Positions 1 through 64,000 of a stretch of DNA of 64,000 bases are shown piece by piece. Every line of letters begins with the position of its first letter. The stretch's first letter is position 1. A model generated the notes under the pieces. The model saw only the letters and a list, made by a program, of their open reading frames with translations. It did no database searches and was not told where the DNA came from. The DNA comes from Phorcus lineatus (lineage: Eukaryota; Mollusca; Gastropoda; Trochida; Trochidae): NCBI GenBank assembly GCA_921293015.1, contig OV121091.1, positions 31,108,839 through 31,172,838 of the forward strand. The letters are read 5' to 3'. Position numbers and translations under genes: made by a program.

Positions 1-3000
1 TTTAACTACTTAATTTCAAAACTTCTAGAATTTGCCTTGACTTATCCATATATTCAAACAAGCATACAATGTCTTTGTGATAAGCCTATAGAAGAAAGTT
101 GCTCTGACTTACAAATGATTCGCATCGTAATTGCAGATGACAAATCTAAGAACTAACAGGTTAGGCTTGTGTTTAAATTTTAGTGCTTTTCTGCAAAATG
201 CTGCTTTCCTTTGAATTTATTTTTATGGGTCTGAATTTGTCTTTGTCATCTTTATTCTAGATTTATGATTTTTATTTGAGTTTACCTTTTATTCAAGTAT
301 CAACTAACAGTTCAATGAATGTGAAATCAACCCCACACGTGTGATACTTCATTATCACTTGCGCAATTAACATAATAAACAAGTAAGACGTCCAAGACAA
401 TTGTCACAATCTAATCAGCAAGTATTAAGGAACAAGTCTGTAAAAGAAGGATTGAAAGAAAATAAATCCAAATGTCACAATGTCTGATTTGTCATTTGTT
501 TAGACATAGAGAAAAGCTAGAAAGATTGGAACAATTTATTCTTGACAATGTAACGGAAATTAAAAAGTGCGAATAGAAACAAGTGAAAAGAAGAAAATAA
601 CAATCCTACAGAAATACAGATCATTCAGCATCTTTGGTCTGAGGATTACATTGATGAAATCAGCCCCAAAAGTCGTTTACTCTCTTCACGTTTATTCTTC
701 ATGCCCTTTGAAATCTGTAATTAGAGGAAACGTGCTGTGCTGTGCTGTGCTGTATTGTTGTGACAGAAGTGCAGCTACATGTCAACATCTAATTGAATGA
801 AAACGTAAAATGCATGTGGAACATACATACTGCTGAGTGAATTATATCATTTGGTGATTTTTCAAAGTCCTATATTGCTATTTACTATTGGTTGAAGGAA
901 TTGATTGATTTTATTGACGGGATAATCATGATGCAACAAAGAACGCTTTTTACATTGTAACTTGTGAATTTAGAATAGGACAATGCCCCCAGTCAAACCA
1001 ACAAAATATGACAAACAATTGAATATTACAATAACAGTTTAATTATTGATACACTTTTTTTCTATTTTTTAATTAGTAGGACTGTTTCAAATGAATGTGT
1101 TTGACTAATCCTTAATTGTCAGCTGATTTACACGAATACCCTGTCAGCTCAGTATCTTCAATCATGTTGATTTACCAACTAATGCCGTCTTAACGACGCG
1201 ATTTCATGATAAATTTATTTTGCAAACTCATTTATCCCCAAATTTTAATGATAAGGAGAGATGTTGATATAGTCTAAAGTTCCATGTACTAACTCAAACG
1301 GAGCTCTTGTGTTTTGTTTTCCTGCGAATTCCAATGTTTGACCTATCAAATTTGAATCGATCTTAAATCTTTCTTACACATTCAGTAGGGCGTTGAGAGA
1401 CTCGATATATATGTTAGACACATGTCTTTCTGAAAAAAAAATACGTTTCGATATAAAGCTATCTATAAAAAATTTGACATCTAAGTTATATCTATCTGAC
1501 ATTTCGAACGGTTCCTTAATGGTTTTGTACCCTGTGACTAGTTTTAAAATGTTTAAAATGTATCTATTTCTTTATTTTTGTGTCTTATTTGATACCCAAA
1601 TCTATTAACGACAACACATCTACAGGTTTGTAGCACTACATGAACTTACAAAATTTTTATTACTTGAAGGTCCAAATCCTTATTTTATAAGGTGGGCCAT
1701 CTCAGTATCGAGTACCTATTTCATAAGCAAAATAAGAATAAATGAAAATATCATTAACATGTAGAAACTCTTATACGGGTCAATCATTTTAGCACATTTC
1801 TTGATTGCGGCGGGGGCAAAGGTCACGTTTGTCACAAAAAATTTATCTGAAGAAAAGGTCATGTAATTAACATGTATTTTTAATGTATATTACTATTTCT
1901 GTTTTTAAAGAATAATGGCTCAGTACTTAGACTACTTTCTTTGTTCTGGAAGACACTTAAGGAGAATCGATTCTCTCTATCTGGAATTCTGTGATAATGA
2001 ATTAATATGGTTAATATGAATCTTGGCTATTTCTGGAATGATGCTGATACCGGTGTTTCTGTTCAAAGATTGCAATCGCGTAAGCTCATTAACCAATAAA
2101 ATCAATTCGGATACAAATGCATTAATACGTTACATGTCATAACATGTATATCTCTTAAATAAGATCGAATGTGGGTTATCAAATTGAATGAATCAAGACG
2201 AATGACATTGGCGTATCCGTTTCTCACTCAATTTCTCTTGTGAAGATATTCTTGAAACAAGAAAATAAAAATCAAAGTCAAAGAGTCAATGTCCTTTGCA
2301 AAATCAAATTCAAAAGAAATCTACAGAATGCATTTAGCTAATTGCACAGAAAGCTTTAGGTGATTGATACCGCCAAGTGTCTGTACAATGACAGAAACGT
2401 TTTTGACAAAATTGTTATTTGGATTAACCATGCATACAGCTGCATACCGAAAGTTTGTTCACTTACCACTGAATCGTAGTGCAAATATCATGTAATTTGA
2501 GTTTCGTTTCATAGTCAATAGAATGACTTCAGCAAAACTGACAATAGATCACCCACTGTCCATGTGTGAAATAGCCTTTCTTGAACTCATTTTTGGATCG
2601 TCTTGTCTCTCGTGCAAACATTTTGGCATATTGATATAGACAGAAAGGGTCATATTTTCAAAATTTCGATTTTGTTAAATGTCAAATGAAATGTTCCATA
2701 TCAACTCTCTGAGATTAAAACCAACCTAATCACATTGAATTTGTGCTAAGAAACAAACGTGACTAATTTTTACAGAAGTTGTTAACTTATAAAGGATTTT
2801 ATGGAGAAAAATGAAAATAAGTGTTTTCGGAAGTTTGACCCCTGGTCTCTTCAATGGCCTGCCAAAATTGTTTCAGATAATTGTGGAGTCGATAAACCTT
2901 GCCTTAAAGAAGAATGGATCTGCATATCTGTATTGAAAATTCAATCATATACGTTTCTTTTTCGAAACGCTACGATACTTCAAAGGCATCTCAAATTACA

Positions 3001-5030
3001 TGATATTTTCACTAGTACTTTCAGGTATGTGAACAAACTTTTGGCATGCAGCTGTATAACCAAAAAACGACAATGTATTCAAAAAGTCAATGGTGTATTT
3101 TGAAGCAGTATCAGATGCTCCTGTTATTACAACATTTCCATTATTAATGCATCATGTTGTATAACTATGGTGTAATATAACTGATAAAATCAAGAAAAAG
3201 ACGAAGACGAATAATAAATGTATTGAGAACAACGACTGTCTTGCGTTAACTAAATCGATTATTCATTATAAAGTAACGTTCACACCTTGTACACTCTTCG
3301 AATCGAATAAGGCAAGTAAATGTTTACACATACTATAATGTGTTTTATGTATAGTTGTGTATATGAGAGAAACATTTAAGTCATCAGAACACTTCTCCTA
3401 TCTTACATGGAAATTCAGGTCTAAGATCAATTTGTGAAAACACAAATGTTTTTTTAGCTCAGAGTACTATTACAATACGCTTTAATTGACTTCACTTTTA
3501 CACATGCTGTAGCTCTCTTTTCCGTCACTTAGTGTGACCATTAGATTTCTTGCAAGAATTAAACATGTTTCAATCAAATGGAGACTATGGTACGCATATG
3601 TCAATGATCGTTTGTTAAATGATTTTTGTTATAACAATTGCCTAATAAGAAAGTAAAAGTCAAGGATTTCAGACAGGAATATGGATACACTTTAACACTG
3701 ACAATGGATTTGTAGTGATGCCTAGAGAGTACAAACTAATATCAAGAACATATTTAAAACATTTCCGTAATGAAAGGCAATGTTACTTTCTCTAAGGCAA
3801 ATAACAATACTTGCTTACCCCCTCGCCTCAAAAACACACACACTGTTCACTGTGGCTGGCTTTGTCTTGAAGCATAACTTTAAGACTTAACAAGAAAATC
3901 AGTGGAACAATATCGTATTGATTAAGCATGTTTGTGACCGGAGATTGAAATTAAATTAATAAACCAAAATAAAATGTAGGTAACGAGCATAGATTGTGAT
4001 CTGATTAATTTTAACATTCAATGTTTCCTAGCAATAGTAAATACCATAGTAATAATAAGGATAGCGCTGTTCTTCGCATGATCACTAAATAAAAAGGCGA
4101 TTGTAGCAAAACATGTCGAAAGTTCATCGAGGCTAAGAAAATAATTGGAAATACATACAGAAATAAATGCCTTGAAACATTAGCTATAATAACCACTAAG
4201 GAAATCTGTTCATCCATTTGTTTTGTATGTATCTTAAATTGCAGTGCTGCCCTGCTATTATCTTGAAGGTTAACGTGTTCAGTTAGAGGAAGAGTTGTTG
4301 AATGGTCCTAAATCATCGAGGCAGAAGCTCATCTAATTGCCATGTTTGGTTCTGGCATTTTCCCATGGATATATTAAAGTGACATCGCTTGGATAAGATG
4401 TAACATTGCCCCGTCGTCAGTATCGAGAGGGACAGTATCATTGGCAGCGGTTAACTCATATCTGGCAACATGAGGGTGGTTTCATGCTTATATCAACGTT
4501 TTTTAACCAAAGTCTTATCTATTACATGTTCATATGTCTTGAATAACAATCTTTTTAAGCTCAATCATGTTAAAACCTGAAAGACTCGATTAAAATAATT
4601 CGTTAGTTTGCTATATGCAGTTTCAAGTCATAGTTGGTTTTAAAATAAGAACCTTTTAATTCATAAACATCTTTCAAGAAATGATGCTTACAGAGACTCT
4701 AATGACAATCATAAAAAAATAATGCCTCAATGTTTTCGGAAATTTTCGTGAGTAAGCATGAACTATAGAAATAATGTATTTGTTCAACTATCATAATGAC
4801 ATTGCTGACTGATGATTACAGCTAGGTTGGTTCTTATAAAGTTTGTTTGCAGAAACATGAGATAAGAATTGAAGACCACTGGGGTACCATTTAGTCGTCA
4901 CAGACACATTTGTCATTTTGAGAAAAGAGTGGGCAGTTGATAAATATCATCTGAAGTTATTCTAATTTTAGGTCTATTTTGTAATACATGATAATCATAC
5001 GATTTTTAGATAAGTCATCGGATATTATAA
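1..5030. other. Gene-poor stretch, no recognisable exon
   Basis: AT-rich sequence with only short chance reading frames; the longest, 2801-3103 on the plus strand (100 aa), matches no family I recognise. The one local feature seen is a short GCTGT pentamer run at about 732-753. It could be intergenic or part of an intron. Confidence 0.5.
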
Positions 5031-5039
5031 TAACAATAA

Positions 5040-5680
5040 TGAATAATGAGACACTTACATGCTCAAAGCGCCAAAACACATTCTAATAAAGGAAAGTCCT
5101 GTAAAGGAACGGCTTTAGTTGAGATTAAAAACAATCGAGATCTCCAAAGTCCCTGAGATGTTAAGGAAGACCATTCAAAAGAGAAGCTGGTGCAAAGGAT
5201 AAAACTTCTCTCCATAGCGTGTTGATCTGACTTTTGGTAAGACCAGGAGATTGAGGTTCTTGATGGAGAGTAGGTGGCGATAAGCTCTGTAAGGTAGGCG
5301 GGTTCCTGAGTAGACATGCAGACAGTGAAACACGATACAGAGGAGTTTCAAGTTCATCCGGTGCTTGATATGAAACCAGTGAAGGTTCTGTAGGATAGAA
5401 GTGATGTGGCTAGATCTGCCAGAAAGACTAACAATTCTAGCGACCGTGTTTTGAACACATAATAATCTGTTGAGTTGACAGGCAGTTGCACCGACCAGTA
5501 GACTGTTAAAATGGTCCAGTCTCGAGCTAACAAATGAACGAAGTAGGGAGTTACATGATTCCTTAGTCAGATACTGGCGGATGCTGCTGATGTTGCGCAG
5601 AGCTATGAAACAGGTCTTGATTATATGTTTAATAGCATGTCTAATATTACTACACAAACATTGAACACAGGATCATATTT
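5040..5680 (-). pseudogene. 5'-truncated LINE (L2/CR1-like) reverse transcriptase C-terminus plus 3' tail
   Basis: On the minus strand, 5657 to 5175 encodes the C-terminal region typical of L2/CR1-type non-LTR reverse transcriptases: a CFIALRNISSIRQYLT segment, then SRLDHFNSLL, then LQNLHWFHIKHRM. In active elements these correspond to the region after the RT palm, with motifs like SRLDYCNSLL and LHWLPVKYRI. The reading continues in another frame (EPAYLTELIATYSP, then a shift back to KVRSTRYGE), so the copy carries frameshifts and is dead. The 3' end at about 5040-5080 contains GGCGCTTTGAGCATG on the minus strand, a tail motif typical of L2-clade elements, followed by a TTATT-rich end. The copy starts abruptly near 5680, as expected of 5' truncation during target-primed insertion. 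The clade is inferred from motif resemblance. Confidence 0.75.
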
Positions 5681-5689
5681 TTCCAATCA

Positions 5690-8255
5690 TCATTGGAAAC
5701 ATTAACTCATTCGATAAAAACACGTGATGAGAAGGGTTGCAAAGTGTGAACACCAAATCAAGGTATTTTGGGGTTTTAATCTTTTTTTAAAACCAAACTA
5801 TTTTTAATGTGAACCACAAAGTAAAATTTTTATTCCCAATAAATGCTGTCTTAAAATGTTCGTAGCCACATGTTATCGCAAATGATGGTTTGTGAAATAT
5901 AATGGTGTGTTAGGAACAAAGTGATAACCCCCATTAAATGCTTCAAATCATGTAAGAAGTAATTGAAGTTACCGAACGGAACTGTTCCACATTCACATTC
6001 ACATTCCAGAATCAGAAACTTCAAATGTTGAATCAGTGGTTCTGTCCTCATATTCAGTGTCTGATGACAAGTGATCCAATAACCGTTCATCCGAAAAATA
6101 AGGTTTTTATCACTATTTTTCTGAAACATGTCTCCCCTAATGTGGATTGGCATACCTTGAAAAGCCATGTGATAGACATAAGGTAGAGATTCGGAGATAA
6201 TATATTTCAGATAGTGCTCTATGTTCATGTGAGCCACTAAGACATATATCTCTAAAAAGTGATGTTTATGACTTTGTTTCCCTGAGGTCTTCAAATTCAT
6301 GAAACGATTCGATTGTACTAGATCCTTCGTCTTATGTAGGGTAAAATAGTCAAACGATTCTGAAAATTATTTTATTAGCTCAAACGTTTCACGTCGATAT
6401 TAGTTTACCATTCGACCTTTTCACCAGAAACAAAAACTCAAGTCGATATTAAGGATATTTCATAATACCAAAAAAACATATTTTCCCTTATAAATGATAT
6501 GAAATTATGAACGAATGCCCACGACCTAGATAGTGGCTGCATTGCTTGAAAACACGCAACGATCAAACGACATTACAGGATGAGATGCAGTCATTGTTTT
6601 TGTTTGAGACTTAATCTTAGACCTTTTAACGTTTTAACGCATACAAGCATATATGAAATGAGGAAGATTAATGGATTATCAACATTTTTGATATACTTTT
6701 GATAATCCATAAATTCCTTGCCTTCCTCGAACTGCCAACTTCTAGAATGCCACAAACATAGTTTATATGTAAGAATCATATATTGTATTTTATCATTTAT
6801 TGTAGTTTAATATAGAATCATCCATTGTATTTTAAGCGTTTCATGATCATACTCTTATCATTATCATATTTTGATATCCCTTAGTGATTTCAGTCGTTTT
6901 GGGTTTTTTTATTATTATTGATGGCAGGTCAAGTTTAAGATGAATATAAGCAATATTGAATAGGTAGAAAACTAAAGTCGATTTTGGACTGGACTTATAT
7001 AACCAATTTCGACGAGAAAATACGTGCTTTAGTGCCCCTTAGATGTAACGTGTATGTGAACATATCCTAAACTGCTAACAGTTACGCAATCTTGTTAAAA
7101 CATGTCCAATTGTTAAACGTCCTAAAGCGTAATAATGCAGGACGTGTAACACTACAACTTTTTTTAACAACAATGACAGCGATTAATCTAAGCCGAAAAC
7201 GTACACATGTTTATACCAAAACGTTATTTTTTAAACAGAAATGTTTCGTAATTATATGCATATGATTACCTGTAAGATTTAGAAAATTTTAGTTTTGTAT
7301 CCATACATTAAGTGATTCTCGACTTTACTTAATCGGAGGATAGTGATATTTAAGGTGCCGATTCTATTCAGTCTAGAAGACATGAAAATATTCAGAGGAG
7401 ACCTTATTCCTTTGTGACGGCCAGCTACAGTGAAGTCATAAACAATGGTTTTATGTCGTTATACATGACGCTAAACGGCAACTGGCATTGAATCAAACGT
7501 TTCTAGACAAAAGTGTTATATGCACATGTGCTTATATTGATAATATGTCACCATTTATTATAAATGATATTGACACTAAATCTATTTATAATCTTAAAAG
7601 TAACGTATCATTGAAGCTCTCCCAAATATGGTGAAACATATATAAATGACCTACTTATCAATACCAACCTAAATATCTCGTTTCCAAAGTTACATTTGAG
7701 TCATTGGCGCGCGCCATTGTCCGGTTTTCGATAATAAATCTCGACATTTCCCCTGATTATTGTAACGTCGCTAACTGATTAGCATTAAGATAGTAATTTT
7801 CAGAAACAACAACTTCTTGTCGATGAAAGAACATCATTTAAAAAGTGTGACATATTTGATATTCTATTTTTTATAAATCATTTAATCGAGTGTCATTGCC
7901 ATTTCTTGCAAATAAATTCTATAGCAAATAATTGGGCCTTCAATTAGCCCTAGGTTAGCTTTAAATCTCCAATTTTGGTACAGTAGACTCACTAATGGCA
8001 GGACTGTTTCCGGAAACATTACTTGAATAAACATACTCTTGAGTACATTTGAAATTTGTATTTTGTCTTTAAAAACTCGTAATCACATGAAAAATCTATG
8101 TATGTATGCATGTTTGTATGTATGTATTAACATATGGCTGCGCATGACTTAGTGTTTAAGCACATTCAAGAAATATCATGAAATGAAATATATGACATTT
8201 CAATTTCTTTGCAAAAAGACTAAAAGATGTTAAAAAATTGCGTTACTACATGATT
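5690..8255. other. Gene-poor stretch
   Basis: No recognisable exon or repeat. A 149-codon minus-strand reading frame (5851-6300) contains a Cys-Glu-Cys-Glu-Cys run but resembles no family I know and has no splice or promoter support. A short TATG-rich patch lies near 8100-8127. Confidence 0.45.
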
Positions 8256-8265
8256 AGTCTCTTTG

Positions 8266-8566
8266 TTACGAGATTTTTCTCGTTATTACGAGATTTTTTT
8301 TCGTTATTACGAGATTTTTCTCGTTATTACGAGATTTTTCTCATTTTTACGACTTTATTTTAGTTTTTAAAGAGAAAATACAAATTTCACGTTTTTCTCG
8401 TTATTACGAGTATTTTCTCGTAATTACGCCTTTATTTTCATTATTACGACATTAATCGCGTTATTACGACAAAATACATTTTACAGATTGTTCTTTCAGT
8501 CTCGTAATTACGACTTTTTTCTCGTAATTACGAGATTATTCTTGTTATAACGACTTTAATCGCGGA
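8266..8566. repeat. Palindromic ~20-bp tandem array built on CTCGTAATTACGAG
   Basis: The unit TTACGAGATTTTTCTCGTTA repeats head to tail, cleanly from 8273 to about 8342 and then in degenerate form to 8566. Each unit joins TTACGAG to its reverse complement CTCGTAA, so the array is self-complementary at every register. I see no terminal inverted repeats or target duplication. The right end abuts the 3' end of a Penelope-like element. Confidence 0.75.
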
Positions 8567-8610
8567 AAACAAGGAATTTTATGGATAATCAACTTCTTTA
8601 TTGTACTGGT

Positions 8611-8652
8611 AGCGACGTTTCGGTATAGATTCTTATACCGTTTTCAAGCAAT
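8611..8652 (-). ncRNA. Degenerate hammerhead-ribozyme-like motif of the Penelope-like element
   Basis: On the minus strand, a GGTATA/TATACC stem closed by a six-base loop is followed directly by GAAAC and GTCGC, matching stem II, the GAAA box and the helix III side of hammerhead ribozymes found near Penelope-like element ends. The upstream box that should read CTGATGA is CTTGAAAA here, so the catalytic core looks damaged. Self-cleavage is unlikely; this is a family signature rather than a working ribozyme. Confidence 0.4.
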
Positions 8653-8787
8653 TGGAGATATGGTAAGATACATCATTTTTATACACAAGTTACATATGGA
8701 TGAAATAACAAGGTAACAATGATAACAGGATGAGGTAACAATAACATGAAAGGATACAGGTAGGAAAACATGATAAGATGTGTGGGA

Positions 8788-9114
8788 TTACCTATTAATC
8801 AGAGGGGAGTTAATTAGGTTGTGGCGGATTAGGGAACAAAGAGGGATGGGTGATGAGTGAAGCCGGATTAGGTGGTTGTAAGCTGATGGGATGAAATAGC
8901 CTTGATCCCTGTTTAAAGAGGGCTTAAATCTAACAATTTGAATAGCCTCAGCTAAACGACGTTGAGTGTAATCATGTTTTTTGTTTGTAAGTGTTTTGAC
9001 TGTGTCCCAATTGATTTTGTGCTGAGGAAATTTTGTGATGTGCTCCGAAACGGCTGATTTAGTGACTGCTTTGATTGTTGATGTTTTGTGTTCCTTGATG
9101 CGAATGTTGAGTGG
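8788..9114 (-). pseudogene. GIY-YIG endonuclease C-terminal half of Penelope-like element
   Basis: This is a 109-codon open stretch ending in TAA at 8790-8788, with no in-frame methionine. It begins PLNIRIKEHK and continues through AVSEHITKFPQHKINWDTV and a RRLAEAIQI segment to SLNRDQGYFIPSA. This is the classic order of the GIY-YIG module at the C-terminus of Penelope-like polyproteins: the IRIKEH arginine/histidine motif, the SAVSEH and INWD blocks, and the final LNRDQG motif. The N-terminal GIY-YIG half lies inverted next to it, and no reverse transcriptase domain remains, so the copy is non-functional. Confidence 0.85.
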
Positions 9115-9115
9115 T

Positions 9116-9213
9116 CAAACAACAACGTTACAGCAAAAAAGGGTGGTCTACCACATCAGCTGTGACTGTGGCGGCAACTACATTGGGGAAACATCCATAC
9201 CACTCAACATTCG
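9116..9213 (+). pseudogene. GIY-YIG endonuclease N-terminal half (inverted segment)
   Basis: The plus-strand translation contains VVYHISCDCGGNYIGETSIP followed by LNIR. This is the VYxIxC..CG..YIGET core of the Penelope-like GIY-YIG endonuclease, including the zinc-binding-like cysteines and the YIGET motif. The coding sense ends at LNIR, exactly where the minus-strand fragment resumes at PLNIRIKEH. The surrounding 69-codon reading frame (9035-9244) is otherwise antisense to the minus fragment and flanking DNA, so its start codon has no meaning. Confidence 0.8.
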
Positions 9214-9317
9214 AAAAATGAGTACGATATTCGATGTCAAATAAGCTATTATTATTTGCAGACAGTTTTTCTTTGACATTCTGGGTAATGTCGTCTTAGA
9301 TACCATTCCATTCCATT

Positions 9318-9478
9318 ACGTGAGTGAGTTGGGGTTAACCTGTTTTTTAAAAACAATATTTCAGTTATTAAACACGTGGATGACAAACATCCAAACGAGA
9401 GCGGACAGGTCAGAGGAAAAGGGATCGAAAGGATGAGGGAAAAGACGGAAAGAAAGGCACAGTGAGAGATTGACAGCA
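9318..9478 (+). repeat. Dispersed repeat R3, copy 1
   Basis: Shares AAACACGTGGATGA, then GGACAGGTCAG..AAAGGGATCGAAAGGATGAGGG and a GGAAAGAAAGGCA..GTGAGAGA tail with 33894-34060, and its second half with 23780-23885. There is no coding capacity and the class is unknown. Confidence 0.6.
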
Positions 9479-10000
9479 GGTTTTATCACGTACCAGTATG
9501 ATAGATTCATGGTCCACTAGCTTTATATATTTAAGCATAGTCAGGTATACAAGGTACATGCGAATCGCCTTAATTACAACTTTCATTTTTGTTTCATGTG
9601 ATTATCTTAATTAATAAAGATTTACTTAGTAAGTTAACTTAAATAATCATAAGCTGCAGTTTACACAATGACTAGGCATACCCAACAACACTTGATAATT
9701 TTCATAATCCTATATTTATATCACAAAAATGTTTTCATTAGTTTTGTATTTCTTGATTTCGTTTTGTTCTGTATCCAGCTTGAAGATTTTTGTATTGGAG
9801 CGGCGTTAAAATAAGACACATGGCTTGTTCGCCAATCCAAATTTCATACGAAATAAAAATATGTTTAAACCAAATAATCGTGTACATCCCTATTGTTTTA
9901 ATACAATATCTTCATTATGCCATAACATTTTAAAGTGTGTATTACAACAAATTAAGGGATATCATTAAGTAACGTTAAATCTTCTCTGGTTATAAGGGTT
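9479..10000. other. Non-coding stretch
   Basis: AT-rich, with no repeat or exon recognised. Confidence 0.5.
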
Positions 10001-10487
10001 TTTTTATGCAAGAAAGCAAGTGAAAACATAATCACTGATAGAAAAATTGCAATTTGGCGAAATAAATATTTTGGCAAACGTAGTAAAAATTTAAATGACC
10101 AAGTTGCCATGCTTACAGCCGCCTTTATAAAAGGATAGGAGCAAAACTTGAAGCCAATATGAAGGTGAGATTTCAGTTAAGGATTTATACTTTAAACAGT
10201 TTTGGTTTCTTTAAAACTGAACATAAAAACATATGGAAATACTAGACATTTGGGAGATAAGAAATTCATTTGTTGCATCCACCAGACATATTGTTTGCTG
10301 ATGTTTGGCAACTGTGTTCTTTTTTTCCATTTAACTTACAACGTGAAAGTCATCCTTTTTTTATTAATAATTAACTACTCTTTTTTTTTAGAAATAACTA
10401 CTTTTTTTGTTTTCCTTTAAAAATGTAAAATGTCGTTTTAATTCAACAATTTCTATGACTGACTTTTAAAGTTTTTACAAAGGATTC
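10001..10487 (+). repeat. Upstream copy of a rearranged tandem duplication (segments A+B)
   Basis: Segment A (10001-10156) recurs almost unchanged at 10494-10650, and segment B (10156-10487) recurs at 11107-11437. Here A and B are directly joined. Segment A ends with a TATA-like TTTATAAAAGGATA at about 10122-10137. The join creates ATGAAG|GTGAG, which resembles a splice donor. Segment B ends in a long T tract followed by TAG, which resembles a splice acceptor. The near-identity implies a recent event. Confidence 0.85.
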
Positions 10488-10493
10488 AAAGGA

Positions 10494-11437
10494 TTTTTAT
10501 TCAAGAAAGCAAGTGAAAACATAATCACTGATAGAAAAATTGCTATTTGGCGAAATAAATATTTTGGCAAACGTAGTAAAAATTTAAAATGACCAAGTTG
10601 CCATGCTTACAGCCGCCTTTATAAAAGGATATGAGCAAAACTTGAAGCCAGAAAACGATTAAAGGTAATGACATACTATTCCGAATGCGACACTGGTATG
10701 AGATCAATAGTAGCTGTCCATATTGTTGGGAAAATCTAACTTAAATTCTGACCGTGTATAAGCAGAAGATATTGGGCTATAAATTAGACCCCAACACTAC
10801 GCAACAGTGAATTAATATCCCATACTTCTCCTTAAAAAGTTTAAATTCTTCAATTACAGGGAACTATACAGCAGTGTCTTGGACGCGGGACAACATTAAG
10901 CTGAAAATAGGATATTTAACCTGAACAAATCAATCTAAGAACCCACTTATCTAATTGAAATGGTGGAGTCGATATTGTTCATGTATACGTTCTTTTTATC
11001 TTTGATGTACGATAACTTTACGAAGGAAACATTACCGTTTAATGAAAATTCAACCTTCTGAAAAATATATAATGTTAGGCTTTGACGTTTTTTAAGCTTT
11101 TAAGGAAATATGAAGGTGAGATTTCAGTTAAGGATTTATACTTTAAACAGTTTTGGTTTCTTTAAAATTGAACATAAAAACATATGGAAATACTAGACAT
11201 TTGGGAGATAAGAAATTCATTTGTTGCATCCACCAGACATATTGTTTGCTGATGTTTGGCAACTGTGTTCTTTTTTTCCATTTAACTTACAACGTGAAAG
11301 TCATCCTTTTTTATTAATAATTAACTACTCTTTTTTTTTTAGAAATAACTACTTTTTTGTTTTCCTTTAAAATTGTACCATGTCGTTTTAATTCAACAAT
11401 TTCTATGACTGACTTTTAAAGTTTTTACAAAGGATTC
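10494..11437 (+). repeat. Downstream copy of the duplication, A' and B' separated by 456 bp
   Basis: A' (10494-10650) and B' (11107-11437) match the upstream copy with few substitutions and small indels in T runs. They flank 10651-11106, which is absent from the upstream copy. Either the first copy lost this spacer or the second gained it. The spacer contains a donor-like AAAG|GTAATG near 10667 and an acceptor-like TTCAATTACAG near 10859. The block ends about 85 bp before the putative TATA box of the C1q-domain gene, so it probably includes that gene's 5' flank. Confidence 0.8.
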
Positions 11438-11521
11438 TGCGCTATCAAGAGAAATGTTTGACAGGTTCACAGCTTCAACGTTAAACATCAAATGTCTGAT
11501 GAGTTACAGAGTCAAAAGCTC

Positions 11522-11530
11522 TATAAAGTA
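11522..11530 (+). promoter_or_regulatory. Candidate TATA box of the C1q-domain gene
   Basis: TATAAAGTA lies 211 bp before the start codon and downstream of the duplicated block. The duplicated TTTATAAAAGG boxes at about 10122 and 10616 are rival promoter candidates if the gene has spliced 5' UTR exons. Confidence 0.3.
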
Positions 11531-11740
11531 CTGTTTATGTGGCTTGATCGTCGATTTTATATTATTTCTTGTCAAATCAATCACACTTGTCCGCCAAAGT
11601 GACACTCACAGATTATATCGTTTCATACTGTAGCTTATCCACACGTAGATCTTGTAGGTCAACCGATAAACAGATTGTAAATTCTCACGACATAAACAGT
11701 AAATACATTCTCAAAAAGAGTGAATTCACCGTTAAAAGAG

Positions 11741-13848
11741 ATGAAGGTGTTAATACTGCTGATGTTTCTCCAACAGTCATGTTCCTTGTTAGCCCAGACA
11801 TCAACCGGACCTATCGACATACAAGGCATCGTTGATAACATGAGGAAGCTTGAAGCTGCTGTGGCTGACATTCAGTCCAAAGTCAAGTCGGATTCCCAGA
11901 TGTACGCGGCTGAGATAGCAGTGCTGAGGACTCAGGTCACGCAGGCTGAGGATGATCTCAGAGCTTCTGAGGCCGAGGCAACACAATTAAAGAAAGATCT
12001 ACAGAAAGCCCTTGCAGAGCTCAATGAGGTTAAAGTTCAACGTGTAGCATTAGGAGCAACTCAAAACATGACCTTAATGGACCTGAAACAAGTCAAAGAT
12101 GAAATAAGGAATTTAAACGGAAACGTTTCGACAATAAGTTCAACTGTGATGTCCAATCAAGCTGCCCTTTCTACCATGGCGTTTCAAATGAGTATGTATG
12201 TAGTCAAAGTGGAACAGTAACGCATCAGCAATGATGTTCAAACGATGTTTACATTTGAACGTATAAAATCATTTTAAAATCATACATCTCTTACGGCTTT
12301 ACTCTAATTATTCAAAATCAAATTTTCGAGAAACGTTTAGTACACATTACAACTTTACCGACAGATTCGACATCCTTAGGTATTGTCTAGTAGAAGTCTG
12401 ATTGGATGCAATTTCAAAGTTAGTTGTTCAATCAGCGACGCAATTTCAAAAGTTATCATTAAAAACGCCTCAGTTATATCCGTATGGTTTCGGAAAGCTG
12501 AATGTAATCAAATATCGACCTTGTACATTCGCCTTATTCAGCGACTGCATCGTTGCACAGGTCTGTGTAAAGATAAATATGTTATCCATGCATTCGGTGT
12601 TTTCATTGCCTGAAATATTGCAAGGTAGTTTATGTTGCATTTTTCGCCGCTAAGGGAACCTGCCGGAGTTTGTACTAGAACAGAGGTTTTATAGGAATTA
12701 AAGACGGAGCTACGTATATGAGAAGAGCATGACCAAATGCATAAATTATACAAATCCTTCTTATCTACAGATACAACTAAACAAGACCTTCAAAATCTGA
12801 AATCAGGTCCACATTCTCCAACACTTAATTCCACATCGTTGTTGAATGAAATTAATTCTCTGAAGGCGGAATCTGCCTCAACACAGAATGACCTGCTGAA
12901 GATGTCTGGTACTGTACAAGCCCTAAAACTGAACCAAGACATGCATCAGAAAACTTTGTCAAGGGTGGAATACAAACAGAATGATGATGAAGTAAAATCA
13001 GCAGCTCTAGCTCATGACATAGGAACACTTAAAAGCAACATGTCTGACCTTCTCCACCTTCATGCTGTTGAAGCGTACGACATTGATGAACTAAAAGTTC
13101 ACATAGGTAGGTTGTAATTACACTTGACAAGTATTGTAATTTTATACTTAGTAAATTTATCAATCCGCTATTTAACTTACAAAATGTCAGACATAATTAT
13201 TCTTAGGCCCCTTCACTCCCTCCTATCTATATCATTTCTTAGACATGCATTGTCCAGCATTGTGACGTCACAGACAATGTTATCATTCTCCTCGAAGAGC
13301 AAATCGAAATATTTATGAGTTCTGTTGTTTTTTATTACCGAATTTAATTATAAAGACTCTGCATTTGAATGAACTTTCAGCTTAATATCTATAATCAGCT
13401 TTGTGTTATTAAAAATATCAAAAATTAACTTTCAGATCTCCTCGAGCAAGACGTAGCATTTGAAGCAACGGTATCAACTGGCTCAAGCACTTCTACAATA
13501 CCGAGTGGAGCAGCTCTCAGGTTCGATACCATAGCATACAACGCTGGATATGGCTACGATCCTTCAACTGGTGTATTTACGGTACCAGTCTCCGGAACCT
13601 ATCTACTCTGGATCAACGCTGTCTACTACAATAATAACGGACAAGTTGACATAGAGTTCAGGAGCAGTAGATCCGTGATTGGTGTGGGGTTTGGGGTCTC
13701 CGCCCACGGAGAACGCTATGGCACTGTCAATACCAATACTATAGCGTATCTGAGGAAAGGGGAAACAGTGTGGTTTACGCCAAGCGATGGAATGAGACTC
13801 AGGGAATGGTTCTCCAGTGTTGGTGGATGTCTTTTACGTGCACACTAG
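11741..13848 (+). CDS. Secreted coiled-coil C1q-domain-containing protein (3 exons)
   Basis: Coding exons are 11741-12191, 12771-13106 and 13436-13848, giving 399 aa. The splice sites are TGA|GTATGT, TTATCTACAG|AT, ATAG|GTAGGT and AACTTTCAG|AT; both introns are phase 1 and the frame joins cleanly. The start chosen is the ATG giving a hydrophobic signal peptide (MKVLILLMFLQQSCSLLAQ); an in-frame ATG at 11720 would add seven polar residues before it. Residues ~27-130 and ~165-262 are Leu/Ala/Lys/Glu-rich heptads, read as coiled coil, with no collagen Gly-X-Y repeats. Exon 3 encodes the whole C1q domain (~268-399): VAFEATVS, then ALRFDTIAYN, GVFTVPVSGTYLLWINAV and a C-terminal SSVGGCLLRAH. Such proteins are usually secreted oligomeric lectin-like pattern-recognition molecules in molluscs; the ligand cannot be inferred. 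Intron 1 holds a TIR element. No AATAAA was seen close downstream. Confidence 0.92.
12390..12718 (-). mobile_element. 430-bp TIR element family, diverged copy in C1q intron 1
   Basis: Aligns over most of its length to the reverse complement of the 33384-33815 copy: GGATGCAAT, CAATCAGCGACGC, a TTGCACAGG.CTGTGT block, ATGCATTCGGTGTTTTCATTG, GGTAGTTTATGTTGCA and a terminal ACAGAGG..GACGGAGCTAC. It is the most diverged copy, so probably the oldest. It sits wholly inside intron 1 (12192-12770) and does not disturb the splice sites. Confidence 0.75.
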
Positions 13849-14189
13849 AATATAAATATAATATATTATATTGGAGTTAACAGTGAATTATTTCTAAAGG
13901 AAAAATCGTGATGTAATGTACATGTGTATTTGAATATACTTTTACAGATGCAGGTAGACAACGTCTACGCAGAGAAACGTGATGTATAAATACATTGTAA
14001 GGACTATACTTACAATGTCATTTTTTCAGGTAATGATGAGTGCGTTGTCCATCATACATTTTATGAAAACAAAATTCTTCTTATCCAACCGGCATTTATA
14101 TTCGTTAGCTTTGCCTTATGTCCGTTCGTAATCACATCGTTTCAAGATTTCAAGAAAACCGTTAAGGCTAGCTTAACAAAATTTGGTAA

Positions 14190-14312
14190 GGTGAGGTGAG
14201 GTGATTTCGGGTTCAACGCCGCTTTCAAGAGTATTTCACGGCAGCTAGTATTACTGCAGGTAGAAAGCCTGCAACACCAATGTGGTAATGCATTGCGGTG
14301 AAAACTGCGAGC
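14190..14312 (-). mobile_element. SINE family 1, 3' fragment
   Basis: The minus strand matches the 3' half of the SINEs at 15703 and 36859: GCTCGCAG, TTTTCACCGCAATGCAT, AGGCTTTCTACCTGCAGTAA, then GTGAAATACTCTTGAAAGCG and GCGTTGAACCCGAAATCACC, with a CACCTCACCT tail. The tRNA-like head is missing. Confidence 0.75.
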
Positions 14313-15690
14313 ATCTTCTTACATAAAATTGGATAGGTTGACTTAAATAATCACCATGTGACTGTTGTGCCTGTTGAGGTTCACATGATAATTTCAAATT
14401 ATCCAGATGTACCGCTAAAACTGATCGTTCTACTTAAAAGAGGCCAGAGGAATTATCCATATCTGTGATGACTCTTGTTTTCATGTGTACACAGATTTTT
14501 CAAAGTATTCCTTTTCCTTTGAGTTTTAACATTATCATTGAATAAGTCCTATCAACAGATATGAAACAAGAGTGCTAATGTTTCCGTGAATTCTTTGTTA
14601 GTGAAATATCAAGGTATCACAAGCGATCGCAATTCATCCCAGCATTATAGATATACATGCAGTAATTATAAGTATAAATAATGAATAATGAATGAGGTAA
14701 GCGCTTCAGATACATAGTATTTAATTTATCAGTCCATGCAAAGATTCACCAATTAAAAGAGATGAATGAGAAACAGCAAAGAATACGAGACTTTTTATCG
14801 AACACAGACTAAGAGCAGACATTTTATGGAACTTCAGTCACAACGAACCTCCTCAAAAGTATAGACTTGAATAAGATCAAAATACGATCCGGTCACATAG
14901 TTTACATCAATTCTGTATCGAATTGTCCATAGAGCAACATTTCATATATTATTCATGACTCGTCCCTTAGCCATTAATAGTTACATATGATAAGAAATTT
15001 TGAATTGAATTCTATTTTTTTCACTTTCATTATCATTATAGTAAACATTCTAACTTAATTATTTGTTTATTGCTGTATGACTTAATGTTAATGAAAATGA
15101 TTGAAATCAACGACATAACCCATGTAATGTCATGAAATAACGATTTAATGTTCTTCGATCGATGACCAGGATATTGCGTTTAAATAGATAATGTGATTAA
15201 AATTGGCATCAGTCAAATTCGGATACACAGTGGAAAGAAATGGAACATAGTTGTAAATTTTTAAAAATGTCGACTTGAAGAGCAACAACTTGAGGATGCG
15301 AAGCAAGGATATGTATCAATGAGATCTGTGTTGAACAGTACAGAAGTCAAATCTAATGTCATGGACAATGAGTATTTTTTATTACCAATATTGTTAATCA
15401 TAATCACATCACTTTTGCCTAACATCGATTGTTTCAGAACGAATTACCGTAAAATCAAGGGATGCGTGCCGATTTCTGAGACTCGTATACAAAATTTATT
15501 ACGCTCGGAAGTGTGTCATATGTCTTTTACGAAAATCGTGCAAATGTGTTTATAACTCTCGCTATAGCTCGTGTAATACGAATATTCACACACATTTCAT
15601 AAAAGCCACATGACACACTTCCTATATATTATATATACAACTCAGTTTATATATAAAAATCAGTTTTTACAAGTACTAGGTCATGTTGTA
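14313..15690. other. Non-coding stretch downstream of the C1q gene
   Basis: No exon recognised. A 78-codon frame at 15319-15555 has one hydrophobic stretch but no family match and no splice support. Confidence 0.45.
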
Positions 15691-15702
15691 TCACAACATG
15701 TA

Positions 15703-15977
15703 GTCCGTGGTTCGAATCCCGCCAGGGGCTCGGCAACTTTGGCTGCAGTAGAGAACTGTTCTACACGCAGTCAGGTTTGGGTGCAATGCTACACTAAGTT
15801 TCAGTGCAGTACCACCCATGGTTCGCTAGTTCCAGCCGATGCTCGCAGGTTTCACCGCAATGCATAGCCACAAAGTTGTTGCGGGCTTTCTCTCTGCAAT
15901 AATACTAGCAGCCGCGATATAAGTGAAATAATCTTGAAAGCGGCGTTAAACCACAACTCACTCACTCACTCACTCAC
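15703..15977 (+). mobile_element. SINE family 1, near-complete copy with 12-bp target duplication
   Basis: It begins inside the tRNA-derived head at the box B region (GTGGTTCGAATCCC), continues through CCGCCAGGGGCTCGGCAAC and the family body, and ends in GCGGCGTTAAACCACAACT plus a (CTCA)n tail. It is flanked by perfect 12-bp duplications TCACAACATGTA at 15691-15702 and 15978-15989, so both ends are exact. It is truncated by about 40 bp at the 5' end relative to the 36859 copy. Confidence 0.9.
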
Positions 15978-16299
15978 TCACAACATGTACAGTGCTGTTT
16001 CATGCAAGCTGCAATTGTCAAGTGATAGCTTATTTTCTGTTCTGTTCTGGCCACTTCTTTAGAAAATGCATGTATCATATAACATGGCTGAGGCAAGTAA
16101 TACAGTGCACAATATCTTAAAACTTCAGTAAGTTGGACAATTTTAGCTTTAGAATGCATCGAATAAGCAACTCCCTTTCAACATTCATTTTTATCAAATG
16201 AACGAATCCCATTACCCAAACCGCCCCGTACCTAATCAGTTGCCAGATACCGTATCACTAGAAGCATAAAAATGCCTTTCTGTATCTTTTCAATAGAGG

Positions 16300-16438
16300 A
16301 TACTAAACGACCTTCCATTTAATACTATTTTTATTAAACGAGTTAATGATTAAGTATAAAACGAGCGAAAGCGAGTTTGATACCTAATTATTAACGATTT
16401 TAATAAAAACTAGTATTAAATGGAAGGAAGTTTAGTAT
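16300..16438. repeat. 139-bp near-palindrome (foldback)
   Basis: The left arm starts ATACTAAACGACCTTCCATT. The right arm ends in TTAAATGGAAGGAAGTTTAGTAT (shown from 16416), and the arms meet at ACGAGCGAAAGCGAGTT. They pair over about 65 bases with scattered mismatches. It may be the end of a larger TIR or foldback element extending to about 16650, but the far boundary is not defined. Confidence 0.65.
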
Positions 16439-16542
16439 TCTGTTTATTACTTGACCTCAGTAATCAAGCATTTTTACCGAAAGTGTACTGAACGAAGCAT
16501 TTCCGCGACTAAGCCGCCATTGAGACGACGGTGCCAAGATTG

Positions 16543-16574
16543 TGACGTCACAACCACACAGTATTATGACGTCA
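16543..16574. promoter_or_regulatory. Pair of perfect CRE palindromes
   Basis: TGACGTCA occurs at 16543-16550 and 16567-16574, 24 bp apart. It is the CREB/ATF consensus. No gene start is recognised nearby, so any function is unproven. Confidence 0.3.
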
Positions 16575-16649
16575 TACGGGGAGCGGTATTACACTAGTTT
16601 AATATCGCCGTATAAATATTACACTGCGGTATCTTACACGGGCGAGTAA

Positions 16650-18400
16650 TAAATGAGCAATATCTTATACACCATTTACACCTAAACGCAAATGTCTCAT
16701 TTCATAGTGACCAAATATCAGGAGTAATTGAATGAAATGAACTAAATGTTTGATTAACAAGCACGTTTATAATACATGCCAATTATTATACAATCCTATC
16801 TTTCATTATAACGTATTATCGACTTATATTTTCAAATCCTAATGACAAAATGCCCTAAGGAAAATCAGATTTCTCTGAAAAGAGAAGATAAGAGCCAAAC
16901 CTGCGTTAATTGATCAACAAGACAATACAGCATGTTCCTGTAATAGGTTCTGAAAAAAATCTGAATACTGATCACACAAACGGAGCCAAGGTTAATCAAG
17001 GGTAATTAGACTGCTAAAGGCTTCTGTCATATGGCCATTCTGATGTTTGCTCTCCCCTCGTGATCAGTGCGAGAGAAAGAGGCTTATAATGGGTGCGCTA
17101 ATGACGTTAGTAACCTACGATGACAGAGATAGCAATGCTGAAGGCGAGTTGATCTCCCAGGGTTCACAACATTATTCCACATGATGACCGTTCCTCGACA
17201 GCTGAATGCTGTTATAACTTGATAAACAGTGCACGATTCTCATTGCAGCTGTAATTACTTTATTCCAAAATCACTCACAGTGACTTGAATTACTTGACCC
17301 GAAATTTCAACATACATAAAACATTCATATGGTATGATAAAAAATCAATTTTACAGTTTGTGAATTATATTTTGTCGTTGTTGATTAAGTGCTAACGGGT
17401 CCTAGGCTTTTTCATCTTAATAATTTATGGTATTCAAACGTTTATTTTATGGAGAACCGATTTCTTATTGGAGAACCGATTTCTTATTGATGGTCATCTT
17501 TTGTTAATGGATCTGTGGTTCCTTAAAGGGCATGAGTATATCGATCAGCTGCAGAAAGGGACGTTTTTTCAATGCATCCCAACTTCACAGACAGTCAACT
17601 TCTTTATGCGTTGTCAGCATTCAGTATCTCATTCTATGCATCTGATAGATTTCACGATGTTCGAAGTTTCTAAATATCATGCCCAGTCAACTCGGATTTA
17701 TAAATGGTTTTCGTTTTGTTTTATGTTTATATGTTCCATAACTTGTACAAAGACACGAAATGAATCCCATTCATGTTAGAAATTAAGGGGCTCAATGCGA
17801 AGTACCGTGAAAAGAGAGCCGCATCTACTTCATGTTGGCGTTACACTCACGTTGTCACTAATATATCATAATTTTCGTTTAAGTCACAGTGACACGCTTT
17901 GTTTGGTATTTTATTCCAATTTCAAAATAAGTGATTTACTATATAATGTGAGTACTTCCGATTGAGCGTAGACTAAATGGTTTAAACTGCTTCATCGGGT
18001 TTTCAAATATAGTATAAAATACCATTTACTTCTAAAATGTGTTTTGGTTGACAAGAATAGCAACTATATATTAAACGTTAAGGTCGTGATATTGGAAAGA
18101 TAGTACATGCTCGATTGATCGTTAATTGTCATTTATGTACAGAACGTCGAGACAATGTTTCATAACGTCTATCATGCCTGAGGTATGCACAGAAGCACTG
18201 AAGCATCGAAAGAAGTCGTTTACATAGAAACTAATTGATGCTGCGAGCTCAGAAGTCCAGAAGCATTTAACAGTTGCCTCTGCTCACTTGCCCGATGGAA
18301 TTTTCTACGTCGAGGAGGTAGCTTAGAATAAAAATGTATATTTCTTGAAGATAATTATATATAAAACTTACAATTATTTAAACACATGATGGTCCTTATT
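16650..18400. other. Gene-poor stretch
   Basis: No exon recognised. A short local duplication of GGAGAACCGATTTCTTATT lies at about 17451-17488. Confidence 0.45.
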
Positions 18401-18407
18401 AGATTGA

Positions 18408-18989
18408 TACGGAAGCATCCTAGTGCCACAGTCAAACAATTCTCATCCCCTAAATAGGATATACCATCACCTAATTAGGAGAAACTATCTCCTAACTACG
18501 AGATAGTTATCACCTAATTAGGACTTAGTAATCACCTAATTGGGAGATAATTATCACCTAATTAGGAGTTAGTATCTCCTAATTAGGAGTTAGTATCTCC
18601 TAATTAGGAGTTAGTATCTCCTAATTAGGATTTAATTATCACCTCATTACGAGAAAGTATCAACTAATTAGGAAATAGCTATGTCCCAAGTAGGACTTAG
18701 TTATCCCCCTAATTAGATGATAACTAAGTCCTTTTTAGGACTTTATTATCACCTAATATGGCGTTACTATCAGCTAATTAGGAGTTACTATCTCCTAATT
18801 AGGTGATAGTATCAACTAAGTAGGAGATAGTATCTCCTAATTAGGCGATAATCTAGTCCTAATTAGGAAATAGCTATGTCCTAATTAGGACTTAGTTATC
18901 TCCTAATTAGGTGTTAACTAAGTACAAATTAGGCGTTACTATCTCCTAATTAGGAGATAAAAAAATCGTGGCACTAGGGTGCTTCCGTA
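18408..18989. mobile_element. Non-autonomous TIR element with satellite interior
   Basis: Terminal inverted repeats are 18408-18429 (TACGGAAGCA, T, CCTAGTGCCAC) and 18968-18989; the two 22-bp ends differ at a single base. The element is flanked by a 6-bp direct duplication GATTGA at 18402-18407 and 18990-18995. Between the TIRs almost everything is a degenerate 21-bp tandem array, about 24 units of CCTAATTAGGAGTTAGTATCT, itself palindromic around CCTAATTAGG. There is no coding capacity, so mobilisation would need a transposase supplied elsewhere. The superfamily was not identified. Confidence 0.9.
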
Positions 18990-19257
18990 GATTGACAAGG
19001 CAAACATATTCAGCCATTGTTTAACTTGGAAATGATAAAGCACCATAAGAGAAGTGAATTTTATTGTAAGAATGTATTTTAAAACTTAGTGCTGTGATTA
19101 AGAATGTGACCTGCTACATCAATTTGAACTTCTACATATGATATATACATAAATATTGTAAATTTATTCATTTATTATTTATTTATGTTCAAGAATTTTC
19201 AACAATTGTCGGCATATTATATATATATATTTATTTATTATTATCATTTTATTTATT

Positions 19258-19265
<8 letters not shown>

Positions 19266-19323
<58 letters not shown>
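19266..19323. repeat. (AT)n microsatellite
   Basis: An uninterrupted AT dinucleotide run, next to the end of repeat family H. Confidence 0.95.
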
Positions 19324-19325
<2 letters not shown>

Positions 19326-19360
19326 TAAGAGGTGAAGAAGGTCTCACGTGAAGTAAAAAG

Positions 19361-19505
19361 ATATTTGAAAATAAAATACTTCAGACGACACTTGCTGTAG
19401 ATATCATTTTAATGATGACTGGATGCGTCGAAATGCGACGCATCCAGTCATCATTAAAATTATATCTACAGCAAGTGTCGTCTGAAGTATTTTATTTTCA
19501 AATAT
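19361..19505. repeat. 145-bp inverted repeat (two head-to-head copies of repeat family H)
   Basis: Arms 19361-19430 and 19436-19505 are reverse complements with one or two mismatches, around a 5-base AAATG loop. The arm contains GATGACTGGATGCGTCG and CTTCAGACGACACTTGCTG. Part of one arm recurs alone at 20165-20256, so the hairpin probably arose from two copies of one repeat joined head to head. A (TA)n tract follows each outer end. Confidence 0.9.
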
Positions 19506-19506
19506 A

Positions 19507-19571
<65 letters not shown>
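19506..19571. repeat. (TA)n microsatellite
   Basis: A dinucleotide run abutting the right arm of the hairpin. Confidence 0.95.
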
Positions 19572-19572
<1 letters not shown>

Positions 19573-20124
19573 CAAAAGCGTTGATAAAAAAACAACAGCA
19601 CATATCATTTTCTCCTACATGTTTCGATTTACTCTTCAGGGAGAATGACTACATTGTCTGTGACGTCACGTTATTATGATGTCACAATGCGGGACATGTA
19701 AAAAGAGCTTGTGTAAGGATTACGCTCTGCCTGTTTAATGGTGGACAGTATTTTTAAGATAGAATTCTTCCCTTATTTTGAGCATCATAGGATCATCTGT
19801 TGACAGTTGTTAAAGGGAAAGATTGTAAATTTGATTTTCTTTCCTTTTGCGCACGAGTTTATGTTTTCAGGCCTTATTTTGTTCTTTGTGTACCCTCACC
19901 CTTCCCCTCAGATACTCTGTTCGGCCAATATATGTGGCATCCCTGACATGTGATTAAACAAATAACAGTTCGAGCATTACAGTTCATGACGGTATGAACA
20001 TTGAACCCCGCATGTTTTTAGAGAGTGAAATTGATTTCCCCTCTATTAAATGGTCACAAGTTCCAATATTTCCTCTTTTACAAGTGGGATGCCACGAAAA
20101 ATGTACAGCATTAGATTAAAATGT

Positions 20125-20142
20125 TATATATATATATATATA
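20125..20142. repeat. Short (TA)n tract
   Basis: A TA run just upstream of the third copy of repeat family H. Confidence 0.8.
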
Positions 20143-20164
20143 AAATCATAAAAATTAAAAAAAT

Positions 20165-20254
20165 ATCATTAAAATGATATCTACAGCAAGTGTCGTCTGA
20201 AGTATTTTATTTTCAAATATACATTTACTTCACGTGCGACCTTTCACCTTTTTA

Positions 20255-20256
<2 letters not shown>
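20165..20256 (+). repeat. Repeat family H, third copy
   Basis: Shares ATCATTAAAATGATATCTAC, AGCAAGTGTCGTCTGAAGTA and TTTACTTCACGTG.GACCT with the hairpin arms and their left flank (19324-19430, reversed). It ends TTTTTACC, followed by a (TA)n tract as at 19323, so the (TA)n tract seems to be part of the element. Confidence 0.8.

Positions 20257-20327
<71 letters not shown>
20257..20327. repeat. (TA)n microsatellite
   Basis: An uninterrupted TA run directly after the third copy of repeat family H. Confidence 0.95.
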
Positions 20328-20329
<2 letters not shown>

Positions 20330-22485
20330 TATATTCAATATTATCTAAGGAACAAGTCAGTGACAGGACTGCAGATCTCTTTCATTTCACCAATGTGTCA
20401 CCATCATATTAATTTAGCACAGCGAATCTTATCAGAGGTACTAATTACCACCACGTGTGGAACTAGTTGTAAAATATAATGAATCATTAATGTCTCCGAC
20501 GCTTTCCCGTCTCCATTATCAGCGCCGAGTGTTACTATCAGCGCAGGATATGAATCAAATGCGTTTAAAACGTGCTGTAATGTATACGTTATCCGAAAAA
20601 ATATAAATAATGGGACAATAATTAACGATGTTAAGCATACTTCGTGATAAATTAATCTGGACGAAGAAATTATTACACTTAATGCAATCTTTGAGAGGCA
20701 GTATAAACCAGGGTGAAAAATATGACTTTCGAACGTGAACTTGGTTATTATCTTTGTAATTACGCAATTTCATTATTAATGGATCATGTAGCTAGCCCGT
20801 CTATTTTCCATTGATTATGTTTGGGTCACTTAAACATTACTGATGATAATAGAGACTTATCATGCCCCTTTTAGGATGCGGAGGATATAATTTTCGGTAG
20901 CGTCCTGTAGTACGTACATGTATGGATTGGAATGAAATGTATCTAAGAACAATTGACTATAGGTTCAATCAATATTTGGCACCTTGTTCATCACGATGAT
21001 AGAAATGTCCGCAGATCACTGTGACTTTATTTTAACTTTATTTGAAGGTCATAGCTAGACTTTGACAGTTTACTCACTTCAGATGGATAAATCAAGAAGA
21101 TTCGTTTCATCTTCTTTTAGCGAAGATTTTATTAACATGTTTTACGGTCAAACCATTTTCTCTCATTTGCAGCAGGGAAGACGGCATTTTATTTTAATCT
21201 TGTCAGGGTATTGTCAACAATTTTCTCATCTCTTTAAGCACCGAACTTCTAATGGGAGACGCAGACTTTTGTCATCTTGCCTTGTTGTTAAAGGTTACAA
21301 CTAAGGCCTGAATAAGTCATCATAAGAAGCCGCTTGAAGCTTGTTAATGGTATATATCAAGATATAATTAATAGAAATTCCGATCTTTTCCTGCAGAGGT
21401 AGCATCACGATACTTATTTTTTATTTCTGTCAATAAAAATCGAACTAACTGTGACTTGTGTAGGTAGAATGGGCTATGACATGTTTACAGAAATCATGTT
21501 CTGCAATTTCACAATCTTCGTCTTTAACTACATGTGAAACCTGATGAAGTGTGATTAACATAGGAATGAAGTTACAGCTATCGCATCATTTTTTTCACAT
21601 TTTCGCCAACGTGAAGTATTAAATATCTCCTAATTACATGACGCAAGGACTTTTTAAATTGCATTTTGGAATAGGTGTTGATTGCTGAAGGAAAGCAACT
21701 TTAGAAGTAACAAGTTCAGGCGAGGCATTAATTTACAAGTTAATCAACCAAACTAAAAAAAGAACACGCTTTTATTAAAGAAATCTAATCTGGGCCGGTG
21801 TACATTTGAAGACAAAACAAAAGTAATAAGATTTTGATGTTCTGATACCATCCCAAACTTCTACATTTCAGACTCCTGATTGCATGCGAAATTCATCCAA
21901 CATCTTTCGCAAACTCTATCCAGTCCTGTGAACCTACAGAATTGTAAAGCCTTCTATAGACAATGGTCACAATAAACTTCAAAATCAAAGGACTTTATTA
22001 CCAAACCTAATTAATTGTTCCTTCAATGAAGTGTAAAGTGCTTTCAAATGCCTCGCTGACAACATGTAAATCCATTTCTCTTTGAATTTTACTCTTTCAT
22101 GTTGAAATGAATTCGTTAATTTCTCTGAAGGTATTGATATTCGATTTATTTATTGAAAATATCTTCTTAACACTAAAGAGGATGGATAAGTTGTTTATGC
22201 GCACCTTCAACTGGTAGAAACTAACTTGCATCTCCTCATGGTTTTATGCCCTCGCTTCATGAACATTGTTTTTAATCCAAATGAATTTTTCATGGTTGGA
22301 AATTGACTTGCTGGATGACCATGTCATTGTTTTAAACATAAAACGAAACGATATCGATACCAATAATGCTTAACATTCATACATCGTTGACATCTCTACT
22401 TCGTGGACCCACTGCTGTGAAGATCTACAAACAGATGGGATAAACATAGGTCACATTAAGCCATTAAGTGAACTTCTTATATCAG
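20330..22485. other. Gene-poor stretch
   Basis: No recognisable exon or repeat; only short chance frames. Confidence 0.45.
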
Positions 22486-22489
22486 ATTG

Positions 22490-22640
22490 TGTTTTAACAG
22501 TCGCAGTGTTGGTAAACCACGCAGTATATCAGGAAGGGATTTCAAGATAGCGAACAGAAAGGATCGCTCTCCCACAGATTTCAGACTGCATTTTGGGTAT
22601 GGAGAAGGTTAGTCTGGGTGATCAAAGTGTTTATTGAGGC
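22490..22640 (-). pseudogene. Degraded LINE reverse transcriptase C-terminus
   Basis: The minus strand from about 22580 reads KSVGERSFLFAILKSLPDIL, resembling the conserved K(T/S)xGxRSFSxxAPxLWNSLPxxIR block at the C-terminus of CR1/L2/Jockey-type reverse transcriptases. The flanking sequence is too decayed to follow. This is a single-motif call. Confidence 0.4.
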
Positions 22641-22870
22641 TAGTAGGTGACCATGTAGGGTAGTGATCCATCAAGTAGCCTTATATGCAAGATTGGCAAC
22701 CAAATTTTTGTGACACTAGGTGCAGTGGTTTATTAAATATCGGAAGATAAAAAAGCGTTTGAGAACAGTTAAGAGTGTCGTGGTAAGCTTGAAAATAAAG
22801 TCTTGGTCACTGCACTGGTGTGAGTTGATAACTTTGGGGGCAATTTTTAATTAGACATGGCGTTAACAGT

Positions 22871-22938
22871 GTTGCCGAGCCCCTAGCGGGATTCGAACCC
22901 CGGACGTGTTGATTCGAACGCGCTATCCCGTCCCTTTG
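22871..22938 (-). mobile_element. SINE family 1, isolated tRNA-like head
   Basis: The minus strand has GGGACGGGATAGCGCGTTCG (box A region, shortened), then CCGGGGTTCGAATCCCGC (box B) and AGGGGCTCGGCAAC, after which the family body is missing. The loss of CAGTGGTTAG from box A suggests an internal deletion. Confidence 0.65.
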
Positions 22939-23089
22939 TGTCATTGAAAATACACATACCTCTCATTTTAAAAAGTCATTAGGAACACACGACAAAAACG
23001 TCTTAAATTTATCATTCAGTTGTCATTTGAAGAATAGGGATATATTTTTCTTTCTGGAAATTATGACATGATAATTTTGAAACCCGTCT

Positions 23090-23450
23090 ACCTTGCGCCC
23101 GAAAAAGTTTAATTGTGTACATCCACGCCCTAGAAATTTGACAGTTTACAAAAATATTTTCAAAATTGTTAATCATGACACATGTAATTATGCATGTTCA
23201 TTCCAAATTTGATCAAAAGTTAGATGATTAGTTTAGAAGTTATGATCCGGACAGGACCTGTTAACAGTTTTCTTTTTAATTCACTACCTTTCCCCAAAAT
23301 ACGAAAATACTTTGACGATATTTTCAAAATAGTTTATAATGACACATCATTGCATATTTCTGAATTGCCATGAGAAATTAGAATTGAAATGGTTGATTAG
23401 TTACAAAGTTATTAGCCAGACACAATGTGTGACGGACGGATGAACGGACT
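23090..23450 (+). repeat. Diverged ~164-bp tandem repeat with GACGGACGGA end
   Basis: Two units share TTTTCAAAAT.GTT.AT.ATGACACAT (23155 and 23319) and a TAGTTA.AAAGTTAT..(TC)CAGACA-like end. The block finishes with GACGGACGGATGAACGGAC at about 23431-23449. Similar blocks lie at 52800, 58480 and 60196. Confidence 0.6.
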
Positions 23451-23779
23451 TCGTTGTTGGTGATAAACATAGGTTTAGAAAGCTTAAAGATGTGAACTCC
23501 TAACCATATTTGTAGATATGGTGACTCTTCAGTAGCTATACATGCATGTGTTATGTCTCTCATACTTGTCATATGCTTAGCTTGCCATCACAATTGTCAG
23601 ATTCGTCAATTTTGTTAAGTTGACAATTCTATAAAGCTGAAAGGGGCATTTATGCTTTATATATCAAATGAGGTTGCTTATAGTTTAACTTTGACAAAAT
23701 ATCATGGAGACAAAATGATCACAATGAGTCTGAAACACAGTATCAACTGTTTCAAAGCTTCTTATTTCTTCAAATATTG

Positions 23780-23885
23780 TCATCCAAAAGAGAGTGGACA
23801 GATCAGGGAGAAAAGGGATCGAAGGATGAGGGAACAGACGGAAAGAATGTATAAAGAGAGATAGAGAGAGCAGATTTAAGTACGA
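23780..23885 (+). repeat. Dispersed repeat R3, partial copy
   Basis: AGAGTGGACAGATCAGGGAG, AAAAGGGATCGAAGGATGAG and ACGGAAAGAATG..AGAGAGA match the second half of the copies at 9318 and 33894. Confidence 0.6.
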
Positions 23886-23889
23886 CTCA

Positions 23890-26800
23890 AATTTGGTCTG
23901 GCTTCCAACCGTCGACATATCCATCTTGGGGGCCCAACTCTGGAGCGTGTAAGCTCCGTGTGGCATAGCTCTCAGGGTGACTGAAGCACTCAAATCATCA
24001 CACCTCTATAAGGTATTAAGTGAGTAAAGTGATGGCAGGCTGTTCCAAGCTTGAAAATTATTTTCACATTACAATACGTTTGGTCAACATAACGTTTTAA
24101 ATTTTCCAAAGATTCCTTCCAACTTTTGCAGAATGGATTGAAAATTACTAACAATCATTTCCCGGAATTGCACAATATACAAACTCTTTTGTAAACAGGC
24201 CTCATTTTCACAGGGGTTTCAATTGATGCAGAACAATAGCTTTGATAAAAGGGCTATTAAGCTGCAAGCAAATGGTAAATGTCTAGGTTGTAAAAGCAAA
24301 CGGGGTTTCCTTTTCAATCACATTGATCCCATTGATCAACTGCTGATTTTGTCGATTAAGGAAATGAATGTATGGACATGATAATACTTCTTTATGATGT
24401 TTTATTCGAATAGTAATATTAATCGAAAGAAATCAGAATTAAAATCTAAAGTACGGTTTCTCTTGTTTTGTACATAATACCATAATCTTAAGTTGTTGAT
24501 AACCTTTAAAGGTATTAGTTTAAACAGTAAATTGATTTGATGGAAACGAGCTATGGTGATACACGTATGACTGGTTAAAATGATACTTTTTCCTGTAACT
24601 TGTGTATTACAGTTTGCATTACTCAGTGTGGCGTGCAAGCAAACGATTGAAAGAAATATTAGATCTTCTGTTGACTGCCGAAGGATCTTAACATGTTTTC
24701 AGATAAATCTTACATGTTGAAGATTTTGTAATAAAGCTTTTAGAGTGCTAAACTTTTCTAAACTGCTATTGCCCAATATAAAGTTACCGAATGGCAAGCC
24801 TTGAGTGAAATAAAATTGTAATTGCAAGAAAACGAGACAAGTTAGAATAAATTTGATCCTCTTTTCTAACAGATATATGTCCTAAATGGAAAGGTAAGAA
24901 AAACTCAAGTGAAAATGTGACTTTTATCCAATAAATGTCGCAATATTTATTTTTTGTGTCCTTTAAATGTGCTCTTTATACTTCCAAAAAGTTTCGAACA
25001 TTCAAAATGATCTAAAACGAATATCTTATGCATACAACAATCCAAAGTTACATGTATGTTTAGTGTGAAATTTGTTGGTACTCGCCAAAGTCTAACAATA
25101 AGCCACTTTGTTGTCCATTGTTTTAAGAGAGAGGTCGCCAATGAGCTGTATGACCTTGAAGTTCTTTTCAAGGTTAAAACGAGAATTTAAAGTTGTCAAC
25201 GTGATATCTCATGAACCATTTTCTATATTCTCTCCATACACCATTACCATGACAACATTTTTAAAGAAAGCGGCGAATTTTATTTTGAATTTTACCAGAA
25301 ATAACCAATTTAACAATATTAATTGGTACTAATAGAGCGCTTTATTCATATCTAAAGAACCGTTTTCTGGATACAACGTCATAAAAAATATTTAAAAACA
25401 AGTTCAGATTTGAATAAAACTTTTTCACCCGCATTATGATTTTGGAATAGACACATATTGAGTTCTATCCGTTAATTAAAATATTCTTCTCGGTTGATAG
25501 TTCATTAATCCTTATGATAACCTGATATTCACCAGGCAACTTTTATCAAATTTTATACTCCTTAATGTTTGAATGTGTAATTGAAGTTCAATACTGTTAA
25601 CACTACTGCAGTGATTTGTGATGGGAAAGAATATTGAGCCATTTATTTACGGTGTTTTATATCATGTGTCATACTACGAAATGTTGTAAATTCTCTGCAA
25701 AAAATATTGAAAATCATACTTCTTTATAAAAAAAAAATTGCACAGTATTTGCTTCAACTTTTGTTATAAATGACTTGGATATGTCATAAGGTCATTACTC
25801 TATAGCGACGAAAGTTGATAAGATAAGTTACATCGTTTTGCGTTATGGTATGATTAATAGGATTATACTCACTTTTGATACATTTAATGCTTGATTGGTC
25901 TTTTCCCTTATTCATCATACTTTGGTCAATGCAATTAATAAAATATATTAAAGGGTTATCCTAATGGTCAAAGAACTCAAAAGGTATTGTTAAATTTTGT
26001 GAATAAGCCTCTCTTGATATTGTATTCTGTTGGTGAGAATATATAATGGTTATTTGTTTTTTCGAACAAGGGTTTTACTCTAAAAGTAACAATCTATTTG
26101 TATGGATATGTCCTACTCTTTCATCTTGTAAATTGAGTCGGCCCTTGTCAGTATCAGTAGTGTATCAGTGTTGGTTTTAAATTGCTTCGGTTTTAATGTA
26201 ATTTTTCAAGAATGTGACCCTTTATGATCGTACTTGGTAACCAAATGAAATCAACTTCAATGATGGTATATTAAGTACAGAAAAGGTATTATTTATTTAA
26301 GAAAACGGAAAAAGATATTAATAAAATACTTAAACTTTTAAATCACAATAACAAAACACAAACCTTAATTTTTGTGCAGAACAATAAAATGCTATGCTCT
26401 TCACAAGTTTATTGGCACCCCATGAAGTAATAATGCTTGGAAAATGGCTGTCATATAATCGACAACACTTCATTTGTTTGCTGTTCTAATCAACGAAGCA
26501 ATGACCTGTTCTGTATTCCCATCAAATCAACCCACTACTCTATTTCATGGTTAGCATCACAGCGATTGGTTATTGAAAATAAATGTCTTTAGACGTAAAA
26601 TTTGTTTGATATATGCTCATTTAATGCAGTATGGAAACACCTGGGTTTTTTATATTGTTCACTTTGTGATGAGTTTTGACGAACGATATAGCTGTTATAC
26701 TAAACCAAATTTTAAAACGAAGTTGTGGGCATTACAAAACTCTTTGTCAAGGTCGATAGCTGCCATATTGGTTTCGTTTAGCAGAATAACAGGAGACCCA

Positions 26801-27020
26801 AAATTTGATTCAAATTCTCTTTGCTGTGCGTGTAAACTTGAATCTGGGCGGGAACGGAGATCACAAACGCAACAACGAACATCTAAACCTGTTCCTTAAG
26901 AATCATTTTATCCAAGCAGAATGCGACAACCCCTTAACGTTTACGACCGAACATGAACGCTTGCTTTGATACTAAGGGTTAAACTATAACTAAGGTTGCT
27001 TAACGTTTTCAGTAATCTCC
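23890..27020. other. Gene-poor stretch
   Basis: No recognised exon. The 108-codon plus-strand frame at 26573-26899 has no family resemblance. The sequence is plain AT-rich DNA. Confidence 0.4.
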
Positions 27021-27029
27021 ATCTCTGAT

Positions 27030-27690
27030 CAACAGACTTTTGGAAAGGTTCCAGACAATGTAGAGGGTGCAAAACCAGGAACGGCCAGAAAGGCCGGTTC
27101 GACGTTACATGCTGATGACCGTTATATCATTACGCAAGCCTTGAGGTAGAGATTAGTCACAACAAATGCTCTAGGACTGTAGTTCAGGAATGCCACGACT
27201 GTCAAAGATAGCGCCAAAACATTTCAAAACCGTTAACGTGACGCTTGCATCCAAAATCAAAAACCCGCTGTCAAACGACTTTTACTTTGTCGCAAAAACA
27301 AAAGCTGGAGCATCGTGTCGCAATCATTTGCGATGGATCCGTCAACAATTAGACAGACAACAACAGAGTATTGTTTTCCGATGAGTTTCGATACACTTTA
27401 CTGTTTCTTGATAGTCGTGGTTAAGTTTTCAGGAAGCGAGGGGATCTGTCTTGTTCTTGGATGCCTTCAGTCTTCACTCCTCTCTACCATATTCAAAGCA
27501 ACCTGACTGGTTTGCTGTATAGTGATGAGATTGTTGGACCACTTGCAATTCCATCTTTAAACGCCTTTGGATCGACAACGTCAGAACACGTCGGGATCGA
27601 GTCTGTAACCAAAGTCATTCTCAATCAAAGATGTTTTCGGGATATTCACCAAATGTTGCTACCATATCTTCCCTCTTAGGCATATCCGTG
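27030..27690 (+). pseudogene. Degraded Tc1-type transposase
   Basis: Scattered over three frames are pieces of a Tc1-family DDE transposase in the right order. A helix-turn-helix-like segment is near 27060-27180. CRNHLRWIRQQLDRQQQ (27320-27370) corresponds to the RRxHLxFARxHLxW block. FSDEFRYTL (27375-27405, another frame) corresponds to the catalytic FSDESRFxL motif with its first Asp. SNLTGLLYSDEIVGPLAIPS (about 27490-27550) corresponds to the GxLTGxxYxDEILxPxVxPF block. The final aspartate/glutamate region is not recognisable. At least two frameshifts separate the blocks, so it is inactive. Terminal inverted repeats were not found by eye. Confidence 0.65.
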
Positions 27691-27699
27691 AGAACCACT

Positions 27700-29750
27700 C
27701 AACTGTGTGCAAAAAATGGCAAGCTACCCCAATGAGTCAGTTAAATGAGGGCTAAATGTGCAGATAGTATCAGAAAAGAGGGTAATACTCACCCTACTGA
27801 TTTGCAATTGCCTGTGAGACATAGAAAAATAAAACACTTCGTCATTCAAACGAATTTATTGTGCTTTGAATCTCATGGTTTGTACAAAAACCCAGTCTTA
27901 TTCATGAAATAAAAGCCGAACTATCATACTATATTCGTTGGTTTTCGATTGCTTTTTGCGTAAGCAAAATTTGAGTGTTCCAATACTTCTTTGGGTATAA
28001 TTAACGGCTAAGACTAAGTAAGCTATATGTATTATACTCAAACATGCACATTTGTGTATCCTGTTATTTACGATTTCAAGTTCGATCGGGTTCCTTCTGT
28101 TTTCAATTTTTAGATATTGAAATGGTTAGTTTAAATGAAAGGAATTGAAATGATAATATTCTTCAGAATGATATTCCAAGTATCAAGTATGAGATTGTCC
28201 CATTGCTTTAGGTGCTGTAACAAACCAAATCAAACCTTTTTTAAATATATGTGACAGATTGTTAATTATCCAATGTTCAACTTCATACAAGAATGTTCAT
28301 AGCGAAAAGTACCAAGAACATTTTCAACATTTTTCATGATTAATAATTCCTTTTTGTATAAAAAACTATTTGCAAAAATCTTTATTAAAGTTACACAAAC
28401 TCTATTAGACTTAAAAATGTTGTGCTAGTTAAATTCGAAATTATCAAATATCATTTCACATTTATTACAAATATTAAGCTTTTCATTAATGAAAATTAGT
28501 TTATCATAAAATAATATTGTACCTTTTGCATACTTCATTATATTTGGCAAACCATATTGTGCAAATTATATGAAGCAATTATTTTTGCTTCTAGATACAT
28601 TTGTCATTTAATTTTGATATCATTCGCTTCAGTTCTATACTTCTGGAACATGATGTTATGAAAAGGATTGATGACTGAGATACATCTACAAATCAATTTT
28701 TCATTTGGCCAAGCTCATCAATATAAATTGGAACATAAAGATAGCAATCTCTTGCTGCCAAATTATGCCTAGAGTAAATGACATTCTATTCACTTGTTCT
28801 AATTTATATAGAGGATGAAGGAAGGTGATATCATTTTTTTAAATCTATATTGAGCAAGTTACAACAGCATTTAGAATGTACATCAAGAATATACATCTTG
28901 ACAGTTTGTATAACGAGCATGTTATATTTTCAATAAAATATTGATATTGTAACAGATTTGCAGCAGAGTTTGCTTTAGCTCGTGCATATAACTTTATCAT
29001 ACTTTAAACGGACCAATCATTTATATCTCTTATAACTCGTGGAAAAATCGGAATTATACTCCATAATGGCTTTCGACTCTCCGCAACATGAGTAAAAGAA
29101 AGAAAATTCGATTACAAAGATTTATAACGTCGAGTTACAAATAGGTTCACATGTAATTTTCACGAAAAAGTTCTTTTGTCATGTGTTCTTGATTCTTGGT
29201 ACATTATAGAATATCATTACGGTTTTTTAGATCTGTACTTGCCACATGTTTAGAAAGGAAGATTCATTGAATCGTTGTTAAGAATGAAATCTTAGTTATA
29301 TCTAAATGTCTACACATTTTGACCCCGAAACTTTGGTCTCAAAACTATAAACTGTTGCATTTGTGGTACATAGGGATCAATGACCGGAACAGACTTCACG
29401 ACATAGCAAGGCAGAGAGCATTATTTGCCTTTAGCTCCTTTCAATTAGATATTTTATGTACCATTCTGAACCCAACCTTCTCCCTGGATCGTTCATCTTT
29501 CCCATATGGCTTGAAATTGCAACAGTCTCTACCGCTAGCTAATTCAAACCTTACTGCCAACCAGTCAAAATTCGTCTTTCGAGTGCAACGCCCTCTTCGG
29601 CTAAACGTTGCAATTCTCATATGATTTCTCATTGGACTATCGCGATCCGTCGCAGGCGCCTGGATGACAAGCATAAAAAAGTTGGGGAAATGCCTTTCTT
29701 ACCAAGTCATTGGGGTTTGCGTAAGAATAGACCATGTGCGTGAAGATGGG
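27700..29750. other. Gene-poor stretch
   Basis: AT-rich. Overlapping frames at 29319-29624 (plus) and 29441-29674 (minus) lie in a slightly GC-richer patch but match nothing known. Confidence 0.4.
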
Positions 29751-29758
29751 GACCGTTC

Positions 29759-29761
<3 letters not shown>

Positions 29762-29799
<38 letters not shown>
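29762..29799. repeat. (AT)n microsatellite
   Basis: A pure dinucleotide run. Confidence 0.95.
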
Positions 29800-29801
<2 letters not shown>

Positions 29802-29913
29802 ATATTGTAGCAGAGCAGGAAACTGCTTGGTTTAGAAAAGAATTCCGCTTAATTCAATTGTTTATCAAGAGAGGAAACTGATTTCAGTGAAAGGAATATA
29901 TTAATCTATTATC

Positions 29914-30248
29914 AAATAATAATAATAATAGCATTCTTATACCGCGCATATATCCATGACAAAGCATGCTCAAAGCGCCATGAGTATTATTACCCTGGAG
30001 GGATAGTACTTTCGGTGCTGCCGATTAACAAGCGCTCCGCGCGACCGTATAGGTCCGTACTTCCCCCTTGTTCAGGTACCCATTTGTACAGCTGGGTGAA
30101 CTGAGTGCAAAGTGGATGAAGTGTCTTGCCCAGGGACACAACACAGGATGAGACCCAAGTCACAAATTTTTGGTGTCTCCACCGGGATTCGAACCCGGGT
30201 CTCTGGCGTGAGAGGCAAGCAAGCTTACCACTACACCACTGTGCTCCA
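29914..30248 (-). mobile_element. SINE family 2 with tRNA-Glu-like head and L2-type tail
   Basis: On the minus strand the head (30248-30173) reads GGAGCACAGTGGTGTAGTGG, then a GCCTCTCACGC arm and ACCCGGGTTCGAATCCCGGT, so boxes A and B are intact. The body has the block GTCCCTGGGCAAGACACTTC followed by CACCCAGCTGTACAAATGGG, known from widespread conserved-domain SINEs in invertebrates. The tail is GGCGCTTTGAGCATG, then a GCGCGGTATAAGAATG segment and (ATT)n. The tail motif matches the LINE fragment at 5040. Family naming is from memory of the motif and unverified. Confidence 0.85.
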
Positions 30249-30254
30249 CTATAT

Positions 30255-32300
30255 AATTCATATATTATATACATATAATAATATTAATAAATACAATATG
30301 TCTGTTTTCAGTCCCTTTGTGTAATACATCATTTTATTTGGTGTGTTCTTGTGGGAATATCTGTGCACAGGTTAATTAAACAAAAGTGAGCATGGCTCAT
30401 ATACCCCCCACCATTCACCATCAGTAATCGACATTCCGTCTACATCAAAACCTATCCCAGCCGACTTGAAACTAAAAGCTTTGTGTACCCCTTACTCTTA
30501 ATGATATATGGCGCGATTAAGTTCGCAACAACTTTTCCTTATATATAGCAACGGGTCCACTTGCTATTCCTACAATGTATATAACGTCATCCCACTAGTA
30601 GTCTTACGTTTTAGTTATTACTAATGGCCAGATGAATGAATGAATGAATGTTGACTTTCGAACTTTTTCAAACATCAGTTATTTCAACTCAAATGTTAAA
30701 TTGTCAGATTTCATCCATCTACACAGAGTTTTAAAGAGTTTCAAAGAGTAATTTGTGAAAATTATGAATAAGCGGTTCTACAAGGAGGCAGGAACACCGT
30801 TATAATTTTCAGAAAAAATGTTTTATCACTGATATATTCAATCACATTGCAGTATTTCTTTATGCCATTTTTTTATGTCCAACATTATCTCTAATTTTTC
30901 AGATATTCGAATGCTCGATCGAAGCCACATTGACTTTCTCGGCACACCATTGTTTAATTCATTTTTATTCATTATGGGTGGGCGAGAATCTTGGTAGAAC
31001 TTTAAATCAGTTATTGATTGCAAAATATAATATTCATACAAATTCTTTTTTTGAAACTGCTTAAGGTTGTTATCCAAATTGCGTATGACAACTTTATCTA
31101 ATTGGTTAAAATAAAATGTCATAAGTAGGGTTATTATTTGAAAACTGGATTTCATTAGAGCACTCAAGTGCTCGTGGTGTCAGAATACGATAATATCATA
31201 ACAATTTATGGCGCAATGTTATTACGTTTAAACAGAACTTCAGACTATTTGGGGTCTTTGAATCACAGATACATCGCGGTTTTCTATCTAACTGCTACGT
31301 ATTTACATCGAAAGATATTAGAATTTGTCTGTAAACAATTGAAATCGACAGAGTAACTATTTCTCAAAGTTTAAAGAAGTTAATTATTTGGATTGAAAAT
31401 AGAAAGACTCACCAGCATGTCTTCTGTTATGAACTATATCAATAAGAAAAAAATACAGAAATCTGAGGCTCACCGTTTAAATCAATAAGTTCTTACATTA
31501 ATGATATCAGATGACAGGAAGGAGATATTTTATTTCTCATCTAAAATCTCTCATCTTTCTTTTTACAGGAAACAACATTGCCATTTGATTTACACTACAT
31601 TTCAGTGACATCATGCAACTGTGATATCATTACTTGATGATTGAAAGGCGTTGTGATGTCATGTTGTCACAACAGAAAACATTCATTTGGACATATTCCG
31701 TTATCTAACACAAGCGATATCTCACGTTTTGAATGTTTCGGCCAGATTTCAAATTCGAATTATATAGCATTAAAACAAGAGGAAATAGTTTTTTTCATGA
31801 AAAAGCATGCGTAAGATTTAACAAAACATTGCTGTCACATTAACTTTGATAAAGATACCCTTATTGCTTTCATGCAATACATTATTAAAGAGAACCTCGT
31901 GGTTTTTTACACAAAACCATTTCATATAATGCTACGAATCAACAGCTGCAACCATTACGGCGCCATTTTAATGTCTATTGATAATTTTTTTCTACTCCCT
32001 GACAGCAGAGCTTAACCATCACACAATCTTCAGCACTAGGAAATCCATTTATAATGGGCATCTAATACTTTAACAATCCGAAAACACCTGATCATGAAAA
32101 GGAATTATTTGATTTTGCAAACCGAAGTCTGTGTAATTCTTCCATAAAAAGAATGTAAATTGAAAAGTCATGAAATGATCAACACTTGGCATATAATTTA
32201 TGTCCGCGTTATCTCTGTTTTCTACATAATCGCTTCAGAAATGACTTGGTTTCCGAGGTACGGAAACTAGCAAGATACGACTTGGAAACCAATATTTCCA
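30255..32300. other. Gene-poor stretch
   Basis: No exon recognised; a short (GAAT)n run lies at about 30632-30650. The 109-codon minus frame at 30838-31167 has no family match. Confidence 0.4.
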
Positions 32301-32445
32301 CTTGGTTTACAGACTCGTTTTCAAAGTTTCAATCTGGTTTCCGTGAAACATGAAACTACCTGAATTTGCCCAGATCCGTCTGGTTTCCATCACGGAAGAA
32401 CACTCTATCCAAGCGGATTCCAGTTGGATTGGATTTAAGTTTACT

Positions 32446-32605
32446 GTTGGTTTCAACTTGGTTTCCATAGTTAGGTTTAATGTAGGTTTCAACTTGGTTT
32501 CCATATGCACTTAGTTTATTGTAAGTTTTAACTTGGTTTCCGTGTTTTAGTTTATTGTAGGGTTCAACTTGGTTTCCGTGCTTAAGTTTAGTGCAGGTTT
32601 CAACT
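32446..32605 (+). repeat. Minisatellite, ~37-40-bp unit, about 4 copies
   Basis: The unit contains GGTTTCAACTTGGTTTCC followed by a TTTAGTTTATTGTA-like spacer. GGTTTCC motifs also scatter through 32240-32440, so the array probably once reached further left. Confidence 0.8.
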
Positions 32606-33383
32606 AACTAATTAACTAAAGGATAAAGCCTCCTATCGGACTCTATATATATTTCAATTGGCAGATCAGAAGTAACGTCTAGAATGAAGTTCGTATAGTT
32701 TATATTTAGTTTATGATTTAAATATTAAAATATGTTGCCTTCTTGATAAAGACATAAAACATAAGCAATTGTGATGGATGTATTGAAAAATATAGGTTTA
32801 TGATGGTCACGAGAAGTCAGGTCTTTTTAATCTAACTATAAGAAGTTTGTTTAATTAATTTGTTTAATGTCATGGACATGTAGGACCGATTACATATATA
32901 AGAAAATATGTGTGTGATTGAATTTATAAAAGAGTTGGGATCAAAAACCGAGATATTCGCAATGGTCAGGTTCTATATTCTTATTTTTTCTCAAAGATAA
33001 TTTTTCATCAGGAAATCAACAACCATGTCCATAACTTTCGTTTATTCAAATGTCTCGCAACGCCAATCAAATTTCCCAATAGCACATTTAAAATTTTGTT
33101 GTAATTACTTAATTAACACATTTGCATTTTGACCCACTACATCAGTAACTACATGTGATAAAAAAGGATTTCCCTTTCATAACTGTCACAGGACTAACGA
33201 CGTACTGCTCGAAAACAAGGATCAAGGGTACGTGAATGACCAGCTTAAAAAATAATCGTCAGAAGATTGTGTGCCATTCACATTGAAAAGAAGTCATTGG
33301 TGAAAAAAACAGGCTTTGAAAACAAAATCGAAATTCCTCGCTATGATTTTATCTGTCAGATCAGATCAGATCCGAGAATACGC
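32606..33383. other. Non-coding stretch
   Basis: Nothing recognised. Confidence 0.5.
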
Positions 33384-33815
33384 CATTCGCTCCCAACAGA
33401 GGTAGCTCCGTCATAACTTCCTATTCAACCTCTGTCTTAATAAAAAGGTTTCTCGGGCTTCCATCAGTTTCCCCCAACGGCACAATATTGCAACTTAAAC
33501 TACCGGGCAAAATTTTAGCCAATGAAAATAACGAATGCATTAATTACATATTTGTTGCCACACAGGCCTGTGCAATGATACAGTCGCAAAATGAGTCGTT
33601 TGTGTTCTGTAAAGACGGTGCAAGGTGCATATTCGAATAAAGTTTTGCTTTAGAAAAGCTTACGGGCATAACTTAGGCGATTTGAATGATAAGTTTTGAT
33701 ACGGCATCGCTGATTGCATCCAAACACCGTTCTACATTTCTAGACCAAGAAACCTTCGTATTAAGACAGAGGTTGTATAGGAATTTTAACCGAGCTCCCT
33801 CTGTTGGAGAGAATG
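33384..33815 (+). mobile_element. 430-bp TIR element family, full-length copy
   Basis: The ends are inverted repeats of about 70 bp. The left starts CATTCGCTCCCAACAGAGG and contains GCTCCGTCATAA, CAACCTCTGTCTTAATA and AAGGTTTCTC; the right is its reverse complement, ending GGAGAGAATG. The interior shares GGCACAATATTGCAACTTAA, GCCAATGAAAATAACGAATG and CTTAGGCGATTTGAATG with the other copies. There is no coding capacity, so it is MITE-like. No clear target duplication for this copy. Confidence 0.9.
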
Positions 33816-33893
33816 AGACACCGTCTGTTGAAATTAGCCTTTGACATTGCAACATTCGTTTAGAATTCATACAATAATTGCACGGTCGAGAAG

Positions 33894-34060
33894 GTTGACT
33901 GAGTCGGGATTAACGGGTTTTCAACAATAATTCAGTCACTAAACACGTGGATGATAATAATCCACAACAAGGTGGGCGGATCAGGGAAAGAAAGGATCGA
34001 AAGGGTGAGGGTACAGAAGGGAAGGAAGGCATAGTGAGAGAAAAATTGCAGCTTTCAGAA
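33894..34060 (+). repeat. Dispersed repeat R3, copy 3
   Basis: Matches 9318-9478 through GAGTCGGGATTAACGGGTTT, TAAACACGTGGATGATAAT, GGATCAGGGAAAGAAAGGAT and GTGAGAGA. It is the most complete left half of the three copies. Confidence 0.65.
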
Positions 34061-36855
34061 GGGAAACATAAATTGGTTACCATTTTCGCCGCTATTAGGA
34101 AATTTTAAGGGTTTTTAGATATTTGATGGAGTAAATAAACAATAAATCTCTTGCCAACTGCATGCAGAATTCGAAAAATATCAATCAAATTGATTTCATA
34201 CTAATTAATTCCATAATAAAATGTTATATTCCTCAATGTTTACTGGCTATGTCTGAAATTAGAGTGACATCAGATTAAGATAGGAAATCCTATACAAATT
34301 ATGTACACTGTTAAAGCATCCAATCCTTGACCTGTTTCCAAGCACCTCAAGATCAAATCAAAGCTTCAATTCATGGCTCGATTATTGGCAATGTGGTTTT
34401 GGAAATGAATGAGTTTATTAAGGAAACATGTAATACATGAGTAAGTTCACCGTTCAAGTTTATTTCTATATAGCAGCATACATGTATCATCCAACATGAA
34501 TACTAAGTTCTTTTCCGAAACGAATAAACTTTTCATTAAATCAGTTGAAAATTGATTCCCCTTTCAACAAATACTTTAAACGATATTGTTCAACCTACTG
34601 TCCAACGTTGGCGACGCTCTTGAAAACCATCAACAATTCCTACACACGCAATCGCAATCACTACTCACTAGTGGCATTTTCGACCTTTTGAAATCAGTAT
34701 GCACGTGTGGTATGTGTTAAAAGCATTAGTTTGACATGAACATGTATGCAAGGTTTGGTTCTATCATGTGTGTATTTCCCGTTTTTATTTTTGAGTTTTT
34801 GAAAGCCATTTTCACAGCGGATAACTGCAACGAAAGAATGATGCTTTTCGTCAATGACATGTATTAGAGAAAAACAGTGGCAGCTTTGTCCAAGATCACT
34901 TGAAACACCTTCCATTTTTATTAGGGAATTTTCTGAATAAAAGCTACTTTTGTCTAACAATATTTTCGAATGATGCATTGCCTTTTGGGGTGTAGTGTAT
35001 GTATACTTTATTTCGATAAAAAAACGATTTTCTACTTTATTTTTTCCCACTTGCTTTAAATGCATGTTGTTGCTTGGAGAGACACAATGGATGGTTCTCT
35101 GTAAAGGTATTATTTCGTATTTTTAAAAATTTATATTACTCCTGTGTCGATCGGACCTGCGAGACTCTCAAAAGACGTGTTACAAGACGCTTTGGTCTTG
35201 CGTTGAGGAATTTAACAGGCAATAACAGCTCTTAAATTTCAAATTCCCGAGCATGCGCTAGAAGGGACTTCTTTTATCTCAGCGTTATTTAACACATATT
35301 TCCACATCTCATATCCAGCTGCTTCATTGGGTTACTGTTTCATAAAAAGATTTGGTAATTGCAGTAGAGGTATCCCTGTTGAAGGGGTGATTGAGAAGAG
35401 TATCAGCACATGAAGCCTTGTAGACCGAGTATAAAATCCCTTTATTCATTTTTTTGTGATTGATTAAGAAAGTCTCCTAAATGTTCATATTTTCATATTG
35501 ATATTTAAAAATCAGTGACCTTCTCTCTCAATGACAGTCTCATTCTGCTCTCTTAATAACGACTCAACTCTTATCATGTTTTTTAATACCATAACTACGA
35601 AAATAACGGCCAGCGCCCAGTTTACTGATGCATTAAAAGTCAGCCCGTGGAATTTAGAATCTTCTCAGAAATGAAATATGTGGTACTTTACTGAATAATG
35701 TTTTAGAGAGGTAAATTGATGTTAGCTTAATGGATCCTTTGATGTTTTTCTCAATCCTTAGTAATTCATCCATTAATTATTCAAAGTGAAATAACTTTTT
35801 ATTATTTACTTTATTCTTTTCATAGCTTTTCCTTGATGTACTATATATTGATAAACATTTACATTGAATCAAAAAGGATTAAGAATTTATATTATGATAT
35901 CTTTTATTATGCATTCATTTGCCGTCCAGGTGCAATAAATTAACTATTTCTTATGTTTTAGATGGCATAGTTTACATAGGTGATATGAAACGAGCGAGGC
36001 ATTTTGCCAAATGCTTGGGCTAAAATTAGGAGCTAATATATTACGTATATTACTTAAGTATATGTAGTATTTTAACCATTTTTAGGATTTTTTAGCATTT
36101 GCGACAACATTTCCAATATTTGATAGGTATGAAGTCAAATAAAGAAATGAATATTAATGATTATCATCATCATTGATTTAAGAAATTCTTAACAAAATTA
36201 GCAAATAAAAAATTTGAAGATTTAAGCATTACCTATGTCAGTCCTATAGATTTTTTGATACATAGGAGGAAATATTTGTACCTTCATTGTGAATACTTTT
36301 AAATAATCATTATTCTCAATCGACTATGGTTATTATATAGAAATATCCCCGGATGTTCGCGAACCTTCAATGCGAAAGGGAGGATGTCCGTCGCTTACAA
36401 AGTAGTTTCAAACCATTAAAACATATCTTTTTGATTACTTAAAAAGGCGGGGCCAGCAAAGGTAGGCAATAAAATTATCGAGAAGAGGCTACAATGTATC
36501 CAGGAAATTAGCGGATAGTTATCGGACCGTTTATCCTGGATTATCGAGAATGCAATAATGGTTAAATAATTCCAAAAATGTTCAAGCCGTATGTCATAGT
36601 AAATTTGTTCGGATAAATCTCGTGCTCATTAAAAAGTGATGGTAGATTATCCCGCAGGAATGGAAGACAAATACTGACCTGGATGATATAAATTAGATCT
36701 GTACTAGGTTAATTGTGTAACATGAGGTCATGTGCAAGAAGCGTTACGAACCAAATGATTTACCACTGAACACATCCAGTAAATATGTCACAAGTGAAAC
36801 CTCTAAAATAAAATGATGTAATATCATACTTTCATATACTTTCATATACATATCT
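34061..36855. other. Gene-poor stretch
   Basis: No recognised exon. The 123-codon minus frame at 34694-35065 has no domain or splice support. Confidence 0.4.
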
Positions 36856-36858
36856 TTG

Positions 36859-37150
36859 GGGGCGGGATAGCGCAGTGGTTAGCGCGTTCGGCTTTGAATC
36901 CCGCCAGGGGCTCGGCAACCTTGTCTGCAGTAGAGAACTGTTCAACACGCAGTCAGGTTTGGGTGCGATGCTACACTGAAATTCAGCGTAGTGCCACCCA
37001 CGGTTCGCTAGTTCATGCCAAAGCTCGCAGGTTTCACCGCAATGCATAGCCACAATGGTGTTGCGGGCTTTCTCCCTGCAATTATACTAGCAGCCGCGAT
37101 ATAAGTGAAATAATCATTAAACCGGCGTTAAACACCAATTCACCTCACCT
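36859..37150 (+). mobile_element. SINE family 1, copy with intact 5' end
   Basis: The head starts GGGGCGGGATAGCGCAGTGG and continues TTAGCGCGTTCGGCTT (box A present), then jumps to TGAATCCCGCCAGGGGCTCG: about 17 bp spanning most of box B is missing compared with the head at 52919. The body and the tail (GGCGTTAAACACC, CACCTCACCT) match the 15703 copy. ACATATCTTTGG before the element and ACATATATTTGG shortly after may be an imperfect target duplication. Confidence 0.85.
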
Positions 37151-40100
37151 ATACATGTACATATATTTGGATAAACAAATGAAATTTATTGAAACCTCCC
37201 TTTATTTAGGTGCTATGAAAGTAGCAATGAGAAAGTTTAGTCCATCTCGTTTAGATAAGCTTTTAAAATAGGTCGAATTGGCATCGTGTCCTAGATTTAA
37301 TTTATTTTAGACAGTATTAAACATTGAAAAGATAGCTCTTTGAGTAATTAGTTTTAATTTTATATTTTATATTTTTTTTATCATCAAAAGAGTCAATTTC
37401 CCTTCAAAACTTTAAAATCATAAAACCATAATTGTTTATTCTTGTCTGTTATCTTCTTTCTTTGAGTCATTCAATCTGTTGTGCCAAAAAATTTCCTCAT
37501 TCTTGATATTTCTGTAAAACGTCTATCGATTTGGGAATAAAGTTCATATTGATCTTATCTTTAAAATTGCTTAATGTTGTTTGGCAAATTGAATTTGACA
37601 ACCTTATCGAATTAAGTGCCACATTGGGAATACATTTTTGATAATTGGATTTCATTGCCAGGGCATAAGTATTCCCGTTGTCAGATTTCAGTATTATACA
37701 CGGATCTTTTATAGAGGTCATTAATGTCATTATAGCTATAGTGTCATCTTAAATCAAAGAATTTTTACAAAAATATAATTAATCTTTTAAAACTCATGTT
37801 TTAAATGCTAAATGTATTATAAATTCTTTACCATGATTATTTATTGACTGAATGTAATCCATTTATATTGGATTAAGCAAATGTGTTTTGGCGAGAAATA
37901 AAAAGTGTCTATATTTTAGATTAATGACAGCGTTGTTGTATATGTAGGTTTATTTTAAGCTGAAATATTACGCTAAGTACAAAAAGAAACTGTGCATCTA
38001 AAATAATCCCCCTATATCTTTAAGGAATAGACATATTGTTTAAACATTATTTAGAAAAACTTTGTTATGAACACATCGAATTGTTTGTTATGAACTTCTC
38101 GAGAAAATCACGCACATCATGCGTGAGAATTCATTACCATGTGATATGCACGTGCAACAATACATCACGAATTCACATCATCTAGGAGATCTAGAGGGAA
38201 ATACTGTTTTTAAAGAATAATGGTTAACTGCAATTTGATACATCAATTAAATCGATAACTGAAATTTACAAAAAAAAGCGTTTCGTATAAATAATTACCT
38301 AGTGACCTAGTTTTTATCCCAAATTATATATGACAGCATGGTGAGCTTTCCTAAAATAGATTAAATGAAATAAAGATTTCACTTTTGATACGGACACGCG
38401 AATGTTGTAGTTGAACATTTGATTAAAAAGTTTTTCTGCAAATAAACCAATCATTTCAACGTAAACATATGAAACCTACATTGTACACTAACAATTATAT
38501 TACTTAATAAAAAATCTTTGAAAATGTATCCAATTAAATCCGGTACAATAGATTATTAAAGAAACGTAAATCAATATCATCCAAAGAATATTACTATCTC
38601 TATTTGCACCTTAATTACAATCATTTGTCATATTGGTAAAGCTTTAGTCGTGTTCCATTTCAAAATGTCAACACTAAAATATATATAACGTCCTGCCAAA
38701 ATTTCTCTTTCAAATATCCATTCAATGGTATGAGTGACACAAAAGGCGTTTAAAAGATTGACAATAGTGCTATTTTACCTTCGTTTAAACAACAAACAAA
38801 TTGATTCCCAATCGAAATTAAACGAACCTGTTTATAAGCAGAATGGTTTTTCAGAACATTACATTCGGAAATCAACGTTTTTGTTTAACTACTATATAGT
38901 GAAAGGCATCTGAAATGTTTATTTGAGAAAATGGAATGTTTCATAAAATTTATCAAGAAATAAGAAACGTTTCTATTTATGTTTTTATGAAAATATTTTT
39001 TACTTTTAAAGAAGTCTGGAAAATCACAACTTCACATTTTTTCAATATCTAAAATGCATATACATAACTTAATTACATAATCTGATTCTCTATTAATTGA
39101 AAGTAAAACGTGTATATATATACGTGTATATTTTATATAACTCCCCATAAATATTTTTAAAAATATATGAAACTTCTTAACCTCTACTATGCCTGGAGTA
39201 GAAAGGTACTTGAAATATATCATCCTATAAAGAATACAGATGGGAATTGAAAAGTTAATCATTCAGTTAGAAAGCGAATGATAAACGTTCACCGTTGGTC
39301 AATGTTATGGGCCCATTTGTGGACATCTTTGCATAGGAAAGCCTTCCATGTAATAAGGAAATATATTAGGTGCAGCAACTAAGAAAAAAGATTAAAAAGC
39401 AATGAGGTGTATGTCGGATAGCTTCAGGAGGTTTTTTCTCATTTTCTTTGCACCAAATGATCGAGCATGTGATTGATAGGTCTGTAATATTAGGACCGAG
39501 ATTTCTCGCAGTCGAAGAGTTTATCAGTCAGTGCGTACTAGGTCGTATTTAAGAAGCATTAAACTAGGAGCTTAACTGTTCACATCGTATGGTCGTCCAT
39601 TGTGGTTAAGTGGTTGACTTGCATCAGTTTTCTTTAATATTAATGGCAAAGTTTGTACTTTTTATGTACAAAAATCTTTCCCTAAAATAAAACAATTAAA
39701 AAAACATATGCTGATTTTGACGATACTGTGTTATACTTTAAAGAAGTACTCATTTCATTTAATATGATATTAAATCACATAATGACATGGATTTTAAAAT
39801 AACATTAGTCAAATGGATGGATTAAGTTGGTATGTGATACCTTCTCACAAATTTTTAACATATATTTGCTATAATTATTTTAGAATTTAACGTTGATAAA
39901 GGTCAAACACTTTCACTGAAATAACAAAAGTGCCAAGTAGTGCATTTGAATTTTTATCTTGATCCCTTTCACAGTTATCTAGAAATACTTGAATGTTCTC
40001 ATTTAAATAACTTTGTAATTGCGAAATAAAAAATCTTTCTCCGAAAAACTTTGAGCGTATTTCTAGCTTGTCGGTCAACGAGGCTATTTTTTTGGGAATC

Positions 40101-43100
40101 GGCGTGAAATTGCTTTCCTTGTGGAAATTGCAGTTTTAATGGCTTCCAATATTATTGTCAGTGTGACAAATGACTAAAAATGATTATAAAAGTAATTACC
40201 TGCAACTGATACAAGTGGTTTACTGAAAATAGCGCCAAACCGACCCTTCATACAAGAAAATCGGCTCTACGAATAGGTTCATGGAGAATATAACTCTTTC
40301 AATTATTATATTTCTTTTGACGGATGGTATGTTGTAATTCAGTTTTAACACTTTGCAATGAAGATTACAAAATGAGAAAATACCTGTAACAAATAAGATA
40401 CCTATTTCATACTAGGGACCGTTGACAACTAGCAACAGTATTTTAAGGGTACAGTATTTTTCTAGATAAGTAAGAGTAAACGTTTAAAAATAGAGTAATA
40501 ATGCTACTCAGATCTTCACAATCTGACATTACTTATCCCAATACACCCAAATAAGAAGACTTTAACCTTAACTTATGTACCTGCTAATGAACCAAATGCA
40601 CTTTGAGGTCTAGATAAGCGCAAATACACAACATATTATTAGAAGGAAACTTTCGTAGTTCCGACAGTAATGACGTCATTTCAAGATGCCTATGATATCA
40701 GTCTCCGGTTGATGATTGATGGACAAGTGAGCACAGTAGGTAACAAACTAGTTCCATGATCATCGAATGGGTTCTTCTCATTCCCCTTCTTTAAAAAAAC
40801 AGGATAGAGGACCATGAAGTTACCAAGTTACAGAGTTGAATATCTTTTAAGATGTGTCTATTGAATGATGTCCATGTTCGATTACACGGCACTAAAAGCT
40901 ACAAATTTGCGCAAAAAGCGCTTAATAACAACTCACTCATTCACTCAATACTTTTAATATACAAACAAGACTTTTTGAATTTTCAGAAATTTTCAAAGCC
41001 TAGCTCATCGTTTCGAGTACACGTAGTATTGCAAAGTCACCTGGGCCGTCCACTTTTGAATTTGGGGATGTTTATATGTAATGTTACTTAAATGTTCAAC
41101 AGATCAAAATCTAAGGCACTTCATGATTACAGAAAGGTTCTCATAACTCTTAAAGATACTTATGAACTCTTTTAGAATAGATCCAAAGACTTTTTATATC
41201 TAATAATTCATAATTTCCCTATTGCCATTTATTTGATGTAATGACTCACATATAGCGCCGTCATAATATACACTAAATTATTTTGAGTTACAGCTTGGGG
41301 CTATCATATATATTTTGACACGGGCTACTGATCTAGTATCCAGTAACGACTATGTCTTGTTTTATCACATCAGTGACACATTATATAGATTTATTGTCCG
41401 TTTCTGGAAGAACAATGCCATTTAGGTCCTTGTGGCATCGTTTCATTCGTACTTATATTTCATACTTCTTCCTCTATTTACCTGTATATTCAGTGTTGTG
41501 ATTACAAACAGCATTTAGCATACAAACGAAAACGTCACCTTCATCTTGCCTGAATAAGCTTTAAATTCAACTTGCTTCGATTAAAATGAAAGAAAAGAAA
41601 ATGTCAAGAATACTGAAACTATCAAATGACACCTTTTCAGTAAGTTGATGATATTCCGAGTTTTAAGAAAGTATGTTGCATACAAATGTATTTGTTGAGT
41701 TCTGCTCCGAATTGAAAAAGCAAATGATCCTTTTTTTTCAGAAATCTTAAAATCTTAAAAGGAACAAATTATGTAGTGGTAAGTAAGCACGGGCCACTAT
41801 TAAATTCTGATATAATGTTCTAAAAAGAATAATATTCTAAATATGATGATATTCTAATACAATATTCTAAATGCTGAATTTGTAATATTTTTATATAATA
41901 TTGTAAATACTAAACATAAATACACATAGCAAATGACATTAAGCTGAACAGAAGAGCTTTAATAGGAATTCTATCTATATAAGATTAACAGGATTTCAAT
42001 ATACTATTGATCAATCAGATATACAAAATTAATCACAGTCTTTCAAAGCACAATTAACATAACAAATGAGTCTACATATTGTACACTGAAACATACACAA
42101 TCAATCATTAAAAGCCAAGAAAATAATTATTCACAATATTGTGATTCATAATATTTTGATTAACGAGTTCAAACGATCTGTCTCGCAAATTGCAATTACA
42201 GAAACATGGGGAAAGGTCTAAAACACATAATTCTGAACATCTGTACACAGATTGCATGTGTTTCAAATTCAAAAGTTACGATGTTTCCACAATATATAAA
42301 TAAATATCGTTTTTTTAAAAAGTGTTACTACGTTTTTATCAGGTTGACCCAAAATAAAAAAGAGTCTGTATTGCAGAGTTTACTTTGCTTCATTTACGGT
42401 TTCAAGTAAATCACCAGAATGACTCTTAGATACTAGTAATTACTTTTATGAAATAATATTTCCGTAACTTGTAGCATTGTCATCAATGATGAAAGTCTGA
42501 AAACAATTCCTCAAATATATAAAGCATCCTTACAGTTAACAGAAAGAGCCAATTTATCAGAAGTTGCTGACAAGATCTAGAGTAATCAGTTGAATATATA
42601 TCCGAACCCAACGGTCATAATTCTATTATTCGTAACATGTATCTTTGTTATAATAAATGAAAAAGTCCTAATTTAAAAAAAAAACAGATCTTTTTTCAGA
42701 AATCCTTAAATCGCATAAGGCATAACTTCTGGCGTGGGTAACACGAGATAAACATATGCAAAGTTTCAGAGAGATATCAATTTATACGATATGAGATAAA
42801 TTCAAGTCTTGTTATCGTGGAATAACTATAAACCTTCAAGGAGCAAACAATACTCATACTCATTTCAGACACCTACTTTGGTGTTCCGTGTGCGAATAGG
42901 ATCAACATCAGGGTGGAATGCCTATTTCCTTTACTATTTACCTCTTCTTCGTCGACTGACATTGGAATTCCCATGATTAATTTTGATATATGCCCCTGGT
43001 AAAGCTTATCTAAAGCAAAAAAATGATTACGTTTAAGTTTAAACGATTAACTAGCATTCGTGTGAATTGTACGTATTATTTCAGCTTCGGCAGAAACCTC

Positions 43101-43218
43101 CGAATGTTGTTGGATTTTCATTTGAAACTGTTGTCACGTTTTGGGCATTTTAGGCTTAATATTTGAGATGTTTTGAATCGATATCTTTGAAATTGATGTT
43201 TACTCACGTATGAAAAAG
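37151..43218. other. Long gene-poor stretch
   Basis: Six kilobases of AT-rich DNA with only short chance frames and no repeat family recognised. A single CRE palindrome (TGACGTCA) lies at 40671-40678. Confidence 0.4.
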
Positions 43219-43257
43219 CCCCCCCCCCCCCCCACCCCCCACCCCCCCCCTCCCCCC
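43219..43257. repeat. Interrupted poly-C tract
   Basis: About 39 bases, nearly all C with a few A or T interruptions. The length may be unreliable because such tracts are prone to sequencing error. Confidence 0.9.
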
Positions 43258-45537
43258 TAACTCCCGAACCCCACACCTAAAAAAAATTGTGAAAATTACG
43301 TTTTTTCTCTTTAAAGACATAAGAGTTTTGATACAGATTTATATTCTGACCACTGATCTTGAGAGGAGCGAAATAGCTTTAATTGAATGAAAAGTAGTTA
43401 AAACATTCCAAAACCTACGGCCATATTGGTATCATATGTACAGCCTCTTGAAAAATGTGCCTGTCACTTAGTACAATAAACACACCTATGTTGATAATAA
43501 CCACATCTAAGTTCACCATTTTTAATTTATAACAGCAGTTGATAAAGCATTCAACCGTCAGTCATGTGTGTCACAATATCACAAACATCTTAAGCTCGTG
43601 TTCGGTCATGTGGTGAACAATAACTGAGGAAACTCCCCAAGGAATCCCAAATACACTTGGTTGCTCTTTTAATCATGAAGTTTACGGCTGTTGCACCTAA
43701 CATATTCCTTCAAAAGATTTATGCATTTGTTTATAAAACAATTTGTTATGCTCAGAAACACTGACTGAAAGTGTCATATTACATCATCAATCACTTATGT
43801 TAAAAATACAGCGCTCCATCATGAAATTTGTATTTTGGGTATTGCTAAATCAAACAAGTTCAGCATAACATGACTTGTCTGTAGATAATGTTTAAAGGAG
43901 TTAAATTTTGATTGTAAAAAGAAAAGATCTTGCATACGTGAATTTTTGCAACAAAATATGTTGTAATTAGTGGATTATTGAACTTATGTGTACATTATTT
44001 TGGAATGCATTGCAGAGATTTTCTCATATATTCGACTTGTAAAAGCCCTCAATAGACAAAATTGAATACCATGTTTAAGGTGTCATCATATTTTATATTT
44101 CTATCTTTTGAAATCGTCTTGCTGTTTTCATCAAAGCTGTACAAATTAGCACTTAACTTACTTTTTCATTTTGGTTCTTTATGGATAATTCTTTTGAATC
44201 AATATATGAAGGGGGCATATTTACACTGGATACTCAAAGGATAGAGACATAGGACGCCAGAAATAATTCTGCCATTAAGGCACTGGGTCAAACTACTAAA
44301 TCTCAGATCATCTTATTTTTCAAAACATATATGTTGAATACTTTTTTGACAAATTTCCGGCAGCTACAGTAAGTATTTGTCACTTTATGATAATTTTACG
44401 TTGTTTCACTTGATTATTTAAAAAGGATAATTCGGATACATTACCACGGTTTTGCAGACATCCAAGCCAATTGGGTCACTGGAGGAATATGAGTATCATT
44501 TAAAGAAAGTGATAACAATAGCTTGGTCCTTCACCATCTCAATATATGTGCATTTTTGTAAAATTTAGTTCAATAAGTGTAAAGTAAAGGTATTTTCGCT
44601 CTCAAATTTAAAATTTCAGGGCACATGGACACATGCGCTCAGTTAAGCTTTCTTTCGATTACACTTATGATAAAAGGATAATAGTTTCCTCACGTGAAGA
44701 AAGGTTCTGTGTTAGAAAGAAACACCGGATGGTTCCCAATTGATTAAACTTCTTTAAAACGATAAATGAATTTCGAGCAGTGCATCGGTCTTTTCAAGTA
44801 CCATATATCTCTATCATCATGTTTCACAAATTAATGACTGTCTACTTAAGAGAATTTAAAAGATATCAATTACAGAATCGTGTTAAAAGGCTTCCTAAAC
44901 CACCATGTTATTCCCAATCAATGCACCATTTTTTGGGGTAAAATATGTTTGAAGTGGAAATCTGGATTTGGCAAGTTGCATTTTCAGATATTTCACTTCA
45001 AAATTATCACCTTTGAGAGAAGTAATTTCTTTTTTTATATATCAATTAATCTTAACTGTTGGATATCGGTTAAAATATTTCTTTAAAAGGTAATCCTTTA
45101 GTTTAAAATTGAAATTTGTCATTAAAACATAAAGAAACGGACATATTTGGTTAATGATTTTGAAAACCAAGACAAAATTTCACATGGTAAAGTATTGCAG
45201 GTCGAGGTATAAGAGACGTGACAACTTGTCCATACAGCGTCAAGAAAAAACTATTGTGGTTGTGTAGTGAAGGACCACTAAAACCCGTTTAATTTAATCT
45301 GTTCTATTTTTTATGTAGGGTTTCGTAAATAGAAAATATGATCGTTTACAGACTAACTTTTCTACGAGGAATGCTGCATGTCCTTATACTCATCACAGAT
45401 TTGACACAAAGGATATATACAAAACATGAAGCCCAACCTAATTCAAAATACTTTATCTTCGCTAGGTCTTGTCTGACGTCACTGAGGAGGACACACTGGT
45501 CCGACGAAAGTTGTTTACAGCGAAACACTTTGATTGG
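43258..45537. other. Gene-poor stretch
   Basis: Nothing recognised. Confidence 0.45.
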
Positions 45538-45544
45538 CCAGGCA

Positions 45545-45971
45545 GCCATTGCTTCCAACAGAAGTTGCTCCGTCATAAATTCCTATACAACCTCTGTCTT
45601 AAAACGAAGGTTTCTCGGGCTTCAGGCAGTTCCCTCTACCGGCGCAATATTGCAAGTTAAACTACCTGGCTATATTTCAGCCAATAAAAACAGCGAATGC
45701 ATGAATAACATATTTGTTGTCACATAGGCCTATGCAATGATGCAGCCGTGACAAAGACAATTCAAAGTGCAAGGTGCAAATTCGAATAAGGTGTAGCTTT
45801 TGGAAAGCTTACGGAAATAACTTAGGCGATTTGAATGGTACATTTTGAAACGGCGTCGCTGATTGCACAACTAACAATCAGCATTCTACATTTCGTGCCC
45901 CAGAAACCTTCGTATTAAAACAGAGGTTGCATAGGAATTTATGACGGAGCAACCTCTGTGGGGAGAGAATG
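45545..45971 (+). mobile_element. 430-bp TIR element family, full-length copy with likely target duplication
   Basis: Both TIRs are present: GCTCCGTCATAAATTCCTAT and CAACCTCTGTCTTAAAACGA on the left; TCGTATTAAAACAGAGGTTG and AATTTATGACGGAGCAACC on the right. The interior matches the 33384 copy throughout. CCAGGCA occurs at 45538-45544 and again at 45972-45978, consistent with a 7-bp target duplication. The 129-codon frame at 45338-45727 runs through the element and is not a gene. Confidence 0.9.
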
Positions 45972-45978
45972 CCAGGCA

Positions 45979-48900
45979 TCATATCATATATAATATATAT
46001 GGCGGAGGACACTGGCGGATCCAGGAATTTTTAAAGGAGTGGGATTTCAGGTTAAAGGGGTGACAAAATGTTGTACATTGTGTGTTATCAATATGATGCT
46101 TTGTTTTGCGTTGAATTTGTGTTAGTGTTAGGCACACCACGTGTGAGGAATACATTGTGGTTTTGAGGAGTAACTAATTTCCACAGCGTTTCAGTTATTT
46201 ACTGCTTGTCCCATCGCGCCTCAAAGGTCCCGTAATACCGTAATGAACAAGTGTCATTGCAGGTTTTACATGAATACTTAAATATGATGTTATATGACGT
46301 CATGTTAAGGTTGGGTTATACAAATGTATTACAATAAACAGCGAGAAATACTACAGATAGAAATTGACGGCCTGACAGAATGTTGATGGCTCAACATGAT
46401 TTTTCAAACTGCAAAACTGTATATCTCTGTATCTTGTTTTAAGCTTTATAAACCTCGGCCTGCAGTCCAAATTCGATGATCTCTTTATAGTTGATTCAGA
46501 AACATGCTCGAAAGGGATTTTCTAACCGTCGAGTGCTATTTTAAGAATTCGAGATTTCCATTGGTAATATATTATTTCAACATTAGACACACTATTTATT
46601 CGCACGCTATGAAGTTCCTTTCATATACATAATGGAGCACACAGTTATTCATTTCAATGGAATCGTGCATTGAAGTCTTTTCTTACCACAAGTTGTTTAT
46701 ACGTTCAGTTGGGGTTTGTTCAGTAGTAAGAAAACTATTTTCAAACAATTCACGCCGGGAGAGAATGTATTTTCTACTGATTCCTTTCTTTTCTTCATAA
46801 CTATCAAATGTTCCTTCTTCGCGGAATGTTAAATTGTCATGGTATCTTTTACAAATGGTACAATCTTAGTGACAGCAAATGTTGATATAAATGGAGTTTA
46901 TCTAAAAACTGCTACCTGCATATAGGCGTAAAGGATTTAGTGAAGATGAGTAAACGTCTTGGCCTTTGTTTTTCATTTATGACTTCATCTTTTGCGTGTA
47001 AATCGACTATTACGCTAATCGTTGACAAGCAAGTAATAAGTTACTGTAATGTTAATGATTGAGGATAAACGTTTGTACCAAACTGACAGTATGATTTCTG
47101 GTGAACAGACTTCAACTCGCCTACATTTCTGCAACTTTACAAAGAGTCTAACATCAATTTTGCCTTTTGGGTAAACCTGCCAACAACAAAGAGTTAACAC
47201 GGCCAGCAAACAATATCACATCAAGACATAGATTCGCTACATTTCCACATGATAACAATGTCATCTATTGTATTGGTGACTTGCCAAAGAACGACCTCGA
47301 TGCACTTATATTATCATTCATTACTAATTAATGACCACATTGCAGATACATTCATTGTATTGCTACCTTAAATTTCATCTTCGAATCCCTTGGTTATGAT
47401 CTCCAAAGTGATTGAAAAATAACGATCGAGGATAAGTGTATCTCCTATAGATTGACTTTTACTGTGCTCTACACCAACTCTAAAGCGTGTAACTATCACT
47501 GAATAATACTCTGTAAATAGCGACCCTAAGCAGGCAATAAACACACGCGTGAACGGGTTACTGTCTAGATTGAAAGCATTGAAGATGTCGTCCTACACTA
47601 ATACCATGTTGACAGACATGTCATTAAGCTATCTTGCTTACAGCCCTCAAAATGAATGCAGGACAACTAGTGAGACACATTAAGTTGCCTGTCTTTTTGT
47701 AAAAGAAATTGACGTCAGACGCAATCAGTAAAGTATTCAAGTCATATATCAAGTGGTGTCATTACGAAATATCTGTAGGTTTCTTGCATGTTCTTTCATG
47801 GACGATGGGAAATTGTAAACAGTCAAATCAAACAGAATATGTTCATTCTGAAAAGCCACAGGCCTGTAGCGCAAAGTACATTTCTACATTTTTAGGTAGT
47901 AGCACATTCTTTCTGAACATTTGAACACATGAAGTTTTGTAAATATATATGAACAACTTTTCTAGAGGTGATTTACTGGTGTTCTTCATCAATGATATAA
48001 ACTTATAAGATTCAGTGTGCTCATGGAAATATTTCTTCATGTACATAATTCTTAACGATGCATACATGTAAAAACTTCAGCATCTGTGCCACACGGACCA
48101 TTCATTATGTGAATACTTAATACTTAGCATAGGTTAAGAAGACTATTTCAAAAACCATTAACAAATTTAATAGGCAAGCGATGTAACCTTTTGGGCATCC
48201 TCGGTCCATGCATTATCACGTACTTTTTAATAACTCAACCTTTTTCAACGATTCAATTGTAAATGAATTGACCCAACATGAAAAGCCTCGGTGAACACTT
48301 CTCAATTATTATTTTCTCTTTTGTTTAAATTTTGGTAGATGTGTGCAGATGTGAGAAAGTATTTAGACTTAGTGGCCCTGTAACCCAAAACAGAGACAAC
48401 AGAGGTCGCGCACTGATGTTACGAATACATTTTCTGTTTCTCCTTGCTAACGTTAATTCATAAAGCTCAAAAAGATTAGCCAGAAACCTTGGCAGATTGA
48501 ATAATAAATGGTATATAGTCGACTTTCGAATATCAAATAAGCTCCAACGTGTCACTCAACTAATCAATCTACATGTACTAAACCACAAGCAAAAGTGAAG
48601 ATTTGGAGTATTTGAAGGTTTGTAGTTTTTTTCGCCTCCTCCCCTCTACCCTCGCCAACTCATATGTCAGCTGATCATGATTCCTAATAAAAGAGCTTCC
48701 AGAGTTATTACCGTTAGATGATTTATGTTTTCCTTATGTATAAAAAGTTATACTATATAGGTCAAAGTAAATGTATAACACCTTTAAATGCTTCTAATTA
48801 TTGAGATAAAACTTCGATAGTAATGAAATAGGAGGGATTTTCTAGTTTTATTTCATCTCATATATCAGACGTAAGTAGTCAATGGGATGTCATGACTAAA

Positions 48901-51900
48901 ATATGACTAAACATCCAGTGAGAACCTTTAAAAAGCCATGTGTTCAAATGTCAATTACCAAAATTGATTATAAATTGTAGATTCGTTTATTATGTTGCTC
49001 GTCTGGGGTAACAATCTCTAAGTGTAACTCAGTTTTCTTTTCATCGCCAGACAGCTACCCTAGACGTGATCATGAGTATTTGGAATTATTAATCAGTATG
49101 AGAGTTGGTTCTATTATTTGAAGTTAGAATAATACTAAAGTTTTGTTAACTACCTAGTTTAAAATTGAGCACACGGAGTCACTCCCGTCTATGGCGCCTG
49201 TCTGGCGAGAAGTTTGATAATATGGCGCTTGTCTGTCCTATAGCCAATTTACGCTATAAAAGCAATTCTAAACTTAAAATGTGTTTATACGAAAATCACT
49301 TCGTACAATTAGATATTGCCCGAGTCTCGCAGCGCAGCGTACATAGGGAACCAGTTCCCGCAAATATTGGGGCTTTGACGGTCATGACGTCGACGTGATT
49401 TAATGACGTCATCTGAACCTGCTGTAAACGGGGAGCGTCTAATTCCCCACTTCACTTTAAGCACTCGACCGCGTAGGTCATTGAAATTGGATTTAAAACC
49501 TCCTCCTTCCAATCCTCCTCCTCTTTGGGTTTTTGATCACGATATCATTGTACATGATAAGGCGCTATTATTGTCCCCACCTTTGGGGGTGCTAATAATT
49601 TCTCAAAATTCATTTGAGAATAAGACAGTTACTTTTCGTTGTTATGTCAATAAACTTGTCTGCTAAATGCGGGCCTTAACAACAAATCATCTTGTTTTCC
49701 TTCTCCCCCTAAATGGAACTGGTCAGCCTTTAGGTAATCATAAGTTTTGAGGATAAAAATATATTATATAGCGTATTAGTATAGGGACTGAAGGTATACC
49801 GTTTCTTATATAAATTCGTTATATTGAATTAGTTAACTAATTGAACCATCGAAGGCTATCTTCATGTACCGGTGATTCACCCGTAATGTTATCTTGACAG
49901 CCATTGTGTTCACATCCCTCTCGTTAATGCAAGGACACACTAGAAACACATCGAACTGTCGTAGAAATGTCTTTCTCAAATTCAGGACGACTTTACCGTA
50001 GCTGAAGGTGCTGATAGATCATATATCATCTATGAATTTATACTCAGCAAAATAAGTTACGGACCTCCTTATATTTTTTTCGATATTGAGTAATATACAC
50101 TTCGTATGATAGCGCATATTGTGCATAACTCTTTTGTTAAGAATTCATTTCTCTTTTGTTAAGATTTTTCTATAGATGAATTAGTGACTACAGTGACATA
50201 AATCTCACTCTCAATCTCAAGTTGTTACAAAGACATTGAGTTTGAACAAATATTCTTAAAAATTTAAGAAAGAAAGAATAAAGCAATGCGTACTTTAGTC
50301 ATGATGCCTTCTACACAACATTCGTCGTAGTCAGATATTTTTCGAAAGTCTTACGTATAAGTAGACAATTGGATGTGTTGTTAAAATATTACATTCATGT
50401 ATAAGTAACAGTTAACGTTAATATAACATAAGATATGTATCTTTTTAACGTAATATGAATGAACAAACATTATCCGGTGTACATAGATATGATAGAATTA
50501 AAATTTTGTCATGAAAACAATTTTCTAACTTACAAATTTTTATTTATATTACTATTTATATATCTGAAAACAGTGAAGGCATCAACCCATGCTGGGAGAG
50601 AATTTTATCATCCCGGAAGAAATATTTTTTTACTTTTGTAAGACTATAACAAAACATTACTCAAGATAAACCAATAAAACCACCTGTATGATAGGAGGAA
50701 ATGTTATTCTCATAGAATTACATAATGACAACATGATTCAATAGAGACAGGGAAACATGAATTTATTCAAACAGTTGCAGAAGGGATCACAGCACAGAAT
50801 AGGGATATATAGAGACAACATCAACAATGTCAGCTTGAGCAATTCACTTCCTTCACTGAGCAATACGATTCCCTTGAAACTGTACAAAGAGGGAAACACC
50901 ATAAGACGAGACAAACTATTGAAATATTGGCAAAACAGAATATGATTGTCCTAATGCATAAATCAATGTCAATCCAGATATTGTATACATATTTGAGAAA
51001 ACATTTGATGAGCTACAATATAAACTGGGACAAGAAGACTGTTGCAATCAACCGAAGTTGTATTTCATGAATTATTCCCTAGTGCGATAAGTTTTTCAGA
51101 TGACCCAAAAACGAAATGATTCGTCAAATTATTTGAAACAAGAGTATGTCATTTAACATCCGGCTTACCTCGTATGTGAATGAAAACAGATTCGGGTTGG
51201 GTATGACATAAGGCACTTACATAACTACATATAACCAACTAAAAGTAATATTTCAACATGTATATGATATGAACCTGTGGTTTTATGTGTCTTTAATTTG
51301 TAAGTCAGGCTAAGATGCATGGAAATATTCAACAAAATCTTACACGAAGAGAATGTAGTGTAGCGACATTAGGCAGTTATTGCACTTGATTCATGTATCT
51401 CTAATTACAGCCGGGCAAAAGTGAAGCAACCTCCAATACTACAAACTACAATATGATACTGTGGATATGTTTGGATAATTTCATTGAATTATTAATTATC
51501 GATATTCAAAAGAATAACAATTTCAATTTTACTGGTACTGACTCTTTACCAAAAATATCTATTGTTTTATGGAGAAAATACAGAATAAAAATTGTTCAGG
51601 TTCAAGTGTCAAACACAACATTGTTATTACATTCTTAATAAGGAACTTATCGGTTCTAGAAACTTCTAACCTTTTATCAGCGAATTTTGACAAAAAGGTT
51701 ACTATCATATGATTTAAGAATATTGATTGGATTATGTTTGGTTCAATTCGTTAGTTTAACACTGTTCTTTGATTTAGAGGGATTTCGTTATTAGATATCT
51801 TTTACTAATTTTTTTTTCAATTTGCGATTTTGAAGGTTATTACTGCTGTAACCAGTGACCTTTGGTAAAAGGTTGTTACTAATAGTATGATCAGTTGGAT

Positions 51901-52799
51901 TTGATTCCCATTTCAACAACTAATATTTACTTTCATTTCTAAGTATAACTAGACTTGTTTTTGGACTCCAAAATACCCGCATTTTAAAAAAAGAAAGTAT
52001 CAAAAAGAGTTAAACGTTATTTGAAGGATTTTTCATGATTAATAGATATATCTCGTAGATAAGATTCTATCTTAAAAAATAATTACTTTTTCCTGAAACA
52101 AAAAACTCAATTCATTTTTAATCTAAATGTATAAAAATAGCTAGAAAAAGAACGTCTTGGGGCCTGTTACATTAACATGACGGAAAATTCTTTCATGACA
52201 TACATACGACAAAAAGCGGTATTGAAAAACTCGGGATGGAACAGGGATTTCCGGGCAAAGTGAAACACATATACGCACATAAAAATATGACACCGCTTAT
52301 GTTTCTCCATATGGGTAATATGCAGTATCAATCTATCTCATTGGCAAAATCTCCGAGACGGAAATTTTATTAGATCTGTAGGCAGGCAATAGATGTTTTT
52401 TTAATTTCATAAGCAATCTACTAAAGCTAGGAAATGATTAATGCTTGCTCATGCATGAGATAATATATCCAAAAAAATCATATCGATATCGACGTCAATT
52501 ATCAATAGTTGTTATCATTATTAATAAGGTAACGACTAACACATATACGTATGGTTCTAATGATAACGTTACATTGTGTCATTGTAGCTAAAGTTTTTAG
52601 ACAAACTAACATTTACGATTCATTTGGTGTGACACTTCACACTCAAAAAGAGCTTTAAGGTTGTGTAAAAAAAAAACACGATTTAAATATAGAAAAAGGC
52701 AATTGTATAAGATGTAAGTGTCAAAACTTTGTCCAAATCAAAGCTAACAAACACATTATCATAAATATCAGAGCTATTTACTCTTTAGCTCATTAGACT
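45979..52799. other. Long gene-poor stretch
   Basis: No recognised exon. A GC-richer patch at 49150-49640 has overlapping frames on both strands and one CRE palindrome (49404-49411), but no family match; further CREs lie at 46295 and 47710. The rest is AT-rich. Confidence 0.4.
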
Positions 52800-53222
52800 A
52801 TCTATAATTTATCTTACAGATGGTCACAGGATTTTATCATAACACCCATCAGCTAAGGAGTCTACGTACAGGATTTTAATTTTCTAGGTCTTTTCTATTA
52901 ACAAAATGAGTAGGGTGTGGCCTGGCGGGATTCGAATCCCGAACCTCCGAAGCCGAACGCGCTAACCACTTCGCTACTCGCCCCTTCTTGTCCTGGAGAT
53001 GACGATGGAAACAGATTAGTAGGGTGGGGCCCCTGTGACCTTTATTATGGATCACAGTGTCACTTAATCCATAAATTAAAATCCCCATGAGCTGTAGGAG
53101 TATGTACACACAGTTTCAGCTTTCTAGACCTCTTGCATCTGGAGAAGGATATGAAAATATAACCTAACTGCGTGAACATTATTACGGGTCACAAGGTCAT
53201 CAAATCTATATTCTATAATCCA
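52800..53222. repeat. Diverged tandem repeat interrupted by a SINE head
   Basis: CCCATCAGCTAAGGAGT..GTAC with a following TTTTCTAGGTCTTTT (52845-52895) and CCCATGAGCTGTAGGAGTAT with AGCTTTCTAGACCTCTTGC (53083-53137) are two units of one repeat. The tRNA-like head at 52919-52984 lies between them. A related GACCGACGGACGGACGACAT end lies at about 53455-53472, beyond the TIR element at 53224. Confidence 0.5.
52919..52984 (-). mobile_element. SINE family 1, complete tRNA-like head
   Basis: The minus strand reads GGGGCGAGTAGCGAAGTGGT, then TAGCGCGTTCGGCTTCGGAG and GTTCGGGATTCGAATCCCGC, so both RNA polymerase III boxes are intact. The family body does not follow. It is not a functional tRNA gene: the acceptor stem does not pair. 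Confidence 0.7.
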
Positions 53223-53223
53223 A

Positions 53224-53405
53224 TCATTCTCTCTATACAGAGGTAGCTCCGTCATTAATCCATATACAATATGTTTTCATTGGCTAAAATATTACCAGGT
53301 AGTTTAGGTTGCAATATTGCGCCGGTAGAAGAAACTGCCGGGTTCCCAAGAAACCTTCGTATCACGACAGAGGAGTTTATGACGGAGCAACCTCTGTTGG
53401 GCGAG
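53224..53405 (-). mobile_element. 430-bp TIR element family, internally deleted copy
   Basis: The left end is CATTCTCTCTATACAGAGGTAGCTCCGTCAT (53224-53254) and the right end is GACAGAGGAG..GACGGAGCAACCTCTGTTGG. Between them only the GGCTAAAATATTACCAGGTA and TTGCAATATTGCGCCGG block remains, giving about 182 bp. It lies just downstream of the receptor gene and may fall in its 3' UTR. Confidence 0.85.
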
Positions 53406-53697
53406 TCTGTACTCAAGATTTCAGAAGATGAAATTGTGAAAATTTTACAGACTGACCGACGGACGGACGACATACCTTTCAGGCCAGATGAAATTTTATA
53501 AATCTACCAAAAGTGTTTGCTTTTGTCACTGAAAATTATGCAAAGCCATTATGGTAATGCTATAGCAAATGTGCATCTTAGCTTTCAAAGTTTAAATAGT
53601 TGGAATTATCTCCAGCATGTTTTGTAAAACTTCAAGAAAGGTTTCAAACCCCTTCCCCAAAAAAGTTCAATATAAAGAGTTCTAAAGCTCTTCCCAT

Positions 53698-55370
53698 TCA
53701 ACATGAGCTCGTCATTGACGCTCTACACCACGCCCTCTGTTCTCGTGAGGAAATATCATAATTCGAAAGGCGAGATCTACCGTCGGAGTCGAAGGTGTGA
53801 GTGATTTGAGTGCTCTGAGTCCAAGTCTTTGACAGCCCCCGTTCTCGGTTCCCGCAGGTTCGTCCACTGAAACAAAGGTAGATCCAGGGATTCGTGCAGC
53901 TGTTGAGGCTTGCTAACAACAGTATGATAGTCATCGATGGACCTGGCGATAGAAGGTAAAGGAATTAATATATACACATGGATATGAAATAAATTTTAGT
54001 TATCAATGGACACAAGGCGTATAAAAGATGCATATTTTCTCAATTTGGTCAGTACTCGTTGGACCACTTTAATAACAATTAAGTAGGATTGTTTAGACAG
54101 TATCAGTAATGGTCTTTTGACACTCTCGACTCAAGAGAAATCAAATTATCGTATAGTTAATCATTTCATCGAATCATCTTATTCATTTAGATATTTATGT
54201 AAAATTCATTCAGTTCTCTGAAATACCAAATGGTATTTCTGAAATACAACGAGTCATAATACTGAGATTAACAGTTAAGGTTAGTAAATATAACTTTTCT
54301 AGTTTAGGTCCATTCCGAAACACAATTAAAAATATTAACAAAAACTTATATGAACAACGCCATTAATGTTAATTCTTACCAGTGAATGGTGCGTTAATGT
54401 CAAAGACTGACCACATTGTAGCAATGAAGAATGGCGACCAGCATATCACATAACATAGGACAACAGCAAGGGTCATCTTGATGGTCTTCACTTTGGACTT
54501 AGACATTGTTCGAGAGTGACCTCTCGGATTTATGGAATTCGATTTGAGCAACTTGGGTTCTGTCTCCTCGTCTGTACGTGATGGCGTTTGACTCTTTCTG
54601 AAAGTGATTTTCCACAGGACATTTTTGTTCTTTGACTTTCTCTTCAGGCGACTGTCCTCCTTGGATCCGGCGCTTACCCATACAACATGGCATATCCGAC
54701 CATAACAGAAAGCTAGTAGAAGAGTCGGCAGAGCGAAGATGGATGTAAATATCCATACGGTGTATAACTTATCGGTCCACAGTGGTTCAAACGTTGCCCA
54801 ACAATTGTACATTCCTGGAGATATTTCCTGTCTGGAGAATATGAATATCTGTGGCATTGAAAACAACAAGGATAAGCTCCATGCTAGCAGTGACATGAGA
54901 TGTACTCTTTTGGGAGACATGGTCTGACTGGTGAGTGGATGACAGATGGACACGTAGCGATCTATAGCAGTCATTACCAGAACATAGGATGAAGCGTACA
55001 TGGCGACCACTTGAAAATACTTCATTGCCCGACAAATAAAATCGTCACCGTAAAAGTGAAAGGTTATATCCCATATGAGTTGTGGTAAAACATTGAAAAA
55101 GCCAACAAAGATGTCCGCCAAACTCAAATGAACAATAAAACACTGCATCCGTGTAAGCTTCTGTCTGCGCAGACGTAGAACAATCAAAACAAAAAGATTT
55201 CCAAATATGGCAAAATATAGAATCACTGACTGGACGGCAATTTCGATCTTAGCGAGTTCTTCATTTCTTGTGTAATGTTGGACAGTTTCGTTTGTTGTTT
55301 CATTCTCACCAATCTCCGACATATTCTGAATGCTTTCGTATTCTGTGTCGTTGTATGTTTCCATTTTCAC
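53698..55370 (-). CDS. Vasopressin/oxytocin (conopressin)-type G-protein-coupled receptor, 2 coding exons
   Basis: Coding exons on the minus strand are 55370-54380 and 53942-53698, giving 411 aa. The splice sites are CACTG|GTAAGAAT and TATCGCCAG|GTCC, phase 1. It is a class A receptor. The N-terminus has four N-glycosylation sequons (N7, N16, N23, N27). TM1 carries N58. TM2 has LSLAD (D86). The ECL1 block FYGDDFICRAMKYFQVV has disulfide C113. TM3 ends in DRY (137-139). ECL2 has NCWA (C190). ICL3 is long and basic (~230-296). TM6 has CWSPFF (310-315), and TM7 SLNSCTNPWIY (342-352) carries NPxxY. The GDDF..KYFQVV, NCWA and SLNSCTNPWIY signatures are those of vasopressin/oxytocin-family receptors, which normally couple to Gq. 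The ligand would be a conopressin-like nonapeptide (inference). A strong acceptor (poly-T then CAG, 55425-55423) upstream of the ATG implies a further 5' UTR exon. Confidence 0.95.
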
Positions 55371-55422
55371 CTCTGTTTTAAGTATTTAGTCCTCGAATAT
55401 CGATGATGTACACTATGACATT

Positions 55423-55436
55423 CTGAAAAAAAACAA
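55423..55436 (-). other. 3' splice acceptor before the receptor's first coding exon
   Basis: The minus strand reads ATTGTTTTTTTTCAG ending at 55423, with the exon starting AATGTC at 55422. This places at least one non-coding exon and the promoter at higher coordinates, perhaps beyond the window. Confidence 0.65.
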
Positions 55437-58400
55437 TAAAATAATAATAATGATTGTACGAAGTTTATTATTTTTGGAATAAAGAAAATGTTTATTTCCT
55501 GAAAAATATGCTCCAAATTCACAATATATTAACGTCAAGATAGATTTGTTATGTTCTCTCTTGATGTAACTAATTTAGGAAACCATTTTGAAAACATTCT
55601 TTAATACGGCATGTCCAAATTGGATGTGGCGTTTCCAGTGATATCAGATAGCGTGTCACAAAAAAAGTTTAAATTATAAGAGCAGCTCGCTTGTTCGAAT
55701 ATCAGTTCATTTTGAAATTAAATTTTTTAAGGTAGGCAGATTTTCAAAAACCTTTTTATAACTGAAACCTTGCATTTGCCTTGAATCACATGAAGCGCCT
55801 AGATAGTACCGTTTCATTCGACCAAAATGTTTCTTAAGGCATTAACATAATAAGATATTGGATATGATGTCACGAATCTCTTTATACCCTTATTATCGGT
55901 TAATGAAACATAATTAAACAAAACTACAACTCCAGTTATATTAATCATTCCTGTTGGTTATTTGAAAATATGAACCAATGATAATGGTTGAAGGTCAGTA
56001 ATCTTTGCATGTCAGGTGAAACAAAAAGAAATCTAAATAGATAGCATATGTAGATTCAGTGTCACATGCTAGCAAGAGTTTGCAAACATGTTCCAACGCC
56101 AAACTTATATAAAATGCACAGTCCATGAAATTACCTTTTTTGTACCTCACTGATATAATTCTTTATTGTTCAATAATAGTAATCATATTCCCGATTTTCT
56201 ATTTATTTTCTTATGTATAGTTTAATCTTATTGATTTTAAAGCAACTGTTTTAAGGACAAAACCATAATTCCTATTTCAAGATTCAATTTCAATCATTCG
56301 AGCATTGAGCTGATAATAACTTCTGAGGTTAAACATAATAGAGATATATGGAGAGAAAATACATGTGTATCTAACAAGCCCAATGAAATATATCATTGTG
56401 ACTTGTAATGTCAATTCTTGTTTCCTAATATCTAACTTACGTTAGGGAATGATAATTAACAAGTAACATGATATCGAACTAAATATCAAGAATAAAAATA
56501 TCCAAAACGTCTTTCTTTCACACTGACGTTATATAACAATCTACAAGACAGCTGTTTTTCTGTTAGTTCTAGATTGTGTACTTTAATCAACCTACCCTGG
56601 TATACAATTCGCAATTACACGACTTGACACTGGTATTCAATTCTAGGATTTACAAACGTTGAAAGTCACTATGCAACTGTCAGTTATAAGTCGATGTTAT
56701 GCACACAAGACTATCGGGATTGCTAGCAATGTTGAAGCCGCCTTCAGCTAATGCTCCCCTGACAGCTATCGTGTTCACAGCCCTCTCCCTTAATGCATGT
56801 ACACAAGCGAGACACGTCAGGTTGCCTGATTAATTTGTCTAAAAAGATGTGGAAGCCAGAACCACTCTTATGGAGGATTTAAACTACATGTTGAGTGACT
56901 TTTATTGCGCAATGACATTCGATTTTCCATTCCAGAAATCATCCTACTCCAGAATGATAATTGAATCAGTGATTGAACGACTCAAGCACTAACTCTGGTC
57001 AACAATTGGGTATTGATCATCTTACAATCATATATGGAATCAAATGGTAATACCAAAAATCGCTAAAGCTTACTCAAAGTAAATTCATGTATTGATGAAA
57101 AATTTTAGTTGCTTATTGAAATATCCTAGTAAGTTTACTTCATCAATTTTAAAAACCGTGTTAACATATCTTAAAGTAGGTTTACATGAACATTACAGTG
57201 TCCAAATAAGATAAGCAATTCCAATAAGAATACTAAATATCTGAGACACGTGTATTAATTAAAAATTATCTTGGTTTCATCCACCTCCTAGCATAACAAA
57301 CTAACATTGACCGATCGAAGATCCATTATTGTGCACTAGGCATCGTCACTGTTAATGGCGTCATATTTGTGATCAACCAGACCGCCCGACTCGTAGGTGT
57401 TTCTTTTTTGACGAAATTTGTTCCAGATCTAGTTATTGTTATATTATTATAATGTTATTGTTTAGCCTTATGTGATAAATCTATCATGTCATGCAAAATC
57501 GACAAATTGACTTTGACTTCAAACAAAAATGACAAGAAACGTAGAAAAAAAACAAGCGGAGTCGGCTACATGTGGAAAAAGTATGAAATTTATTTAATGA
57601 TACTGTCATAGTGTAAACACACTTCCGAATTTCTTCCAAATTTTATATTTCATATCGATTAGAAATTCTTTCATAAATAGCATATATATGTCAACTTTAC
57701 AACATGTGTAAAATGCAAACGCCTGTTCACTCGACCGACAAGGCATCTTCAACAAGTAAACGGTCAGTGATTGCGTCACCTTTTATTTTCGGCCTTTCAA
57801 TCTCTCATCACATTTATAAAGCAGTTACCACAATCAGCTCCCTTTGCTCAACATCCAGCATGTGACATTTAAAACCAGTTGCGTAGCACTATGTTGGATG
57901 TTGTTTTATAACATGTATTTGCTTAAATACGTGGAGAGGTTCTTTCTCTGCAAACTTCATTCAGACCCAATTAAGACTCCTAGATACTTCCTTTAGGCTT
58001 GCTACAGACTCGGTAAGATTCGGTTTGCCTGTGCACCTTCCATGTAGCAAATATGTTACTCTGCCTTTGTGCACCCCGGCCTGTACTAAGTTTGGAGTTG
58101 AGTCTCAACGACAGGATCTTCGGGGAAGGACTCTGTCGTGTACTCCAAGTTGTGAATCTACCACCGTCTCGGGGATGACCTTTGTAACATGAACCATTAA
58201 CGCCAAAAAAGAAAGAAATTGTCGACAACAAACAACAGTCTCTAGTCTCTTCTTTAATTTATCTTCCCTTGTCTCCAAGGTTCGGACTTTCAAAATACTT
58301 AAGAAGCTGTATTCTTTCATAATCCCTCATTAACTCATATTTATAGCTGAACATTTTCCTAACAAGATCATTTGTAAACCATTTATCCCTCAGAAGATGA

Positions 58401-58479
58401 TTGTTTAAGATCCTTAATTCAATTATGCTTAGCGTTAGGGTCTAAAGGTTCAACCTTGAAAATAGTATTGCGATTTGAT
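55437..58479. other. Likely 5' intron of the receptor gene; nothing else recognised
   Basis: AT-rich with no recognisable exon. If the acceptor at 55423 is used, this stretch is intronic at least in part. Frames at 57980-58320 on the minus strand overlap each other and match nothing. Confidence 0.4.
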
Positions 58480-58800
58480 TTTAAAAAGCTGCCAAAAATA
58501 AAAGTAGGAAGAAAATGAAAACATCAAAAGGAACCACTTAACTGATGAATGTTTCATATACCAAGTCTCAATGACCTAGGCCTTGTGGTTTTTGAGTTCT
58601 GGTCCGGAAACAAAATTCTATGTTGTGTTTCAATTAAAACGGCGAAAAATAAAGATAGGAAGAAAATGAAAACCCCAAAGGGCACCAGTTCACATGATGA
58701 TTGTTCCACATACCGAGTTTCAATGAGCTTGGCCTTTTGGTTTTCATAAATTCCGGTTCGGAAAAAAGAGTTTGCAGAGATGACGGACGGACGAACGGAG
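58480..58800 (+). repeat. ~151-bp tandem repeat, two units, ending GACGGACGGACGAACGGA
   Basis: Units at about 58500 and 58650 share AGGAAGAAAATGAAAAC, CAAA.GG.ACCA, CATA.C.AGT.TCAATGA and TTCTGGTCCGGAAACAAA (first unit) or TTCCGGTTCGGAAAAAA (second). The block ends at 58781-58798 with the GACGGACGG motif. The reading frames here are by-products of the repeat. Confidence 0.75.
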
Positions 58801-60190
58801 GTCATTGTTGTTGTTATCATCAGAAACTGAAATCGTACATCTTACAAAATGATATAGTCCTAGCACACTTACATTATACATGAGCTTACACTGTCGCTTA
58901 TTTTAATACGATTTTTGTGATTAATACCCAGCATCACATGCGTCTTGTCCAGTAAAACAGGAGACGTTTTTGTTCTTATTGCACCAAATAATGTCTTGTT
59001 TACTTGTTTCTATGTAATAAGTAATCAGTCAAAGTCAGTTAAAGTAAACCTCTCCTTAACAGCAAAACCTTTTCGACTATGAAATTTGGCGGTTTTACAT
59101 GGGTTACGTCAATGACTATTTTCAAAACGATTGATTCGGTAAATAGTCAAGATTTTGTTGGTTTCTATATATTTAGACATTGGTCAACCTGAAAGGTAGG
59201 CTTTAATATGCTTAGATCCTAGTTAATTGAATGTCAATATTTTGTATCATGACAGCCATGGAAAAAGCAGGTGTTGCAATACTTTTTTCTAGGTGTATAT
59301 CTAATGAAGGGATAACGTTATTGTGCTATGGTTTACCGTGATAATCCATTTCTTTAGTACATCAAATTCTAGTTCAAACTAGGATTGCCGTAGCAGTACT
59401 TAGGTCTTCAATAGTTCTGTTACCTACAAACCTTCTGCGCCTGTCCGTCAATCACAAATTTTCACTTATCAGTAATAGGATATCGCAAATTTCACTCGAT
59501 GCTATTCTTTCCATTTTATGAGCATATCTTATAGAAAACATATTTAAAACTCTTAAAGTAAACGAAACTGAAGAAAAAATGTCCTTTGACAGAATGTCTA
59601 TAAAAATATATATATTGTATATTTAATCAAATTTGATTTCAGCAGTTATAAACCATTTGTAAATAACATGTTTAGTTTTTTGTATATTTGCTAGTGAAGA
59701 AGGTCAATTAATCAAAATTAACTTACATCAATGTGTCCTTTTCAAGTATGATAATTAACTTCAATGTGACTTATTTCTAAATTTGGAAAGATTACAAGAA
59801 TCGTAGAAAAGGTTATGATATTTTGATTAATTGTTGATGATGTTAGTATAAAAGTGAGTGATAATGCAATCATTAAAGTTCTGAAATGATCATGATAAAA
59901 ATCAGGACTATTCAATTCTAATCTACGCGATACCGATTATTCATTCACATATGTCATAATCTTAATAAATAGCATTGTTTTGGAGCCTGCCATGAATTCA
60001 ATTATTCCTTATTTAGATATCATTTTTAGTAAAAGGTCATAAGAGTAATAAAACTGAAGTTTCATCAGGCGATTTATTGTGTGTAGCCGCTAATTGCTGA
60101 AATATTGCAATATTTGTCAACTTCTTTATTGTAGGGAATGTGACATTTGATACTAACATAGTCACAAATAATATAATAGCATCTACAGTC
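58801..60190. other. Non-coding stretch between repeat blocks
   Basis: AT-rich, with no exon recognised. Confidence 0.5.
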
Positions 60191-60195
60191 CCCAA

Positions 60196-60710
60196 TATGC
60201 ACTAAGTTCAAATTGTTTCCATGGAAACCAAGTAAAATGAAAAATTAAGAATAACCACAGTAGCAAAAGGCACCACCCAAGCACCACATACCAACTTTAG
60301 TAAAAAAAGTACTCGTGCATTAGACTTTAAGATATAGGTTGGAAAATTACCCTACACCCATTTGCACATAGTTCAAATTGTTTCCATGGAAACCAGAAAA
60401 ATATTTTAAAATTGAGTAACCAAAGTAGGAAAAGGCACCACTCCATCACTAGATCTAGCCACATACCAAGTTTCGAAAAAAAAGTATTGAACGGTTTTAA
60501 AGATATGGCCCGGAAACGAAAATATCCCCCCCCCCCCCCCCCCCCCTTTATGCACTAACTTCAAATTGTTTCCTTGGAAAGCAGAAAAAAGTCAGAATAA
60601 CAAAATAACAAAAGGCACCACGCCATGCCCACCACTAGACCTCACCACATACCAAGTTTCTTTTAAAAATATTGAATGGTTTTTGAGATATGGTCCGAAA
60701 ACGAAATTAT
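60196..60710 (+). repeat. ~165-190-bp tandem repeat, three units
   Basis: Each unit has TTCAAATTGTTTCC.TGGAAA (60207, 60372, 60560), then AAAAGGCACCAC, CACATACCAA and GATATGG(T/C)CCG(G/A)AAACGAAA at the end of units 2 and 3. The second unit ends in a poly-C run. It shares the ATACCAAGT and TGGTCCGGAAAC blocks with the 58480 array, so the two arrays are related. Confidence 0.85.
60526..60546. repeat. Poly-C tract
   Basis: Twenty-one consecutive C between tandem units 2 and 3. Confidence 0.9.
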
Positions 60711-61728
60711 ATTTGTTTTTGATAGTTTGATAAAAACTACGAAAGGTAGAGAAAAATAAACGGATGGGAAAGCATTGCTACTGTGATCATAAACTGCAAT
60801 GGTCTTGTCAACTGTTTTTGTTGTCAACATCAGCATAGCTCTCAAACAACGATTTCATTTTGAGTTGTGAACACTGAAACCTTGGAGAGGATTTGAAATT
60901 GTATTCAAACATGAGCAGGCAAAGGTGATTAAGAAACAACAACCTCTCACATATTTTTTAAATCGATAAAGTTTTATACACATCAGTATGTGATCCTGTA
61001 AGACATCCCTATTTCAAGGTGTCCGACGTAAAATATCATTCAATTTGAGCAAACGGTCGCTTACAACTTGGGCTGAATTATTTGCATCAACGGCTTACAT
61101 GATAAAAGGAAGCCTACACTGTACATGTGAATAAAATCAATCTCCCACGCTCAGTTAACTCGCCTAGACTGAATGCCAGAGAATTTCAAGTGATCAGTAG
61201 TTTAAACATCAGCGTGCTAGCGTTTTCCAACATGTCCGCTCAGCGGTAAACGAGGTGAGGCAATTGCAGTTTAGATTTCCCCTGAGAACCCTCTCTCCTC
61301 CCCATTCTCTATCGCCTTGTTTGTAAAGAGATGGGGGCACATATTGAGAGGGCTGATATGGGTTCGGCATTTGGTTACTTCATTCACAGACATTCTGTAA
61401 AAACATCGAATCTAAGTTACATAATATCGATCACGTCTTAGACAGCTTTGGCACAAAAGTTAAAAGTGTTTAGAAGAGCAAATTTCAACAGTGTTAAGTT
61501 TTTCTGTACATCTCTCGGTTAACTTTTACAGTGTATATGTCGATGGTGTTCTTTCATGTTTTCCTCCCCCTTGTCAGAAGAGGGCAAGAGGATAGCATCG
61601 ACCACATAATGACATCTAATAAATCCAAGAAATAAATAATAAATTGAAGAGTTCATTTTTGTTAAATCGATGTAACATAACGGACAACAAAATTTTGAAT
61701 TGAAACTATGTGAAAACGAGCTATTGTT
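60711..61728. other. Non-coding stretch
   Basis: Nothing recognised. Confidence 0.5.
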
Positions 61729-62040
61729 ACGCCGTTTCAAACTTATCATTTAAATCGCCTAAGTTACTTCCGTAAGCTTTCCAAAAGCTAAACTATATTC
61801 GAATTTGCACCATGCACTTTGAGTAGTCTTTATAGAACACAAACGCCTCATTTTGCACAGGCGTTTGTGACAACAACTATGTTATTCATGCATTCATTGT
61901 TTTCATTGGCTAAAATATTGCCAGGTAGTTCAAGTTGCAATATTGTGCCGGTACGGGAAACTGTCGGAAGCCCGAGAAACCTTGGTATTAAGAGGTTGCA
62001 TAGCAATTTATGACGGAGTTACCTTTGTCTGGAGCGAATG
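61729..62040 (-). mobile_element. 430-bp TIR element family, one-ended copy
   Basis: Matches the reverse complement of the 33384 copy from GCCGTTTCAAA..CATT..AATCGCCTAAGTTA to its end, including GGCTAAAATATTGCCAGGTA, TTGCAATATTGTGCCGG, GGAAGCCCGAGAAACCTT and the terminal GACGGAGTTACC..GGAGCGAATG. The other terminal repeat is missing, so this copy is truncated. Confidence 0.85.
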
Positions 62041-64000
62041 CATAATGCCTTGACATCACCGCACTGGGAGTCCATGCAATGTTCATAGATGTACACTATT
62101 CATTGAAACGTAATGTCAAATGATTTTGGGTAATGAATAGAATTTTTACCCTCGTGTCTTGAGGTATGATACATAAAAGTAAAGATAACCTGGGAAGCCT
62201 CGGATATTTGTAACACGCTTTCCCGGGCTGTTTTCTTAAGAATGCCCCCCCCCCCCCCCTTCCCCCCTCAAAACCGGACAATTTTGATATTATTCACGGA
62301 TTCCTCTATGAATAAAATAACATTATTGGTTTTCAGATAAAGTCGCTTATTCGCTTATTCGCTGAATCAGTCAAATCAGCGTAATTCTAACTAGTTGACC
62401 GTTTACAACAACATTACAGCTCGTAGTCACCTCTCAACCCCCACAGGTCCCATCAGGACCCCCTCTTCCCCCCTTTTCCATTTTAAATTTAAATTTAAGT
62501 TTTAAAAATAGTTAAAACATGACCCCACCCCTAATTATCACCCGTATATCCCAAGGGAGTCGGGCTTACGTTTTGATAATGTACGTGGGTAATGTTTTAT
62601 CTTACATATACTTATATGTATGATAAATGGTCTCTGACTGCTAATGCTGAATTCACCAAAATATGTAAACAATTGAAAGATCAGTGATGTTACCTATCGC
62701 TTTTGATTAATATCAACTGACCACTTTTATCAAAATCTAACACAGCAATATAATTTTACTTTAGATATAAAGTAAATAATTCACTTTTTAACCGTGTTCT
62801 GTCGACACTATATTTATCTCGTAACAGTTAAAAAGTCAAACAGATTACAACATCAGTTTAAACAACAGTGATGTAACTTGATGTATCATCTGTCATATTT
62901 AGCTGCCAAACATTGATTTTCAGTTTTAACGACAACAGCACCATAAAAGTAAGTAATACTGCATCTAGGTGATGAATCTGCTGTTGAGATGTCCCTATAG
63001 TTGGATACAACACTTCATGGAATACTGAATTCTTCAACGATCAAATGCTGCCTTGTGTATTTGAACCCTTCTCATGCTTCATTCTGTTCTCATGAAATGA
63101 ATGTCATATAAACACTATGGCCGCAAAACGGAATACATTCGTTTGCTTTTTGTTCAAGGTCTAATTCTAATTTTTTAAATGTAATTTAATAACGTGGTGA
63201 GGATTTTCACGGATTAAAGTGACTCAGAGTATGTTTCCTAATGTTTCATGTGGCTTGAGTAGAAGCAAAACACCTTTTGACCTGAGTTCACTTAAAATCG
63301 CCTCCTTGAACTGGCTTTTTTATCTCTAAAATGCACAAATTATGATATTTTCTTGTCTTCAATGATAATCGGAAAACGGCCCTACAAATGACAAAAAAAG
63401 TCAAAATCATGTGTCCAATTAACATGTATATTTGTTATATGACCTAATGAATACTATAAACCTGTTTGTCTTTGTGTCTCCTGTATATACTTCACCAAAA
63501 TTACGTTTGAGTCTAATTACTGTCCGGTTCACGATCACAAATCACGACTTTTACCCGTTTATTGTCACAATACTGAACTAATAAGCATTAGCTTTCTGAT
63601 TTTTTGAAACAACCCCTACAACCGATAACACAGCGCCATTTATGAAGTCTGACATTTTTTACTCAAAAACATACTCTGTGCCCCTTAAAATATTTTGTGT
63701 AAAAAAGGGGATGGAGGTTTTTAATCACATTAGCCATGAATCATAGTGAAACATGTAACTGTCAGCTTGTTCTATAACTTTGAATTGTACTGAAACCTTG
63801 TTTCATATATGCAGTTCTGTGAATACAGTTCTCAAGCTATTCACAGGATACTTATCCTCAAAACTCGCCCAGAGCAACTGCGCTATTCCGCCTAGTATAT
63901 AAGGAACGTCGTCTCCTATAATAATATTTGGCGAAGAAATCAGCTGTTTGGTGATCGATCACGAACGGCACAATTTCCTATATAATGTACCGGGAGAAAT
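62041..64000. other. Gene-poor end of window
   Basis: No exon recognised. A poly-C tract of 15 bases lies at 62245-62259. Confidence 0.45.

Follow-up and report, generated by a model that had tools for sequence, protein, structure and literature searches.

The array of palindromic units that fills a short transposable element at positions 18402–18995 of the window (the whole stretch of 64,000 nucleotides of Phorcus lineatus DNA analysed here; assembly GCA_921293015.1, contig OV121091.1, positions 31,108,839 to 31,172,838, forward strand) was probably not taken up as cargo; it would instead represent the left and right subterminal arrays built into a transposase-bearing parent. The element was divided into the following parts:

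18402–18407, plus strand: left target-site duplication (TSD), GATTGA, by direct reading of the window
18408–18429, plus strand: left TIR, T-type end TACGGAAGCATCCTAGTGCCAC, then AGTCAAA; genome and shuffle tests
18430–18444, no strand: short spacer from left TIR to array
18445–18959, no strand: array of 24 palindromic units with core CCTAATTAGG, steps of 21–23 bp (mean 21.57); TRF and unit calling
18960–18967, no strand: AT-rich spacer from array to right TIR
18968–18989, minus strand: right TIR, C-type end, TACGGAAGCACCCTAGTGCCAC on the minus strand
18990–18995, plus strand: right TSD, GATTGA

Each part of the description given in an earlier note on this DNA held: the exact duplication of GATTGA, the pair of 22-bp TIRs with a single mismatched base, and the interior made up of palindromic units of the 21-bp type. 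The duplications (18402–18407 and 18990–18995) are identical, the TIRs (18408–18429 and 18968–18989) are one base apart, and TRF reported a 21-bp array over 18445–18959 (23.9 copies, 72 % matches), in which 24 units were called. No match to the TIR pattern, with up to three mismatches allowed, turned up in 100 shuffled versions of the window. The copy is 582 bp long plus the 6-bp target duplication, and the reading-frame list contained no ORF of 150 aa within it; it is thus short, bounded by TIRs and a TSD, without coding capacity and present in many copies, as a MITE should be. Its termini (TACGG..CCGTA) fit the TAYGG..CCRTA (TA..TA) ends of the IS3EU/GingerRoot superfamily, and the window family shares the 6-bp TSD. 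The accessible text of two papers gives TAYGG..CCRTA for fungal IS3EU ends and usually 6 bp for IS3EU/GingerRoot TSDs (PMC10045372, PMC12730594), and it was this combination of ends and TSD that provided the clue to the superfamily. On the features tested, the window element would be classed as a non-autonomous MITE of IS3EU/GingerRoot type by its ends and TSD.

The host genome (957.8 Mb, 74 contigs) was searched with the window TIR, as had been proposed in the earlier note, and a large family was recovered: 513 matches with up to three mismatches, against five for the reversed control. An exact 30-mer including AGTCAAAA gave 144 matches (control, 0), and at least 26 facing TIR pairs, 234–866 bp apart, were present among 100 exact ends listed. 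The TIR-bounded copies ranged in length from 138 to 813 bp. TSDs were surveyed in 22 distinct copies with both ends, one of which was cut by the end of its locus, so that 21 were assessable. Exact 6-bp duplications at the junctions were found in 14 of the 21, and five of six bases agreed in a further four; an exact 6-bp repeat was displaced by one base in L022 (CCAATC) and by eight bases, a repeat of the TIR tip, in L019 (CAAGAT), and L044 had no TSD. Three of the 21 (L029, L030, L037) lie between common flanks, as if a single insertion had been duplicated. Beside L038, an empty second version of the site lies 0.4 kb off; its identity to the filled one is about 73 % over 280 bases, and it has CATATC only once at the junction. 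The exact duplications and this empty sister site bear out the reading of the element as a transposon copy with a 6-bp TSD.

The single base by which the TIRs differ is a conserved label of the element's two ends. Among the 26 listed pairs, 23 were GCATCC/GCACCC, three GCATCC/GCATCC and none GCACCC/GCACCC; at least 23 mixed pairs of 26 would arise under random pairing with a probability of about 3e-5. In the copies that were read, mixed T/C ends were found in 18 of 22 and two T-type ends in four. Mutation rates of the TIRs were not used as evidence, because the copies had been picked by TIR match. Three exact C-type ends at C17:47044359, 47063991 and 47083622 are spaced 19,632 and 19,631 bp apart, which suggests a large tandem duplication carrying the MITE.

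Array and TIR were found to travel together, as had been claimed. Pairs of exact cores at a distance of 21 bp, TANTA lying between them, occurred at 533 genome sites (control, 0); the pattern is palindromic, and both strands count the same sites. The distance between array and TIR was tested on contig C1, the sole contig with a complete site listing, where 48 paired-core sites formed 23 clusters. An exact TIR lay within 1 kb of 17 of these (random expectation, 0.015). Arrays separate from the TIRs, which the earlier note had named as counting against its proposal, were partly encountered: six of the 23 clusters had no exact TIR within 1 kb, and one of the six (L035) carries a TIR with one mismatch.

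The order of the units is fixed, counting from each end of the copies. Over the first five units of 16 copies, agreement from the T end was 0.873 at equal unit index versus 0.779 at unequal index; from the C end the effect was small (0.847 versus 0.820). Such a fixed order implies that the copies go back to a master array whose units were already ordered, and that internal deletions and exchanges account for the differences among them; the array is not re-grown anew in individual copies. Between the consensus units, core differences numbered 0/150 at both ends and differences at outer positions 52/150 and 39/150, and within-index variation was 0.055 in the core versus 0.144 outside it at one end and 0.047 versus 0.132 at the other. 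Part of the core conservation follows from the method, which recognised units by their resemblance to the core, and the low variation was not taken to prove selection, as units exchanging sequence with one another would produce it too.

In the window array the steps between the 24 units measure 21, 22 and, once, 23 bp, and 329 of 370 unit steps in 22 copies were 21 or 22 bp. Adjacent units of the window array lie on nearly the same face of the helix, and to this extent the helical phasing proposed earlier stood. The array drifts from a strict 21-bp period by 13 bp over 23 steps, which is more than one turn at 10.5 bp per turn; the units are consequently not strictly in helical phase, and that part of the claim was ruled out for the window copy. 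In L051 and L054, near-identical full-length relatives described below, 18 of 18 steps were exactly 21 bp.

Evidence in favour of built-in arrays was obtained from transposase genes. The profile of the integrase core PF24764 (rva_4) was searched against the host genome and 14 control genomes and gave 18 matches in the host and none in the controls. Upstream DNA was read at six of the 18 loci, taken from among the top-scoring matches (ranks 1, 3, 4, 5, 6 and 8), and in all six a palindromic array with a period of about 21 bp was located between a left TIR with a TAYGG end and the transposase gene. The loci were grouped as follows:

Family L051/L053/L054: TIR TACGGAAGCCAAATAGGGCC; core TTGAAATTTCAA
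Family L052/L056: TIR TACGGTGGCATATTAGGGCC, with one mismatch in L052; core TTGAAATTTCAA
Family L055: TIR TATGGAAGCGCATTGCTGCC; core TCTAATTAGA, its CTAATTAG centre common with the window element

L051, L053 and L054 are 97–100 % identical, so the read loci stand for three families, plus one by position only. A 20-bp plan, TAYGGWRGCNNNNTRSKGCC, fits the window TIR and the TIRs of the sister families (the L052 variant lay outside this test). Facing exact TIR pairs delimit 7,673 bp in L051, 7,626 bp in L054, 8,766 bp in L053, 11,771 bp in L056 and 9,070 bp in L055. The right end was read in one full-length element, that of 7,673 bp: it bears the same kind of array and the same TIR, the TSD CATTTG is found on left and right, and the alignment of the element's two ends has 228 identical positions, 39 mismatches and 23 gap positions. 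A TATAWA motif begins 5–19 bases past the array at each of the six loci (background, 0.085 per 60 bases), in the forms TATAAATG, TATATAAAG and TATAAAAC in the three families, and this position makes the left array the upstream part of the apparent transposase promoter. In L056 a 383-bp MITE of that locus's own TIR family sits at TATATAAAG, with ATAAAG on either side. Stop codons interrupt the transposase match in L055 and at a further locus, on contig C15.

A transposase locus with the exact window TIR was sought and not found among the TIR ends compared. The nearest transposase match lay 200 kb from an exact C-end (among 100 listed of 112) and 16.5 kb from a T-end (among 79 of the T-ends). 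Twenty loci of about 9.9 kb each around unpaired TIR ends (L031–L050) were examined as autonomous partners and rejected, none of the 18 PF24764 places lying inside any of them. Open frames were listed in five of the 20 (L032, L035, L036, L041 and L050); those of L035 and L050 are reverse-transcriptase-like by eye and were read as later insertions. The autonomous partner anticipated in the earlier note was therefore met with only in the form of relatives with the same 20-bp TIR plan. At C9:23798264–23810889 ends from two related TIR families occur in alternation, repeating about every 1.9 kb; this is perhaps a tandem array of nested elements, and possibly a nascent satellite.

The first exon of the L051 protein (294 residues) matched PF24764 with an E value of 2.3e-29 and rve weakly (4.1e-6), below the rve cut-off. 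D135, D194 and E235, with 58 and 40 residues between them, are read by us as the putative catalytic D..D-40-E. A Pfam search gave no match for the N-terminal part in L051 and L055, and in L052 weak sub-threshold matches to HTH_32 and a Tc3-type HTH (E 0.006). Searches of viral contigs for the transposase returned nothing, and those of solved structures gave E values of 0.1 and 0.57 only. The genome search with the L051 protein found 90 matches; among the weaker of these, most span only about residues 5–60, which indicates that the N-terminal domain also occurs alone. This lone domain was seen in dozens of places, often as open frames of about 113 aa, and may be a separate gene or transposon family.

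Four cores were distinguished across the families, CCTAATTAGG, TCTAATTAGA, TTGAAATTTCAA and CGTAATTACG, with a similar period. Read outward from the dyad, the half-sites of all four core types have a common pattern, TTNNNN followed mostly by GATA or CTTA: TTAGGA+GATA in the window element, with GTTA and CTTA variants; TTTCAA+GATA or CTTA in L051–L054 and L056, with variants CTTG, CTTT and GAAA; and TTAGAT+GATA or GAAA in L055, with fewer TTAGAA+CTTT. The inner ten to twelve bases of the units are kept as a dyad, partly by construction. TAATTA is contained in CCTAATTAGG, TCTAATTAGA and CGTAATTACG and is missing from TTGAAATTTCAA. Because its half-site pattern is similar, a further array in the window became a candidate for the same class:

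8240–8560, no strand: second palindromic array, core CGTTATTACG / CGTAATTACG, mostly 20-bp steps

Its half-sites are TTACGA+GATT or CTTT. No TIR or TSD was found around it; it is probably the decayed array of an element from a different family within the superfamily. Pairs of CGTAATTACG cores 20 bp apart occurred at 29 genome sites (control, 0), and clusters of them flank the PF24764 match at C15:14785343, 4.8 kb before and 4.2 kb after it; about 0.003 clusters would be expected within 5 kb of any of the 18 matches (16 clusters counted, a slight overcount). These arrays lie 4 to 5 kb from the transposase, farther than in the read loci, and a search for 21-bp steps found no array at the C15 locus.

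Two other features of the window were recorded. A near-perfect 70-bp inverted repeat at 19361–19505, with five bases between its arms (99 % complementary) and AT microsatellites beside it, looks like another hairpin MITE. An uninterrupted rhodopsin-type GPCR frame of 333 aa (7tm_1, E 5.4e-48) occupies 54369–55370 on the minus strand.

The earlier note had regarded the array as satellite cargo; in such an account, which corresponds to the model of miDNA4 in Xenopus, a MITE would have taken up a pre-existing satellite and spread it. The TIR-bounded copies are indeed mostly array, the array varies in length (copies of 138 to 813 bp) and six of the 23 C1 clusters are without an exact TIR. This account is nevertheless very unlikely in our estimation, since similarly built arrays form part of the ends of the transposase loci themselves in the sister families, the unit order is fixed from each end, and the cores differ by family within a single half-site pattern; the cargo claim was accordingly not supported. 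A second possibility is that the arrays bind host transcription factors, such as homeodomain proteins on TAATTA, and serve as enhancer, promoter or decoy. The presence of TAATTA in three of the four core types (CCTAATTAGG, TCTAATTAGA, CGTAATTACG) agrees with this, as does the position of the left array directly upstream of the TATA-like motif and the transposase gene. Two transposase families, however, have TTGAAATTTCAA in the same architecture, so that one host factor would not serve all, and the array is also found at the right end, away from the gene (one right end read). We regard a host factor as unlikely; the suggested homeodomain decoy is only weakened, as three cores contain TAATTA and the fourth lacks it.

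The palindromes might also act through structure, as cruciforms, as hairpin RNA or by hairpin-driven slippage that amplifies the array. The array strand folds far better than its shuffles (z −19.8), as any palindromic array must. The outer five bases across the dyad, however, matched no better than expected, all eight arrays lying within 1.7 sd of shuffled halves (L052 highest), and the stable unit order does not suggest constant re-amplification. As the outer halves do not co-vary, it is mainly the inner 10–12 bp dyad that is kept; selection for cruciforms or hairpins, as had been put forward, is weakened despite the good folding, and we give a structural role little chance of being correct. 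A dyad kept inside unmatched outer halves points to protein half-sites and not to selected hairpins.

The arrays are probably subterminal protein-binding platforms, most likely for the transposase. They would be cis elements of the superfamily in this genome, with dyad sites repeated in tandem every two helical turns or so, immediately internal to the TIRs, and their cores would be bound by a dimer, most likely of the transposase through its N-terminal part, or alternatively by another element-encoded protein. Bound in this way, the arrays may help in the loading or pairing of the ends and may also control the promoter of the transposase gene. Loss of the middle of a full-length parent, with the transposase gene, would have joined the left and right subterminal arrays as a MITE, which could then have multiplied by keeping all sites. 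A MITE made of two joined platforms would explain why hundreds of ends are found versus few full-length relatives. A joint change of the core and the DNA-binding domain would account for cores that are specific to a family while the outer modules recur.

Subterminal transposase-binding repeats are known from Ac/Ds and En/Spm, in which many short sites lie just inside the TIRs. By analogy, the elements described here would likewise have many short subterminal sites; a regular palindromic array of 20–22 bp with a family-specific core sets them apart. The resemblance to IS3EU/GingerRoot consists of the TA..TA ends and the 6-bp TSD. Autonomous members of that superfamily encode a DDE transposase of IS3/IS481-like type; the sister families have a PF24764 core with weak rve, and the window copy encodes nothing. 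Palindromic subterminal arrays are unmentioned in the accessible text of PMC10045372 and PMC12730594, and no description of them in IS3EU was found in the literature searched; they are provisionally considered a new feature of IS3EU. MITEs with internal tandem repeats are described, in the accessible parts of PMC12628747 and PMC9659126, from Donax trunculus, from Xenopus (miDNA4 and Xstir) and as pearl elements of oyster and clam. Like the window family, these are short, TIR-bounded, non-autonomous copies with an interior repeat of variable length. In those accounts, as far as accessible, the repeat was captured by or born inside the MITE, whereas here it is present at the ends of sister-family transposase loci and follows a cross-family half-site pattern. 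The oyster satellites CgiSat35 and CgiSat47 (monomers of 690 and 129 bp) are annotated as IS3EU, and the 21-bp oyster satellite CgiSat43 has no transposon match in the same table (PMC8268682, accessible part). Compared by description, CgiSat35 and CgiSat47 likewise connect tandem repeats with IS3EU in a marine invertebrate, and their monomer sizes differ.

A broader, tentative reading, which we hold to be possible and rather doubtful, is that IS3EU elements use a modular code: tandem palindromic platforms of near-constant period, with recurring outer GATA/CTTA modules and family-specific inner bases switched along with the DNA-binding domain of the transposase, would have had these inner bases changed in concert across some 15–30 units as new families arose. 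Were this true, the change of a whole platform would be a family's escape from cross-mobilisation, and MITEs would be platforms set free. Invertebrate MITEs with tandem repeats are commonly treated as vehicles or cradles of satellites; the repeat type described here can be traced to the ends of sister-family transposase loci, upstream of a TATA-like motif. Should the arrays be platforms for the transposase, they would provide a direct answer to the question of why MITEs contain satellites, and the switching of cores would be a readable record of the separation of transposon families.
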